Part shown: positions 1-48,071 of the stretch, in pieces
Layout: each line of letters starts with the position of its first letter
Position numbering within the stretch: the first letter of the stretch is position 1
IMG/VR virus record: IMGVR_UViG_3300039210_000047
Location: 1-48,071 of that record
Reading direction: 5' to 3' (one strand)
Source of the DNA: a virus
Length of the DNA: 48,071 nucleotides
Notes under the pieces: generated by a model
Seen by the model: only the letters and a program-made list of their open reading frames with translations
Databases searched by the model: none
Told to the model about the DNA's origin: nothing
Made by a program: the position numbers and the translations under genes

Positions 1-872
1 ACCTTGAGGTTGAACCGGACAAGGATGGCATGTATCCCGCATGGGATGGGCCGTCTTGTGCGGAGGCCCGTGCTGACAACCGGCCCATGATTTGGGCTTT
101 GGTGTGGCAGCAGCAGCAGACCAGCGACGACATGACGTTCAGCTCCCAATGTGTGCGGGGGTGCGTGGAGGGTCGTCGCAAGGCTGGGCCGTTGAAGGCC
201 GGGGCTTGGGGTCACCCGAAGTTTGGGGCTGAGGGCATGCAGGTGATGGGGTCTATTGACCCTGCGGGTACTGGTTTGGCGTTCCTCCTGGTGTATGCGG
301 TTGACCGGCGCACCAAGGAGCGGTGGGTTTTGAACGCCTGGATGGGGTCTGACACGTTGCCGTCGTGGTATGCGGCGCGCATTGAGGAACTGACCCCCCT
401 GTATGGGATCACTGAGTGGGTGGTTGAGGCTCAAGGCTACTCCAACTGGTTGTATCACGATGAGCGGATTATGGCTTATTGCAAGCAGCGGGGTATTAAG
501 ATCAGCCCGCATTACACGGGTCGCAACAAGATCGACCCGGATTTTGGGGTTGCATCCATGGAGGGTCTGTTTGGCAGCTTGTCCCCGGAGGTTTCGGGCG
601 GCAAGTTGAAGCATAACGGTGACAACATCATTCACCTGCCTGACCCGGACTCGTCTCAGGGCATCAAAGCACTGATTGACCAACTGGTGACGTGGGTGCC
701 GGGCAAGTCTGGTGGGAAACTCCGTCAGGATGGCCCGATGGCGTTGTGGTTCGCTGAGACACGTGCACGTTTGTATGTTACGGGCGGGGATCATGCGCAA
801 ACGACCCATGTGAAGAACAAGTATTTATCCCGCAGGGCTGCGGGCAGGCAGTACGTGGCAAACGCTAACTAG
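1..872 (+). CDS. Terminase large subunit, C-terminal part (cut by the window edge)
   Basis: The reading frame is open from base 3 and matches residues 342-630 of the complete terminase encoded at 46176-48068. It holds the RNase H-like nuclease half, including the GSIDPAGTG motif whose Asp is probably the first metal ligand; the ATPase half is missing because the window starts inside the gene. Over the aligned 280 residues from the first internal Met I count 11 amino-acid differences from the other copy, and there are many synonymous changes but no indel. The stop TAG is at 870-872 and the next gene follows after 17 bases, as expected if terminase normally precedes the portal module. Most likely this is the other end of a circularly closing contig, carrying a different strain allele. 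Confidence 0.9.
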   Translation, partial: LEVEPDKDGMYPAWDGPSCAEARADNRPMIWALVWQQQQTSDDMTFSSQCVRGCVEGRRKAGPLKAGAWGHPKFGAEGMQVMGSIDPAGTGLAFLLVYAVDRRTKERWVLNAWMGSDTLPSWYAARIEELTPLYGITEWVVEAQGYSNWLYHDERIMAYCKQRGIKISPHYTGRNKIDPDFGVASMEGLFGSLSPEVSGGKLKHNGDNIIHLPDPDSSQGIKALIDQLVTWVPGKSGGKLRQDGPMALWFAETRARLYVTGGDHAQTTHVKNKYLSRRAAGRQYVANAN

Positions 873-889
873 CGAGGGGCAGACTGACG

Positions 890-1303
890 TTGAAACCAGT
901 CCTTCAAGACATGTTCTACGACCCAGCATCGCCCGTCGATCAGCAACGCGGCAACTGCTTGCAAGCCGCCCTCGCGGCCCTCTTGGAACTGCCACTGGAC
1001 GATGTGCCGCATTTCGTCCAGGACCACGTTGACCACGACGGTGACAGCGTCAATGAGTGGCACTGGTGGAACCGGATGTTGCTCTGGTTGCACGACCGTG
1101 GCCTGAGTGTGACCTCGCCTGAAGCCTGCGATCCTGAGCCCGGCGAGCACGTGCTGGCAATGGGACCAAGCCCACGAGGCAAGGGCATTCACCACGTCGT
1201 CATCAACCGTGACGGGCAACTCGCCCACGACCCACACCCTGACGCGGTCGGACTCGTGTCGATCCAGAGCATCTACATGGTCCGACCGCTTAAAACCGCC
1301 TGA
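890..1303 (+). CDS. Small protein with a C39/papain-like Cys-His-Asp arrangement
   Basis: A 137-residue protein with GNCLQAAL near the N-terminus (Cys23) and HHVVINRDG (His101/102) followed by HDPHPD (Asp114/118). That order and spacing resemble the fold of small C39- or papain-like cysteine peptidases, and phages carry many short uncharacterised members of this kind. Catalysis is inferred from these residues only. The chosen TTG start has a GAGGGGC ribosome-binding site at 874-880; an ATG seven codons later is the alternative. It lies between the terminase and portal genes, so it may be a virion or packaging accessory protein. There is no signal peptide. Confidence 0.6.
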   Translation: MKPVLQDMFYDPASPVDQQRGNCLQAALAALLELPLDDVPHFVQDHVDHDGDSVNEWHWWNRMLLWLHDRGLSVTSPEACDPEPGEHVLAMGPSPRGKGIHHVVINRDGQLAHDPHPDAVGLVSIQSIYMVRPLKTA

Positions 1304-1330
1304 CCCCGTCACTTAAATAGCAAGGACACC

Positions 1331-3169
1331 ATGGACCAGGACAAGTTCAACAGCGTTGTGCGGAAGGTTGAGTCGCTGGCGTTGCAGTACGCCACCCGCG
1401 ACTACGCCGCCGTGCAGGTTCGTGCTGTCCGCCATGGCGACTTTGACCAGATCGCACCAGGCGTGTTCCCTGAGGATTGGCCCCGCCCGGTTGTTGCTAA
1501 TATTGTGGACAACATGGCGCGGGACTTTGCCGCGAAGTTGACGCCCCTGCCGTCGTTTAATTGCAGTGCCGCGTCCATGTTGTCGGATGCGGCTAAGAAG
1601 TTTGCGGATAAGCGGTCGAAGATCGCCCACAACTACCTTATCCACTCCCACCTTGCGTCTCAGATGCCTGACGCCGCTGATTCGTATAACTGTCACGGCA
1701 TGGCTGTGTTTAGTATTGAGCCGGACTGGGATGCGAAGTTGCCTCGCATCCGGGCCGAGGACTCCGTGTACGTTTACCCTTTGTGGAACCGCAACATGGA
1801 CACGGTTGCGGCAGCGAAGATCAGTTTCGCTTACGCGAACCAGATTGAGGCGGACTACCCGACCGCTAAGGATTTGCGTAAGAAGCACCCTGGTGCGTTG
1901 GTGGGTGGGGACCGTTACAAGGTTGTGAAGTGGTCGGACAAGGATGTCACGGTCACGTACCTGCCCGATCTGGGCAATTTCATTCTTGAGGAGTACCAGT
2001 CTCCTACGGGTGAGTGCGAGTACGTGTGTGTGCCGCGCCCGTCAGGGCATGGTTCGTTTGGGCAGGTTATTCGGGGCCAGTATGACGACCTTGTGTGGCC
2101 TCAGATTGCGCGCAACGAGTTCCAGATTCTTGCCCTTGAGGCTACTGACAAGGCTGTGCGGGCACCTATCATTGTGCCGCCTGACGTAACGGATATTGCG
2201 TTTGGTCCTGACGCGGTGTTGCAGACAAACAACCCACAGGGTGTGCAACGCCTGAAAGTGGATGTGCCGCCTGCGGCCTTTCAGTCGATGGAGTGGCTGC
2301 GTGAGGACATGCAGCGTGGCGGCATGTCGTCTGACGCTCGTAGCGGGCAGTCTTCCGCGTCGGTCATTACGGGTGCCGGGGTTGATGCGCTTGGTGATGG
2401 GTTTAATGCGCAGCAGGCGCAAGCCCAGGAGATGATGAAGTTTGCGTTGAAGAAGGTTCTTGAGCGTTGCTTCGCCATGGATGAGAAGCTGTGGCCGAAG
2501 GTTGCGAAGGAGATTCGCGGGCAGGATGGCGGCGTGCCTTACGTGATCAAGTACACGCCCGCGAAGGACATTGCGGGGGACCACACCATTGATGTGCGGT
2601 ACGGTTTCTTGGCGGGCGTGGACGCAAACCGTAGTCTGATTTTCATCCTTCAAGCGTATGGTGCGAAACTGTTGTCACGGGATTATGCGATGCGTAACCT
2701 TCCAGCGAACTTTAACGTTTCTGAGGAGACGAAGAAGATTGAGTTGGAGGAGATGCGCAAGTCTTTGTTGGATTCGTTGGCGGCTGCGTCTCAGGCGTTG
2801 CCAACAATGGTGGCTCAGGGCGCTGACCCGTCGAAGCTGGTTGCGTCTTTGGCTGCTGTGACGAATGGTATTAAGTCGGGTAAGGCTATTGAGGACATTG
2901 TTCTTCTGGTGTTTGCCCCACCACCCCCCGAACCTGCCCAGGCGCCTCCCGGTGTTGCGGCCCCCGGAGACCCCTCCTCTCCTCCGGTTTCGGGTCCTCC
3001 CGGTTCTGAGGCGCCTGGGCAGGCAGGTCCGCCTGCTGGTGGCCCGATGGCCCCTCCGGGTGGCCCTCCTCAGGGACGACCGGACCTGTTGACCCTCATG
3101 GCGGGAAACCGTGGCGGAATGAACCCAATTCTTGGCGCTAATGTCCGGCGCAGTATGCCGGTGGCCTGA
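1331..3169 (+). CDS. Portal protein
   Basis: A 612-residue protein placed directly after terminase in the circular map and before the internal virion and capsid genes, the usual position and size of a portal. The central part (roughly residues 50-500) is the soluble globular core. The last 90 or so residues are Pro/Gly/Ala-rich (PPPEPAQAPPG and similar), a low-complexity tail. The portal dodecamer forms the DNA channel at one capsid vertex and docks the terminase and the tail. The ATG start follows AAGGAC by a few bases. The stop TGA overlaps the ATG of the next gene. The call rests on context, length and overall resemblance to actinophage portals, not on a catalytic motif. Confidence 0.75.
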   Translation: MDQDKFNSVVRKVESLALQYATRDYAAVQVRAVRHGDFDQIAPGVFPEDWPRPVVANIVDNMARDFAAKLTPLPSFNCSAASMLSDAAKKFADKRSKIAHNYLIHSHLASQMPDAADSYNCHGMAVFSIEPDWDAKLPRIRAEDSVYVYPLWNRNMDTVAAAKISFAYANQIEADYPTAKDLRKKHPGALVGGDRYKVVKWSDKDVTVTYLPDLGNFILEEYQSPTGECEYVCVPRPSGHGSFGQVIRGQYDDLVWPQIARNEFQILALEATDKAVRAPIIVPPDVTDIAFGPDAVLQTNNPQGVQRLKVDVPPAAFQSMEWLREDMQRGGMSSDARSGQSSASVITGAGVDALGDGFNAQQAQAQEMMKFALKKVLERCFAMDEKLWPKVAKEIRGQDGGVPYVIKYTPAKDIAGDHTIDVRYGFLAGVDANRSLIFILQAYGAKLLSRDYAMRNLPANFNVSEETKKIELEEMRKSLLDSLAAASQALPTMVAQGADPSKLVASLAAVTNGIKSGKAIEDIVLLVFAPPPPEPAQAPPGVAAPGDPSSPPVSGPPGSEAPGQAGPPAGGPMAPPGGPPQGRPDLLTLMAGNRGGMNPILGANVRRSMPVA

Positions 3170-3618
3170 TGCCTAGTGGCGGGCTGCATTCGCCCACTAA
3201 CCCAGCCGCAGTGTCGGGTCCTGGCGCTTTGAGCCAGCGCACTGACGGCGCTCCGCAACCAAACATGCAACTCCCCAACGCGAAGTATGGGGAGCAGAAG
3301 GATTTCCAGTCCATTCAGGGCGGTGCCCCGATGGGGCAGCCCGCATCACCAACGGGTGCAACAGGCGGCGCCGACACGCCGCAGATGCCTACCGAGTTTG
3401 GTGCACCGACACAGAACCCCAACGAGCCGGTCACTGCTGGTGCCGCCGTTGGTGCGGGCGCTGGCCCCGACGCTTTGAACCTGCCTAAGGGTGACACGCC
3501 GCAGGAGATTCGGGCGCGCTACGGGCCGATCCTGCCAGCTCTCATCGCAGAGAGCCAGAGTCAGTACGCCACGCAGGCGTACAAGGACTCAGTCTCAGCT
3601 TTGCTCGCACTATTCTAA
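3169..3618 (+). CDS. Hypothetical Gly/Pro/Ala-rich virion-region protein
   Basis: A 149-residue protein whose ATG overlaps the portal stop (ATGA), so it is probably translated by coupling. The first 100 residues are Gly/Pro/Ala/Gln-rich and look disordered; the C-terminal 40 residues (starting near GDTPQEIRARYG) are more ordered, with an amphipathic helical look. I recognise no family. Its position between portal and the giant internal protein suggests a head-completion or ejection-complex component, which is inference. Confidence 0.7.
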   Translation: MPSGGLHSPTNPAAVSGPGALSQRTDGAPQPNMQLPNAKYGEQKDFQSIQGGAPMGQPASPTGATGGADTPQMPTEFGAPTQNPNEPVTAGAAVGAGAGPDALNLPKGDTPQEIRARYGPILPALIAESQSQYATQAYKDSVSALLALF

Positions 3619-3629
3619 AAGGAGCCTGA

Positions 3630-6600
3630 ATGCCTGACGGCAACGACTGGCTCTCTAGCCTTGCGTCTAAGGTTTCGTCGGTCGGTTCTTATATTGGTGG
3701 TGTCATTCAGGGCACGTTCGCCCCGGACCTGTCCACGTTTGACATTACCCGCGCACCTACTGGCGCACTGAACGCCGAACGTGCGGCAGCAGGTGCTGTC
3801 GGGAACGCCCTGAGCGTGGCGTCAGACAAGGACCCCAGCAAACTGCTCACCGGGCCGATCATGGCGGGACTGCATGATGCGGGTATTGGTGCGCAGGGCG
3901 ACGAGTGGGATAAGGGCCTCATCGGCCTGCTTGGTACGGGTTTCAGCAAGGCTGGCAGCCTCCTGACGTATGGGGCGTTGGCTACTACCCAAAACTCTGC
4001 CGGTGACGATCCTGCGTTTATGAAGCAGGGTTTGAACAAGAAGGCTTGGGACATGGCGTTCTCGAAAGAGAACCCCATTGATTTCGGTGCGGCGATAATG
4101 GCCGACCAGTCGGTGTTGACGGACCCGTCCGGCCTCAAGGACTTGCACAAGGCGCTGGACTCCACGTGGTACGGCAACATGGTGGCGGGTGCTATCACTT
4201 ACGGCGGGTACGCTCTTGCCGACCCCACCAAAGGTGGGGGCAAACTGACGGCGGCTTCCCGTGCCGCTAACTATGTAGCTGACCCGATGCACGCTGACCG
4301 GCTTGCTACCGCCCTTAACAACGCCGACGCTGCCGGCACGGCGTTGCCGACTGGCAACCTTGGCAATACGGCACGTGCGCTGGTCGGCAAGCCTTTGGAT
4401 GACGCCTCTCAGGTGGGGCGCATTCAAGCGTCGATGGCTCAACGTTTCGGAAACGACACAAACTTCAACTCCGTGCTGAACAAGTTGGACCCCACCCATG
4501 GTGAGGGTACGGATGCCGCCCGCATGGCGGCACCAGTGATGGCTGAGTTGATTGCTGACGCGGGAAAGATCACCGACCCTACATTGCGTGCGACGGCGCA
4601 AACCAACATTTTCCTTGCGTCCGCCAACGGCCCCCTTGCGATGAAGTGGTTGGCGGACAACCTGCCAATGGCTGCGGCGAAACTACGCCGCACATCCATG
4701 GCCCCGTCAGAGTTCACCCTGGTGCGCAACGTCATGGACGACGTTGAGGCTAACGGCATTCAGTCGTTGGACATGAACAAGTGGGTTGACGCCCACTACA
4801 CCGACCCCGCACAGCAAGCCGAGTTGAAGGCTTACGCTTCCAAGGTTGAGGACGTTCGCAAGTTCAAACAGACCATTGAGCATGGTGGCCCTGGCGGGGC
4901 AGAAGTGAGTTTTCGCACGTCGGCGGCTCCGGGCACCAATGAGGGCACCATGGTGGTGCCGCGTGCGTTGGAGCAGTTGAAGGCTGGCCTGAACCAGCAT
5001 GTCCTTGATGAGCACCTTCTTAAGGATGGTGCGTCAGGGCTGAACATTCGCATCGTGAACTCGGTTGTGACACCGAACGCACCGGGCAGCATTCACATGG
5101 CTGACCCGATCATGGGCAACAAGCAGCTCATGGGCACGATGAGGCAGTTCAGTCAGAAGATGCGCGGCACTGACGGGGTTGACGCTTTCACCCCTGCGTA
5201 CATTGAGGCCACGTCTGAGTCGTATTTGCGTGCAACCCCTGCTGAGCGGGGCGCGATTGTTGACAACGTGAATGACGCGCTTTTGCAGAAGGTTGCGGAG
5301 CATTACAGTGCGCAAGCCGTTGCCCACCGTGGTGCAGAGTTGACCCCTGAGAATGTGCGCCAACTGGTGGCAACCGCTAACGCGGCAAAGAATGGCGGTC
5401 GGGCTTACGCCGAGGCGGCCGTGAAGAAGGCTCAGGCTGCCGGCGAGTCGGAAACGCACCTTGGTGACCTGACCGGCGCGGACACCGTGTTGAAGACGGC
5501 GCACATGGCGTCACAGTTGGAGACGACACGGTTCTTGTGGGACTGGCGTTCCGCGAGTGACGCCGTTGACAGTTTCTATAAGGCGAACCGGATCACCAGT
5601 GCGAACGCCCTTGACAGGGTTGCCACGCAGGCTGGTGCGAACTCGTACCAGTGGATTGCCGGGTATCACAAGATTTGGAAGCATGCTGTTCTGTTGCGTC
5701 CGGGTTTGGCTGTGCGTGCCCTCGAGGACACGGGGTTGCGTGCGTCGGTCACTATTGGTGCACAGAACATGGCGATGCAGGCCCTGACGGGTGCGTTGAA
5801 CGTTGCCCGCAACCACGGTAACGGTTTGCTGAACACGTTTGATTCGGCACGCATGACGATGACCGCTGCGGACAAGGAGGGTGCCCGCCGGGCGCAGGCC
5901 AGCATCAACATGATGACGGCGGCTGGTGAGGACCAGGCGTTTAAGATCATGGACCGGACCATGCAGGCGAACAGGTCTGCGGAGCTGGCGGGGGACTTTG
6001 CCACAAAGATTCACAACATGCCAACCCCGCGTCCGGCGAAGCCGACGATGGGTGGGAACCTTGAGTCTGGTGTGCCTGGTGTGACGTTTGACCCGATGGG
6101 GCAGGGGCGTGTCAGTAAGGCCGGCCAGTGGCACACGTTGAGCAACTTTTACGCCGATGCTGAACTGCGGGCTGTCGAACTTGAGCAGCGTCAACGTGGA
6201 AGCCTCCTGCCGTCTAGTGGCGGTAAGCCGTTGGGTGTGGGCCGTAAGGCTCCGCGTAAGGCTGACGGGACGATTGACCGCACCGCTGCGAAGCGCAGCG
6301 ACACTCCCGTGTATGACCAGCCGACTGGTTTGCGCGGGCTCAATGCAGAGTTTGCTGCGCAGGCACCCGTGCGCAAGGCCGCGATCAAGGGCTATGAGAC
6401 GGCGAAGGCCCGCTACGAGCAGGGCCATGCCAACAAGTTCTCCAACGCGGCACAAGAGTTTGATGTCAACGGTTACAAGTTTGCCCTGGTGAAGTCCAAC
6501 ATGGACTACGACGTTGTGAAGGCTGAGGCTCAGGGTGGTGGCACCGCGTCTGACATGTACTTGGGTCAGATGAGCCAAGACTTGAAGCGCATGCGCGTTG

Positions 6601-8945
6601 ACGCCAACCATGGCAGTGACCATGTCGCACCGGATGATGCGCACTGGGCGGAGAAGCACGCCGCAACAGCGAACGTGTTGCGCAGTTCGCCTACGGCACG
6701 AAAACTGTTGATGGAGCGGGAGGCCCTGACCGTCCCTGAGCGGACGGATGAGGCTGTTGTGCAGTCGTACCTGACGGACCCGAAGGTTGTTGCGGAGTAC
6801 CGTGGACTGTCCCTGCCACGCGACGTTGAGGGTCAGACGGTTGAGGGCAAGGTCGGCAAGGTTCGCACCATGGTTCGTGGTGAGCACCTTGGTGATGAGG
6901 GTATGAAGTCGTGGCTGTCGCAACTCAACGATTCGGTGCGTTCGATGACGCCCACGCAGGCGGCATACGACCTGCTTGTTGGCGCCAAGGATGTCACCCC
7001 TGAAATGTCTAACGCGGCTATTCGTGGCGGGGCCAGGTTCCCCATCTTCGGGCCGGACGTGTTCCGCGATGTCGGGCCGAGTCTGATCGAGAAGTTTTAC
7101 AAGTACACGCTGAACGTCCCTGACGTTTACCTTGCCCGCGTGCCGATGGTGAACGGCTTGTACCGGGCGAACGTGCGCGAACTGGTGCCCCGCTACATTG
7201 ACCGGGCAACATCGGAGGGTCGCACGGTTCTGAGCGATAAGGAACTTGAGCAGATTCACCAACTCGGCATGCAGGGTGCCCTCAACGACACCCGCCGTGA
7301 CATGTACGACGTTCACCGCAACGTGGGCATTCATGGTGTGGCTGGGATGATCAGCCCGTTCTTCGCCCCGTGGGAAGACGCCATGACCTCGTGGGGTCGG
7401 CTCATGTATGACAACCCTGCGGTTGCCGGGAAGCTGATGCGTTACTCGCAGATCGGTGACATGTTCCATGTGACCACTGACTCTAACGGTAAGCCCACGC
7501 AGGCGTGGGATGGCACTGGGATGCAGGACAAGTACATCAACATTCCGTTGCATGGTATTGGCGGGTTGGAGTCGTTGCGGGCGAACGTTGGTTCGTTCAA
7601 CTCGATTCAGCAGGGCAACGTGCCCTTCTCCCCCGGTGTTGGCCCACTGGTTCAACTGGGGTCTACGGCGTTGGTGGGTTGGGGTTTGACGAAGATGGGC
7701 GGGCCTGGTGCCTGGCTGTGGAAGCAAATCAACGAGCACCCTGACAACATTGTGAACAAGACGTTCCTGCCGCAGGGCGGGGTGCCGAAGGCTGACTGGA
7801 ACTCCCTGATCGGGTCACCGTTGCCGTCGTACATGCGAAAACTGTCGGACGCCATTTTTGGGGATTCGCCGCTGTCTTTCGGCAACGTTTACTCCAACGC
7901 TTTCGGCACACGGTACGGCAACCTGATCACCCAGTTTCGCACAGACAATGGTGGGCGGGACCCGTCCAAGGTTGAGTTGGTTGCCATGCAGGGGCAGGCT
8001 GACTCGGGTGCCCGTGCCGCCGCACTGGCTTCGGCGTCAATGTCGTTCGGTATCGGCATTTCGGGCAATGCGGCCCCTGAGGGGCAGTTGTATGTGGACA
8101 AGATGCACGCTTTGAATGCGATGACCCCCGCTCTTGCGGCTCAAGGGCTGACCCCCGGTGGGGTGTTTGCCACCATGTACCCGAACGCGTCACGGCTGAA
8201 CTGGTCATTCAGTGTGAACGACGGTCACTTGCAGGCGACGGTTAATGCGACAAGCAACTATTACAAGAACCGCACCCTGATGGACGCGAACCCTGATTCG
8301 GCTTGGTGGATTGCTGGGGCCGACAACATTCTGGCGAACCTTGGCGACCCGGATCAGGCGGGCAAAACGTTCTCACAGTCGGCGTACAACCAGCAGATGA
8401 CTGCCGGTTTGCGGCGTCGGTACAACAAGACTGAGCTGATCCAACAGCAGGACATTGCTATGGGGTACGGGCAGAAAGCCAACTTTGATTCGGCCATGGC
8501 CTTGTACATGCGGGATAACGGGATCAAGTCGTTGAGTTCTAAGAACGCCGGCCAGTTGGGTGTGCTGAAAAACGAGTTCATTGCACAGTTGGGTCAGCAG
8601 TTCCCTGCGTGGGAGGTTGACCAGTCCACGATGGACCGCAACCGCCGTGAACGGCAGATCACGCAGATTCAGGGCATGGTGGAGAACCCTCCCCCCACTT
8701 TGCGTGACCGTCCTGACGTGGCAACAACAGCGAAGTACTTGTTTGCGCGGCAGGCGTTGGCGGATAACGCCAAGTTGCAGGGTGTCACGGCTTGGCAAAC
8801 ATCGGCGGGCCAACTGGCTAACCGTTACTCGTTGTGGCAGTACGGGCAGTCGTTGGCTGCTGGGGACATCGTGTTTCAGCAGGCGTGGTCCCGACTGTTT
8901 GAGTCGGAGTTCAAAAACGACTTGACACCTACGACGGGAGCCTGA
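3630..8945 (+). CDS. Giant internal virion / DNA-ejection protein (1771 aa)
   Basis: The longest gene in the window, preceded by a good AAAGGAGC ribosome-binding site. The 1771 residues are Ala-rich and predominantly helical in composition, with no signal peptide and no catalytic motif that I can identify. Stretches near residues 1210-1280 (for example ISPFFAPWEDAM) contain aromatic/hydrophobic patches typical of membrane-interacting ejection proteins. Podoviruses carry such very large internal proteins, which are ejected ahead of the DNA and help form a trans-envelope conduit; here the gene sits before rather than after the capsid genes. A tape-measure protein is the alternative, but no tail-tube or chaperone genes flank it and it lies between portal and capsid. 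Confidence 0.65.
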   Translation: MPDGNDWLSSLASKVSSVGSYIGGVIQGTFAPDLSTFDITRAPTGALNAERAAAGAVGNALSVASDKDPSKLLTGPIMAGLHDAGIGAQGDEWDKGLIGLLGTGFSKAGSLLTYGALATTQNSAGDDPAFMKQGLNKKAWDMAFSKENPIDFGAAIMADQSVLTDPSGLKDLHKALDSTWYGNMVAGAITYGGYALADPTKGGGKLTAASRAANYVADPMHADRLATALNNADAAGTALPTGNLGNTARALVGKPLDDASQVGRIQASMAQRFGNDTNFNSVLNKLDPTHGEGTDAARMAAPVMAELIADAGKITDPTLRATAQTNIFLASANGPLAMKWLADNLPMAAAKLRRTSMAPSEFTLVRNVMDDVEANGIQSLDMNKWVDAHYTDPAQQAELKAYASKVEDVRKFKQTIEHGGPGGAEVSFRTSAAPGTNEGTMVVPRALEQLKAGLNQHVLDEHLLKDGASGLNIRIVNSVVTPNAPGSIHMADPIMGNKQLMGTMRQFSQKMRGTDGVDAFTPAYIEATSESYLRATPAERGAIVDNVNDALLQKVAEHYSAQAVAHRGAELTPENVRQLVATANAAKNGGRAYAEAAVKKAQAAGESETHLGDLTGADTVLKTAHMASQLETTRFLWDWRSASDAVDSFYKANRITSANALDRVATQAGANSYQWIAGYHKIWKHAVLLRPGLAVRALEDTGLRASVTIGAQNMAMQALTGALNVARNHGNGLLNTFDSARMTMTAADKEGARRAQASINMMTAAGEDQAFKIMDRTMQANRSAELAGDFATKIHNMPTPRPAKPTMGGNLESGVPGVTFDPMGQGRVSKAGQWHTLSNFYADAELRAVELEQRQRGSLLPSSGGKPLGVGRKAPRKADGTIDRTAAKRSDTPVYDQPTGLRGLNAEFAAQAPVRKAAIKGYETAKARYEQGHANKFSNAAQEFDVNGYKFALVKSNMDYDVVKAEAQGGGTASDMYLGQMSQDLKRMRVDANHGSDHVAPDDAHWAEKHAATANVLRSSPTARKLLMEREALTVPERTDEAVVQSYLTDPKVVAEYRGLSLPRDVEGQTVEGKVGKVRTMVRGEHLGDEGMKSWLSQLNDSVRSMTPTQAAYDLLVGAKDVTPEMSNAAIRGGARFPIFGPDVFRDVGPSLIEKFYKYTLNVPDVYLARVPMVNGLYRANVRELVPRYIDRATSEGRTVLSDKELEQIHQLGMQGALNDTRRDMYDVHRNVGIHGVAGMISPFFAPWEDAMTSWGRLMYDNPAVAGKLMRYSQIGDMFHVTTDSNGKPTQAWDGTGMQDKYINIPLHGIGGLESLRANVGSFNSIQQGNVPFSPGVGPLVQLGSTALVGWGLTKMGGPGAWLWKQINEHPDNIVNKTFLPQGGVPKADWNSLIGSPLPSYMRKLSDAIFGDSPLSFGNVYSNAFGTRYGNLITQFRTDNGGRDPSKVELVAMQGQADSGARAAALASASMSFGIGISGNAAPEGQLYVDKMHALNAMTPALAAQGLTPGGVFATMYPNASRLNWSFSVNDGHLQATVNATSNYYKNRTLMDANPDSAWWIAGADNILANLGDPDQAGKTFSQSAYNQQMTAGLRRRYNKTELIQQQDIAMGYGQKANFDSAMALYMRDNGIKSLSSKNAGQLGVLKNEFIAQLGQQFPAWEVDQSTMDRNRRERQITQIQGMVENPPPTLRDRPDVATTAKYLFARQALADNAKLQGVTAWQTSAGQLANRYSLWQYGQSLAAGDIVFQQAWSRLFESEFKNDLTPTTGA

Positions 8946-8946
8946 C

Positions 8947-9828
8947 ATGCCAACAACCGACCCGGCCATTCAGGCGGGCATTAACAAGGCGAAGGCGACC
9001 GGCGGCAACCCTCAGGTTTTGGACACGGCCGGCTTCGCGTCGATGTTTGCTGGCGCGGCGGGGCAGCAGGCGGCGGCGGGTACGACGATCCCTTTGTGGC
9101 GGGCCAACCACAAAGAGGCCGTCCGCCGTATTGACGCCAACGGTGAGCAGGTTGTTGGCTCCACGTCGAAGGTGACGACCCCTGAGCAGTACAACGCGAA
9201 TGACGCATCCACACAGTTCGGCATCCTGCTGATGGACCCGGCGATGATGCACGAGTGGGGTCAGCTTGCACGGAAAACCCCCGGCCTTGGAATCACTGCG
9301 GCCAACATCAACGACGCCAGCGCTTTGGGTAAGGCGTGGGATACCGCCATCGGTTGGGCCGTGAACATTAAGGACGCCACCGGGGGCAGTACCGAGGTGA
9401 CGCCTTTTGAGGTGGCGAAGATGGTTTCACAGAATATGGGCGGTGCCCTGTTGGCGCAGCAGCAGGACGCTGCCGCCCATTACACGGGCGACAAGGTGAC
9501 CACGTCAACGAGCATTGACCAGTCCCAGTCGGCTACGACAGGGGACGTGTTGCACCAGCTTTTGGGGCGGAACCCGACTGCCGGTGAGCAGGCCACATAC
9601 CAGCACGGTTTGAATCAGGTTGCTGCGGCGAACCCGACGGTGACGAACTCTGTGAATTCTTACGTGAATGGGCAGCAGACGGCTCAAACGAACACGACCA
9701 CTGGTGGTTATGACCAGAAGGCTGCCGCTGAGCAGCAGGCGTCGTCGGCTTCTCCTGACGTTGCGAAGAACCAACAGGCCACTGTTTTCTATGACGCGCT
9801 GGTCAACGCTGTTCGTGCGGCCGTCTAA
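8947..9828 (+). CDS. Putative internal virion protein, Gln/Ala-rich
   Basis: A 293-residue protein starting one base after the stop of the giant internal protein, so the two are surely cotranslated. Composition is Ala/Gln/Thr-rich with long predicted helices, especially near the C-terminus (AAAEQQASSASPD). It has no recognisable enzymatic motif. It belongs to the run of genes 3630-12827 that separates portal from scaffold, which I interpret as the ejection-complex block. The stop TAA overlaps the ATG of the following peptidoglycan hydrolase. Confidence 0.65.
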   Translation: MPTTDPAIQAGINKAKATGGNPQVLDTAGFASMFAGAAGQQAAAGTTIPLWRANHKEAVRRIDANGEQVVGSTSKVTTPEQYNANDASTQFGILLMDPAMMHEWGQLARKTPGLGITAANINDASALGKAWDTAIGWAVNIKDATGGSTEVTPFEVAKMVSQNMGGALLAQQQDAAAHYTGDKVTTSTSIDQSQSATTGDVLHQLLGRNPTAGEQATYQHGLNQVAAANPTVTNSVNSYVNGQQTAQTNTTTGGYDQKAAAEQQASSASPDVAKNQQATVFYDALVNAVRAAV

Positions 9829-10898
9829 TGGCGACCGCCACCAACGGCGGTGGTGGGCCGTCGTTCGATGAGTTCTTTCACGGCATAGCGCAGCAGGAGT
9901 CGGGCGGCAACTACGGTGCCGTCAACCCCGGTTCCGGCGCGCTCGGGAAGTATCAGATCATGCCTGGCAACATCGCCGAATGGTCGCAAAAGTATATGGG
10001 CACCCAGTGGACGCCCCAACAGTTCTTGGGCGACCCGTACAAGCAGGAGGCCCTGGCTAAGGCGGTCCTGGGCGACTATTACACGAAGTGGGGCGCGAGA
10101 GGCGCAGCTTCGGCGTGGTACTCAGGTGACCCTGCACTGAACTTGAACTACAACCCGCAAAAGGGTGGCCCGCCCATCGGGCAGTACGTGGACGAGGTCA
10201 TCGGGAAGTCTATGGGGTTTCCGGGGACACCGGGCACGTCGTATCAGTCGGCTGCCGCCGTGCCTGTGACGACCGTGGACAACACGGTGAAGCCTGTGGC
10301 CAAGCCGCAAATGCCGGGTTCGGCGGGGGTTGGTGCCGTGTCCGCACCAGGCATTGACGCTTTCACCAGTTCTGGCGCTGGCGCGGTTGGCACCAATGGG
10401 GGTCAGGCGTTCGGAGAAGCACCCACCAGCGCACCAACACCCACTGCGGGCACTATTCCCCCACCACCCACCACTGGCCCCACAGGGGCCGCCACGGGCG
10501 CGCAAGGGCAGGCTATTGCGGCGGGGCAGAAGTGGCTTGGCACGCCGTACGTTTTTGGTGGCGGCAACTCTGGCGGCCCGTCAAAGTCGCCGCTGGCGCA
10601 CGGCAACTTCAACGATGTGGGGTTCGACTGCTCCGGGTTTATTCAGTACGCCCTTGCGGGTGCCGGGATCAGCGCACCCCGGTTGTCTTACGACCAGTTG
10701 CAAATGGGCCAAAGGGTTCCGCTAAATCAACTAAAGCCGGGTGACCTTGTGGGGTTCGGTGACGGTGGGCACATCGCCTTGTATGAGGGTAACGGTCAGA
10801 TCATTGAGGCCGCTAAGACGGGTACGCCTGTTCGTGAGCGGGCGCTTGGCCCGAATGAGGGCGCGTGGGGCGTCAGCATCTCCGGTCTTTACAAGTGA
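9828..10898 (+). CDS. Virion-associated peptidoglycan hydrolase: lysozyme/SLT-like plus NlpC/P60 domains
   Basis: A 356-residue two-domain enzyme. Residues 12-125 resemble a soluble lytic transglycosylase or lysozyme-like fold: GIAQQESGGNYGAVN carries the likely catalytic Glu24, followed by GALGKYQIMP. A Pro/Thr/Gly-rich linker (about 130-225) leads to an NlpC/P60 peptidase domain with DVGFDCSGF (Cys268) and GDGGHIALYEG (His315). The first domain would cut glycan strands, the second peptide stems, opening the cell wall during DNA entry. Its place among ejection-protein genes, far from the amidase endolysin at 36.8 kb, supports a virion role rather than lysis. Confidence 0.85.
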   Translation: MATATNGGGGPSFDEFFHGIAQQESGGNYGAVNPGSGALGKYQIMPGNIAEWSQKYMGTQWTPQQFLGDPYKQEALAKAVLGDYYTKWGARGAASAWYSGDPALNLNYNPQKGGPPIGQYVDEVIGKSMGFPGTPGTSYQSAAAVPVTTVDNTVKPVAKPQMPGSAGVGAVSAPGIDAFTSSGAGAVGTNGGQAFGEAPTSAPTPTAGTIPPPPTTGPTGAATGAQGQAIAAGQKWLGTPYVFGGGNSGGPSKSPLAHGNFNDVGFDCSGFIQYALAGAGISAPRLSYDQLQMGQRVPLNQLKPGDLVGFGDGGHIALYEGNGQIIEAAKTGTPVRERALGPNEGAWGVSISGLYK

Positions 10899-10917
10899 CG
10901 ATGGGTAGGGATTCCTG

Positions 10918-11997
10918 ATGCAAACCACCGGTAACGGCGGGGGCGGTGCTGCTGCGGCGAAAGCTGCTGCTACCAAGGCAGCCGCAGCGAAGGCAGCCGC
11001 AGCCAAGGCGTCGGCTGCAAAGCCTGCGGCCAGCAGGCCGGCCGCTAAACCTTCTAGTGGCGGTTCTGCCCGCCCTTCCACGACCGCCGCGACCGCGCCC
11101 GTGGCAGCGTCGGGTGCAGGGTATGACCAGTCGGCAGCCGCCCAAGCCGCGAACTTTGGTTGGTCCCTGGCCGTCATCAACTCCGACCCCGAACTGAAAG
11201 CCCTGTTCGCCCAAGCCACCGCTACGGGTCCCGGTGGCGGGTGGACGACCGACCACTTTGTGGCGAAGGTTCGTGACACCAAGTGGTTTAAGGCCAACGC
11301 GGACACGGCACGCCAAGCCATCATTTTGCAGAAGGCTGACCCGGCGACGTACAACGCGAGGGTGGCGGCTGGTGCCGCGCAGTCGGTCAACATGGCTGGC
11401 AGTATTGGCGCACAACTTTCCCCCGCACAGGCCAACATGTTTGGCATCCGCTCGGTCATGGGTGGGTGGAACAGCGACCAGCTCAAGCAGGCCATGGCCG
11501 CTTACATCAAACCGACTGGCACCCAGTACACGGGCGGTGCGGCCACCTACCAGTACCAGTACAACCAGATGCAAGCCCAGTATGGGATAACCCTTCCGCC
11601 GGCAACGCTGGGTTCGTGGATTGCGCAGTCCGCTCTGGGAAACATAACCCCCGACCAGGTGCGCAATAACCTGATTGCTCAGGCGTCGTCCCGTTACCCG
11701 TCTTTGGCGGACAGGTTGAAGGCGGGTGAGACGGTGCAACAGATTGCAGACCCGTACATTCAGTCTCAGGCGAAGATTCTTGAACTGAACCCGAACACTA
11801 TTTCGTTGACGGATAAGAGTATCCAGTCGGCGTTGGCAAGTAGGGACCCGAAGACGGGTCAGGCGGTGACGCAGCCGGTTTGGGATTATGAGCAGACGTT
11901 GCGGAACGACCCGAGGTACATGAAGACGCAGCAGGCTCAGGACGGTGCGATGGCTATGGGGCATCAAGTGCTTCAAGACTGGGGAGTTAAGAGCTGA
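10918..11997 (+). CDS. Putative internal virion protein with (AAAK)n N-terminus
   Basis: A 359-residue protein. Residues 8-40 are tandem Ala-Ala-Ala-Lys-type units encoded by imperfect GCN/AAG repeats, followed by a Pro/Ser/Thr-rich hinge to about residue 65. The remaining part is globular, with several Gln/Tyr-rich segments. Alanine-lysine repeats of this kind bind DNA or form flexible basic tails in other proteins, so contact with packaged DNA is plausible, but this is inference. The ATG overlaps nothing but follows GGGTAGGG. The stop overlaps the start of the next gene (TGATG). Confidence 0.6.
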   Translation: MQTTGNGGGGAAAAKAAATKAAAAKAAAAKASAAKPAASRPAAKPSSGGSARPSTTAATAPVAASGAGYDQSAAAQAANFGWSLAVINSDPELKALFAQATATGPGGGWTTDHFVAKVRDTKWFKANADTARQAIILQKADPATYNARVAAGAAQSVNMAGSIGAQLSPAQANMFGIRSVMGGWNSDQLKQAMAAYIKPTGTQYTGGAATYQYQYNQMQAQYGITLPPATLGSWIAQSALGNITPDQVRNNLIAQASSRYPSLADRLKAGETVQQIADPYIQSQAKILELNPNTISLTDKSIQSALASRDPKTGQAVTQPVWDYEQTLRNDPRYMKTQQAQDGAMAMGHQVLQDWGVKS

Positions 11998-12827
11998 TGG
12001 CACTCGCTGACGATCTTACTGGCCCACAGAAGGACGCCAACGCGGCCCTGACGGCCCTGTTCACGTCTTACGGTCTGGGGTCACTGGCCCCCGTGATCAT
12101 GTCGTACATCAAGAACGGGTATTCGGCTGACACTGCGAGCATCATGCTCCAAGACACGTCCGAGTACAAAACACGTTTCGCCGGCAATGCCGCCCGCCTT
12201 AAGGCTGGCCTGTCCGTCCTCTCCCCTGCCGAGTATTTGGCGACGGAGAAATCTTACGGGCAGGTCATGTCCAAGTGGGGTCTCCCCGCAACGTTTTACG
12301 ACCAGCCGTCAGACTTTCAGTCTTTCATTGAGGCGGACAAGTCCCCCGCTGAGATGGACCAACGGGCGCAGGCCGCATCAGATTTTGTGAACCGCAGCGA
12401 CCCGCAATCACTTGCCTACTTCAAACAGTATTACTCGCAGGGCGACATGATCGCCTACGCGCTCGACCCCAAGAGGGCGGCACCCCTGGTGGGTAAAGCG
12501 TATGAGGCTTCCCTGATTGGCGGCGCAGCCGCAACGCAGGGTGTCGGTGTCAGCCAGCTTGTGTCTGAGGATTTGGCCGGTCGGGGCATTAGCGCGGACC
12601 AGGCTTCGCAAGGGTTCGGGATTGTTAGCGCGGATCAGAAGGCTGCCGCGCAGTTGACGGGCATTTACGGCACGGACTTGTCGCAGCAGGATTTGATTGA
12701 CTCCGCGTTCAAGTCTGACGCCACCGCTACGGCGAAGGTGAAGAAGCTGGCCTCGCAGGAGCGTGCCGCGTTTGGCGGTTCGGGCGGTGCCGGTTCTACG
12801 GCGTTGTCTCAGAGTAACGCAGTCTAG
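11997..12827 (+). CDS. Putative internal virion protein
   Basis: A 276-residue protein whose start overlaps the stop of the preceding gene. It is mostly helical in composition with Gln/Ala-rich parts; phrases such as MADLLTG-like starts and repeated STAE/SADQ segments give no family match I can name. It ends the series of five coupled genes after portal. Likely a structural or ejection component by position only. Confidence 0.6.
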   Translation: MALADDLTGPQKDANAALTALFTSYGLGSLAPVIMSYIKNGYSADTASIMLQDTSEYKTRFAGNAARLKAGLSVLSPAEYLATEKSYGQVMSKWGLPATFYDQPSDFQSFIEADKSPAEMDQRAQAASDFVNRSDPQSLAYFKQYYSQGDMIAYALDPKRAAPLVGKAYEASLIGGAAATQGVGVSQLVSEDLAGRGISADQASQGFGIVSADQKAAAQLTGIYGTDLSQQDLIDSAFKSDATATAKVKKLASQERAAFGGSGGAGSTALSQSNAV

Positions 12828-12840
12828 GTAAGGACGAGTC

Positions 12841-13068
12841 GTGGCCTCAGAGGAACTTCAACACGCGTTGCAGCGTGTGAGCGGCACCACCCTTGATGTG
12901 GCCGGTGCGGCGAACGCGTGGGCGGGCACCACCGGTTTGGAACTGGTGGGTGCACTGAACGCGAAAGCCGGCACGTCCGGCCTTGACATTGACGGCGTGT
13001 GTAACGCCCTTGCGGGCACACCGGGGCAGGGCGTCGGCATTAACGCTTGCGCCGCCCTTTTCGTGTGA
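12841..13068 (+). CDS. Small protein made of three ~17-residue repeats
   Basis: A 75-residue protein from a GTG start preceded by TAAGGACGA. Residues 14-63 contain three tandem copies of a unit close to GTTGLELVGALNAKA, each with an Ala-Asn-Ala core. Short Gly/Leu/Asn-rich repeat proteins of this type are common in actinophage virion modules, where they are usually of unknown function; a capsid- or tail-decorating or folding role is possible. The single Cys pair near the C-terminus is not conserved across the repeats. Confidence 0.65.
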   Translation: MASEELQHALQRVSGTTLDVAGAANAWAGTTGLELVGALNAKAGTSGLDIDGVCNALAGTPGQGVGINACAALFV

Positions 13069-13105
13069 CAGCAAAACCTTCATAACTTCCCAAAACGTGC
13101 GTCTC

Positions 13106-13156
13106 GTACTCCTTAAGAGTACACAACCGCTAATAGTACGTGTCCACTCGTACTAT
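13106..13156. repeat. Two neighbouring perfect inverted repeats upstream of scaffold gene
   Basis: GTACTC-CTTAA-GAGTAC at 13106-13122 and ATAGTACG-8 nt-CGTACTAT at 13133-13156 lie in the 235-base gap between the repeat protein and the scaffold gene. Both centre on a GTAC/AGTAC core that recurs in the 43.2 kb repeat region. They may be regulator-binding sites or RNA hairpins controlling scaffold/capsid expression. I see no convincing -35/-10 pair in the rest of this gap. Confidence 0.6.
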
Positions 13157-13303
13157 CGCCCCCTGCCGAACTATCCCCAAAAAGCCTACCGATGATGTGA
13201 CGGCCCATCGGAGTGTATTTAGCCCGTCAGGCACAGCCAACCTCACTACCCCTTGTGAGTTTGTGGGTGCCGAAACCACCAGAAAACAGGGAGAAAAAAC
13301 CAC

Positions 13304-13840
13304 ATGTTCGACGACGAAAACGATAACGACCAGTACGCCGACAACTCCGGTGACGCGATGAGCACGCTTAGAGCGGCACACAAGTCGCAGGGAAAACAGT
13401 TGAAGGAAGCACTGGCCGCGTTGGAAGCTGCTAACGAAACAGTGGGCAAGTTGACCACGGTCAACAACACCCGCACGGTGGCCGACCTACTTGTGGCGAA
13501 AGGCGTTGACCCAGGTGTGTCCAAGTTCCTGAAAGACGTGGACCCCACCGATGAAGGCATTAGTTCGTGGCTGGCCGAGAACGGAAAGTTGATCGGCTAC
13601 GACCCCACAAAGGGTAGCGACGAGTCTTCAAGTGAGGAACCCGCACAGGACGAGGATGTTAGCCCGGAAATGGCTGAACTTCAAGCCGCCATGGCAAGAG
13701 TCCAAAACCAGGAAGCCTCAGCGGCACCGGGACTCATCAGTGGTGACAAGAAACTTGACGCCATCAACCGGCTGGGTCAGAACGCAACCTCATTCGAAGA
13801 CGTTGTGAAGGGTCTGCAAGACCTGCACATCGTCAAATAA
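13304..13840 (+). CDS. Capsid scaffolding protein
   Basis: A 178-residue acidic protein immediately before the major capsid gene. It has an Asp/Asn/Glu-rich N-terminus, a helical coiled-coil-like segment (residues 25-60), a central disordered Ser/Glu-rich stretch (about 108-125) and a short helical C-terminus. This composition and location are standard for scaffolding proteins that template procapsid assembly and then exit. The start ATG follows GGGAGAAAAAACC. No protease domain is fused, and the only protease candidates in the window are a distant ClpP-like protein and an HExxH protein. Confidence 0.8.
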   Translation: MFDDENDNDQYADNSGDAMSTLRAAHKSQGKQLKEALAALEAANETVGKLTTVNNTRTVADLLVAKGVDPGVSKFLKDVDPTDEGISSWLAENGKLIGYDPTKGSDESSSEEPAQDEDVSPEMAELQAAMARVQNQEASAAPGLISGDKKLDAINRLGQNATSFEDVVKGLQDLHIVK

Positions 13841-13861
13841 CTAGACTGAAAGGCAAGACTA

Positions 13862-14830
13862 ATGGTTGATGCGTTTACTAGCATCGCCACTGCTGGTGGT
13901 TATTCCACAAACACGGTCCAGCCGGCCTATGACCTGCTGTTCCGTTGGGCGCTCAACGTCCTCCCGCAGTACCGTTCTTTTGTTGACACTCGCCCGGAAC
14001 AGGTCCCCATGACTGGCTCCTCGCAGACGTTGCAGTTGAACCAGTACTTCTCGGAGGCGGCCATCGCTGCCGCGAAGACTCCTCTCCTTGAGGAAGTCGA
14101 TGTGGCTGCGATCAAGGTGCCTGCCACCATCCCAGTGGTTCTCACCCCGCTTGAGTATGGCTCCGCAACCGTGCGGACCCTCAAGCTGGCTAACCGCACC
14201 ATGGTTGCTATTGACCCTGTGATCGCTCGCGTGGTCGCGGATCACTGCCGTAAGACCGTGGATGCGCTCATTCAGGACAAGCTCGCTAACGCGACGAACA
14301 CGCAGTTCTCGGGTGCGGCCACGTCCATTGTGACCACGACTGCCACGACGGTGCTGTCTGCTGACGCGGTTCGCCGGTCCGTCCTGAAACTCCGCGTGAA
14401 CCAGTCCATTCCGTGGTTCGGGGACCTGTACGCTGTGGGTTGTCACCCCAGCGTGGTTTACGAACTGCGCAAGGAGACCGGCTCTGGCGGTTGGCGTCAG
14501 CCGAACGAGTACGGCGCGTCGCAGGAGAACATTTGGAACGGCGAGATTGGTGCCTTTGAGGGTGCCAGGTTCGTGGAGAACGCACGCACCCGTGTTGCAG
14601 CGGATGGTGCGACTGGCGCGTTTGTCGCCCGGTCGTACTTCTTCGGCAGGGAAGCCCTTGCCGAGTCGGTTGTGACTGAGCCGAATGTTGTGATTGGGCC
14701 GGTCATTGACCGCCTCAACCGCTTCAAGCCTATCGGGTGGTACGGCGACCTCGACTTCGAGGTTTTCCGCAACGAGTCGTTGGTCATCAACTACTCCGGT
14801 TCCGCCTCGCTGCTCGCGGCGTTGGGCTGA
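13862..14830 (+). CDS. Major capsid protein
   Basis: A 322-residue protein right after the scaffold gene, followed by a strong hairpin, the classical arrangement for the most abundant virion protein. The sequence has alternating beta-rich segments and a long helix around residues 110-150, consistent with an HK97-type coat fold. It would form the icosahedral shell. Codon choice looks like that of neighbours, with many CTC/CGC/GAC codons suggesting high expression. The assignment depends on size, position and the downstream terminator. Confidence 0.8.
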   Translation: MVDAFTSIATAGGYSTNTVQPAYDLLFRWALNVLPQYRSFVDTRPEQVPMTGSSQTLQLNQYFSEAAIAAAKTPLLEEVDVAAIKVPATIPVVLTPLEYGSATVRTLKLANRTMVAIDPVIARVVADHCRKTVDALIQDKLANATNTQFSGAATSIVTTTATTVLSADAVRRSVLKLRVNQSIPWFGDLYAVGCHPSVVYELRKETGSGGWRQPNEYGASQENIWNGEIGAFEGARFVENARTRVAADGATGAFVARSYFFGREALAESVVTEPNVVIGPVIDRLNRFKPIGWYGDLDFEVFRNESLVINYSGSASLLAALG

Positions 14831-14843
14831 TAGTAGTTAGTAT

Positions 14844-14882
14844 CGCCTGTGGCCTCGCACTCATAGTGTGGGGCCACAGGCG
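14844..14882 (+). terminator. Hairpin after the major capsid gene
   Basis: Perfect 11-bp arms CGCCTGTGGCC (14844-14854) and GGCCACAGGCG (14872-14882). The loop contains a nested CACT/AGTG pairing. No T-run follows, so it may be a partial terminator or an mRNA 3'-end stabiliser that raises capsid mRNA relative to downstream genes. Confidence 0.7.
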
Positions 14883-14907
14883 CACCATCTTCCGTTAGGA
14901 GCCTGCG

Positions 14908-15180
14908 ATGGCGTCTGTGTTTACACCACCCACGTGGACCTATAACGAGTACCATCCCGGTCGTGCCGCGCATCTGTTTAGCCGGATGAAATGGTGTCAG
15001 GTCGGGTACAGCATTATCCGTGACGCCGCCGGTGGTTACACCCAGGAAACTGACGCGGACGATGATGACATTAAGTTTAGTTCAGCGTTTTACATGGGGG
15101 GCCGTTCTTACAACATTAGTGACGCCGAGGTTACTGATCTGACTAACGCCGGTTACGGCGCTTACATAACGACTGTTTAG
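14908..15180 (+). CDS. Conserved small virion-module protein, unknown function
   Basis: A 90-residue soluble protein following the capsid terminator, with a TTAGGAGCC ribosome-binding site. It is rich in Tyr and has an Asp run in the middle (ADDDD). The size and position after the capsid gene would fit a head-completion or adaptor protein, but no family is certain. It starts the group of small genes that leads to the holin candidates. Confidence 0.65.
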   Translation: MASVFTPPTWTYNEYHPGRAAHLFSRMKWCQVGYSIIRDAAGGYTQETDADDDDIKFSSAFYMGGRSYNISDAEVTDLTNAGYGAYITTV

Positions 15181-15192
15181 AAAGGCTCCGCC

Positions 15193-15333
15193 TTGTTCGT
15201 CCTTATTTGTCTTATTGTTGCCGCCGTCCTGTTTGCCCTCGCCGCTATTGGTGGTATTCCATCGGGTCGCGTAAACATTGTCGCCGCAGGTCTTTTCTTT
15301 TGGGTCTTGGCGACACTCATTCCAAAACTGTAG
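15193..15333 (+). CDS. 46-aa two-helix membrane protein
   Basis: Starts at TTG 15193 with AAAGG 8 bases upstream and ends at TAG 15331-15333. The protein is almost entirely hydrophobic: one transmembrane helix at residues 2-19 and a second at 28-43 separated by a short GIPSGR turn. Tiny membrane proteins of this design sit beside holins in many actinophages. It may be a holin partner or antiholin. The gene is too short to have been called by length filters, but spacing to its neighbours (12 and 6 bases) supports it. Confidence 0.6.
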   Translation: MFVLICLIVAAVLFALAAIGGIPSGRVNIVAAGLFFWVLATLIPKL

Positions 15334-15339
15334 AGGATA

Positions 15340-15546
15340 ATGATGAAACTCAATAGTGTTGCTAAGTCCATTGTTGGTGCGCTTGTTGCGGGCCTTGGCG
15401 CGTTGCAGGTTGCTTCGGTTGACGGTGTGGTCACGTCGGGTGAGTGGATTCAGGTTGCGTCTGTGACGCTCGCGGCGCTGGTGTTGGTGTGGGGTGTCCC
15501 CAACGTGGACGTTAAGGCCCCGTCCGGCCCGCCTGCGGGGGTTTGA
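15340..15546 (+). CDS. Putative holin
   Basis: A 68-residue membrane protein with two hydrophobic helices (about residues 9-27 and 36-53), a charged N-terminus and a hydrophilic Pro-rich tail. This matches small actinophage holins that permeabilise the cytoplasmic membrane at lysis. AGAGGA at 15332-15337 serves either of two adjacent ATGs (15340 or 15343). The endolysin is over 21 kb away, so lysis genes would be split between late and early blocks. Confidence 0.6.
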   Translation: MMKLNSVAKSIVGALVAGLGALQVASVDGVVTSGEWIQVASVTLAALVLVWGVPNVDVKAPSGPPAGV

Positions 15547-15547
15547 C

Positions 15548-15811
15548 GTGTCTTGCGCATCATCCTGCACAACTGGCCCCCACTCGTCATACGGTGCCTG
15601 TCTCCGTCAGCAGGGTTTGGCTGTCATCGGGCTGGAAACCACGTCTCCGAGTTTCGGCATGACGAGGCAGAAGGCGTTTGATAAGGAAACGAATCTTTAT
15701 GGGGATACGGTGGCGCAGGGCATTCAGCCTGACAGCACACAAACTAAAGACATTCGTGCGGCTTTGGATAAGTCGGACCAGTTTGGGAAACCTTACCGGG
15801 GCGACCTGTAA
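15548..15811 (+). CDS. Conserved hypothetical protein with N-terminal Cys pair
   Basis: An 87-residue protein from GTG 15548. It opens with Cys-containing SCASSCTTGPHSSYG and contains GIQPDSTQTKDIRAALDKSD near the end. Proteins with this short Cys start and the GIQPD-T signature are frequent next to actinophage head/holin genes, always of unknown function. The stop overlaps the ATG of the following gene. Confidence 0.7.
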   Translation: MSCASSCTTGPHSSYGACLRQQGLAVIGLETTSPSFGMTRQKAFDKETNLYGDTVAQGIQPDSTQTKDIRAALDKSDQFGKPYRGDL

Positions 15812-16023
15812 TGGCAACATTTACTATTGACATACCCGACGCCGATGCCGTGCGGGTTACTGCGGCGTTGTGTAATGCGGGTGGTTATGCGGATGTGTCG
15901 GTGGGGAATGCTCGACAGTTCGTTATTGATTACATTGTCAGCACTGTTTCTAATGTTGAACAGGCTGAGTGGCGTAAAACGTTGGCCGCTCAGCGCGGCC
16001 CCACGCCTGTAACGATTTCCTGA
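15811..16023 (+). CDS. Conserved small hypothetical protein
   Basis: A 70-residue soluble protein coupled to the previous gene by an overlapping stop/start. It begins with a beta strand (TFTIDIPDADAV) and continues with helices up to a Trp-containing segment. It resembles a small actinophage family of unknown role that accompanies the gene before it. No membrane segment or catalytic motif. Confidence 0.7.
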   Translation: MATFTIDIPDADAVRVTAALCNAGGYADVSVGNARQFVIDYIVSTVSNVEQAEWRKTLAAQRGPTPVTIS

Positions 16024-16045
16024 CAACCCAACAGAGGGGCTGACA

Positions 16046-16474
16046 ATGCCGAAGAACACAGACCCGCCCGGCTGGGCAAAGACGTACGCCAGCCACGTCG
16101 ATGCGCTACGGCAGGCTGACATCCGATTCGGGAACGAGCGCGACCGCCGCTACACCGAGGTCAACATCGAAAAAGAGAAGGCGCTCAAGATCAAGGAGAC
16201 CGCCGACCTCGCAGCACTCCAGTTGGCCAGAGAATCGCAGTCCCTCAAAGAGTTGCAGAACGACGCTCTCCGCGACAAGACCCTGAGCGAGTCCGGCATC
16301 TACGCCACCAACGCGGGTGTGGCACAGGCCATCGGGGACTTGAAAACATCACTGCAACCCTTGGTGGATTACGTGTCTGATCACCGTGGCGCGGAGTTGA
16401 CCAAGGGCAACCTGTACGCCGGGGCCGCTGGCGTGGCGGCCTTCCTGGGTGCCCTGTACTACATCATCCACTGA
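16046..16474 (+). CDS. Coiled-coil protein with C-terminal membrane anchor
   Basis: A 142-residue protein. Residues 12-75 form a charged coiled coil (ADIRFGNERDRRYTEV onward), and the last 20 residues (YAGAAGVAAFLGALYYIIH) are a single transmembrane helix. Tail-anchored coiled-coil proteins of this layout are widespread beside holins in tailed phages. A role in lysis (holin/spanin-like) or in capsid-membrane interaction has been suggested for such proteins. The ATG follows AGAGGGGCTGACA. Confidence 0.7.
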   Translation: MPKNTDPPGWAKTYASHVDALRQADIRFGNERDRRYTEVNIEKEKALKIKETADLAALQLARESQSLKELQNDALRDKTLSESGIYATNAGVAQAIGDLKTSLQPLVDYVSDHRGAELTKGNLYAGAAGVAAFLGALYYIIH

Positions 16475-16485
16475 CATGTCTAAAC

Positions 16486-16722
16486 GTGCCTAAAGGTCGC
16501 ATCGCCCTACTCGCGGCGCTAAGTGTTGTCGCCGTCATTGAAGGTGTCGGCGTGTTCACCAGCAACGACACGATCAGCCAACTGACCAGCGACCTGTTCC
16601 ACGTGTCCACCACCCAAGGCAAGTGGGCGTTCGCCGTGTCTTGGCTGGGGTTCGCCGGCTGGTACTTGTGGCACATCCTGCATTTCCCGAACAGCGACAA
16701 AGCCAACACCAAGGAGAAGTAA
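16486..16722 (+). CDS. Small membrane protein, holin candidate
   Basis: A 78-residue protein from GTG 16486 with two hydrophobic helices (about 6-24 and 46-66, the second Trp-rich) and a lysine-rich C-terminus. The topology matches class II holins. It is the third membrane protein in a 1.5-kb stretch. Only one or two of them need be the holin; the others could be an antiholin or accessory. The stop is directly followed by the ATG of the adaptor gene. Confidence 0.6.
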   Translation: MPKGRIALLAALSVVAVIEGVGVFTSNDTISQLTSDLFHVSTTQGKWAFAVSWLGFAGWYLWHILHFPNSDKANTKEK

Positions 16723-17610
16723 ATGCCGACGACTTTTGGCGATGTCCTAGAGGAGGTTCTCAGCAACCTTCAAGGTTACAGCGCCGCTCCTGATCAGGTG
16801 ACATCCATCGCCTCACTTGTTGGTTTGACTGACACTGTGCTGACCGTTGATGACGCCACCACCCTTGGCCGAGGTTTGATCGAGGTTGGGCAAGAGCTGA
16901 TGTGGGTGCAAACCAAATCAGACACGGGTGGCACTGTGACGTTGCTGCCGAAGGGCAGGGGTTGGCGCGGAACAACCGCTACCACACATGATGTTGGGGA
17001 TACGGTTGTGGTGTCGCCGTCAGTGCCGCGTTCGGTGGTTGCGCGTGAAGCAAACAACCAGATTCGGGCTTTGTACCCGGACGTGTACGCCGTTGCCACC
17101 CAAGAGTTCGTTTACGACAACGTGTTGAAGACGGGCTGGGCTGTTCCTGCGGAAGCTGTCGCCATCCTTGACGTGCGGTGGAAAAACTACCTGAACAACT
17201 GGGAGCGGATTAAGAGCTGGGAGGCGGAGAACAGCACTAACTTGACCGATTTTCCTACGGGCAGGTGTGTGCGCCTTTGGCGCATCCCTGTTGGTCGCAC
17301 CGTGCAGGTTGTGTATGGGACGATCCCGTTGACGCTTTCGGCTGAGTCTGACTTGTTTTCCACGACGGGGTTGAGTGCGTCGGCTAAGGACCTTGTGGTG
17401 TTGGGGACAATGGTTCGCGTGATCCCAAACTTGGATGTGTCACGGTTGCAGGTGCAGTACGCGGCGGCGGAAGAAATGGGTGCTCCTCGCCCGAATGGCG
17501 GGGCTATCACTGTGGCGAAGTATGTGCAGCAGCAGTATTTGATGCGGTTGCGTCAGGAGCGTGACGTGCTCAATAAGAATTATCCTTGCCGAGTGCACTA
17601 CACACGCTGA
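16723..17610 (+). CDS. Head-to-tail adaptor / tail tubular-like protein
   Basis: A 295-residue protein, mixed alpha/beta, with a conserved-looking N-terminal helical segment (FGDVLEEVLSNLQG) and a beta-rich middle. Size, position after the capsid and before fibre genes, and the general look match the adaptor proteins (gp11/tail tubular A type) that sit beneath the portal. Its stop TGA overlaps the start of the following fibre-like gene. The functional name is inferred from context. Confidence 0.5.
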   Translation: MPTTFGDVLEEVLSNLQGYSAAPDQVTSIASLVGLTDTVLTVDDATTLGRGLIEVGQELMWVQTKSDTGGTVTLLPKGRGWRGTTATTHDVGDTVVVSPSVPRSVVAREANNQIRALYPDVYAVATQEFVYDNVLKTGWAVPAEAVAILDVRWKNYLNNWERIKSWEAENSTNLTDFPTGRCVRLWRIPVGRTVQVVYGTIPLTLSAESDLFSTTGLSASAKDLVVLGTMVRVIPNLDVSRLQVQYAAAEEMGAPRPNGGAITVAKYVQQQYLMRLRQERDVLNKNYPCRVHYTR

Positions 17611-18036
17611 TGGCTACCGGCGCGGTTGTTGGTACGACGGACATTCAAACCCTGACGAATAAGCGTATTGACGGGGCGAAAAATACTTTCACTGGCGCGC
17701 TCGTCGTATCGGGCGAGCCGTGGGTTTACCCTGCGCTCGGGAACTCGTGGGTGAACTACGGCACCCCTGGCAGCGTGGTTGGCTACCGGAAAATGGCTGA
17801 CGGGACCGTGACGTTCGACGGCTTGATGAAGAACGGAATCGTATCAACGACCGTCTTTACGCTGCCCGTGGGATACCGACCCAATGCCCAAAAGTCATTC
17901 TCTGTTGCCGCCAGCGGCAGGGGTTGCGCAGGTTGCAATCACAAATGCCGGTGCTGTCGTGGTCAACGCCTACTATGCGGGCGGCACCAACATCTACGTC
18001 TACCTCTGCGGAGTTCGCTTTTCTCTGGACAGTTGA
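17610..18036 (+). pseudogene. Fibre-like protein interrupted by a +1 frameshift
   Basis: The ATG overlaps the stop of the previous gene. The N-terminal part carries AVVGTTDIQTLTNKRIDG, the same repeat as in the next gene, then a beta-rich domain. Around 17911-17924 the coding potential moves to the +1 frame: the original frame becomes Cys/Arg-rich nonsense, while the +1 frame reads GVAQVAITNAGAVVVNAYY and continues to a stop at 18034-18036 in good phage-fibre style. Joined, this gives a protein of about 142 residues. Either a base was gained (or two lost) in this isolate or assembly, or the shift is programmed. Read as written, the first frame runs on to 18068. Confidence 0.7.
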
Positions 18037-18071
18037 TCGACCTTGACCCCCTCTTTAAGAAGGACTGACTA

Positions 18072-19001
18072 ATGCCAGCTTCGCGTAACTACTCCTCAAC
18101 CGCTGGCCTGATGCACCTTGTCGGCGGTATCACTGGCGCAGCCGCGTCTTTGATTGTGGACGCGACCACAGGTTTGCCGGCCACCCCGTTCACCCTCCTG
18201 TTGGACCCTGGTTTGGCGGCGGAGGAGATTGTTGAGGTGACCGCCGTTGGCGGCACCACGTTGACGGTCACACGGGGCGTGGATGGTACGTCAGCGCGGG
18301 CGCATTTGAATGGTGCCGAGGTGCGTCACGCTTATAGTGCGAGGGATTTTCAGGACTCCCGCAACCATGAGGCCGCGACTGCTGCGCATGGTGTGACGGG
18401 TGCGGTTGTTGGCACAACGAACACGCAGACGTTGACCAATAAGAGCATTGATGGCACAACGAACACGTTCACCAACGTGCCTAAGGTTGCGTTGCCTGCT
18501 GACGTGACGTACAACGCCACGGCGCAAACGCTGACTAACAAAACGATTGATGGTGCGTCCAACACGCTAACGAATGTGCCACTGACGGCACTGCCGCGCC
18601 TGCCAGTCCCGGTCAATAACGCCGCCGACCGTGACGCCCAGTTCCCTGTGCCCTACGACGGGTTGCAGGTGTACCGGTTGGACCTGCACGTCGCGGAGAG
18701 GTACGACGGCACCACCTGGCGCCCTATTGCCCCATATGCGACGTACACCACTCAAGTAACGACTGCCGCTGACGGCACCTTCGCTGTGACGTTCCCTGCG
18801 GGAAGGTTCAGTGTTACCCCATACGTCTTCGCCACCATCAACGGGATCACGATCTGTACCGCCATCGTGTCATCACCAACGACATCAGGATGTACCGGTA
18901 AAACGCTCTACTGGGCCGGTGGTACCACGTGGGCCGTGACCTCTGGGTTCCTAGTGCAAATCTTCGCTGTCCAAGGGACCGCGACGACTTCGGCAGGCTG
19001 A
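18072..19001 (+). CDS. Tail fibre-like protein with TLTNK repeats
   Basis: A 309-residue beta-rich protein. Residues 110-180 contain repeats of the form TQTLTNKSIDGTTNTFTNVP, a pattern typical of trimeric phage fibres. Earlier, residues 15-85 carry a beta-sandwich-like region with TGLPATPFTLLLDPG. The C-terminal domain (about 215-309) is Thr/Ala-rich and could bind receptor. AAGAAGGA precedes the ATG. Nucleotide repeats in this gene are a possible substrate for recombination with the preceding frameshifted gene. Confidence 0.7.
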   Translation: MPASRNYSSTAGLMHLVGGITGAAASLIVDATTGLPATPFTLLLDPGLAAEEIVEVTAVGGTTLTVTRGVDGTSARAHLNGAEVRHAYSARDFQDSRNHEAATAAHGVTGAVVGTTNTQTLTNKSIDGTTNTFTNVPKVALPADVTYNATAQTLTNKTIDGASNTLTNVPLTALPRLPVPVNNAADRDAQFPVPYDGLQVYRLDLHVAERYDGTTWRPIAPYATYTTQVTTAADGTFAVTFPAGRFSVTPYVFATINGITICTAIVSSPTTSGCTGKTLYWAGGTTWAVTSGFLVQIFAVQGTATTSAG

Positions 19002-19002
19002 C

Positions 19003-19092
19003 GTGACCCTCGCATGGCTGTCTGTGGACGCGCGCACGGGCGGCGTCCTCGCTGACCTCCCGGACCTCGACTGCCCCAAGGTGAGGTACTGA
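19003..19092 (+). CDS. 29-residue ORF resembling the N-terminus of a minor tail protein
   Basis: A GTG start two bases after the preceding stop gives MTLAWLSVDARTGGVLADLP, then nine further residues, and its TGA overlaps the ATG of the 833-residue tail gene. The SVDARTG-V-ADLPDL pattern is the typical beginning of a longer actinophage minor tail protein, so this looks like a truncated remnant or a tiny leader peptide that couples translation into the big gene. Function of the peptide itself is unknown. Confidence 0.45.
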   Translation: MTLAWLSVDARTGGVLADLPDLDCPKVRY

Positions 19093-21593
19093 TGACCTAC
19101 ACACCAACGGTTGTACCCGACATTACGGGCACCCTCCCCGGCGAAGTCGTGCCCCTGTACGACGTTGCAACGTCGTACACCCCCACAGGGGTCCGGTTCG
19201 ACGTGTCCATTGGCGGGGTGCCGTTCATGCTCACCGCAGCCAAAGACACCCCCTACATCCGCCAAACCGCCCCAATCCAGAAACCACAATTCGACGTGTC
19301 CGCTCAGGCCGGCGAACAAACGTTGGACCAGTACTGGATTCGGTCGCAGGCGTCCTGGCATCGCGGTGCAGGCGTCAAGTTTTATGAACCAGCCAGCTCA
19401 ACCTCGGCTAACCGGTTCTGGGAACCGGGCGCGGAGCTGATCACCGAAGACCGTTACGAGTCTTCGGCAGGGGTTGACGTGTGGACCCGCGACCAGGCAA
19501 CCCTCCTGAAACAAACCACCCTCACAGGCGCGTCAGCAGGGTTGGCTTTCGTCACCACCGGCAAACTCGCGGACGGCACCGACGTGGTGTTCACCAACGA
19601 AGCGGGCGTTGTGAAACGCCGCACCGCCGACGGGGTGTCCACGTCGTACACGGGCGGCACGACACTGCTCGTCCGCACGAACCTGTGCCCGAACCCGAAG
19701 CTGGGCGTGGATGCAACCGGGTGGACTGTCTCAACAGGTGGCACGGGCACGCGGGTCGTTCAGGGCGCAGGGTGGGCGTTCCAGATGGATGGGTCCACTA
19801 ACTCCTACCTATACACTCCTGCACCCGTTTCCGTGGGGCAGTTCTGGTCCGGTTCTATTGTCGTGTCTGGACCTGCCGGGCTAACCGTGACCGTCCGTCT
19901 CCATGATGGCGTCAAGTACATCACTCCGGACAATAACATCGTCCTAACCGGCACCCCACAGACCGTCGCCGTGACGAGTAGCAGCCTCGCCACCGGTGGA
20001 ACCTATCCGCGATTCGAGGTGCACCCCAACTCGCCCACCGGCAAACAGTGGTCCTCCGGGCAGATGCTGACCGCCACAAACGCACTACTTGAAGTGGTGG
20101 GCGGGATTGGGGCTCCCGCAGGCACCTACTTCGACGGGTCAACACCCGGTGCGGTCTGGACGGGCACCCCCAACGCGTCAACATCCACGCTGACGACCAC
20201 CGTCGCTGCGGCGCTCACCGCCGTCGCCGTGGCGGGGTCCAAGATTCTCGTCGGCCACGCCGCAGGTATCGACGTGGGGGACACCAACGGCTCCGCCATG
20301 GCAGCCCTGTGGACTATCGCCTCAGGTGCCACCGTCGTCCCGTACTGGGTTAAAGGCAGGATCATTGCGTCCATCGGACCATCCCTGTACTCCCTCACCC
20401 TGACCCCTGGTGGGGCCATCGCCTCCACCAACATCATCCACACCCATGCGGACCCCAACTGGGTTTGGTCGGCGGTCACGGACGGACCGGCTGCGATCTA
20501 CGCGGCAGGTTATTCCGGCGCGCAATCCACCATCTACAAGTTCACGTTGCAGGACGCCACCACCGGAACCCTGCCCACACTCGGTCAGGCGTATGAGATT
20601 GCGGTCATGCCCACCGGGGAACGGGTCATGGCGTTGCGCTCCTACCTTGGCGGGTACTTGGGTGTTGGCACGGACAAGGGCGTAAGGGTCGCCATGATGG
20701 ACACCAATGGCAACATCAACTACGGCCCGCTCGTGGTCGAAACCACGAACCCGGTGCGGGCGCTGGAAGGCAACGGGTCTTTCATCTACGCCGCAGTGCA
20801 GGAAGAAATCGACGGCCTCACAGGTGCCGTCCGCATCAACCTCGGGCAACCCCTCCCCCATGAAGACCTACGGTTTGCTTACGCCATGGACGCGCAAACC
20901 CACGATGTCGGTATGCCGTCCAGCATTGCGTTCTTTGGCACCACCGACCGTGTCGTTTTGGGCGTCACGTATGAGGGTGTGTACACGCAGTCCGCGACCC
21001 TGCTGGAAGCCACCGGGTACATCCTGTCCGGGCGCATCCGGTACAAGACTACGGAGAAGAAAGCGTTCCGCCTTGCCGACCTTCGGGCACGCATCCCGGC
21101 AGGGACGGTGTCCCTTGCCGCCATTGACGAGGGCGCAAGCGAAGTCAGGCTAATCACATTGAACGCCAACGGCACAGACGGAACCTCCATTGGGTTGACG
21201 CAACCGGCAGGCAACCACGAATACTTGTCGTTCCGAACCACGTTGACTTGCTCCGGTGACGGGCTGACCGGACCCACATTGCAGTCGCTGCAAATCAAAG
21301 CCCTGCCCGCACCGAAACGGCAGAGGCTCATCCAGTACCCGCTGAACTGCGGGGACAGGGAGACGGACGCCGCTGGCGTGAAGTGCGGGTACAAGGGTTG
21401 GGCGTGGGAGCGCATCCAAGCCATGGAGTTGGCGGAGGAAGCCAGCGTGGTGCTGCACTGCCAAGACTTCACTAACGGTGAAACCTTCTTCGCCACCATT
21501 GAACAGTCAGAGTTTGCCCGCGTCTCCCCTCGCGCTGCCGATGCGTCAGGGAACTTCGCTGGCACCCTCAAAGTGACTCTGCGGAAACTCTGA
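19092..21593 (+). CDS. Large minor tail / receptor-binding protein
   Basis: An 833-residue protein. Residues 1-115 look like a tail-attachment domain; about 195-360 form a carbohydrate-binding-like beta domain starting at LCPNPKLGVDATGWT, a usual opening of CBM-like modules in phage tail proteins. Residues 370-640 are composed of short beta repeats suggestive of a propeller, and the C-terminal 150 residues contain four Cys (NCGDRETDAAGVKCGYKG and a later pair region) and resemble a tail-tip domain. It would contact the host surface. Its stop overlaps the start of the peptidoglycan-binding gene. The division into domains is my reading of composition only. Confidence 0.65.
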   Translation: MTYTPTVVPDITGTLPGEVVPLYDVATSYTPTGVRFDVSIGGVPFMLTAAKDTPYIRQTAPIQKPQFDVSAQAGEQTLDQYWIRSQASWHRGAGVKFYEPASSTSANRFWEPGAELITEDRYESSAGVDVWTRDQATLLKQTTLTGASAGLAFVTTGKLADGTDVVFTNEAGVVKRRTADGVSTSYTGGTTLLVRTNLCPNPKLGVDATGWTVSTGGTGTRVVQGAGWAFQMDGSTNSYLYTPAPVSVGQFWSGSIVVSGPAGLTVTVRLHDGVKYITPDNNIVLTGTPQTVAVTSSSLATGGTYPRFEVHPNSPTGKQWSSGQMLTATNALLEVVGGIGAPAGTYFDGSTPGAVWTGTPNASTSTLTTTVAAALTAVAVAGSKILVGHAAGIDVGDTNGSAMAALWTIASGATVVPYWVKGRIIASIGPSLYSLTLTPGGAIASTNIIHTHADPNWVWSAVTDGPAAIYAAGYSGAQSTIYKFTLQDATTGTLPTLGQAYEIAVMPTGERVMALRSYLGGYLGVGTDKGVRVAMMDTNGNINYGPLVVETTNPVRALEGNGSFIYAAVQEEIDGLTGAVRINLGQPLPHEDLRFAYAMDAQTHDVGMPSSIAFFGTTDRVVLGVTYEGVYTQSATLLEATGYILSGRIRYKTTEKKAFRLADLRARIPAGTVSLAAIDEGASEVRLITLNANGTDGTSIGLTQPAGNHEYLSFRTTLTCSGDGLTGPTLQSLQIKALPAPKRQRLIQYPLNCGDRETDAAGVKCGYKGWAWERIQAMELAEEASVVLHCQDFTNGETFFATIEQSEFARVSPRAADASGNFAGTLKVTLRKL

Positions 21594-22030
21594 TGGCGTC
21601 CTGGTTCTCCCGCATACTCACCGTGGGCTGCGTCGGAGCTGACGTTGAACTGGTGCAGCGCAAGTTGCGAGCCAGCACACTGTCCGGGGTGTACGACGCC
21701 GAAACGGCGTCTCGCGTGCGCGGCGTGCAGTTCGCTGACAAGTTGCTGGTCACGGGGATGGTGGACGCAACCACCGCCAATGCTATTGGCGAATCCATCC
21801 GGTTCGGCTTCACCCCCGACTGGTTCCACCGGGACCTTGCTGTGGGCGACAACGGTGACGACGTTGCACGACTTTGCACCCTGATCGGATGCGCGGGGGT
21901 CAGGTTTGACACCGTCGTTGAGGCTGCCGTGCGCAGGTTCCAATCATCGCACCACCTGCCCCTCACCGGGCAGGTGCACGAAAAGGACGCCGTGATGCTT
22001 GGCGACGACGCACCATGGAAGGTTGCGTAG
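21593..22030 (+). CDS. Protein with two peptidoglycan-binding (PG_binding_1-like) repeats
   Basis: A 145-residue protein formed by two similar halves. The first has VGADVELVQRKLRA...GVYDAETASRVRGVQ and the second NGDDVARLCTLIGC...DTVVEAAVRRFQ, each ending in a GxV-x-E/D-type helix. That is the hallmark of the PG_binding_1 three-helix domain. It lacks any catalytic domain, so it probably anchors the tail tip to cell wall or acts as an accessory to the amidase. It is the last gene of the late operon. Confidence 0.75.
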   Translation: MASWFSRILTVGCVGADVELVQRKLRASTLSGVYDAETASRVRGVQFADKLLVTGMVDATTANAIGESIRFGFTPDWFHRDLAVGDNGDDVARLCTLIGCAGVRFDTVVEAAVRRFQSSHHLPLTGQVHEKDAVMLGDDAPWKVA

Positions 22031-22051
22031 CAACACGTAAGACACACACAA

Positions 22052-22085
22052 AGGCCCCACCCGTAGCAGCACACGGGTGGGGCCT
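22052..22085. terminator. Bidirectional hairpin terminator between late and lysogeny genes
   Basis: Perfect 13-bp stem AGGCCCCACCCGT / ACGGGTGGGGCCT with an 8-base loop. It lies between the end of the rightward virion operon (22030) and the end of the leftward integrase operon (22106), so it can stop both. Confidence 0.85.
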
Positions 22086-22105
22086 ATTCGTGCGTTCAGG
22101 GACGG

Positions 22106-22405
22106 TCAGAGACAAGAGACTCCCGTAGGGGGCACCACGGGCCTGCGGCGGGCCTTCGGCGCACGAGCCACCTTCACAGCGTCAAGTTCCTCCATACTCA
22201 ACACCTTAGACGTTCTTGCAGGAGGCTGCGCAACAGTGCCCGCCCCCAGGTGACCCAACAGTTCACGCACCGGACCACCATGCTCCTCACACAAGGCGAA
22301 CGTGCGCAACCTGCCCGCACCGAACGCGACACGCACCCTGGTCACGGGTTCCCCCACACGCCGGCACACATCGCACACCTCGATACGTTTCGTGATAACA
22401 GCCAT
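22106..22405 (-). CDS. Small Cys-pair protein cotranscribed with integrase
   Basis: A 99-residue protein beginning three bases after the integrase stop. The N-terminal half holds EVCDVCRRVGEP and a later LCEEHG, a CxxC...CxxH set that could bind zinc. The C-terminal half is basic and Pro/Ala-rich with ARAPKARRRP. Similar short zinc-binding proteins occur in actinobacteria and their phages. A directionality factor or nucleoid-type protein is possible from context, but this is inference. Confidence 0.65.
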   Translation of the reverse strand: MAVITKRIEVCDVCRRVGEPVTRVRVAFGAGRLRTFALCEEHGGPVRELLGHLGAGTVAQPPARTSKVLSMEELDAVKVARAPKARRRPVVPPTGVSCL

Positions 22406-22408
22406 GCC

Positions 22409-23479
22409 TCATGCTCCTCTGATCGTGGTGATGTTCTCTGACGTTTCAATGATACTAGCAGGGGTTTGGAACATGCGCCGACCTTTCAACAGGTCGTTGC
22501 GTTTCTTCACGTCCACATCCAACCCCAAGTACCGTTCGGTCATCACCGTCGTCTTGTGATGCAACATGGCAGCCACATACCGCAGGACCCCGTCATACGA
22601 ACCCTCATCAACCATTTGATCAAACAAGGCACGCGCACCAGACCGGCGCAACGTGTGCACCCCCTCCATTGTTGACTTCCCGTCCTCACCCCGCAGGTCA
22701 ACACCAAACGCGGCGAGAGGTTTCTGCACGTACCTGTGCGCACGCTGCAACTGGTGATCCGGCACACAGTTGTGGTGCGGCCTGAACACCATGAACCCGC
22801 CCCCCGGACCGGACCCGTCATTACCCAACGGGCGGCGCCGCCGCTGCGGCACCAAGAAAAAGTCCGGCTCCAACGGTGCCTGAATGTCCTGCCCATACCA
22901 AACCAGCCACCTGCGCAGCTCCGTGTCCAGTTCCTGGCAGATGGGCATGGTGTCCACAAGTTGACTTTTCATGACGTGAACCAGAATCTCCTGCCGGTCA
23001 AGGTCAACATCCTTGACCCGCAGCGCTGTGATCTCCGACGACCTGATGAACAGGAACAAACCCAACGCGACAACGATCCGCTCCAACGGGGTGGAGCAAA
23101 CGTCAAGGAACGCTGCGAAGTCTTTGGGGTCAATCCTGGTGCGCGGCTCCAACATGACCTTAATAGCCCTCGTGTTCGCTGTCGGGTCGGCACCACCACC
23201 AAGGTAACGCCGGGACCGGCACCATTTGGTGAACGCGGACAGGCAGGACAGGTGGCTGTTGACAGTGTTGGGTTTGTACCCGCGACCCATCACCCAGGCT
23301 TGGAACAGTTCACCGTGGCGTGCGTCAAGGTGTTTGACTTGCAGGTTTCCGACTTCGCGCAAAAAGTAGGAGAGGGAGCGGGCGTTGACGGTGAGCGTGT
23401 TCGGGCGGAAGCCCGCCGTTTTGCGGTAGGCCAAAAACTCGGTGATGGCGTCACTCAGGGTGAGCGGCAAACCCGCCAT
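22409..23479 (-). CDS. int: Tyrosine integrase (site-specific recombinase)
   Basis: A 356-residue recombinase that would integrate and excise the phage at attP/attB. The N-terminal SAM-like core-binding domain occupies residues 1-90; the catalytic domain shows Arg146 in FIRSSEITALR, the HxxR motif HTLRRSG (His275, Arg278), LHHKTT (His307/308) and the nucleophile Tyr317 in TERYLG. All key residues are present, so it should be active. It is transcribed leftward from a promoter at 23521-23549, away from the divergent HTH gene, with attP just upstream. The start ATG is preceded by GGAGGAGG. Confidence 0.95.
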   Translation of the reverse strand: MAGLPLTLSDAITEFLAYRKTAGFRPNTLTVNARSLSYFLREVGNLQVKHLDARHGELFQAWVMGRGYKPNTVNSHLSCLSAFTKWCRSRRYLGGGADPTANTRAIKVMLEPRTRIDPKDFAAFLDVCSTPLERIVVALGLFLFIRSSEITALRVKDVDLDRQEILVHVMKSQLVDTMPICQELDTELRRWLVWYGQDIQAPLEPDFFLVPQRRRRPLGNDGSGPGGGFMVFRPHHNCVPDHQLQRAHRYVQKPLAAFGVDLRGEDGKSTMEGVHTLRRSGARALFDQMVDEGSYDGVLRYVAAMLHHKTTVMTERYLGLDVDVKKRNDLLKGRRMFQTPASIIETSENITTIRGA

Positions 23480-23520
23480 GATTCCTCCTCCGTTGTGTCC
23501 TTATGGTGTGTGCAGGTCAC

Positions 23521-23549
23521 ACTGTACCACACCCCATAGTGTGTGCCAA
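23521..23549 (-). promoter_or_regulatory. Integrase promoter
   Basis: On the - strand TTGGCA (23549-23544), a 17-bp spacer and TACAGT (23526-23521) form a near-consensus vegetative promoter 42 bases upstream of the integrase ATG. The -10 overlaps a TGTACC half-site like the arms of the palindrome at 23671-23686. Confidence 0.7.
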
Positions 23550-23601
23550 AACACAGCAACACACACATGAGACGATATCATTCCACAGTGCTGACCTGCG
23601 G

Positions 23602-23630
23602 TTATGCGGGTTCTAATCCTACACCCGCAT
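23602..23630. other. Candidate attP core resembling the 3' end of a tRNA-Gly gene
   Basis: TTATGCGGGTTCTAATCC followed by TACACCCGC has the layout of a tRNA T-arm plus acceptor 3' strand; it closely resembles bacterial tRNA-Gly ends (ATGCGGGTTCGATTCC...CACCCGC). No complete tRNA is present. It sits 120 bases upstream of the integrase start, the usual attP position, so integration into a host tRNA-Gly is likely. Exact core limits cannot be seen here. Confidence 0.55.
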
Positions 23631-23670
23631 AATAGTTGTGTGCCAGTGTGTGCTTATGATAGCCTTCACA

Positions 23671-23686
23671 TGTACCAACAGGTACA
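23671..23686. promoter_or_regulatory. Palindromic operator candidate
   Basis: TGTACC-AACA-GGTACA is a perfect 6-bp inverted repeat between a TATGAT element (23654-23659) and the HTH gene start at 23720. The half-site recurs in the integrase promoter, so autoregulation plus integrase control by the HTH protein is plausible. Confidence 0.5.
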
Positions 23687-23719
23687 CACGCTTTACCAAC
23701 CGTTGACCAGGGAGAGAAG

Positions 23720-24175
23720 ATGACACAGCAGAAACTAGACGACTCGGAGGTGGAGCAACTGCTTCGCTCCGGGTGGTCACAAATGGACGTGGTGAAATGG
23801 TACCGCGAAAAAGGTGTTGACGTAACACAATCCGCCATTTCGCAAGCCATCAGCACCGGCCGCATCAAAGCCGACACAGACCGTGCCACAGGCGGAATCC
23901 CGTGGCACCTCAAACCGGAACACCGCCACCGTCACGCGGCACGCATGCTCCGCACCCAGGCACGACTGGACGCCGGCCTCGAGGTCGGCCCGTCCCTGCT
24001 GCCGCAAATCACACAATGGCGGGCGGGCATGGAGCTGGAAGACGCCGTCATCCACTATGACCCTGACACGGAGGAAGGCTTCTGGCGGGTGCCCCGCCGT
24101 GGCGGGGTTGACGCCTGGTGGGTTCGTGACCCGACCATTGACGACGACGGTTTGCCGGTGCACACAACCCGGTGA
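23720..24175 (+). CDS. Helix-turn-helix DNA-binding protein, possible immunity repressor
   Basis: A 151-residue protein divergent from the integrase. Residues 11-50 contain a helix-turn-helix: LLRSGWSQMDVVKWYREKG, then VTQSAISQAISTGRI as recognition part. The rest is a mixed domain with many His/Arg and a Trp-rich C-terminus of unknown type. Position, size and the operator-like palindrome in its leader make it the best candidate for the lysogenic repressor, though an excision/cro-type regulator is the alternative. It is followed by a strong terminator. GGGAGAGAAG precedes the ATG. Confidence 0.7.
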   Translation: MTQQKLDDSEVEQLLRSGWSQMDVVKWYREKGVDVTQSAISQAISTGRIKADTDRATGGIPWHLKPEHRHRHAARMLRTQARLDAGLEVGPSLLPQITQWRAGMELEDAVIHYDPDTEEGFWRVPRRGGVDAWWVRDPTIDDDGLPVHTTR

Positions 24176-24187
24176 CCCACACATAGC

Positions 24188-24222
24188 AGGACCCCCCGGC
24201 ACACAACCGGGGGGTCCTTTTT
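24188..24222 (+). terminator. Rho-independent terminator
   Basis: A 12-bp stem AGGACCCCCCGG / CCGGGGGGTCCT (24188-24199 and 24207-24218) with loop CACACAA and a TTTTT run. It ends the HTH transcript. Confidence 0.9.
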
Positions 24223-24285
24223 GCGTCTGTGGCTTCTCACAGAACAGGCCCAAACGCATTGCAGCACAAGCGCTTTCGCTTCAAG

Positions 24286-24309
24286 CAGCAGCCCCTTAAA
24301 GGGCTGCTG
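24286..24309. repeat. Hairpin related to the one at 43827-43850
   Basis: CAGCAGCCC (24286-24294) pairs with GGGCTGCTG (24301-24309) over a CTTAAA loop. Read on the - strand it is nearly the same as the hairpin at 43827-43850 on the + strand (AGCARCCCTTTWAAG pattern). Flanking AAGCGCTT is also shared. No T-run follows, so it is unlikely to be a plain terminator. Confidence 0.7.
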
Positions 24310-24461
24310 TACTGCTATGCAGTTGAACTACGCTTCTCAGTGTAACGACGTGCTGCTGTCGAGACAAGCATCGGTCATCGGGTCGTGCCCAAGTCACCGT
24401 TCGGTCACCGCCAAAGAGGACCACCCCCGCCCCGCCGACACGCCCGCAACACAGGGGGCGC

Positions 24462-24490
24462 TTGTCTTGACAGCACCATGTGGTTATAGT
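24462..24490 (+). promoter_or_regulatory. Early promoter of the replication operon
   Basis: TTGTCT (24462-24467), 17-bp spacer, TATAGT (24485-24490), followed by GTGTGT. The surrounding 37 bases are almost the same as those of the promoter at 31964-31992, including a GACAGYACCATG spacer, which argues for a phage-specific promoter class. Confidence 0.75.
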
Positions 24491-24622
24491 GTGTGTACGC
24501 GGTCACCCCGCAGGCAAACAGTAAAGACTTGGCAAGGTTTGGTCGTTCCCCCACAGGGGGGAGCACGCGGGCGTACTTTCATGGCGCACAGCACACCACG
24601 ACGGCAACGACAAGGGGCAGTA

Positions 24623-24946
24623 ATGCAGTCCACCCAGCACGACATTGGTACGACGGGAACCGTCCACGAAATACCGGACACGGAAGGGGGCACCCGGTGG
24701 GTGGGCGCGGTCGGGCACCCGGTGGGCGAAACCCCGGAGCTGCTGGGGTTGAGGTGGGACGCGTTCGCCAAGAAGATGTTCCGGTTCGGGTTGGAACCGG
24801 CCGGTGACGAGCCGGCGTTCACAACCAGGGTTGGTGGCACGCACACGGACCTGTACTTGTTGCAGGAGGTTTCGTCGTTTTTCAGCCTGGGTTGGGTGGT
24901 TGCGTTGGTGTTGTGTGCGGACTGGTTTGGGAGGGTGACCTCGTGA
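24623..24946 (+). CDS. First gene of early operon, hypothetical
   Basis: A 107-residue protein, ATG at 24623 after AAGGGGCAG. It is acidic at the N-terminus, has a Gly/Trp/Arg-rich middle (GGTRWVGAVGHPVGE) and a hydrophobic C-terminal stretch (SFFSLGWVVALVLCADWFG) that could be one membrane helix. I recognise no family. As the first gene after the early promoter it may act in host takeover. The following GTG start overlaps its stop. Confidence 0.6.
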   Translation: MQSTQHDIGTTGTVHEIPDTEGGTRWVGAVGHPVGETPELLGLRWDAFAKKMFRFGLEPAGDEPAFTTRVGGTHTDLYLLQEVSSFFSLGWVVALVLCADWFGRVTS

Positions 24947-25425
24947 GCGCGCTGGAGCCGGGCCTGTACCGGGCGACCGTGCGCGGCCAGAAGGACGTGA
25001 CTGTGTTCATGGACAGCCTGACCGCCTATTGGCTGCGTCAGGGGCTCATGTGCGCCACTCCCCTTGATTTCATCACCGACGCCCGCCCGCTCATCGTCCT
25101 CGACCTCGACAGCGCTGAGCGTGAGTACATCGGGGATTTGCGGTATGTGGCAGACAGACTCCCCGAACACAACGTGCACCGTGCGCTCGTGCACGAACTC
25201 GCTGACCAGATTGAGGCGCAGACCAAACCCGCACGCATCCTCGAGCCGGGATGGGACGGCAAGGTCCTCGCACACACCGTGACCAACCCAACCCGCCGTG
25301 AGTTCGTCCGCTATGGCGGGCGTCCGAGCAAGGATCGGTTCAACTGGAGCGACGGACAGGGTTTCGGCAGCACCTCATGGGATGTCCTCATCGACCCGAT
25401 CCTCATCCGTGAAGGGGTCAACTAA
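24943..25425 (+). CDS. Hypothetical early protein
   Basis: A 160-residue protein from GTG 24943, overlapping the previous stop and preceded by GGGAGG. It is a mixed alpha/beta soluble protein with no motif that I can assign; the C-terminal half ends in SWDVLIDPILIREGVN. The stop TAA is part of the repeated junction ACTAATAGTGAGTG. Confidence 0.65.
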   Translation: MSALEPGLYRATVRGQKDVTVFMDSLTAYWLRQGLMCATPLDFITDARPLIVLDLDSAEREYIGDLRYVADRLPEHNVHRALVHELADQIEAQTKPARILEPGWDGKVLAHTVTNPTRREFVRYGGRPSKDRFNWSDGQGFGSTSWDVLIDPILIREGVN

Positions 25426-25434
25426 TAGTGAGTG
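25421..25434 (+). repeat. Junction repeat ACTAATAGTGAGTG, copy 1
   Basis: Supplies the TAA stop of the upstream gene and the GTG start of the downstream gene. Identical copies are at 25686-25699, 26527-26540 and 30655-30668. Confidence 0.9.
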
Positions 25435-25700
25435 AAGTCGTTGAACAAGGTATCGAGCACATCGTCGGCTCGAAGCGTCACGCGACCGATCACATCACAC
25501 GCGCAGTCTCCGCCGAGGAGACGGTCTACATCCTGCACAGTCAGGAGTGCGAGGCCAGCGTCCCGGACCTGCGCATGTGCCCGTTCTCAATCGCCATGGA
25601 CCGGGGCATCGAGCCGGACGAGTGGATCATGGACATGCCGCTGCGGGCTGCAATCGTTGGCGGGAGACTCGTTGGAGAGGGCGTGACTAATAGTGAGTGA
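25428..25700 (+). CDS. Hypothetical early protein
   Basis: A 90-residue acidic protein starting at the GTG of the junction repeat. It has two Cys (ECEASVPDLRMC) but no clear metal site. Its last residues VTNSE are encoded by the next copy of the junction repeat and overlap the start of the nuclease gene by eight bases. Function unknown. Confidence 0.65.
   Translation: MSEVVEQGIEHIVGSKRHATDHITRAVSAEETVYILHSQECEASVPDLRMCPFSIAMDRGIEPDEWIMDMPLRAAIVGGRLVGEGVTNSE
25686..25699 (+). repeat. Junction repeat ACTAATAGTGAGTG, copy 2
   Basis: Identical to copy 1, and the 20-base context GCGTGACTAATAGTGAGTGA is shared with copy 3. Here the upstream gene reads through it in a different frame, ending TNSE. 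Confidence 0.9.
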
Positions 25701-26541
25701 GATGAAACTCCCCTCTCATTTGTCGTACAGTCAAATTTCTTCGATGCTTCGTTGTGGTGAGGCGTGGCGCTTGGAGCGCGGCCTGCACCTGCCGGAGGAC
25801 CCAGCATGGGCGCTCGTTGGTGGCAGTGCTGTTCACAAAGCGTCCGAGTTCATTGATTTTGAACAAGAAACGGACCCCACACAGGCGTTCGTCAACGCGT
25901 TCGATGACTGCATTACTGCCGAAATTGACAAAGCGCCGGAGGAGTTTCGTGACCCCAACGGGTGGCGGGCCAGTGGCAGGCCATCCAAAGCCTGGCCGAA
26001 CAAGGAGGACGAATCCTGGTGGCGGGCCAACGGCCCACTGTTTGTGGGCAACTGGGTCAACTGGCGCAGGAACTCCCCGTTAGAAATTTGGCGGGACGAC
26101 GACGGCAAACTGGCAATCGAACTGGAAGCAACCGTGGAGATTGCGGGCATGCCGGTGAAAGTGTTTATTGACCGTGTGATGACCGGCGCGGCCGGTTTGG
26201 TGGTTGTGGATTTGAAGTCGGGGGGGCCGCCGAAGGACGGCATGCAGTTGGCTATTTACGCGCACGCCCTGAACCAGGTTTATGGGATGGATGTGCGCTT
26301 TGGACAATACTGGATGGCAAGAGACGGTGCCACGTCCGCCAGTTACCCGGTGTCTGAGTGGCCGATGGAACGGCTCGCCTACGTTTTCTCGGGTGTGCGG
26401 AAAATGCAGGAGCAGAACATTTTCATTCCGAACCGGACGAACATGTGCGTGTCGTGCGGCGTGCGACGGTATTGTTTGGCGTTTGGTGGGGAGTTGGCGC
26501 ATGAGGTGCCACAACTTTGGAGCGTGACTAATAGTGAGTGA
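25693..26541 (+). CDS. Cas4/RecB-like PD-(D/E)XK exonuclease with Cys cluster
   Basis: A 282-residue nuclease. Motifs of the RecB/Cas4 family are visible: GGSAVHKASE with His48, IDR with Asp160, VVDLKSGG with Asp173 and Lys175, and a QLAIYAHAL helix with Gln185. Cys21 together with Cys252, Cys255 and Cys261 (CVSCGVRRYC) form the CxnCx2Cx5C set that binds a 4Fe-4S cluster in Cas4 and AddB. It would degrade or trim DNA ends, probably for recombination or replication. No CRISPR array or cas1 is present, so a CRISPR role is unlikely. It lies directly before the methyltransferase. Confidence 0.85.
   Translation: MSEMKLPSHLSYSQISSMLRCGEAWRLERGLHLPEDPAWALVGGSAVHKASEFIDFEQETDPTQAFVNAFDDCITAEIDKAPEEFRDPNGWRASGRPSKAWPNKEDESWWRANGPLFVGNWVNWRRNSPLEIWRDDDGKLAIELEATVEIAGMPVKVFIDRVMTGAAGLVVVDLKSGGPPKDGMQLAIYAHALNQVYGMDVRFGQYWMARDGATSASYPVSEWPMERLAYVFSGVRKMQEQNIFIPNRTNMCVSCGVRRYCLAFGGELAHEVPQLWSVTNSE
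26527..26540 (+). repeat. Junction repeat ACTAATAGTGAGTG, copy 3
   Basis: Again codes for the TNSE end of the upstream protein and carries the GTG start of the methyltransferase. Confidence 0.9.
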
Positions 26542-27223
26542 ACCATACTACAAGGACGACACGGTGACGCTTTACCACGGGGACTGCCTCGACGTGCTGC
26601 CCACGCTTCCTCGTGACTCTGTCGATGTGATTGTCACGGACCCTCCCTACGGGGTTGGGTATCAAAGCAACCGTGGAGGCCACGACAAGATCATCGGGGA
26701 CGCCGGGGAGTTCGACCTAACCGCCTGTCTGAACGCAGCTTGCCGAACTTTGCGGCGGGGGCGACACGCCTACGTGTTCGGTGGGCCGGACCTTGAGGGC
26801 ACGCCGTTGACGGCAGCGGTGGAGTTGATATGGGACAAGCAGATCGTGGGCATGGGGGACCTGTCCCTGCCGTGGTCAAGGTCCCATGAGGTGATCACGT
26901 TCGCCGTCTACGAACCATCCAAGGCCAACAGGGCAAAAGGGTACGGGGGGTTGGCTGCACGGTTACGCCAGGGGTCAGTGATTCATGCGCAAAGGATTCA
27001 GGGTGGCGCAACCTTGCGGCACCCAACGGAGAAGCCGGTTCCGTTGCTCAGGCAACTGATCGAATCGTCCAGCGTGTGGGGCGAGACGGTTCTGGACTTC
27101 TGCGTAGGTGTCGGCTCGACACTGGTGGCAGCGCGTCTTGAGGGCAGAAAAGCCATCGGCATTGAGATTGACGAAAGGTTTTGTGAAGTCGCGGCGGAAC
27201 GACTTTCAGAGGAAGGGAAGTAA
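26534..27223 (+). CDS. Site-specific DNA methyltransferase (N4-C/N6-A, beta class)
   Basis: A 229-residue enzyme with catalytic DPPY at 36-39 (VIVTDPPYGVGY) before the AdoMet-binding motif DFCVGVGST at 188-196; HPTEKP at 163-168 sits just upstream of it, as usual. The order catalytic motif, target-recognition region, AdoMet motif defines the beta class. It would methylate adenine N6 or cytosine N4 in a short DNA site. No cognate restriction nuclease is adjacent, so it is probably a solitary methylase protecting phage DNA from host restriction. The target site cannot be read from sequence. Confidence 0.92.
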   Translation: MSEPYYKDDTVTLYHGDCLDVLPTLPRDSVDVIVTDPPYGVGYQSNRGGHDKIIGDAGEFDLTACLNAACRTLRRGRHAYVFGGPDLEGTPLTAAVELIWDKQIVGMGDLSLPWSRSHEVITFAVYEPSKANRAKGYGGLAARLRQGSVIHAQRIQGGATLRHPTEKPVPLLRQLIESSSVWGETVLDFCVGVGSTLVAARLEGRKAIGIEIDERFCEVAAERLSEEGK

Positions 27224-27393
27224 TGGGAGTCAAGAACTACTACTACCTGAGCAGAGACGTGGAGTACCTCAACAGACTTGCTGGGGAGTACCGCTACCTC
27301 GGACGCGAGTGTCAGGTGATCGTCAGCCACGGCGAATACCCCAGCGAACTGGTGGTATTCGCAAGACCAAAGCCGAAAGGATCGTCAGAATAA
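27223..27393 (+). CDS. 56-aa hypothetical protein
   Basis: The ATG overlaps the methyltransferase stop, and its own stop TAA overlaps the ATG of the next gene, so it is embedded in coupled translation. The protein is Tyr-rich at the N-terminus (KNYYYLSRDVEYLN) and basic at the C-terminus. Probably a real tiny gene; function unknown. Confidence 0.65.
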   Translation: MGVKNYYYLSRDVEYLNRLAGEYRYLGRECQVIVSHGEYPSELVVFARPKPKGSSE

Positions 27394-27692
27394 TGGGCGC
27401 GAAAAGCACACACGGCGGCAAGGGCAAAACGATGGGTGACCCGAGGCACTTGGCTAACTGCGCAAGGTCGTGGGCCAGGGGTGAGGTTCGCAAGAACATC
27501 AACCGCGCAGCGAATGAGGCAAGGGCCGCAGCAAACCGGCTCCTGCGGGCGGAAGGGCTACCAACGCCGCATGAAGCACAGAAGGCGAAACGTAAAGCGC
27601 TTCGCGACCAGCGCCGTCAGGCGGGCGTTCTTGCACCAATCGGTATGACACAGGCAGCGTTCAACAAGATTCCACGAGAGGGCACCAAATGA
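27393..27692 (+). CDS. Basic helical hypothetical protein
   Basis: A 99-residue Arg/Lys/Ala-rich protein starting at the coupled ATG 27393. Its helical, basic composition (NRAANEARAAANRLLRAEG, KAKRKALRDQRRQ) suggests nucleic-acid binding, but no defined domain is visible. The stop overlaps the ATG of the next gene. Confidence 0.65.
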   Translation: MGAKSTHGGKGKTMGDPRHLANCARSWARGEVRKNINRAANEARAAANRLLRAEGLPTPHEAQKAKRKALRDQRRQAGVLAPIGMTQAAFNKIPREGTK

Positions 27693-28165
27693 CCGAATAC
27701 ACGTTCCAGCTTAACGTCAAGCTCGGTAAGGGCTATGACGCGCACCTCGTCAACGTTACGGGCATTGGTGCCGCCGATTTCAAGGAGAACTTGCAGTGGG
27801 TGACTGAGAACGCGGCAGGCATCGTGTCAGCGGCGACCGCCCTTGAAGCCGCTTACGGCGTGAAAGTTCTTGCGCCGCAGGTGGCGTCAACGCAGGTGAC
27901 CAACACGCAGCCACAGCAGCAGCAGGCCCCCGGTCAGTGGGCTGACCGTCCCTACGCGAACCCTGGTACGCAGCAGCCGCAGCAGGCTTACCAGCCGCCC
28001 GCAGTGCAGCAGGCACCACCGAACCCAGGCCCGGTCCCTTCCTGCCAGCACGGGGCCATGGTGCTCCGCCCTGCGGGCATCGCCGCAGGCACGGGGAAGG
28101 CGTACAAGGCTTTCTACTCGTGTACTGCTGGGCGTGACAGTGGTTGCCGTTCGGTGAACGCCTGA
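27689..28165 (+). CDS. Protein with Gln/Pro linker and C-terminal Cys-His motif
   Basis: A 158-residue protein. Residues 1-70 form a conserved-looking beta/alpha domain (YTFQLNVKLGKGYDAHLVNV), followed by a Gln/Pro-rich linker (75-115) and a terminal domain with CQHGAMVLRP ... YSCTAGRDSGC, a likely zinc ribbon. Actinophages frequently carry such proteins next to replication genes and a single-stranded DNA-binding role is possible; this is inference. ATGA overlaps on both sides. Confidence 0.65.
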   Translation: MTEYTFQLNVKLGKGYDAHLVNVTGIGAADFKENLQWVTENAAGIVSAATALEAAYGVKVLAPQVASTQVTNTQPQQQQAPGQWADRPYANPGTQQPQQAYQPPAVQQAPPNPGPVPSCQHGAMVLRPAGIAAGTGKAYKAFYSCTAGRDSGCRSVNA

Positions 28166-28344
28166 TGGCAACCGCGACCAAGACAACGAGGGTGGTATCA
28201 GAGTTCACGTTGGTTCTGACCGAACAGGAGGCACGCGAGTTGGTCTTCTACCTGGCAGCGAGGCCGGCCGACAAAGACGGGCGGCAGGCGGCAGTGAAGA
28301 TAACTGACGACATCTATGCCGCCGTCAACGGGACGCTGTACTGA
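28165..28344 (+). CDS. 59-aa paralogue of the next gene
   Basis: Starts at ATG 28165 overlapping the previous stop. The segment FTLVLTEQEARELVFYL matches VTLVLTLEEARTLAVIV in the following protein, so the two are diverged tandem duplicates. Probably a small protein-protein interaction domain; function unknown. Confidence 0.6.
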   Translation: MATATKTTRVVSEFTLVLTEQEARELVFYLAARPADKDGRQAAVKITDDIYAAVNGTLY

Positions 28345-28628
28345 TGGCGACCGCAAGCGTGCAGGTTCAGCCACCAGCGCCGCCCGTTGAGACGATCAAA
28401 AGCGTCACCCTCGTGCTGACGCTTGAGGAGGCGCGCACCCTGGCCGTCATCGTGGCGAAGGTCGGTGGCGAACCAGACCGTTCACCACGGGAACACGCAT
28501 CCGCTATCTCATCGGCACTGTCCGGGGTTGGCATCGTCTACCGGAACTCGGATGAGTACGCCCTGGCCGTCATCGGCCAGAGCATCAACTTCAAAGACTA
28601 CCCACGGAAGGACTTCTTCCCGTTCTGA
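28344..28628 (+). CDS. 94-aa paralogue of the preceding gene
   Basis: Contains the same beta-helix segment as the 59-residue protein upstream, with an added N-terminal Pro-rich stretch and a C-terminal extension ending KDYPRKDFFPF. ATG overlaps the previous stop. Located immediately before the helicase gene, so both small proteins might be helicase accessories. Confidence 0.6.
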   Translation: MATASVQVQPPAPPVETIKSVTLVLTLEEARTLAVIVAKVGGEPDRSPREHASAISSALSGVGIVYRNSDEYALAVIGQSINFKDYPRKDFFPF

Positions 28629-28662
28629 CACCCGCCACTGACCGCAGAAAGGCGGGACAACC

Positions 28663-29499
28663 ATGCTCACAGCCGCCCGAAGCCTGCGTAAAGCCGCAGC
28701 GGCAGAACCACTCCCATCCGTAGACGCACTCCGCCGCCTCACAGCGGCAGGGGTGTGCCTGCGGAAGGGGGAACTCACCATGATTGCCGGAATACCCAAC
28801 TCGGGCAAGTCCGCGTTCGTGCTGTGGTGGGCTGCCGCACTCAACCTCCCCACGCTGTACTTCTCCGCCGACACAAGCGCGCACGACACGTTGACCAGGC
28901 TCCTGTCCCACACCACGCAAACCAGCCGGCGCGACATCATCGCAGACCTTGACGACGACGACACCGGCATGGTCATGGAACAGCAATACTCCGACACGCT
29001 GAAAGGGTCGGAGCTGCAATTCGTGTTTGATGGCTCACTCAAGATGAAACAGATCGACGCCGAACTGAACGCCTACGTTGAAATCTTTGATGAGTGGCCG
29101 GAAGTGATTGTGGTGGACAACCTGATCAACATTGAGGACACGTCCGACCATGAAGGCCAGTCGGGGATTCTGTCCGAACTGCATTATCTGGCGCGGTTGA
29201 CTGGCGCGTCCGTGTTTGTGCTGCACCACTGTTCGGAGTCGAACGGGCAGGACCCGTTGAAGGCACCACCGCAGTCAGCAATCCAAAACAAGGTCAGCCA
29301 CTACCCGGACATGATCATGACATTGGCGTTGGATTCTTTGACGGGTGACTTTCAGTTGGCTGCCGTGAAAACAAGGGTGGGTCAGAATGATCCGAAGGCG
29401 CAACGCCCGTACTTGTTGTGGGCGGACATGGACAGGTGCACGTTTTATGCAGATAACCCTAATACGACTTGGACACCTAGCGGATGGGCAAAAGACTGA
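28663..29499 (+). CDS. DnaB/RecA-like replicative helicase ATPase
   Basis: A 278-residue P-loop ATPase: Walker A GIPNSGKS (43-50), Walker B VIVVDNL (148-154) and an HHCSES switch-like segment near 190. It lacks the N-terminal DnaB domain, as in many small phage helicases. It would unwind DNA 5'-3' at the fork together with the split primase encoded 2 kb downstream. An alternative is a RecA-like recombinase, but the [14 protein letters not shown] segment and context favour helicase. GAAAGGCGG precedes the ATG. Confidence 0.75.
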
Positions 29500-29882
29500 T
29501 GAGAATACTGGTGACGGGCAGCAGAGACTGGCCCGACGATGGAAGTATTGGCGCAATTCTTGGCCGCTTCGCGGCAGACCGAGTTCCCTTTAATGAGGAT
29601 TACACGCTCGTCTCTGGTTCCTGTCCTACGGGCGCCGACTTCATTGCCGAGAGAGATGTCCGCGAGTTGGGTTGGGCGGTCGAGTCCCACCCCGCCGACT
29701 GGGACAAGTACGGCAAGAAAGCTGGGTTCATTCGCAACAGCCAAATGGTGGCGCTTGGTGCCGACGTTTGTCTCGCGTTCATCCGCAACGAGAGCAAGGG
29801 CGCCACGATGACTGCCCGGTTGGCTGAGAAGGCTGGCATTCCCGTCAAGTATTGGAGGCTCAACGATGGTGAACAGGTCTAA
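29499..29882 (+). CDS. SLOG-superfamily (YspA-like, DUF2493) protein
   Basis: A 127-residue Rossmann-like protein. [16 protein letters not shown] and [13 protein letters not shown] (two glycine-rich nucleotide-binding turns) are diagnostic of the DprA/LOG/YspA group. SLOG proteins bind nucleotides or derivatives and in some cases act as sensors in defence systems. In phages this family is of unknown role and could cleave or sense a nucleotide signal. ATG overlaps the helicase stop (TGATG). Confidence 0.8.
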
Positions 29883-30297
29883 AAACATCGGAACGGCAGC
29901 GGAGACGCATGTGGTGCGTTACCTCCAAGCCAACGGGTTCCCCCACGCAGACAGGCGCGCCCTCAAAGGCTCGTTAGATGCTGGTGACATCCTGGTCTGC
30001 CCTGGTCTGATCGTGGAAGTGAAAGCTGGCGCGGCTGCCGAGAACGCTAGTGACGGGCAGCTCAGGTTGTGGTGTGCCGAAACCTCACGGGAACGGTTGA
30101 ATGCGAAGGCGGACACGGCGTTCCTTGTGGTGAAACGCAGGGGGCACGGTGTAGCGAAGATCGGTGGGTGGCATGTTGTTCAGAACGATGCAGGCATGCT
30201 GACCAAGTTCCGTTTGGATGAGTACACCCAGTTTTTGAAGGTTCTCGGGTACACGGCTACCGGGTTTGTGCGTGCCGAACTTACGGCAGTGAACTAG
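29866..30297 (+). CDS. Holliday-junction resolvase-like PD-(D/E)XK nuclease
   Basis: A 143-residue protein with the core arrangement Glu13, Asp41, Glu51-x-Lys53: [20 protein letters not shown] and LIVEVKAG. It resembles archaeal Hjc-type resolvases and actinophage resolvases. It would cleave branched DNA formed by recombination or replication before packaging. It overlaps the previous gene by 17 bases and the next by one. Confidence 0.8.
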
Positions 30298-30659
30298 TGG
30301 CACCCATCAGCCGCGAAAACCGGGCGCGCTACCCGAAGGACTGGCCAGGTATCAGCGCGTCCATCAAGGAGCGGGCGGACTGGCGGTGCGAGTGTGAGGG
30401 TGAGTGTGGTCGTGGCACCCATGACGGGCGCTGCCCCAACTGCCACGGCCGCCTCGCCTATGGCACCGGGTCCGTCGTCGTCCTGACCACGGCGCACCTG
30501 AACCACACGCCCGAGGATTGTCGCCCCGAGAACCTCAAGGCGATGTGTCAGGGATGCCACCTGCACTACGACCGTGAGCATCATGCGCAGACACGCGAGC
30601 GAACCCGACGTGCCGTGCTCGACGCGCAGATGGACCAACTCGACTTTGGGAGCAACTAA
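30297..30659 (+). CDS. HNH endonuclease
   Basis: A 120-residue nuclease. The core is LTTAHLNHTPEDCRPENLKAMC, with His67, His70, Asn79 and Cys84xxCys87-His88 typical of HNH enzymes; an extra N-terminal Cys cluster (CECEGECG, CPNC) probably binds zinc. Free-standing HNH proteins in phages may be homing nucleases or packaging helpers; the location in the early operon favours a homing or recombination role. GTG start overlaps the previous stop. Confidence 0.85.
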   Translation: MAPISRENRARYPKDWPGISASIKERADWRCECEGECGRGTHDGRCPNCHGRLAYGTGSVVVLTTAHLNHTPEDCRPENLKAMCQGCHLHYDREHHAQTRERTRRAVLDAQMDQLDFGSN

Positions 30660-30668
30660 TAGTGAGTG
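30655..30668 (+). repeat. Junction repeat ACTAATAGTGAGTG, copy 4
   Basis: Same 14 bases as the copies near 25.4-26.5 kb, here at the HNH/next-gene boundary. Confidence 0.9.
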
Positions 30669-31096
30669 CCGTGCTGAGAAGACTGCCGTCACCGGCCAGA
30701 AGCCAAATCATCGTTGACGGGCTGCGTCAGGGAACCCCGCCGTTGGTTATTGGCAAACGGTTGGACAAGCGTTGCGCGTCCAACGCGTTACACCTCATTG
30801 CCACCATTGCTAAGGATGTGGACGCTTTCGACACGTTCATTGACACGGTTGCCGTGGACAGGGCTTACGGCGGCGACCGCGCGGTGTGGGTTGCGTTGAC
30901 TCATTACGAGCGGCAGGCGTGCGTGGACAGGCTGCTGGGCAGGGCGCAGGCTGGGTTAACCCATTTCGGGTGGCCGAACCTGGTTGCTGCTGAGCAGGGT
31001 CCTGAGCTGGGCTGGTTGGGGTTGTGGGCGGAGCAGGTTGGGGAGAACCCGAAGCGGTTCACCCGGCTGTTGGTGTCCCGCAGGGCGACGGCATGA
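30662..31096 (+). CDS. Hypothetical protein before primase
   Basis: A 144-residue mainly helical protein from the GTG of junction repeat 4. The N-terminal segment ARSQIIVDGLRQGTPPLVIGKRLD looks like a helix-turn-helix (regular spacing and PLVIGKRL), so DNA binding is possible. The rest is Trp/Arg-rich. It is coupled by ATGA overlap to the primase N-terminal gene and may help it load. Confidence 0.6.
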   Translation: MSAVLRRLPSPARSQIIVDGLRQGTPPLVIGKRLDKRCASNALHLIATIAKDVDAFDTFIDTVAVDRAYGGDRAVWVALTHYERQACVDRLLGRAQAGLTHFGWPNLVAAEQGPELGWLGLWAEQVGENPKRFTRLLVSRRATA

Positions 31097-31467
31097 GCGA
31101 GGACAAACCAGACCTTGCGGCTTGCCTTGAACATTACGGGGTGGTGTTCAGCCCGAACCGTTCAAGCCAGAAATGTTTGTGCCCAGTCCATGACGACCAC
31201 ATCAAATCGTGCTCTCTCAACCTTGATGAGCAGTGGTTTGTGTGTCACGCCTGCGGGGCTAAAGGCGATTCGTGGAACCTAATCATGGCTAAGGAAGGAT
31301 GCGACTTTGCAACCGCTAAGCAGTACGCAGAAGGTTTCGCTAGAGCAAGCGGCAGCCACGTATCAAAAACAACTCAGCCCACAGCTGATGGCCTATTTGG
31401 CAGGACGCGGCCTGGACGCAGAGATGGTGGCAAGCAGCCGTTTCGGCCAAGTTTCGACCGCTCTTAG
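31093..31467 (+). CDS. DNA primase, CHC2 zinc-finger part
   Basis: A 124-residue ORF with the zinc site Cys30-x2-His33 ... Cys51-x2-Cys54 (CPVHDDHIKSC, CHACGAKGD) that recognises template DNA in DnaG-type primases. The real homology ends near residue 90; the rest of this frame (after AEGFARA) is low-complexity Arg/Gly and overlaps the TOPRIM frame. Together with 31307-31960 it makes a split primase. Confidence 0.85.
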   Translation: MSEDKPDLAACLEHYGVVFSPNRSSQKCLCPVHDDHIKSCSLNLDEQWFVCHACGAKGDSWNLIMAKEGCDFATAKQYAEGFARASGSHVSKTTQPTADGLFGRTRPGRRDGGKQPFRPSFDRS

Positions 31468-31960
31468 CGGTCAGGAGTATTTGCAGGGCAGGCTGGTTAT
31501 CCCGTACATCGGACCCAAAGGCAACATTTACAACCTGCGGTTTCGTTGCATGGAACACGAGGATTGCAAAGCGGAGGGGTGCAGCTCCAAGTACATGTCA
31601 CTGCCGGGTTACCCGTCGCGCGTGTTTAGTGTCAGGTCCCTGGTGTCGGCGGACGACAGCATCCATGTAACGGAAGGTGAGATTGACGCGGTCAGTTTGC
31701 ACGCCTGCGGGTTGGCGGCGGTGGGTATTCCTGGTGTGGAGAACATGCCGGCGCACTTTCCGCGCATGATCGCCGGCTTCTCCTCGGTGACGGTTTGGTG
31801 TGACGGGGATGAGGCGGGCAGGAGGTTCGCTGGGACGTTCACGAAGGCTGTCCCGAACGCGAGAGTCATTTCCATGACGGCAGACCAGGACGTTAATTCC
31901 GTGTTCGTGCGTGACGGGAAGGCGGGCATTCTTGCCATGCTGGCTGGTGAGAAGTCATGA
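31307..31960 (+). CDS. DNA primase, TOPRIM catalytic part
   Basis: A 217-residue ORF in the +1 frame relative to the zinc-finger part. TOPRIM motifs: VTEGEIDAVSL (catalytic Glu) and VWCDGDEAGRR (DxD). It synthesises RNA primers. AAGGAAGG 8 bases before the TTG at 31307 allows separate initiation; otherwise a +1 frameshift near the A-run at 31364-31369 would fuse both parts. Split primases are known in other actinophages. The operon segment ends with a new promoter directly downstream. Confidence 0.85.
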   Translation: MQPLSSTQKVSLEQAAATYQKQLSPQLMAYLAGRGLDAEMVASSRFGQVSTALSGQEYLQGRLVIPYIGPKGNIYNLRFRCMEHEDCKAEGCSSKYMSLPGYPSRVFSVRSLVSADDSIHVTEGEIDAVSLHACGLAAVGIPGVENMPAHFPRMIAGFSSVTVWCDGDEAGRRFAGTFTKAVPNARVISMTADQDVNSVFVRDGKAGILAMLAGEKS

Positions 31961-31963
31961 CGC

Positions 31964-31992
31964 TTGTCTCGACAGTACCATGGGCTTATAGT
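31964..31992 (+). promoter_or_regulatory. Second early promoter
   Basis: TTGTCT (31964-31969), 17 bp, TATAGT (31987-31992), with the same CGCTTGTCTYGACAGYACCATG context as the 24.46 kb promoter. It starts a new transcript right after the primase genes. Confidence 0.75.
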
Positions 31993-32033
31993 GTGTGGGT
32001 TGGGGCGTTAACGCTAACCGGAGGGATCAACCA

Positions 32034-32225
32034 GTGAGTGCAACCGCTGTTCAGTTTCGTGACCTGAGACTCAAGGATGACATCTGGGTGCTGCACGCCG
32101 GGGGCTACCCGTGGGCGAGCGGGCGGGTGACGGGGTTGGGGCCGGACAGGGAGTTGACGTTGAACGGGGTCATCAACTTTGGTACGGATGACACGTTTTC
32201 GTTCATCGTGTTGGACGAGAACTGA
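32034..32225 (+). CDS. 63-aa hypothetical protein
   Basis: GTG start 32034 after GGAGGGATC. The protein is beta-rich (DDIWVLHAGGYPWASGRV, FSFIVLDEN), like a small SH3-type barrel. It is the first gene after the second early promoter. Function unknown. Confidence 0.65.
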   Translation: MSATAVQFRDLRLKDDIWVLHAGGYPWASGRVTGLGPDRELTLNGVINFGTDDTFSFIVLDEN

Positions 32226-32708
32226 ATGAAAGCGTGTAGCAAATGCTCTGTGGTGAAGCCCCTGGATGCCTTCTATGGTCGCAAGGGCAGGGACGGACAC
32301 ACCTCCGACTGCAAGGTCTGCCGCAACACTCGGGTGCAGGAGCGTTTGCGTGATCCAGCGGCGCGGGCCATTGAGAACGCGCGCAGTCGGCAGTGGCGCA
32401 AGGATCACCCGGCGAGGGCGAGCCGTAGTGAACGCAACTCGCGGCTCAAATACAAGTTCGGCATTTCTGCCGACGAATACGACGCGATGTTCGCCAAACA
32501 GGGCAGTCGGTGCGCCCTTTGCTACACCACGGAGAACCAGGCCGAGGGTAAGTCCATGCCGGTTGACCATGACCACGCCACGGGTTTTGTCCGGGCGATC
32601 CTTTGTTACTCATGCAATATCTCTCTCGGCAAGTTCCGTGATGACCCAGCCCTACTCCGCAAGGCGGCTGACTACGTTGAAAGGTCGTGGGAGCCATCAA
32701 ACTCTTAA
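32226..32708 (+). CDS. Recombination endonuclease VII-like HNH protein
   Basis: A 160-residue protein with an N-terminal zinc knuckle (Cys4xxCys7, Cys29xxCys32) and an endonuclease VII domain: CALC (96-99), VDHDHATG with the catalytic DHDH (114-117), and CYSCN (127-131). Phage T4 endonuclease VII resolves Holliday junctions before packaging. This phage therefore has two candidate resolvases, this one and the PD-(D/E)XK one at 29.9 kb. It starts directly after the previous stop and overlaps the exonuclease gene by 22 bases. Confidence 0.9.
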   Translation: MKACSKCSVVKPLDAFYGRKGRDGHTSDCKVCRNTRVQERLRDPAARAIENARSRQWRKDHPARASRSERNSRLKYKFGISADEYDAMFAKQGSRCALCYTTENQAEGKSMPVDHDHATGFVRAILCYSCNISLGKFRDDPALLRKAADYVERSWEPSNS

Positions 32709-33436
32709 CTCTCGACATCGAGTGTAGTCCGAATGTCGGGCATATTTGGGGGCTCTGGAAGCAGACGGTCAGCCTCAACCAGTTGATGGAATCGGGCAGT
32801 GTCATCTCGTTTGCCGCACGTTGGCATGGCACGAAGAAGGTTCTGTTTTACTCCGACTTCCACAGTGGGCACGGCGTGATGGTGCAGGCAGCACACGACC
32901 TGCTCAGTGAGGCTGACGCTGTGATTCATTACAACGGGAACTCGTTTGACATGCCGTGGCTGCACACGGAGTTCCTGCTGGCGGGGATGCCACCGCCGAG
33001 ACCGTACAAGAACGTTGACCTGTTGCTGGCGGTGCGTAAGAAGTTCCGGTTTGTGTCAAACAAACTGGATTACGTGACGAAAGCCATCGGGCTTGAGGGA
33101 AAGGTTCACCATGAGGGGCACACCCTTTGGGTGAAGTGCATGGCTAACGACCCTAAGGCGTGGGCCATGATGCGCAAGTACAACAAAATGGATGTCGTGC
33201 AGACGGAGAAACTGTTTGACATTCTTCGGCCGTGGATCAACGGTTTGCCGAATCCTGCGTTGTATAACGAGTCGGATGAGCGGACGTGTGAGCGTTGTGG
33301 CGGGCACGAGTTCCGAAAGCAAGGTTTCGCGTACACGCAGTTGGGTGCGTATCAGCAGTGGCAGTGCCAAGGGTGCAAGTCTTGGTCGCGGTCTGCTAAG
33401 CGCCACCACTCGGTGGACTTGCGCGGTGTCTCATGA
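32687..33436 (+). CDS. DnaQ-like 3'-5' exonuclease (RNase H-like) with zinc ribbon
   Basis: A 249-residue protein. The exonuclease motifs are LTLDIECS (Asp10, Glu12), HYNGNSFDMP (Asp88) and YNKMDVVQTEKL (Asp169), as in the YprB/DEDD family. The last 50 residues hold a zinc ribbon (Cys201xxCys204 ... Cys227xxCys230). It could proofread for the host polymerase or process DNA ends, since no phage DNA polymerase is visible. GTG start. Confidence 0.8.
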   Translation: MGAIKLLTLDIECSPNVGHIWGLWKQTVSLNQLMESGSVISFAARWHGTKKVLFYSDFHSGHGVMVQAAHDLLSEADAVIHYNGNSFDMPWLHTEFLLAGMPPPRPYKNVDLLLAVRKKFRFVSNKLDYVTKAIGLEGKVHHEGHTLWVKCMANDPKAWAMMRKYNKMDVVQTEKLFDILRPWINGLPNPALYNESDERTCERCGGHEFRKQGFAYTQLGAYQQWQCQGCKSWSRSAKRHHSVDLRGVS

Positions 33437-33654
33437 GGTTCGTAAGACTACAAGGCGCTGAGGCCCCGTTTTATATCAACCCCGAGATGATTATTTCCGT
33501 TGGTAACGCGGTAACCCCTCCCCGCATTCTTGCGCGGCAGAAGGAACTCGGCATCCCACCCGTGGACAACGGGTGCGTCTACGTTGTCACACCCAACGAA
33601 ACGTATCTGGCCGTGGGAACCATGGACAGCGTATACAAGGAGTTGCGGGCATGA
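33433..33654 (+). CDS. 73-aa hypothetical protein
   Basis: A small beta-rich protein coupled by ATGA overlap to the exonuclease gene. Its central segment (NGCVYVVTPNETYLAVGTMDSV) resembles a small barrel. Function unknown. Confidence 0.65.
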   Translation: MRFVRLQGAEAPFYINPEMIISVGNAVTPPRILARQKELGIPPVDNGCVYVVTPNETYLAVGTMDSVYKELRA

Positions 33655-34361
33655 CGACCCCCGAGCAGCAACTCATCCTTGACGAGTCCGCAGCAAACAT
33701 CCGGATTTCGTCTGCACAGGTCAGCCGGCGCTACCGCACCTACACCACGTACACCGACCTGTACCAGGAGGCGTGTCTGTGGGTTGTGTTGCACCCTGGT
33801 GCAGTCACCGAACGGTTAGAGGACGGCCGGCGCGGCTCCACCCGTCTCACAGGGCAGATTGCCAAACATTTGGACGGTATCGCACGGCGGGAGAAAGCTG
33901 CCACGATTGGTTACAACGTGGCCGACGAAGCGTTCTACAACACGGCCACCATTGAGGCTGCACTACCCAGCGTGTGGGATGTTCGTTTAATGGAGGCTCC
34001 GCCAACAACGGACACGGGCGATTTCCAGAAACAAAAGTCCGACCCGAGCAAGGCTGGGACGTGGTTGGCGGTTTGCGTGGACGTGCGTTCAGCGTGGAAG
34101 AAAACCAGCATGAACACAACGTGGTCGAGGGCACTTGAGTTGAAGCATCGTCTCGGTTTGCGTAACTTTCAGGTCGCCAAGTTGATGGGTGTGGTCGATT
34201 CCACGGTGCACGCGTACATCCTTAAAGGGACAAGGTCGCTGATTAACGACCTTGGCGGGTTTCCGCCGTCAAAGTGTGCGGACGACTGCGAATGCGTTGG
34301 CGTGCGCAAAATCCTTTCCAACACGCAGGCTGCTGCGTTGACGAGTCGGAGTTACGAATGA
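33651..34361 (+). CDS. Sigma factor-like DNA-binding protein
   Basis: A 236-residue protein. Residues 28-80 (TDLYQEACLWVVLHPG onward) look like sigma70 region 2, and residues 165-205 (ALELKHRLGLRNFQVAKLMGVVDSTVHAYI) form a region-4-type helix-turn-helix. Actinophages often encode such degenerate sigma-like proteins, which may steer host RNA polymerase to late genes. The TTGTCT/TATAGT promoters may or may not be its targets. Cys-rich C-terminus CADDCECVG. ATGA-coupled to the previous and next genes. Confidence 0.6.
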   Translation: MTTPEQQLILDESAANIRISSAQVSRRYRTYTTYTDLYQEACLWVVLHPGAVTERLEDGRRGSTRLTGQIAKHLDGIARREKAATIGYNVADEAFYNTATIEAALPSVWDVRLMEAPPTTDTGDFQKQKSDPSKAGTWLAVCVDVRSAWKKTSMNTTWSRALELKHRLGLRNFQVAKLMGVVDSTVHAYILKGTRSLINDLGGFPPSKCADDCECVGVRKILSNTQAAALTSRSYE

Positions 34362-34630
34362 GTCCCATGTTCCGCAAGAAGCCCGTCGTCATCGAGGCGA
34401 TGCAACTCGACGGCAAGACCGTCGATGTCGCCAAGTGGTTGACCAGTTACGGTCAAGTGTTCAACGCCGACACCCACCCGTTCGACAGCAAACAGGACTT
34501 CCTTCGCATCCCCACCCTCGAGGGCGAGATGACCGCAAGCCCCGGCGACTGGATCATCCGCGGTGTCCAGGGTGAGTTCTACCCCTGCAAACCAGACATC
34601 TTCGAGGCAACCTATGAGGCGGTGAAATGA
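34358..34630 (+). CDS. Conserved small phage protein
   Basis: A 90-residue protein with FRKKPVVIEAMQLDG at the start and PGDWIIRGVQGEFYPCKPDIFEATYE at the end, both well-known phrases in a widespread phage family of unknown function. It probably folds as a small beta barrel. ATGA-coupled on both sides. Confidence 0.75.
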   Translation: MSPMFRKKPVVIEAMQLDGKTVDVAKWLTSYGQVFNADTHPFDSKQDFLRIPTLEGEMTASPGDWIIRGVQGEFYPCKPDIFEATYEAVK

Positions 34631-35319
34631 GTAAAAAGGACAAGACGCTCACCCAAACCCCGCTGCCCGACGACCCGGACACGCTCACCAAGAAAGAAGC
34701 CAAACAGTACGTTCTGCAACTTGAGGTTGCGAAAATTGAGCTTGAGGTGCGGGAGGCGCAAAGGGTTGACGAGTTGGCCGTGTTGACGCACAACACGGCC
34801 GTTCGGCACGAAGCGTACACGGGGACGTTCCGCCTGTACGGGGACGTGGACTCCGTTTCCATGGAACGGTTGCGCATGAGCACGGGCAGGTACGCGGCAG
34901 CGTACCCGAAGGAACCAGTCACGCTGATCATCTCCTCACCGGGCGGCAGTGTGTTTGACGGTTGGGTCCTGTTCGACCACCTGCGTGCGTTGTCTGCGGA
35001 CGGTCACAAGATCACGACGATTGTTCGGGGTGTGGCTGGCAGCATGGCTGCCGTGTTGTCGCAGGCGGGTGACGTTCGGGTGATCGGCCCGGAGTCGTAT
35101 TTGGTGATTCATGAGCCGTCTTCGATGGCGTGGGGCACCACGTCTGACATGACGGATCAGGTTGAGATGATGAAAACGCTCCGCTCGCAGATGGAGTTGG
35201 TGTTTACGCGCCGTTCAAAGTTGACGGCGAAGGAGATTAAGGCGAAGACGTTGAAGAAGGATTGGTACGTCTCAGCCAAGGAATGTAAGGCCCTGGGTCT
35301 TGCGGACAAGGTGGGTTGA
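34627..35319 (+). CDS. ClpP-like serine protease (S14 family)
   Basis: A 230-residue ClpP-type protease with SPGGSVFDG (oxyanion loop), catalytic Ser139 in GVAGSMAAVL, His162 in YLVIHEPSS and Asp212 in KKDWYVSAKE, the same order and spacing as ClpP. An N-terminal helical region of about 60 residues precedes it. Phage ClpP-like enzymes usually mature capsids and sit next to the portal or capsid gene; here it lies in the early operon 20 kb from the capsid gene. A role in degrading host or phage regulators is therefore an alternative. Catalytic residues are intact. Confidence 0.9.
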   Translation: MSKKDKTLTQTPLPDDPDTLTKKEAKQYVLQLEVAKIELEVREAQRVDELAVLTHNTAVRHEAYTGTFRLYGDVDSVSMERLRMSTGRYAAAYPKEPVTLIISSPGGSVFDGWVLFDHLRALSADGHKITTIVRGVAGSMAAVLSQAGDVRVIGPESYLVIHEPSSMAWGTTSDMTDQVEMMKTLRSQMELVFTRRSKLTAKEIKAKTLKKDWYVSAKECKALGLADKVG

Positions 35320-35567
35320 TGGCCTCCCTGGCTGAGTGGGAGGCCAGCAGGGCTGAACTGGTTGTGGGCAAAAGGGTTGGGGTGTGGTACCCGCCCCCCG
35401 CAACGTCAGGTCGGGGCGTCATTGTTGAGCTGGTTGACGACTGCTGGGCTGACTGCGCGGTCCTGTTGGACGACTGGGATCATCCGCTCGGGTTTTACTG
35501 GCATGAGGTGTTCGCTGAACGGTCTGTGGTGTTTGACACGGGGTTGAACGCTGTGAGGTTACGGTGA
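35319..35567 (+). CDS. 82-aa hypothetical protein
   Basis: ATG 35319 overlaps the protease stop (TGATG); a TTG one codon earlier is possible. It is Trp/Asp-rich and beta-like (VGVWYPPPATSGRGVIVEL), suggestive of a small SH3-type fold. No known family. Confidence 0.6.
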   Translation: MASLAEWEASRAELVVGKRVGVWYPPPATSGRGVIVELVDDCWADCAVLLDDWDHPLGFYWHEVFAERSVVFDTGLNAVRLR

Positions 35568-36166
35568 GGTCTTTTGATCGTCGCGGCGGAAAGCCACTGC
35601 CATCAGCCATTACGAGGGCTTGTTGGCCGCAGATTGATTGGGCGGGCGTGGACGCAAAGCGAAAGGAAGACGACTTGTCACTCGGTTTGGATTGCATGTG
35701 TGAGAACAACGACCCTGAATGCAAGGAATGCTGGCTCGATCCGCAGGCCCTTGCGCTTGCGGCGGAGGCGGAGGGCATCTGCTACGAGGGGCCTTACATC
35801 GGTGACGTTGCGCGCTCGGGACCTGTTGGTGTCGCAACCTCGGGCACCAATGGTGCCATCACTCTGTCACCAACGGCCCCCGTCTTGTCGGAGTTTGAGC
35901 GGGACGTGCGCAACAGGTTTGACGAATGCCTGGAACTCCTGCTCCGCAAACACGCCGACTACGGCCCAGCCAACATTGCCAACGCGCCCGGTGGGCCGTT
36001 GAACGGGCTCAGGGTCCGCATGCACGACAAACTTGCCAGAATTAATCACCTGATTGACACGGGTGCGCTGCCGGAGAATGAATCCTTGAGGGATTCACTG
36101 GTGGACCTTTGCAACTACTCCCTCATTGGTTTGATGGTCATTGACGAGAGGTGGCCTACCGAATGA
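35564..36166 (+). CDS. Nmad1 (DUF1599)-type protein with N-terminal Cys segment
   Basis: A 200-residue protein from GTG 35564. The C-terminal 85 residues contain FDECLELLLRKHADYGPANI, GLRVRMHDKLARINHLID and LRDSLVDLCNYSLIGLMVI, the nucleotide-modification-associated domain 1, related to MazG helical proteins. The N-terminal half has a CMCENNDPECKECW cluster. Nmad1 proteins accompany phage base-modification and nucleotide-pool enzymes. With the methyltransferase at 26.5 kb it suggests some control of nucleotide or DNA modification. Confidence 0.7.
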   Translation: MRSFDRRGGKPLPSAITRACWPQIDWAGVDAKRKEDDLSLGLDCMCENNDPECKECWLDPQALALAAEAEGICYEGPYIGDVARSGPVGVATSGTNGAITLSPTAPVLSEFERDVRNRFDECLELLLRKHADYGPANIANAPGGPLNGLRVRMHDKLARINHLIDTGALPENESLRDSLVDLCNYSLIGLMVIDERWPTE

Positions 36167-36609
36167 AGTCATGCAATGAGATGCGCACCGAAATCTGGCG
36201 AGACTCAGGCGCTTTGGACTGGCTGTTAGCCCCGATCTTGCCGTACCACACTGCCCCACCGAAGAAAGCGAGTAATAGTGTGAGCCAAGCCCGCGTATTG
36301 AAATGCGAGTGCCCGTTTGATGGCGACGAGTACAAGGACGAGTACACCACACATTGCGGTTGTGACAAATGCGATTACCCCAACGGGACCCCCATCGAGC
36401 CAAAGAAGGTCAGTGAGAACTTGAGTATCACCCACGCAAGAGAACTGAAAATAGATGACACGGTCACCGTCAGTGAACTGTTTGAGTTGATCGACTTGCC
36501 GTACAGGATCACGAAGCATGCACAGTTGAGCATCGTGCCCAAGAGTTATCCGGAGACGTTCACGACCAACTTCACGCTGCGCCTTGAATGGACCGGCGAG
36601 GTCGAATGA
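36163..36609 (+). CDS. Hypothetical protein with Cys cluster
   Basis: A 148-residue protein starting with the ATGA overlap. An internal GTG at 36281 follows AGTAATAGTG, a degenerate form of the junction repeat, so the real start may be there, giving a shorter protein beginning SQARVLKCEC. The Cys cluster (KCEC, THCGCDKCDYPNG) could bind zinc. Function unknown. Confidence 0.55.
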   Translation: MKSCNEMRTEIWRDSGALDWLLAPILPYHTAPPKKASNSVSQARVLKCECPFDGDEYKDEYTTHCGCDKCDYPNGTPIEPKKVSENLSITHARELKIDDTVTVSELFELIDLPYRITKHAQLSIVPKSYPETFTTNFTLRLEWTGEVE

Positions 36610-36743
36610 GCTTCAACATTTTCGAGGCCATCGCCCGCGCTGTGGGTGAAGTTGTGGTGCAGGTTGTTGAGGCTCCTGCCCGCGTCATGGATGTCATCGA
36701 AGAAACCGCTGACCGCATCATCGAAGGAGACGGCGACGTATGA
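36606..36743 (+). CDS. 45-aa amphipathic helical protein
   Basis: ATG 36606 overlaps the previous stop, and the stop overlaps the next ATG. The sequence is one long Val/Ala/Glu amphipathic helix (FEAIARAVGEVVVQVVEAPA). It could be a small membrane-surface or lysis-regulating peptide. Too short for motif evidence; support is the perfect coupling on both sides. Confidence 0.5.
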   Translation: MSFNIFEAIARAVGEVVVQVVEAPARVMDVIEETADRIIEGDGDV

Positions 36744-36847
36744 CACCGCTCGTGCCCGCGTGTTCGCAACCCGTTACGTCCGCTCCGAGACGCTACGGAT
36801 CAAAGTGCGCGTGGCGCCCATCACCCACCCACAGGAGGCTGACATGA
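36740..36847 (+). CDS. 35-aa coupled mini-ORF before the endolysin
   Basis: Begins and ends with four-base ATGA overlaps. The peptide is basic, Pro/Ser/Arg-rich, without recognisable features. It may only serve to couple translation to the amidase, whose own strong ACAGGAGGCT lies inside it. Confidence 0.35.
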   Translation: MTPLVPACSQPVTSAPRRYGSKCAWRPSPTHRRLT

Positions 36848-37608
36848 GCCTCTACCTACCCGGCGCTGTGTGGCGACCCATCTCCTACCGGGCCGACGCC
36901 GGCCCGTTCACCACCCCGCCGCTGGGTTACATCCCCCACGTGCCCGTGTCCAACGGGTCCCTGTTCGCCTTCTTCAACGGGCTCGTCTCACCCAACCGGA
37001 AGTTCAGCACGGCGTGGATCGCCAAGGACGGGCACTCCGAGCAGTACCAGTCCCTCGACATGAAGCCGTGGGCGCAGGCTGCGGGCAACGGGCAGTACCA
37101 CGCCTTCGAGGTTGAGGGCTACCCGAACGAACCGTACACGGCCGCCCAGATCGAGACGTTGGCGGTCTGGCACAACTTCCTCGGCACCGCCGACATCATC
37201 GTCCTGGCTCCTGGTCAGCGCGGCATCGGCACCCATTACATGGGCGGCCTCGCCTGGGGCGGGCACACGTGCCCGGACCCTGTTGCGGGTGCTGGCCCCC
37301 GATCCAAACAGCGCGCCGCGATCATCGCCCGTGCCATCGCACTACGCACACCAACCCCGGAGGACGACATGTTCACAGACACCGACCGCAACATCCTCAA
37401 CACCACCTACGCACTGCTCAGAGAGCAGCAACTCCGCAACGCCCCCGTGGTGAATGCCGAGACCACCAAGGTGGTTGCTGGCATCCCCGCAGCTACCGCT
37501 AAGGCGGTTGTGGCTGCACTGCCCGCAGGCGGCACCCCCGGCGTGGTTGACGTGGCTGCGATTGCTAAGGCCGTGAACGACGACGCTGCCAAGCGCTTGG
37601 TGTCATAG
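36844..37608 (+). CDS. Endolysin: N-acetylmuramoyl-L-alanine amidase
   Basis: A 254-residue lysis enzyme. Residues 20-165 resemble the Amidase_2/PGRP fold: GYIPHVPVSNGS with a candidate zinc ligand His31, and GIGTHYMGGLAWGGHTCPDP, where His131 or His141 and Cys143 complete the metal site, as in other actinophage lysins. It cuts the bond between muramic acid and L-Ala. The C-terminal 85 residues are a different, helical Ala/Thr/Val-rich region that may bind cell wall or neighbouring protein. It lies at the end of the early operon, not beside the holin candidates at 15-16.7 kb. AGGAGG precedes the ATG. Confidence 0.88.
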   Translation: MSLYLPGAVWRPISYRADAGPFTTPPLGYIPHVPVSNGSLFAFFNGLVSPNRKFSTAWIAKDGHSEQYQSLDMKPWAQAAGNGQYHAFEVEGYPNEPYTAAQIETLAVWHNFLGTADIIVLAPGQRGIGTHYMGGLAWGGHTCPDPVAGAGPRSKQRAAIIARAIALRTPTPEDDMFTDTDRNILNTTYALLREQQLRNAPVVNAETTKVVAGIPAATAKAVVAALPAGGTPGVVDVAAIAKAVNDDAAKRLVS

Positions 37609-37625
37609 GTCAACGCACACAAAGC

Positions 37626-37660
37626 AGTGCCCCCCTTGTGTATGAGTCAAGGGGGGCACT
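37626..37660. terminator. Bidirectional terminator between endolysin and leftward gene array
   Basis: AGTGCCCCCCTT (37626-37637) pairs perfectly with AAGGGGGGCACT (37649-37660) across an 11-base loop, with T-rich bases after it. It lies between converging operons. Confidence 0.9.
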
Positions 37661-37673
37661 TTGCTGCGCTGGG

Positions 37674-37826
37674 TTACACCATGCGTTCCACAACCTTGCA
37701 GTCGAAACACCACACAGGGCGGGTCTCGCGGTCGGGCCTCCACGTGAGCTCAATGCCGCACCGTTGGCAACGGTACTGGTTGTCCCGCAGCCCGTTACCG
37801 CGCACACGGGTTGCCATGACACTCAC
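37674..37826 (-). CDS. 50-aa zinc-ribbon-like protein
   Basis: GTG start overlaps the upstream stop; an ATG three codons later is possible. CQRCG and CFDC give a compact CxxC...CxxC zinc ribbon, flanked by Arg/Trp residues. Last gene of the leftward array. Probable nucleic-acid or protein binder. Confidence 0.6.
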   Translation of the reverse strand: MSVMATRVRGNGLRDNQYRCQRCGIELTWRPDRETRPVWCFDCKVVERMV

Positions 37827-37981
37827 GACAGCCCCGGCAGTGCGTCGTGGTCGGGGCCTGTGAGATAGACGTTGATCTCAGTGGCGAGCAACGCCCAGAG
37901 GTCGCGCTGGGACACGTCCTCGTCAGTCGTGGCCATCTCTGCGCAGTAGTCGCCCAGTTGCGGCAGGGTCATGACGCTCAC
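37823..37981 (-). CDS. 52-aa acidic protein
   Basis: Coupled by GTGA overlap on both sides and beginning, like the next gene, with Met-Ser-Val-Met. Acidic helices (CAEMATTDEDVSQRDLWALL). No motif. Real by coupling only. Confidence 0.55.
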   Translation of the reverse strand: MSVMTLPQLGDYCAEMATTDEDVSQRDLWALLATEINVYLTGPDHDALPGLS

Positions 37982-38145
37982 TCGCCGGCCTCCCACTCAG
38001 CAAACGACCGCTGCACCGTCAAATCCCACTCAGGGTGAGCCAGCGCCGTACTGGCGACAGCCTCCTGCACCACCCAAAACCGGCCACCCTCCTGGCATGC
38101 TTTGATGGTCAGGTAGGTGAGCTTGCCCATCGTGTCGTCACTCAT
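37978..38145 (-). CDS. 55-aa hypothetical protein
   Basis: ATGA-type overlap with both neighbours (start ATG 38145). Mixed helix/strand with a Trp pair (FWVVQEAVAS, WDLTV). No known family. Confidence 0.55.
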   Translation of the reverse strand: MSDDTMGKLTYLTIKACQEGGRFWVVQEAVASTALAHPEWDLTVQRSFAEWEAGE

Positions 38146-38374
38146 GAGTGTCACCCACCACGTCGCTGGTCCACGTGCACGCGGCAGACCCGTCAGGGTT
38201 GTCACCCCACACAATCAGCAGCCCACCGACGAGACGGCCAACCCGCACGAACTCACGCCACGCACCATCCGCACCCTGACGCGGTGTTGGGTCTGCTGAC
38301 CCTTTGACGCGCCGGATGAGATGGTCTGCCTCGTTGATGTCATACACGGAGTTGACTGTGGTCACGGTCCTCAT
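38138..38374 (-). CDS. 78-aa hypothetical protein
   Basis: Starts at ATG 38374 overlapping the previous stop. Basic N-terminal half with DHLIRRVKG and a beta-rich C-terminus with GGLLIVWGDNPDG. Overlaps the next gene by eight bases. Function unknown. Confidence 0.6.
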   Translation of the reverse strand: MRTVTTVNSVYDINEADHLIRRVKGSADPTPRQGADGAWREFVRVGRLVGGLLIVWGDNPDGSAACTWTSDVVGDTHE

Positions 38375-38715
38375 GGCAGCAACCCGTGGCATTGGCAGTC
38401 GTGACACCAGCAGTCGGCTCTGTCGTCAGCGTTCATGCGGGCGATGGTGCGGCGAGCGGCATCAAGATCAGCCAAGGTCTCGTCCCACGCGGCCAACAAC
38501 ACGGTTGCTTCGGAGTTCAGATACGCAATCTCAATGTGTGCCGCATCGCGTTGCGCACGCATGGCGTCGTAAGCCTGGTAAGGGTCCGGGCTGTTATCAC
38601 ACCCGCAAGGCGTTTCTACGTGCCCACAGTGGGGTTCTTGCGCGTCTTGCGCCGGCCACGAACGCACCTGGTCAGCGTCGTCGTCATACGCCTCTTGATA
38701 CTCCTGCGTCGTCAT
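38371..38715 (-). CDS. 114-aa protein with two Cys/His clusters
   Basis: Acidic protein with CGHVETPCGCD near residue 30 and CWCHDCQCH at the C-terminus. Between them is a helical region with AERD-type heptads (AQRDAAHIEIAYLNSEATVLL). Two metal sites are likely. ATGA coupling to both neighbours. No family recognised. Confidence 0.65.
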   Translation of the reverse strand: MTTQEYQEAYDDDADQVRSWPAQDAQEPHCGHVETPCGCDNSPDPYQAYDAMRAQRDAAHIEIAYLNSEATVLLAAWDETLADLDAARRTIARMNADDRADCWCHDCQCHGLLP

Positions 38716-38870
38716 GCCACATCCTCTCGTTTCGTTGTCACGGCAGGCTTGCCCATGTGCGCCCAGTCGTCCTGCGTGTTGTACCGGATCACGGCGTCCT
38801 TGTGTTTCTTCTCCAACCTGGCTGCAAGCCAGAACAGGAACGAACCCAGCTCATCCCGCAGGGCGTTCAC
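38712..38870 (-). CDS. 52-aa basic protein
   Basis: GTG 38870 overlaps the preceding stop and the final TGA overlaps the next ATG. N-terminal amphipathic helix (ELGSFLFWLAARLEKKHKD), then a charged tail with Trp. Probably real; unknown role. Confidence 0.6.
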   Translation of the reverse strand: MNALRDELGSFLFWLAARLEKKHKDAVIRYNTQDDWAHMGKPAVTTKREDVA

Positions 38871-39109
38871 AGTTCACCGCCCGTGACGTAGCGACCGGGG
38901 TCCGTCAGGAACGCAATCAGGTCCTGGTTCGCTTCCAACAAGTCCAGCAGGGCGAGGATGGTTTCAGCCATCCCAACCTCCATGCTCGTGACTTTCGGCC
39001 ACAACCCCAACGTCTTGCCGGCGTTGGCCCGAATCTCCTCCTGCGTTGTCGGCCGGCCGTTCACCCGCAACGGGTGCACCTGCGTTTCTGTTTCTTGCCA
39101 TTCGTTCAT
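38867..39109 (-). CDS. 80-aa helical hypothetical protein
   Basis: ATGA-coupled. The C-terminal half is a Leu-rich helix (AETILALLDLLEANQDLIAFL) that could dimerise. No motif identified. Confidence 0.65.
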   Translation of the reverse strand: MNEWQETETQVHPLRVNGRPTTQEEIRANAGKTLGLWPKVTSMEVGMAETILALLDLLEANQDLIAFLTDPGRYVTGGEL

Positions 39110-39324
39110 GCCTGCACCTCGAGCGCAGCCTGGGCCTCAGCGAGGACGTTCAAATACTTGTGCGGCTTCTCCACCGCGTAGGCGATGTCCTTGGCGGGCC
39201 AGTCATTCTCAGCCATGTAGTCCACGAGGAGCACGAGGTCTTCACGCTCGGTCCGCAGTGTCTCAATGGCCTTGATGGCCTTGTCTACCGTGGCTTGCGC
39301 AATCGCAATACTGTTGTCAGTCAT
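39106..39324 (-). CDS. 72-aa helical hypothetical protein
   Basis: Start ATG 39324 chosen because AGGAAGG lies 7 bases upstream; an upstream GTG at 39345 has no such site. It is a helical protein with TVDKAIKAIETLRTERED. First gene after the promoter-like CATAGTGTGTG on the - strand. Confidence 0.65.
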   Translation of the reverse strand: MTDNSIAIAQATVDKAIKAIETLRTEREDLVLLVDYMAENDWPAKDIAYAVEKPHKYLNVLAEAQAALEVQA

Positions 39325-39342
39325 TGTTTTGCCTTCCTGTTT

Positions 39343-39353
39343 CACACACTATG
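39343..39353 (-). promoter_or_regulatory. -10-like CATAGTGTGTG element
   Basis: On the - strand CATAGTGTGTG matches the extended -10 of the + strand early promoters (TATAGTGTGTG), 25 bases before the gene start. The -35 is weak (CCGCAT). A promoter for the last part of the array is plausible. Confidence 0.4.
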
Positions 39354-39368
39354 AGTTGTGCATCGTTG

Positions 39369-39653
39369 TTATGCGGCGTGCTCCTGGTCGTAAACCCCGT
39401 CGGTCGTGCGCTCATCGCCGCAGTGCACGCAACGCCACGTAACAGGCTGCGCACGGTACTGGTGCCCGTGAGGGGCGCACGGGTGAGCCGGCACCACGGG
39501 TGCCGGTGCTACGTCCTGCAACGGGTACGCAGACACTCGCACCAACCACCACGCCATGCCGGCGAGTGCCACACAGAACAGGAACCCCCAAAACGCGTCC
39601 GGGGTCACCCAGTCGAGGACAAGCCCCGGTGCGGGGCCAGCGGTTGCGCTCAT
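39369..39653 (-). CDS. Membrane protein with C-terminal zinc ribbon
   Basis: A 94-residue protein from ATG 39653 with GAGAGAAGG upstream. One transmembrane helix (WGFLFCVALAGMAWWLV) is followed by a Pro-rich spacer and a CAPHGH ... CVHCGDER metal-binding end. It could monitor or modify the membrane, for example in superinfection exclusion; this is speculation. Confidence 0.65.
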   Translation of the reverse strand: MSATAGPAPGLVLDWVTPDAFWGFLFCVALAGMAWWLVRVSAYPLQDVAPAPVVPAHPCAPHGHQYRAQPVTWRCVHCGDERTTDGVYDQEHAA

Positions 39654-39678
39654 TGTGATCCTTCTCTCATCGGTTGTG

Positions 39679-39689
39679 CACACACTATC
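39679..39689 (-). promoter_or_regulatory. -10-like GATAGTGTGTG element
   Basis: On the - strand GATAGTGTGTG lies 26 bases upstream of the start at 39653, resembling the CATAGTGTGTG at 39343-39353. The -35 region is not convincing. Confidence 0.35.
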
Positions 39690-39729
39690 AGTTTCGAGCA
39701 AAGAAAAAGCCTAGACACGCGAACGGCCG

Positions 39730-40032
39730 TCACTTGTAGTGATTCCCGCCAACATTGTGCGGCGTGTTTGAGCAGTAGCACGGATCTTCCCGCTCGTCTG
39801 CGTTGAGCATGTCGGCAAGGCCATAATCGAGAATGTTGGCAAGCCAGCAACTGGGGGAAGCATCGCCCACAATGTAGCGCAGCACGTCCTCAACACCGTC
39901 GGCGTAAGCCTCCTGCATCGACGTCCAAACGGTCCGGTGTAGTTCTCGGTACGCCCGGTCGCTTGCGCGTTGCGCCTTGTCCGCCATGCTGCGTAGTTCT
40001 GTTCTCTGGCCTATGCGTAACTGAAAGCTCAT
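39730..40032 (-). CDS. 100-aa hypothetical protein
   Basis: ATG 40032 overlaps the stop of the 41-residue gene upstream. Arg-rich helical N-terminal half (ADKAQRASDRAYRELHRTV) and a Cys-containing C-terminus (DPCYCSNTPHN). No family recognised. Confidence 0.65.
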   Translation of the reverse strand: MSFQLRIGQRTELRSMADKAQRASDRAYRELHRTVWTSMQEAYADGVEDVLRYIVGDASPSCWLANILDYGLADMLNADEREDPCYCSNTPHNVGGNHYK

Positions 40033-40154
40033 GACTGCACCTCGGCATCCTGCACGACCGCATCAGTCGGCACGCTCGTATAGCCTTGGTGAAATGCGCG
40101 CACACAGCGCACTATGAGCCAAGGCAGGCCAACCAGCAGAACCAGTTCGACCAT
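40029..40154 (-). CDS. 41-aa membrane mini-protein
   Basis: ATG 40154 has GAGAGGATAGGGAAC upstream, a leader shared with 41149. The N-terminus is hydrophobic (VELVLLVGLPWLIV) like a signal anchor, followed by a short polar tail. The stop overlaps the next start. Below common length limits, yet well supported by context. Confidence 0.6.
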   Translation of the reverse strand: MVELVLLVGLPWLIVRCVRAFHQGYTSVPTDAVVQDAEVQS

Positions 40155-40172
40155 GTTCCCTATCCTCTCGTC

Positions 40173-40286
40173 GTTTGTCTGCGTACATCTGTCCTAAGCG
40201 CCCGCCCAGTGTTTGCATCCTGAGTGCAAGCAACCTACTTTCGGTTACTTGCCCTGCCAAGGACTCGTAATGTTTGTCCTTGGCTA
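40173..40286 (-). ncRNA. Structured leader between leftward genes
   Basis: On the - strand this non-coding stretch holds GCCAAGGAC / GTCCTTGGC (40286-40278 with 40266-40258), a 10-bp GCAAGTAACC / GGTTGCTTGC stem with one wobble, and the 14-base GTACGCAGACAAAC at its end, which recurs at 42117-42130. The region 40155-40335 has no supported gene. It could be a riboregulatory leader for the 41-residue gene. Confidence 0.45.
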
Positions 40287-40335
40287 GGTCCCCGCGTGGT
40301 TACGGGTCGGGCCTTACTGCGCTTGGCTGCCATCG

Positions 40336-40590
40336 TTAGGCGTTCACCTCCTCCTCTGGGTAAAGCTCTGTGACATCCACGAACGAACCCTCATGATACC
40401 GGGCCGGCGTGAACGCCAAGTCAACCCACAACACCTGGGCGAAACCGCCACGGTAACCCTGCAAGATGCCCTCACGGGCGATACCGCCAGGGTTGACGGC
40501 GCGCACGTTCGCGCCTGCCATGATCGGCCCGGACGTGTACAGCACGTCCTGTGCGTCGTCCTGACCCCTGATGTGCTTGTACGCGCTCAT
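40336..40590 (-). CDS. 84-aa hypothetical protein
   Basis: ATG 40590 overlaps the upstream stop (ATGA). Beta-rich with GPIMAGANVRAVNPGGI and an acidic C-terminus (ELYPEEEVNA). Resembles small SH3-like barrels. No firm family. Confidence 0.6.
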   Translation of the reverse strand: MSAYKHIRGQDDAQDVLYTSGPIMAGANVRAVNPGGIAREGILQGYRGGFAQVLWVDLAFTPARYHEGSFVDVTELYPEEEVNA

Positions 40591-40934
40591 GAGTGCCACG
40601 TCCCTTCGCAGCCGCAATCAGGAATCTGACAAACGCGGTGTGCACGGCTGTCACCTTGGTAAACGTCACCTTCAACATACGTGATGACATCGCCAGCGGG
40701 GGAACGCATGCACCAGTAGTAGGACGCTTCCGACCACACATAACGCCATCCAGCGTTCGACAACACCTCGGAGAGGGACAAGTCCCCGCCCGAACCGCCA
40801 AAGAACGCATCACCGGATGACACCTCACCACCCGGCAGGGTGTCCAGGATCGCCCAAACCTCCGCATAGGTTTGCGGCTTTACCGAGCTGATGCGCTCCA
40901 GCCCCGCCTCAATACCATCCCAGTAAGCACTCAT
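40587..40934 (-). CDS. 115-aa hypothetical protein with C-terminal Cys cluster
   Basis: ATGA-coupled. A Gly-rich centre (GDAFFGGSGGDLS) and a terminal CQIPDCGCEG that may bind metal. Aromatic-rich middle (RYVWSEASYYWCMR). No family recognised. Confidence 0.65.
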   Translation of the reverse strand: MSAYWDGIEAGLERISSVKPQTYAEVWAILDTLPGGEVSSGDAFFGGSGGDLSLSEVLSNAGWRYVWSEASYYWCMRSPAGDVITYVEGDVYQGDSRAHRVCQIPDCGCEGTWHS

Positions 40935-41149
40935 GATGCAACCTCGGCATACGGCACGGCCTCGTAAGCCCGCAGAGCAAACTCCTCGGCAATCTGTGCG
41001 TGGTGGAATGACTTCTTCGCCTTGTCCAGTTCACGCCGGCACTGATGCACGAGACTCTGAGCAGTGCTCAGGTCATCAACGAAAAGCATGTAGGAGGCTA
41101 GCGCGTCTGCGCTTGCCTGAGACTGCCCCTGTTCCGGTTGTGCACTCAT
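40931..41149 (-). CDS. 72-aa helical protein
   Basis: ATG 41149 with GAGAGAGGATAGG upstream, first gene after the strong - strand promoter at 41241-41272. A helical protein (TAQSLVHQCRRELDKAKKSFHHAQ). Function unknown. Confidence 0.65.
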   Translation of the reverse strand: MSAQPEQGQSQASADALASYMLFVDDLSTAQSLVHQCRRELDKAKKSFHHAQIAEEFALRAYEAVPYAEVAS

Positions 41150-41240
41150 GTTGCCTATCCTCTCTCGTTGTGTCGAGACAGAATCTTCGATTCTGCATCG
41201 TATGACCTCAATCGCTGGTGCGATTCAGGATCATGTACTC

Positions 41241-41272
41241 ATAGTATGTGCGCTTGTCTGCGCCCATGTCAA
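41241..41272 (-). promoter_or_regulatory. Strong leftward promoter
   Basis: On the - strand a consensus TTGACA (41272-41267) with CATACT 18 bp downstream (or TACTAT at 20 bp). It lies about 95 bases before the gene at 40931-41149. Embedded GACAAGCG is the inverse of the TTGTC element of + strand promoters. Confidence 0.6.
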
Positions 41273-41348
41273 GCCTCTAGCGTGTTGCGTTTTTGCGTGC
41301 CTGCCCTGGACTCGCACCAGGGTGTGTGCTGCTCAGGCTCCATGCTGC

Positions 41349-41567
41349 TCAGACAGGCTCACCACCAACGTCCGCTTCACAGATTGCGCCGCAGTCGCAC
41401 CAGTAGGCGCCATCCTCGCGCCAGTGACCTGCGGCATCAATGAACGGCGCCATCCATGTGTGAGGCACGCCGAACCGGCATCGGTCGGCGTGCCCTGGGC
41501 AGCACGTGCGCGGTTTCGTGGGCTTGCGAACCTTGGTCGCCTTGAATCGAATCACGGTCACCACCAC
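41349..41567 (-). CDS. 72-aa Cys/His-rich protein
   Basis: GTG start (one of three consecutive GTGs) overlapping the previous stop. CCPGHADRC and CDCGAIC make up a likely bipartite zinc site; N-terminus basic. Ends about 200 bases before the next leftward gene. Confidence 0.6.
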   Translation of the reverse strand: MVVTVIRFKATKVRKPTKPRTCCPGHADRCRFGVPHTWMAPFIDAAGHWREDGAYWCDCGAICEADVGGEPV

Positions 41568-41944
41568 CCGCCAGGGCCACCACTGCCAGCACTACCAGCA
41601 GTAGCACGCTGCGCACGCTGTGCGGCACCCTGCCGCATCAACCTGCGCAGCTCATGGTAGCCACACAGGATGGTTGCCGGCTCGTCTGCGCCGTTCTCTA
41701 CGGTCACCATGTCCTTGGAGTGGTAGCCCGTAGGTGTGCTGGCTTGGCAAATCGCCTCCATAATCCACTCCCCCTCGTCGCGTTCCAGTTCGGCGGTCAG
41801 GGTGTCGCGTGCAATCCAATCCGCAGCAGTCCACGCGGCCAACAAATCAGCTTCGGACAAGTCACACGGGCGTTTGTTTGCGCCCGTGTGCGCGGCCACA
41901 AGTGCGCCACACACAACCACGTAAGACACGGTGCGCGGGCTCAC
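41558..41944 (-). CDS. 128-aa hypothetical protein
   Basis: GTG 41944 with GGAGGT seven bases upstream is preferred over an ATG 14 codons earlier that overlaps the previous gene. A hydrophobic N-terminal segment (VSYVVVCGALVAAHTGAN) may be a membrane anchor or buried helix. The middle is acidic/helical and the last 25 residues are Gly/Ala/Gln low complexity. Unknown. Confidence 0.6.
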   Translation of the reverse strand: MSPRTVSYVVVCGALVAAHTGANKRPCDLSEADLLAAWTAADWIARDTLTAELERDEGEWIMEAICQASTPTGYHSKDMVTVENGADEPATILCGYHELRRLMRQGAAQRAQRATAGSAGSGGPGGWW

Positions 41945-41945
41945 G

Positions 41946-42098
41946 TCAGACCTCCTCGACATCGTAGTGATACTGCTCGTCTTCGGTGCAGTCAAAGCCA
42001 CTCGTGAATCCGATGAGGACCTGATGTGCGATAAGTGTCAGGGCTTCGTCCATGCGACCCTCTGACTCTGCCTCAATGGTGATCGTGAGTCGTTTCAT
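41946..42098 (-). CDS. 50-aa acidic protein
   Basis: Start ATG 42098 follows GGCTGGAGGCGTG. It is beta-alpha like (RLTITIEAESEGRMDEALTL) with an acidic end. The start lies 19 bases from the leader repeat at 42117-42130 and downstream of the tRNA-like element. Confidence 0.6.
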   Translation of the reverse strand: MKRLTITIEAESEGRMDEALTLIAHQVLIGFTSGFDCTEDEQYHYDVEEV

Positions 42099-42116
42099 CA
42101 CGCCTCCAGCCTCTCT

Positions 42117-42130
42117 GTTTGTCTGCGTAC
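42117..42130 (-). repeat. Leader repeat GTACGCAGACAAAC
   Basis: Fourteen bases on the - strand identical to 40173-40186; both end 19 bases before a gene start (42098 and 40154). Confidence 0.8.
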
Positions 42131-42141
42131 CTGTACTTGCG

Positions 42142-42193
42142 TGCCTTGCCAGGGAATCGAACCCCGGAGTTGCTGCCAAACCATCGGCAAGGC
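42142..42193 (-). tRNA. tRNA-like element without an anticodon arm
   Basis: On the - strand GCCTTGC (42193-42187) pairs perfectly with GCAAGGC (42149-42143) as an acceptor stem followed by A. A T-arm CGGGG-TTCGATT-CCCTG is intact, and a D-arm-like GGTTTGGCAG stretch follows the 5' acceptor strand. There is no anticodon arm: the total is only about 52 bases. It may be a deleted tRNA or a tRNA-mimicking leader that RNase P and RNase Z can cut. It cannot decode codons. Confidence 0.55.
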
Positions 42194-42271
42194 TTCCGTG
42201 CCAGTTCGCCGTCTTGCGCCTAGTAGGCGTGCTCAGGGTCTAGAAACCTTTGCGACGTGCGAACCCGCGTG

Positions 42272-42391
42272 CTAGTCCTGATCAATCGTCACCTTCGCTC
42301 TCAGGGTCATACGGAACCCTGACCAACCAAACCACGCACACAACGGTGTGAGCGGCAACGCCAACCACACAGCCATGGCGTCATGCATCAT
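42272..42391 (-). CDS. 39-aa membrane mini-protein
   Basis: ATG 42391 overlaps the previous stop. Hydrophobic helix AVWLALPLTPLCAWFGWSG and a charged tail. Small membrane proteins recur in this array (see 40029-40154). Confidence 0.5.
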   Translation of the reverse strand: MMHDAMAVWLALPLTPLCAWFGWSGFRMTLRAKVTIDQD

Positions 42392-42636
42392 GCCCTCCCT
42401 GTCATCGTGCACCCGGCACACACCATAAGGTGCGAGCCTGTCGAAATCTCCGATTTCACCATGCAGGACACGGCACCAAACGCCGTGTCCATCCCAACCA
42501 AACGACCACACACATCCGTCATGCCGCATGCGTGGCACGTTCCCCTCACAGGGAACGCAAACCGCACGTGCGGCAACGGTGCAGGGTAAGTACAGGTCCC
42601 GTCAGGACCCACCTGCCAAAGCGTTGCCGTGGTCAC
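42388..42636 (-). CDS. 82-aa zinc-finger-like protein
   Basis: GTG 42636 overlaps the preceding stop. CHACGMTDVCGR and the C-terminal CAGC supply four to five Cys for a zinc site. Beta-rich otherwise (TYPAPLPHVRFAFPVRG). Probably binds nucleic acid or protein. Confidence 0.6.
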   Translation of the reverse strand: MTTATLWQVGPDGTCTYPAPLPHVRFAFPVRGTCHACGMTDVCGRLVGMDTAFGAVSCMVKSEISTGSHLMVCAGCTMTGRA

Positions 42637-42908
42637 GACTCGTCGCCTGAGCAGATCGTGCACCCATCCGCCTGCTGGCCGGAGCACGCCGCGTGCCCTT
42701 CCACCACATCCAGAACGGCCGACAGCGCGTTAACCAACGCGCGAGCCTGACCGATGCTCAGGTACATCTCCGGCAGACCGGTGAAGTCCGGCAGCAACCA
42801 CTCAACCTTGTGGAACCCCTCCCACGCGTTCGGCTTGACTCTCACAACAGCATCAGAACCAACCACCGTGAACTGGTACACGCTCGACTTACGGACACGA
42901 TCAGACAT
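42633..42908 (-). CDS. 91-aa protein, first gene of the leftward array
   Basis: ATG 42908 with GAAGGGAAACGTC upstream. Mixed domain with VYQFTVVGSDAVVRVKPN (strands), a helical GQARALVNALSAVLDVV and a C-terminal CSGQQADGCTICSGDE cluster. The upstream 300 bases lead into the repeat-rich non-coding region. Unknown function. Confidence 0.65.
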   Translation of the reverse strand: MSDRVRKSSVYQFTVVGSDAVVRVKPNAWEGFHKVEWLLPDFTGLPEMYLSIGQARALVNALSAVLDVVEGHAACSGQQADGCTICSGDES

Positions 42909-43162
42909 GACGTTTCCCTTCGCTCGGTTCGTGCTCATACAGCAGACTGTCCTCCTCATATTGTGTAAACGCAAGCACCCTAGTGTAACGATCTGATAAC
43001 GGCGTTGTGTGTGCCCAGCAGGCCACACCCTGACATCAGCCATCCCACTGACAGGCTCCAGTATGAAGCCATGCATCTTGACATCAAGATATGCCACATG
43101 CAACAACGCCCATGCCTGACAACATGCTTGCGCCATACAACTACCCAGCCCGACAGTCTGCG

Positions 43163-43203
43163 GTTCTATAACTAACGCTTATGTACTATAGAACGTAGCG
43201 TTA
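43163..43203. repeat. Two overlapping inverted repeats
   Basis: GTTCTATA (43163-43170) / TATAGAAC (43187-43194) and TAACGCT (43173-43179) / AGCGTTA (43197-43203) are interleaved, so both hairpins cannot form together. This is typical of switch RNA or paired protein sites. Confidence 0.7.
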
Positions 43204-43229
43204 TGCCTCCATACTGCCTACCCAGTACA

Positions 43230-43440
43230 ATGCCTAGTACAATACTAGGGCATGCATGTGCATTGTACTAACCTATGTACTACGTGATGATATGTGTACG
43301 TACTAGATGCATGCGCATTAGGCAGGCATGCACTATGCATTGTACTAATGCATGTACTACATGTGCGTGCATGCATTAGACAAGCATGCCAATGACTCAA
43401 TGAGTGCACATGTGCATGAGCTGAGCACAAACAAGGCATG
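43230..43440. repeat. GCATGC/GTACTA repeat cluster
   Basis: TGCATTGTACTAA occurs at 43259-43271 and 43336-43348, each followed three bases later by ATGTACTAC. GCATGC occurs five times and the inverse TAGTACAAT is present at 43236-43244. The pattern resembles iterons or protein-binding arrays. Confidence 0.75.
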
Positions 43441-43611
43441 GCATAACCCAATAACCATACAATATAGGACATCCAGCCTGCTTTGACCCCATCATGTTAA
43501 AATGTCCGGTTATGTGTCGTGTATAATGTCTTCTGTCTGTTCTCCCGGAGTATCCCCGTTAGCAGGTGGCATTTATTTTTTGCAGGAGCTGGCATTGTTT
43601 TGGTGGTTGGT

Positions 43612-43659
43612 GGGGGTGGGTTGGGGCCTGGCGGGGGTGGTGGTGAAACCTGTGGATAA
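43612..43659 (+). other. G-quadruplex motif followed by DnaA box
   Basis: Four G-runs (43612-43616, 43618-43620, 43623-43626, 43633-43637) with loops of 1-6 bases meet the usual G4 pattern. TGTGGATAA at 43651-43659 is a perfect inverse of the consensus DnaA box TTATCCACA; CGTGTATAA at 43518-43526 is a near match. Confidence 0.6.
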
Positions 43660-43744
43660 CCCGTGGGTCTCAGGGGGTGGGACGGTAAACCCGCAGGTCA
43701 CAGGGTTATTTGGGTTGTTGCTGGACTGTCGGGCGTGTTTCGAT

Positions 43745-43850
43745 ACCTCTTAAGAGGTGGGAAGGAGAAAAGGCGAAGCGGGCGTGCAAACGACCGTAAG
43801 GGAGTTTGCATAAAGCGCTTGTTAGCAGCAACCCTTTTAAGAGGGTTGCT
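43745..43850. repeat. Cluster of three hairpins
   Basis: A 14-bp palindrome ACCTCTTAAGAGGT (43745-43758); TGCAAAC / GTTTGCA (43785-43791, 43804-43810); AGCAACCCT / AGGGTTGCT (43827-43835, 43842-43850). The last resembles the hairpin at 24286-24309 and is followed by a GCGTTTTT run at 43861-43868, so it may also terminate rightward readthrough. Confidence 0.7.
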
Positions 43851-43984
43851 AAGCAGTAAAGCGTTTTTAAGCCGCGCACGCGAGAGATGACTTAGGTCAT
43901 CGAATTCTTTGAAACTGCACATGAATGTGTGGTCGTTGGGGGTTTAGTTTGCGCGTCGTGGTGACCACCCCCGCCGGGTGACGC

Positions 43985-44013
43985 TTGTCTCGTAGGTTGC
44001 ACCCTTGTATGAT
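43985..44013 (+). promoter_or_regulatory. Promoter of the rightward 44-kb operon
   Basis: TTGTCT (43985-43990), 17 bp, TATGAT (44008-44013); the preceding ACGC and spacing match the promoters at 24462 and 31964. It is 30 bases before the first gene start. Confidence 0.75.
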
Positions 44014-44042
44014 GGGGGTAACAACCAATTGAGGAGATGGTT

Positions 44043-44354
44043 ATGTATACGAGTCCTGGTGACGCGTTGGTTCTTGAGGACTTGCGTGAGTCGTTGGGTG
44101 GCGGGTTTAGTGTTGGGCCTGAGCCGCCTTATGATCCCGTTGGTATGGCGTGGGCTAATGGTAGGCGTTGTACTGTGGGTGAGGACCCTGGCCCGGATAC
44201 TTCTCCGGGGTTTGTTTGGGCCGATGGAACCCCCATAGCGGTGTACCCCCAACCCCCCAGTGCTGCGGAGTTCCGCGCGTTGGTGGCGAAGCATGGCGTG
44301 CCGTGCCGGCGCGCCACCGCCGAGGAGCTGCTGCGGCTGATGGGGAATGAGTAG
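44043..44354 (+). CDS. 103-aa hypothetical protein
   Basis: ATG 44043 is preferred over 44037 because GAGGAG (44031-44036) is 6 bases upstream. Pro/Gly-rich, with a helical Leu/Arg C-terminus (ATAEELLRLMGNE). First gene after the 43.99 kb promoter. No family recognised. Confidence 0.65.
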   Translation: MYTSPGDALVLEDLRESLGGGFSVGPEPPYDPVGMAWANGRRCTVGEDPGPDTSPGFVWADGTPIAVYPQPPSAAEFRALVAKHGVPCRRATAEELLRLMGNE

Positions 44355-44592
44355 GTTGCGGGACGCCGTGTACGAGGAGCGTTACCGGGACGGCCAGCGT
44401 GACCCCGTGTTTGTTTGTAGCCTCTGCCTGTTCCGGCAGAAACCTGAGTCGGAGGACAACGACGACCGGCTGACCATCATCGGTGGGGACTTGTTGTGTG
44501 TTGACCACCAGGGGTACGGGTCGCCCAACCTAGCTCGTGAACGTTACTTGGCGCGCTCACCTCAAAACCGCATACCAGGAAGGACCGACTGA
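44347..44592 (+). CDS. 81-aa Cys-motif protein
   Basis: Overlaps the previous gene by eight bases. FVCSLCLFRQ and LLCVDHQ form a CxxC...CxxH set likely to bind zinc; the C-terminus is basic. Ends with TGATG overlap to the next gene. Confidence 0.65.
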   Translation: MSRLRDAVYEERYRDGQRDPVFVCSLCLFRQKPESEDNDDRLTIIGGDLLCVDHQGYGSPNLARERYLARSPQNRIPGRTD

Positions 44593-44705
44593 TGGCTGCG
44601 AAGAAGAAGGTTGCCCCGAAGAGGACCGCACCCGCGAAGGGGAAGCCGGCTCCGGGTAAGAAGTGCCCGAACTGCGGGAAGATGGGTTCAGCCTGTAAGT
44701 GCTGA
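44592..44705 (+). CDS. 37-aa Lys-rich zinc-knuckle peptide
   Basis: ATG 44592 overlaps the previous stop. Half is Lys/Pro/Ala (KKKVAPKRTAPAKGKP), like histone tails, then CPNCGKMGSACKC supplies four Cys. A very small nucleic-acid-binding protein is likely. Confidence 0.6.
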   Translation: MAAKKKVAPKRTAPAKGKPAPGKKCPNCGKMGSACKC

Positions 44706-44821
44706 CTCGCTGGAAGTGGTGCCGCGTGTTCGTGTGGCGTCTCGACGTGCTTACTCATTGCCGCATCCGCTGGGTGTGCGACGCCGCAGAGGATGCGGTG
44801 TGGGTTGACGTAGGTCAGTGA
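44699..44821 (+). CDS. 40-aa Trp/Arg-rich ORF
   Basis: GTG 44699 overlaps the upstream stop region and the ORF ends seven bases before tRNA-Gln. The peptide has WKWCRVFVWRLDVL and CRIRWVCDAA. Coding status is uncertain; coupling is the only support. Confidence 0.35.
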   Translation: MLTRWKWCRVFVWRLDVLTHCRIRWVCDAAEDAVWVDVGQ

Positions 44822-44827
44822 GCGTTT

Positions 44828-44900
44828 TGCCCGACGGTCTGCTGGCAGGCCATCCTGGTTCTGACCCAGGACCCCGTTGGTTCGATTCCAGCTCGGGCAG
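44828..44900 (+). tRNA. tRNA-Gln (CTG anticodon)
   Basis: Perfect 7-bp acceptor TGCCCGA / TCGGGCA, anticodon arm CCTGG-TTCTGAC-CCAGG with CTG, T-arm GTTGG-TTCGATT-CCAGC and discriminator G. CCA is not encoded. Confidence 0.93.
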
Positions 44901-44911
44901 CGAAGCGGTAC

Positions 44912-44985
44912 GGCAAGGTGGCCCAATTGGTAGAGGCGCCGGTTTCAAACTCCGGAGGTTGTGGGTTCGACTCCCACTCTTGCTA
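44912..44985 (+). tRNA. tRNA with CAA anticodon (Leu, UUG codon)
   Basis: Acceptor GGCAAGG / TCTTGCT (two G-U pairs) and discriminator A; anticodon arm CCGGT-TTCAAAC-TCCGG with CAA, where the closing pair is U-U; T-arm GTGGG-TTCGACT-CCCAC. The variable loop is only five bases, unlike normal bacterial tRNA-Leu, but as seen in some phage tRNAs. Codon assignment rests on the anticodon only. Confidence 0.85.
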
Positions 44986-45079
44986 CGAAGCGGTCCCGCG
45001 CTGGGAGGCATCCTGGCGCGCTTAGGGAATCCCCATGACGACCACACGTGGTGCACTGCGTGTAGGCCCAGGGTAGAGA

Positions 45080-45106
45080 GATAGGCCACCCTAATTACGG
45101 CCTATC
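45080..45106. terminator. Terminator hairpin after tRNA genes
   Basis: GATAGGCC / GGCCTATC 8-bp stem with an 11-base loop between the rightward tRNAs and the converging - strand gene at 45116. Confidence 0.7.
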
Positions 45107-45115
45107 CCACCGCTC

Positions 45116-45310
45116 TCAACGTCTGATTGCTCGCACCCACGTGGCCCACCACGGCCACGTGATGAGGGCAACCCCTGCCGCTGGCCCCCATGATGGTGCG
45201 GTGAGGAGCATGACGCCGATGGGGAGGCTGCCGGCGATGTAGACGATGGCCCACCCGGCCCCGCCGTCTGGTACCCATTTGGTGTCGAGTTTTTCTGGTC
45301 TGTGGTTCAT
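45116..45310 (-). CDS. 64-aa two-helix membrane protein
   Basis: ATG 45310 lies eight bases after TACACT, so the transcript is probably nearly leaderless. Two hydrophobic helices (WAIVYIAGSLPIGVMLL and PAAGVALITWPWWATWV). It stands alone on this strand. Possible lysogenic-conversion, immunity or superinfection-exclusion protein, or a holin; not assignable from sequence. Confidence 0.65.
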   Translation of the reverse strand: MNHRPEKLDTKWVPDGGAGWAIVYIAGSLPIGVMLLTAPSWGPAAGVALITWPWWATWVRAIRR

Positions 45311-45335
45311 GGTTTTAGTGTAGCACACACACGCT

Positions 45336-45341
45336 TATAGT
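45336..45341 (+). promoter_or_regulatory. -10 element TATAGT
   Basis: CGCTTATAGTGT matches the -10 context of the other early promoters; the -35 is poor (TTTTAG, 17 bp upstream). It would drive the genes from 45362. Confidence 0.45.
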
Positions 45342-45345
45342 GTTT

Positions 45346-45361
45346 GGTCTGAGGAGGCCCC
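45346..45361 (+). repeat. Repeated leader GGTCTGAGGAGGCCCC, copy 1
   Basis: Contains the Shine-Dalgarno GAGGAGG for the gene at 45362. The same 16 bases are at 45784-45799 before the metallopeptidase gene. Confidence 0.85.
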
Positions 45362-45559
45362 ATGAGTGACCCCAAGAGATTCATTGGCTCCACCCGCAGC
45401 ACATGGGGTGGCGAGACCACTCGCCGGTCATGGATCGGCCCGCTCGTCGTCGGAACGCTCGCGCCGTGGCAAAGTCGCAGGCCCCATGTGCAGGTTATCC
45501 GCAGCCTCCGCTATGTCGGCATCAACGCCTTCGGCTTCTTTGCCAGCGTGTCTCGATGA
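45362..45559 (+). CDS. 65-aa basic hypothetical protein
   Basis: Starts right after the repeated leader. Basic, with a hydrophobic middle (WIGPLVVGTLAPW). No motif. The stop overlaps the next ATG. Confidence 0.55.
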   Translation: MSDPKRFIGSTRSTWGGETTRRSWIGPLVVGTLAPWQSRRPHVQVIRSLRYVGINAFGFFASVSR

Positions 45560-45774
45560 GGCCAATCAGGGTTGACCGGATCAGACGCCACCGGCTTGGC
45601 ATGGGTCCGGCACCGGCCTACCGCGTGAGCCGCACCTTCCACAAGGAAGACCTCCCCTCGGGGGCGCAGAAGTGGCAGCGCGCGTGGGGTAAGGCGGTGC
45701 CCCATGACGGACCGGCCACGATCACGGCGGTTGAGCAGGGCGACTACGTCAGCATCACTATCGCCTTTGACTGA
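45556..45774 (+). CDS. 72-aa hypothetical protein
   Basis: ATG 45556 overlaps the previous stop. Basic N-terminus (RVDRIRRHRLG) and beta-rich C-terminus (ATITAVEQGDYVSITIAF). No family. Confidence 0.6.
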   Translation: MRPIRVDRIRRHRLGMGPAPAYRVSRTFHKEDLPSGAQKWQRAWGKAVPHDGPATITAVEQGDYVSITIAFD

Positions 45775-45783
45775 CAACCGAAC

Positions 45784-45799
45784 GGTCTGAGGAGGCCCC
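45784..45799 (+). repeat. Repeated leader GGTCTGAGGAGGCCCC, copy 2
   Basis: Second copy of the leader, four bases before the metallopeptidase ATG at 45803. Confidence 0.85.
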
Positions 45800-45802
45800 C
45801 GT

Positions 45803-46168
45803 ATGGCGCAACGCATCGTTATGCCAGCCAGTATTCGCGTCGGTTCAGTGGTCTACACCGTGACCATCGACCCCGACGACTGGATGCGAGTCGAGCACAA
45901 AGTCCAGAGCAAAGGCGACTACGGCCACACTCAGAACCTCGGGGCCACGATCTACGTCAACCCGGCAGCCACACCTGATGTCCAACGCCTGACGCTGTGG
46001 CACGAGGTCATGCACGCCATGTGCGAGACCGTCATGGGTTCACCCAACTGGCTCGACCTTGGCGAGGGGAACGCCGAGCGCGAGGAGTCCGTCGTCCGAA
46101 CGCTCGAGTCACCGACCCTGCTCGTGTTGCGCGACAACCCTGCGCTCGTCGCCTACCTGACGGCCTGA
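45803..46168 (+). CDS. HExxH zinc metallopeptidase-like protein
   Basis: A 121-residue protein with WHEVMHAMCE: His67, Glu68 and His71 form the HExxH site, and a downstream EREESVVRTLES (Glu94/95) may give the third ligand, as in ImmA/IrrE or M78-like minimal gluzincins. In temperate phages ImmA-type proteases cut repressors; here it sits upstream of terminase, so a structural maturation role is also possible. The fold is minimal and lacks an HTH. Confidence 0.7.
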   Translation: MAQRIVMPASIRVGSVVYTVTIDPDDWMRVEHKVQSKGDYGHTQNLGATIYVNPAATPDVQRLTLWHEVMHAMCETVMGSPNWLDLGEGNAEREESVVRTLESPTLLVLRDNPALVAYLTA

Positions 46169-46175
46169 GGCCAAC

Positions 46176-48068
46176 ATGGCGACAAGGATCGTGGGGCTGA
46201 CAGGTGTGCCCGCAATCAAAGCCAAACTGATCGAGCTGGTGGGTAAGGGCATGTCCGTGAAGGACGCCTGCTCCCTGGTGGGGCGTTCCGTTAAAACGTT
46301 TGAGAACTATCAGGGGTCGGACCCTGAGTTCAGTAAGGCTATCGCCGCGTCGAGGGTGCGGTTGAAGCGTGCGGTGCGTTCGGATGAGGACCCGGAGGTG
46401 TTCAACCTCAGTTTCGCGGAGTGGCGGAAACGCTACCTCGGCAGGGAGACATATCCGCACCACCAGTTGTGGGTGGACGTGTTGGAGGGCAAGGAGCCCA
46501 CCTTGTGGCATCCTGCCCTGCAATATACGAAAGGTTCACCGCGCCGGGTCCTGATCAACTGCCCGCCTCACCATGGCAAGAGCACCGTGTTGACCACGGA
46601 GTATACGACGTACCGGCTGTGTCTCAACCCGGCCTTGCGTATTGTGATCATTTCAAAGACGGCGGAGTTCGCCTCCGCGTTCTTGCACAGCATTAAGACG
46701 ATGCTCACGGACCCTGAGTTCATAGACCTGCAAAAAGCCTATGGCCCGCCTGATGGGTTTAAGCCCCAAAGGGGCGAGGGGCGTTGGGCCAACAACGTGA
46801 TCTACTTGGCGGATAGGAACCTGGACGCTGCGGACAAGGCGGCTAAGGACCCTAGTGTTATCGCAATGGGTATCGGCTCAGGTGGAATCTACGGTCGTCG
46901 GGCTGACCTCGTCATCCTCGATGACGCCATTGACGACAACAACGCGCACGCTTACGCGAAGCAGTTTGACTGGCTCACCCGAACGGTTTTGTCGCGTAAC
47001 AAGACAGGCATCGTGGCGTTGGTGGGGACACGAGTCGCCCCGATGGACCTCTACAGTCACGTTCTGAATGACGACATTTACATTACGGGTAAGTCCCCGT
47101 GGACGGTGCTGCGCACGCCGGCAGTGTTGGAGTACGCGGAGGACCCTAAAGACTGGGTGACCCTGTGGCCCAAGTCCAGCCAGCCACTTGATGAGAACCT
47201 TGAGGTTGAACCGGACAAGGATGGCATGTATCCCGCATGGGATGGGCCGTCTTGTGCGGAGGCCCGTGCTGACAACCGGCCCATGATTTGGGCTTTGGTG
47301 TGGCAGCAGCAGCAAACTTCTGACGACATGACGTTCAGCTCCCAATGTGTGCGGGGGTGCGTGGAAGGTCGGAGGAAGGCTGGCCCTTTGAAGGCTGGGG
47401 CTTGGGGTCACCCGAAGTTTGGCGCTGAGGGCATGCAGGTGATGGGGTCTATTGACCCTGCCGGCACTGGGGAAGCGTTCATCCTGGTGTACGCCGTGGA
47501 TCGGCGCACTAAGGAGCGTTGGGTCCTTAACGCCTGGATGGGGTCTGACACGTTGCCGTCGTGGTATGCGGCGCGCATTGAGGAACTGACCCCCCTGTAT
47601 GGGATCACTGAGTGGGTTGTTGAAGCTCAGGGGTACTCCAATTGGTTGTATCACGATGAGCGGGTCATGGCTTATTGCAAGCAGCGGGGCATTAAGATCA
47701 GCCCGCATTACACGGGTAGGAACAAGATCGACCCTGATTTTGGTGTGGCGAGTATGGAGGGCCTGTTTGGGACGTTGTCCCCGGAGGTTTCGGGCGGCAA
47801 GTTGAAGCATAACGGCGACAACATCCTGCATTTGCCCGACCCTGACTCAAGTCAGGGCGTGAAGGCGCTGATTGACCAGTTGGTGACTTGGGTGCCGGGT
47901 AAGTCTGGCGGGAAACTCCGTCAGGATGGCCCGATGGCATTGTGGTTCGCTGAAACTAGGGCTCGACTCTATGTTACAGGCGGGGATCACCCCCTAACGA
48001 CGCACGTTAAGAACAAGTATTTGAGTCGCAGGGCTGCCGGCAGGCAGTTTGTTACCGGCGCGAACTAG
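46176..48068 (+). CDS. terL: Terminase large subunit, complete
   Basis: A 630-residue packaging motor. The ATPase has Walker A PPHHGKST (130-137) and Walker B LVILDDAIDD (245-254). The nuclease half begins near residue 415 with GSIDPAGTG (Asp427), and later VVEAQGYSNW and ALIDQLV segments carry further acidic residues. Residues 15-46 (IELVGKGMSVKDACSLVGRSVKTFENY) look like a helix-turn-helix fused to the N-terminus, a role usually met by the small terminase, and no separate small terminase gene is visible. Start ATG 46176. The C-terminal 289 codons are repeated, with variation, at 1-872. Confidence 0.95.
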   Translation: MATRIVGLTGVPAIKAKLIELVGKGMSVKDACSLVGRSVKTFENYQGSDPEFSKAIAASRVRLKRAVRSDEDPEVFNLSFAEWRKRYLGRETYPHHQLWVDVLEGKEPTLWHPALQYTKGSPRRVLINCPPHHGKSTVLTTEYTTYRLCLNPALRIVIISKTAEFASAFLHSIKTMLTDPEFIDLQKAYGPPDGFKPQRGEGRWANNVIYLADRNLDAADKAAKDPSVIAMGIGSGGIYGRRADLVILDDAIDDNNAHAYAKQFDWLTRTVLSRNKTGIVALVGTRVAPMDLYSHVLNDDIYITGKSPWTVLRTPAVLEYAEDPKDWVTLWPKSSQPLDENLEVEPDKDGMYPAWDGPSCAEARADNRPMIWALVWQQQQTSDDMTFSSQCVRGCVEGRRKAGPLKAGAWGHPKFGAEGMQVMGSIDPAGTGEAFILVYAVDRRTKERWVLNAWMGSDTLPSWYAARIEELTPLYGITEWVVEAQGYSNWLYHDERVMAYCKQRGIKISPHYTGRNKIDPDFGVASMEGLFGTLSPEVSGGKLKHNGDNILHLPDPDSSQGVKALIDQLVTWVPGKSGGKLRQDGPMALWFAETRARLYVTGGDHPLTTHVKNKYLSRRAAGRQFVTGAN

Positions 48069-48071
48069 GCG

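Follow-up and report, generated by a model that had tools for sequence, protein, structure and literature searches.

A repeat-rich non-coding gap between divergent phage operons is a candidate packaging terminus and replication origin

Where does a phage that may rely on a host polymerase begin to copy its DNA? To our knowledge, vegetative replication origins have barely been mapped in actinobacteriophages without a polymerase of their own. The window analyzed here (the whole stretch of DNA, 48,071 nt) raises this question at a 1.1-kb gap between divergent operons, which an initial annotation, made from the letters alone, had proposed as a replication origin used by host DnaA and polymerase.

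At 48,071 bp, the window is a complete viral record, assembled from a metagenome. Bases 1–852 match 47197–48048 at 89%, both ends lying within the large terminase gene (terL), and in the metagenomic contig L002 terL runs directly into the portal gene, with 98–100% identity to both sides. The record therefore comes close to the full circular map (∼47.2 kb), interrupted in terL where the differing sequences of two strains have been joined. Its structural genes are collinear with those of the Streptomyces Beephvirinae (Manuelvirus, Flowerpowervirus, Immanueltrevirus) at 20–58% protein identity, and the terminase, portal, capsid, tail, helicase, and primase proteins are homologous. Judged from these protein sequences (terminase, 40%), the phage is a distant relative of this group. 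Unlike the Beephvirinae, it has an integrase gene (22409–23479), so it is probably temperate, and its replication module is inverted. Beside the integrase gene, the sequence at 23606–23630 resembles the 3′ part of a tRNA (GGGTTCTAATCC..) and is probably the phage attachment core. Searches for prophage relatives in genomes through terL, and for relatives through one protein of the leftward operon, found none.

The replication proteins comprise a RecB/Cas4-type exonuclease, a DnaB-like helicase, a Toprim primase, a DnaQ-like exonuclease, and endonuclease VII. A DNA methylase (N6_N4_Mtase) gene at 26534–27223 also lies within the replication module. Among the proteins scanned, which included part of the small ORFs, none was a polymerase; this fits the proposed use of the host polymerase.

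The gap itself is 1,128 bp long, the leftward gene starting at 42908 and the rightward gene, with a good RBS, at 44037 (Table 1). Its GC content is 50.3%, falling to 42–47% at 43151–43500, compared with ∼59% for the genome. The description of the gap as the only long gene-free stretch between divergent operons holds for 42909–44036, but "only" is slightly too strong, as 39346–40335 is also without a well-scoring gene. The gap of the relative L004 is ∼70% identical to that of the window where the two can be aligned, and the comparison with relatives that had been suggested as a check finds the gap conserved in place and partly in sequence. A direct nucleotide search of the gap against phages gave no match, and an Rfam scan of the record returned tRNA only, the weak matches in the gap being at chance level. 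The two tRNA genes between the gap and terL (Gln-CTG and Leu-CAA) lie at 44828–44986.

Table 1. Positions of the features discussed, in window coordinates
Feature	Position	Strand	Remarks
DnaB-like helicase	28663–29499		
Toprim primase	31307–31960		
DnaQ-like exonuclease	32687–33436		
First gene of leftward operon	42636–42908	−	No Pfam match
Non-coding gap between divergent operons	42909–44036	.	ORF map; flanking starts; map position shared with L004, L008, L010, and Beephvirinae
GACAGTC copy (7-mer enriched beside family terminus block)	42945–42951	−	
GACAGTC copy	43152–43158	+	Conserved in L004
Iteron-like array	43182–43359	.	TGTACTA at 43182, 43235(−), 43264, 43276, 43341, 43353
GCATGC/ATGCAT-rich alternating purine-pyrimidine tracts	43250–43418	.	
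GGACATC...ATGTCCG inverted pair	43467–43508	.	CGGACA repeats enriched left of relatives' terminus block
Candidate terminus block: TTGACCCC..ATGTTAA, spacer, TTCTCCCGGAG	43483–43550	+	Nearly L010 spacing; family profile misses window
G4 motif	43612–43637	+	One of six in record
Perfect DnaA box (TTATCCACA)	43651–43659	−	Inside 23-nt stretch identical in L004
Degenerate copy of GTTTYCGCAGGTCAGAGGCTTG element	43687–43708	+	7/22 mismatches
GACAGTC copy inside GCTGGACTGTCGGGC	43724–43730	−	100% conserved in L004
Hairpin with conserved GACC..GG(G)A apex	43784–43811	+	Stems differ yet stay complementary in L010, L011, L291, L292
Bulged long hairpin ending in T run	43812–43867	+	Compensatory differences versus L004
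First gene of rightward operon leading to terL	44037–44354	+	No Pfam match; homologue in L004

The most conspicuous feature of the gap is its content of short repeats, which form the strongest such cluster of the record. GTACTA occurs seven times in the gap and three times in the other 47 kb, TGTACTA six times and once elsewhere, and GCATGC five times and 14 times elsewhere. Both annotated repeats, GCATGC and GTACTA, are confirmed as exceeding chance: in dinucleotide shuffles of the gap, none of 500 reaches seven copies of GTACTA (mean 0.56) and one of 500 reaches five of GCATGC (mean 0.82). GTAC-type sites stand 12 bp apart in three pairs (43224/43236, 43264/43276, and 43341/43353), the first pair being inverted relative to the other two. 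L004 retains one GTACA pair at this spacing, with changed flanks. The 400 bp from 43101 are the repeat-richest of the record (k = 8), with 57% covered versus 36.5% in the best stretch outside the gap, and the record's two longest alternating purine-pyrimidine runs (43358 and 43404) both fall within the gap. Other elements of the original description fared less well. Palindromes reach their highest density in the genome at 43101–43500, but their number is not above chance (21 of 6 bp, versus 19.2 ± 4.1 in shuffles), and the G4 motif, although present at 43612, does not exceed chance.

The perfect DnaA box, TGTGGATAA at 43651, is the record's only perfect TTATCCACA. Among relatives, the L314 gap carries four TGTGGATAA boxes within ∼70 bp, L321 has TTATCCACA and TTGTCCACA 22 bp apart, and the L008 gap has two TTGTCCACG at the matching place. 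DnaA boxes are few across the family (7 in 147 kb upstream of terL and 3 in 298 kb downstream), so it is the clusters, rather than the rate, that carry the argument for an origin. The gap displays two hallmarks of iteron-type origins, short repeats clustered above chance and a DnaA box, although it has no more than this one box, which counts against an origin. The AT-richer segment at 43151–43500 is without strongly AT-rich repeats, and the most AT-rich conserved stretch is GGCATTTATTTTTTGCAG. Among the proteins scanned, the neighbors of the gap include no RepA- or O-like initiator, and the flanking proteins match neither Pfam nor PHROG families; an unrecognized initiator there is possible. 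The suggested check of GC skew yields a detrended minimum at 43557, which fits an origin, but is confounded by divergent transcription, and third-position skew gives no clear replication signal; it is not decisive, because the skew follows gene direction. As a rival origin, the segment 23480–23720, with two inverted copies of GCAGGTCA, was set aside as an integrase/attP-like control region without an iteron array. The proposal of an origin in the gap survives, being in keeping with its conserved place, the 12-bp-spaced repeats, the DnaA box, and the DnaA-box clusters of relatives, but it missed that Beephvirinae genomes end in the same gap.

In WRightOn, FlowerPower, Dennebes, and Immanuel3, the leftward operon is followed by a non-coding gap and then by terL, the same gene order as around the window gap, which is likewise non-coding, with a leftward operon on one side and the rightward operon leading to terL on the other. 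The Beephvirinae non-coding stretch measures 1.8–2.2 kb on the circular map and contains both ends of the linear genome. Exact direct terminal repeats of 253–276 bp are present in seven of the eight Beephvirinae genomes checked, with the left edge immediately before GTCC and the right edge between GAGTG and AGTCCC; Abafar, the eighth, is offset. Terminal repeats of 253 bp have been reported for five of these phages (PMC9753666). With terminal repeats at the same place, the leading rival to an origin is a packaging terminus, and much of the conservation of the gap may serve packaging. Just right of the terminal repeat, six of the seven Beephvirinae genomes viewed carry TGTGA-N6-TCACA (e.g., L028:288–310), which matches the CRP-family consensus.

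A right-boundary profile, grown from the Beephvirinae genomes and five metagenomic relatives, finds 40 members, mostly 370–550 bp before terL, with L010 and L299 as marginal matches. The terminus-block profile (nhmmer) has no match in the gaps of the window and L004, and a profile of L010, L011, L291, and L292 has none in the window gap. Unlike the Beephvirinae gaps, then, the window gap is missed by the terminus profile, has a TGTACTA array of its own as well as a perfect DnaA box, and is separated from terL by tRNAs and small genes; like them, it contains GCAGGTCA and GGACAT-type motifs. Both the window and L004 share with L010 the pattern TTGACCC..TG.TTAA followed, 57–60 bases on, by TTCTCCCGGAG, which occurs once in the window and was composed post hoc, and spaced short motifs of the window gap also agree with L291; such motifs were in part aligned by eye, post hoc. 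In a fairer test, the 40 members, with the window and L004 excluded, gave GACAGTC, ATGTCCG, TCGGACA, and ACTGTCC as the 7-mers with the highest enrichment in the 300 bp to the left of the block. These four occur five times in the window gap versus 0.36 expected (P = 4e-5, slightly less significant in that two of these occurrences overlap). The density of CGGACA repeats is fivefold higher in the 300 bp immediately left of the terminus block than beyond them on that side, and several lie within the terminal repeat in Beephvirinae. By position and composition, the window gap is likely homologous to the Beephvirinae terminus gap, of which the profile gives no proof.

A further link between these gaps is a short element shared well beyond the family. 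GCAGGTCAGAG is found in 17 of 60 terL-upstream regions of relatives and nowhere in 351 kb downstream. Exact or nearly exact copies of the GTTTYCGCAGGTCAGAGGCTTG element lie in the gaps of L010, L011, L291, L292, and L008; the window copy at 43687 does not stand out from chance sites in the rest of the genome, and a GGTAAAC.CGCAGGTCA stretch is common to the window and L008. The longer, 19-nt form, GTTTYCGCAGGTCAGAGGC, is present in at least 117 genomic stretches, nearly all of the listed ones being actinobacterial, and in at least 120 stretches of viral contigs. Its loci include L173, L178, L181, L192, L218, L222, L239, L270, L051, and L052. In a number of phage loci it sits among iterons that differ by locus (GTAGTCACC, GTGCCACTTT, AGGGCAGTTT, AGGGACT, and GGACGTATC), and repeat coverage around it is 0.091 versus 0.045 in control windows (62 non-redundant viral loci), with almost no excess at genome loci (0.060 versus 0.054). 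On linear plasmids, the distance from GTTTYCGCAGGTCAGAGGC is ∼200 bp to RepL in S. uncialis and ∼200 bp to a gene pair of similar arrangement in Kitasatospora; in S. albidoflavus, the element adjoins iterons. The window gap resembles such iteron-bearing replication regions in phages and linear plasmids of Actinobacteria (e.g., L051, L052, and the plasmids of S. albidoflavus and S. uncialis) in combining short non-coding repeats with a GCAGGTCA element, but no initiator gene was found alongside it and its element copy is degenerate. In mycobacteriophages, the element falls within ∼150 bp of the right genome end in 36 of 40 evenly sampled matches, mostly from one cluster. A role of the GCAGGTCA element purely as a packaging signal, as these right ends might suggest, is too narrow, the element being found also in plasmid replication regions, iteron arrays, and tRNA-adjacent hairpins.

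The reading that we prefer, with our confidence evenly divided for and against, is that the gap is the combined terminus-and-origin region of the family. It rests on the repeat array, the conserved DnaA box, the map position shared with terminal-repeat gaps, and the family-enriched k-mers. Judged from such sequence comparisons, the terminus part is the more firmly grounded, and an overlapping origin, itself unproven, is plausible as the best single account and has more support than the letters alone had given it. The phage DNA would be circular or concatemeric, and a putative initiator would bind the TGTACTA array while host DnaA would bind the box at 43651. The adjacent AT-richer DNA would then open, the phage DnaB-like helicase and Toprim primase would presumably be loaded, and host polymerase III would copy the DNA, probably outward. 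Late in infection, terminase would recognize the same gap and cut it to leave short direct terminal repeats, the right end perhaps near 43530 and the left end perhaps near 43300. If the gap is indeed both terminus and origin, it offers a delimited 1.1-kb segment for tests and predicts the place to examine in Beephvirinae.

Alternatively, the gap could comprise only a packaging terminus and the promoters of the two divergent operons, with replication starting elsewhere and the repeats bound by the terminase small subunit or a regulator. We consider this possible, if somewhat unlikely. It agrees with the terminal repeats in Beephvirinae gaps (PMC9753666), with the CGGACA repeats in and beside them, and with the related element near the right physical end of many mycobacteriophages (the sampled matches above), but it leaves unexplained the conserved DnaA box, the DnaA-box clusters of relatives, and the plasmid replication regions that contain the element.

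The right part of the gap contains the annotated hairpins: folding of 43700–43900 gives z = −4.1, and that of its counterpart in L004 gives −3.7. The GACC..GG(G)A hairpin lies ∼100–150 bp right of the element in the window, L004, L010, L011, L291, and L292. These hairpins may be RNA or single-stranded DNA structures. Their stability and the co-variation of their stems between relatives, together with the divergent operons, the dyads in the repeats, and the probably temperate lifestyle implied by an integrase elsewhere, would suit a divergent regulatory region, in which TGTACTA represents repressor operators, each operon has a promoter, and 43700–43870 encodes a structured non-coding RNA. This is distinctly unlikely: the integrase and its control region are far off, at ∼23.5 kb, and TGTACTA is not scattered through the genome as stoperators would be. 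Nor does the annotated promoter stand out. A promoter-like TTGTCT-17-TATGAT precedes the rightward operon at 43985–44013 (+), with similar −10-like sequences in L004, L010, and L011, but one such site in the gap compares with 1.5 expected, no excess over shuffles; the one terminator-like site is likewise not above chance (0.8 expected). An RNA-primed origin like that of extrachromosomal cluster A mycobacteriophage prophages, with 43700–43870 as putative primer RNA, is highly improbable: such origins exist in actinophages as non-coding segments with possible RNA structure (PMC7157519), and the structured segment here is conserved across relatives, but the cluster A origins serve prophage maintenance in phages that carry parABS and no integrase, whereas the window phage has an integrase and a non-exhaustive search found no parABS in its place.

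Returning to the combined terminus and origin, a broader version is that the two are merged family-wide, so that in terminal-repeat phages each end would carry a copy of part of the iteron array, and that the region uses GTTTYCGCAGGTCAGAGGC, which phages and plasmids of Actinobacteria share without being related and which a host replication factor would read. We regard this as tentative and rather unlikely. The shared element, with its occurrences near phage termini, in iteron arrays, and in plasmid replication regions of many Actinobacteria, would open the idea of a common host factor to direct testing, and GTTTYCGCAGGTCAGAGGC, a by-product of this analysis that is spread across Actinobacteria, may hold more interest than the window. 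In about one-fifth of the genome matches listed, in Nocardioides and others, GTTTYCGCAGGTCAGAGGC forms half of a hairpin, often beside a tRNA gene; this form may be a terminator, and the known mycobacterial terminator motif TRIT was considered in this connection. In the literature searched, no paper describes the shared element, and the only phage paper in which it appears concerns phiJoe, where it forms part of a PCR primer for the int-attP region.
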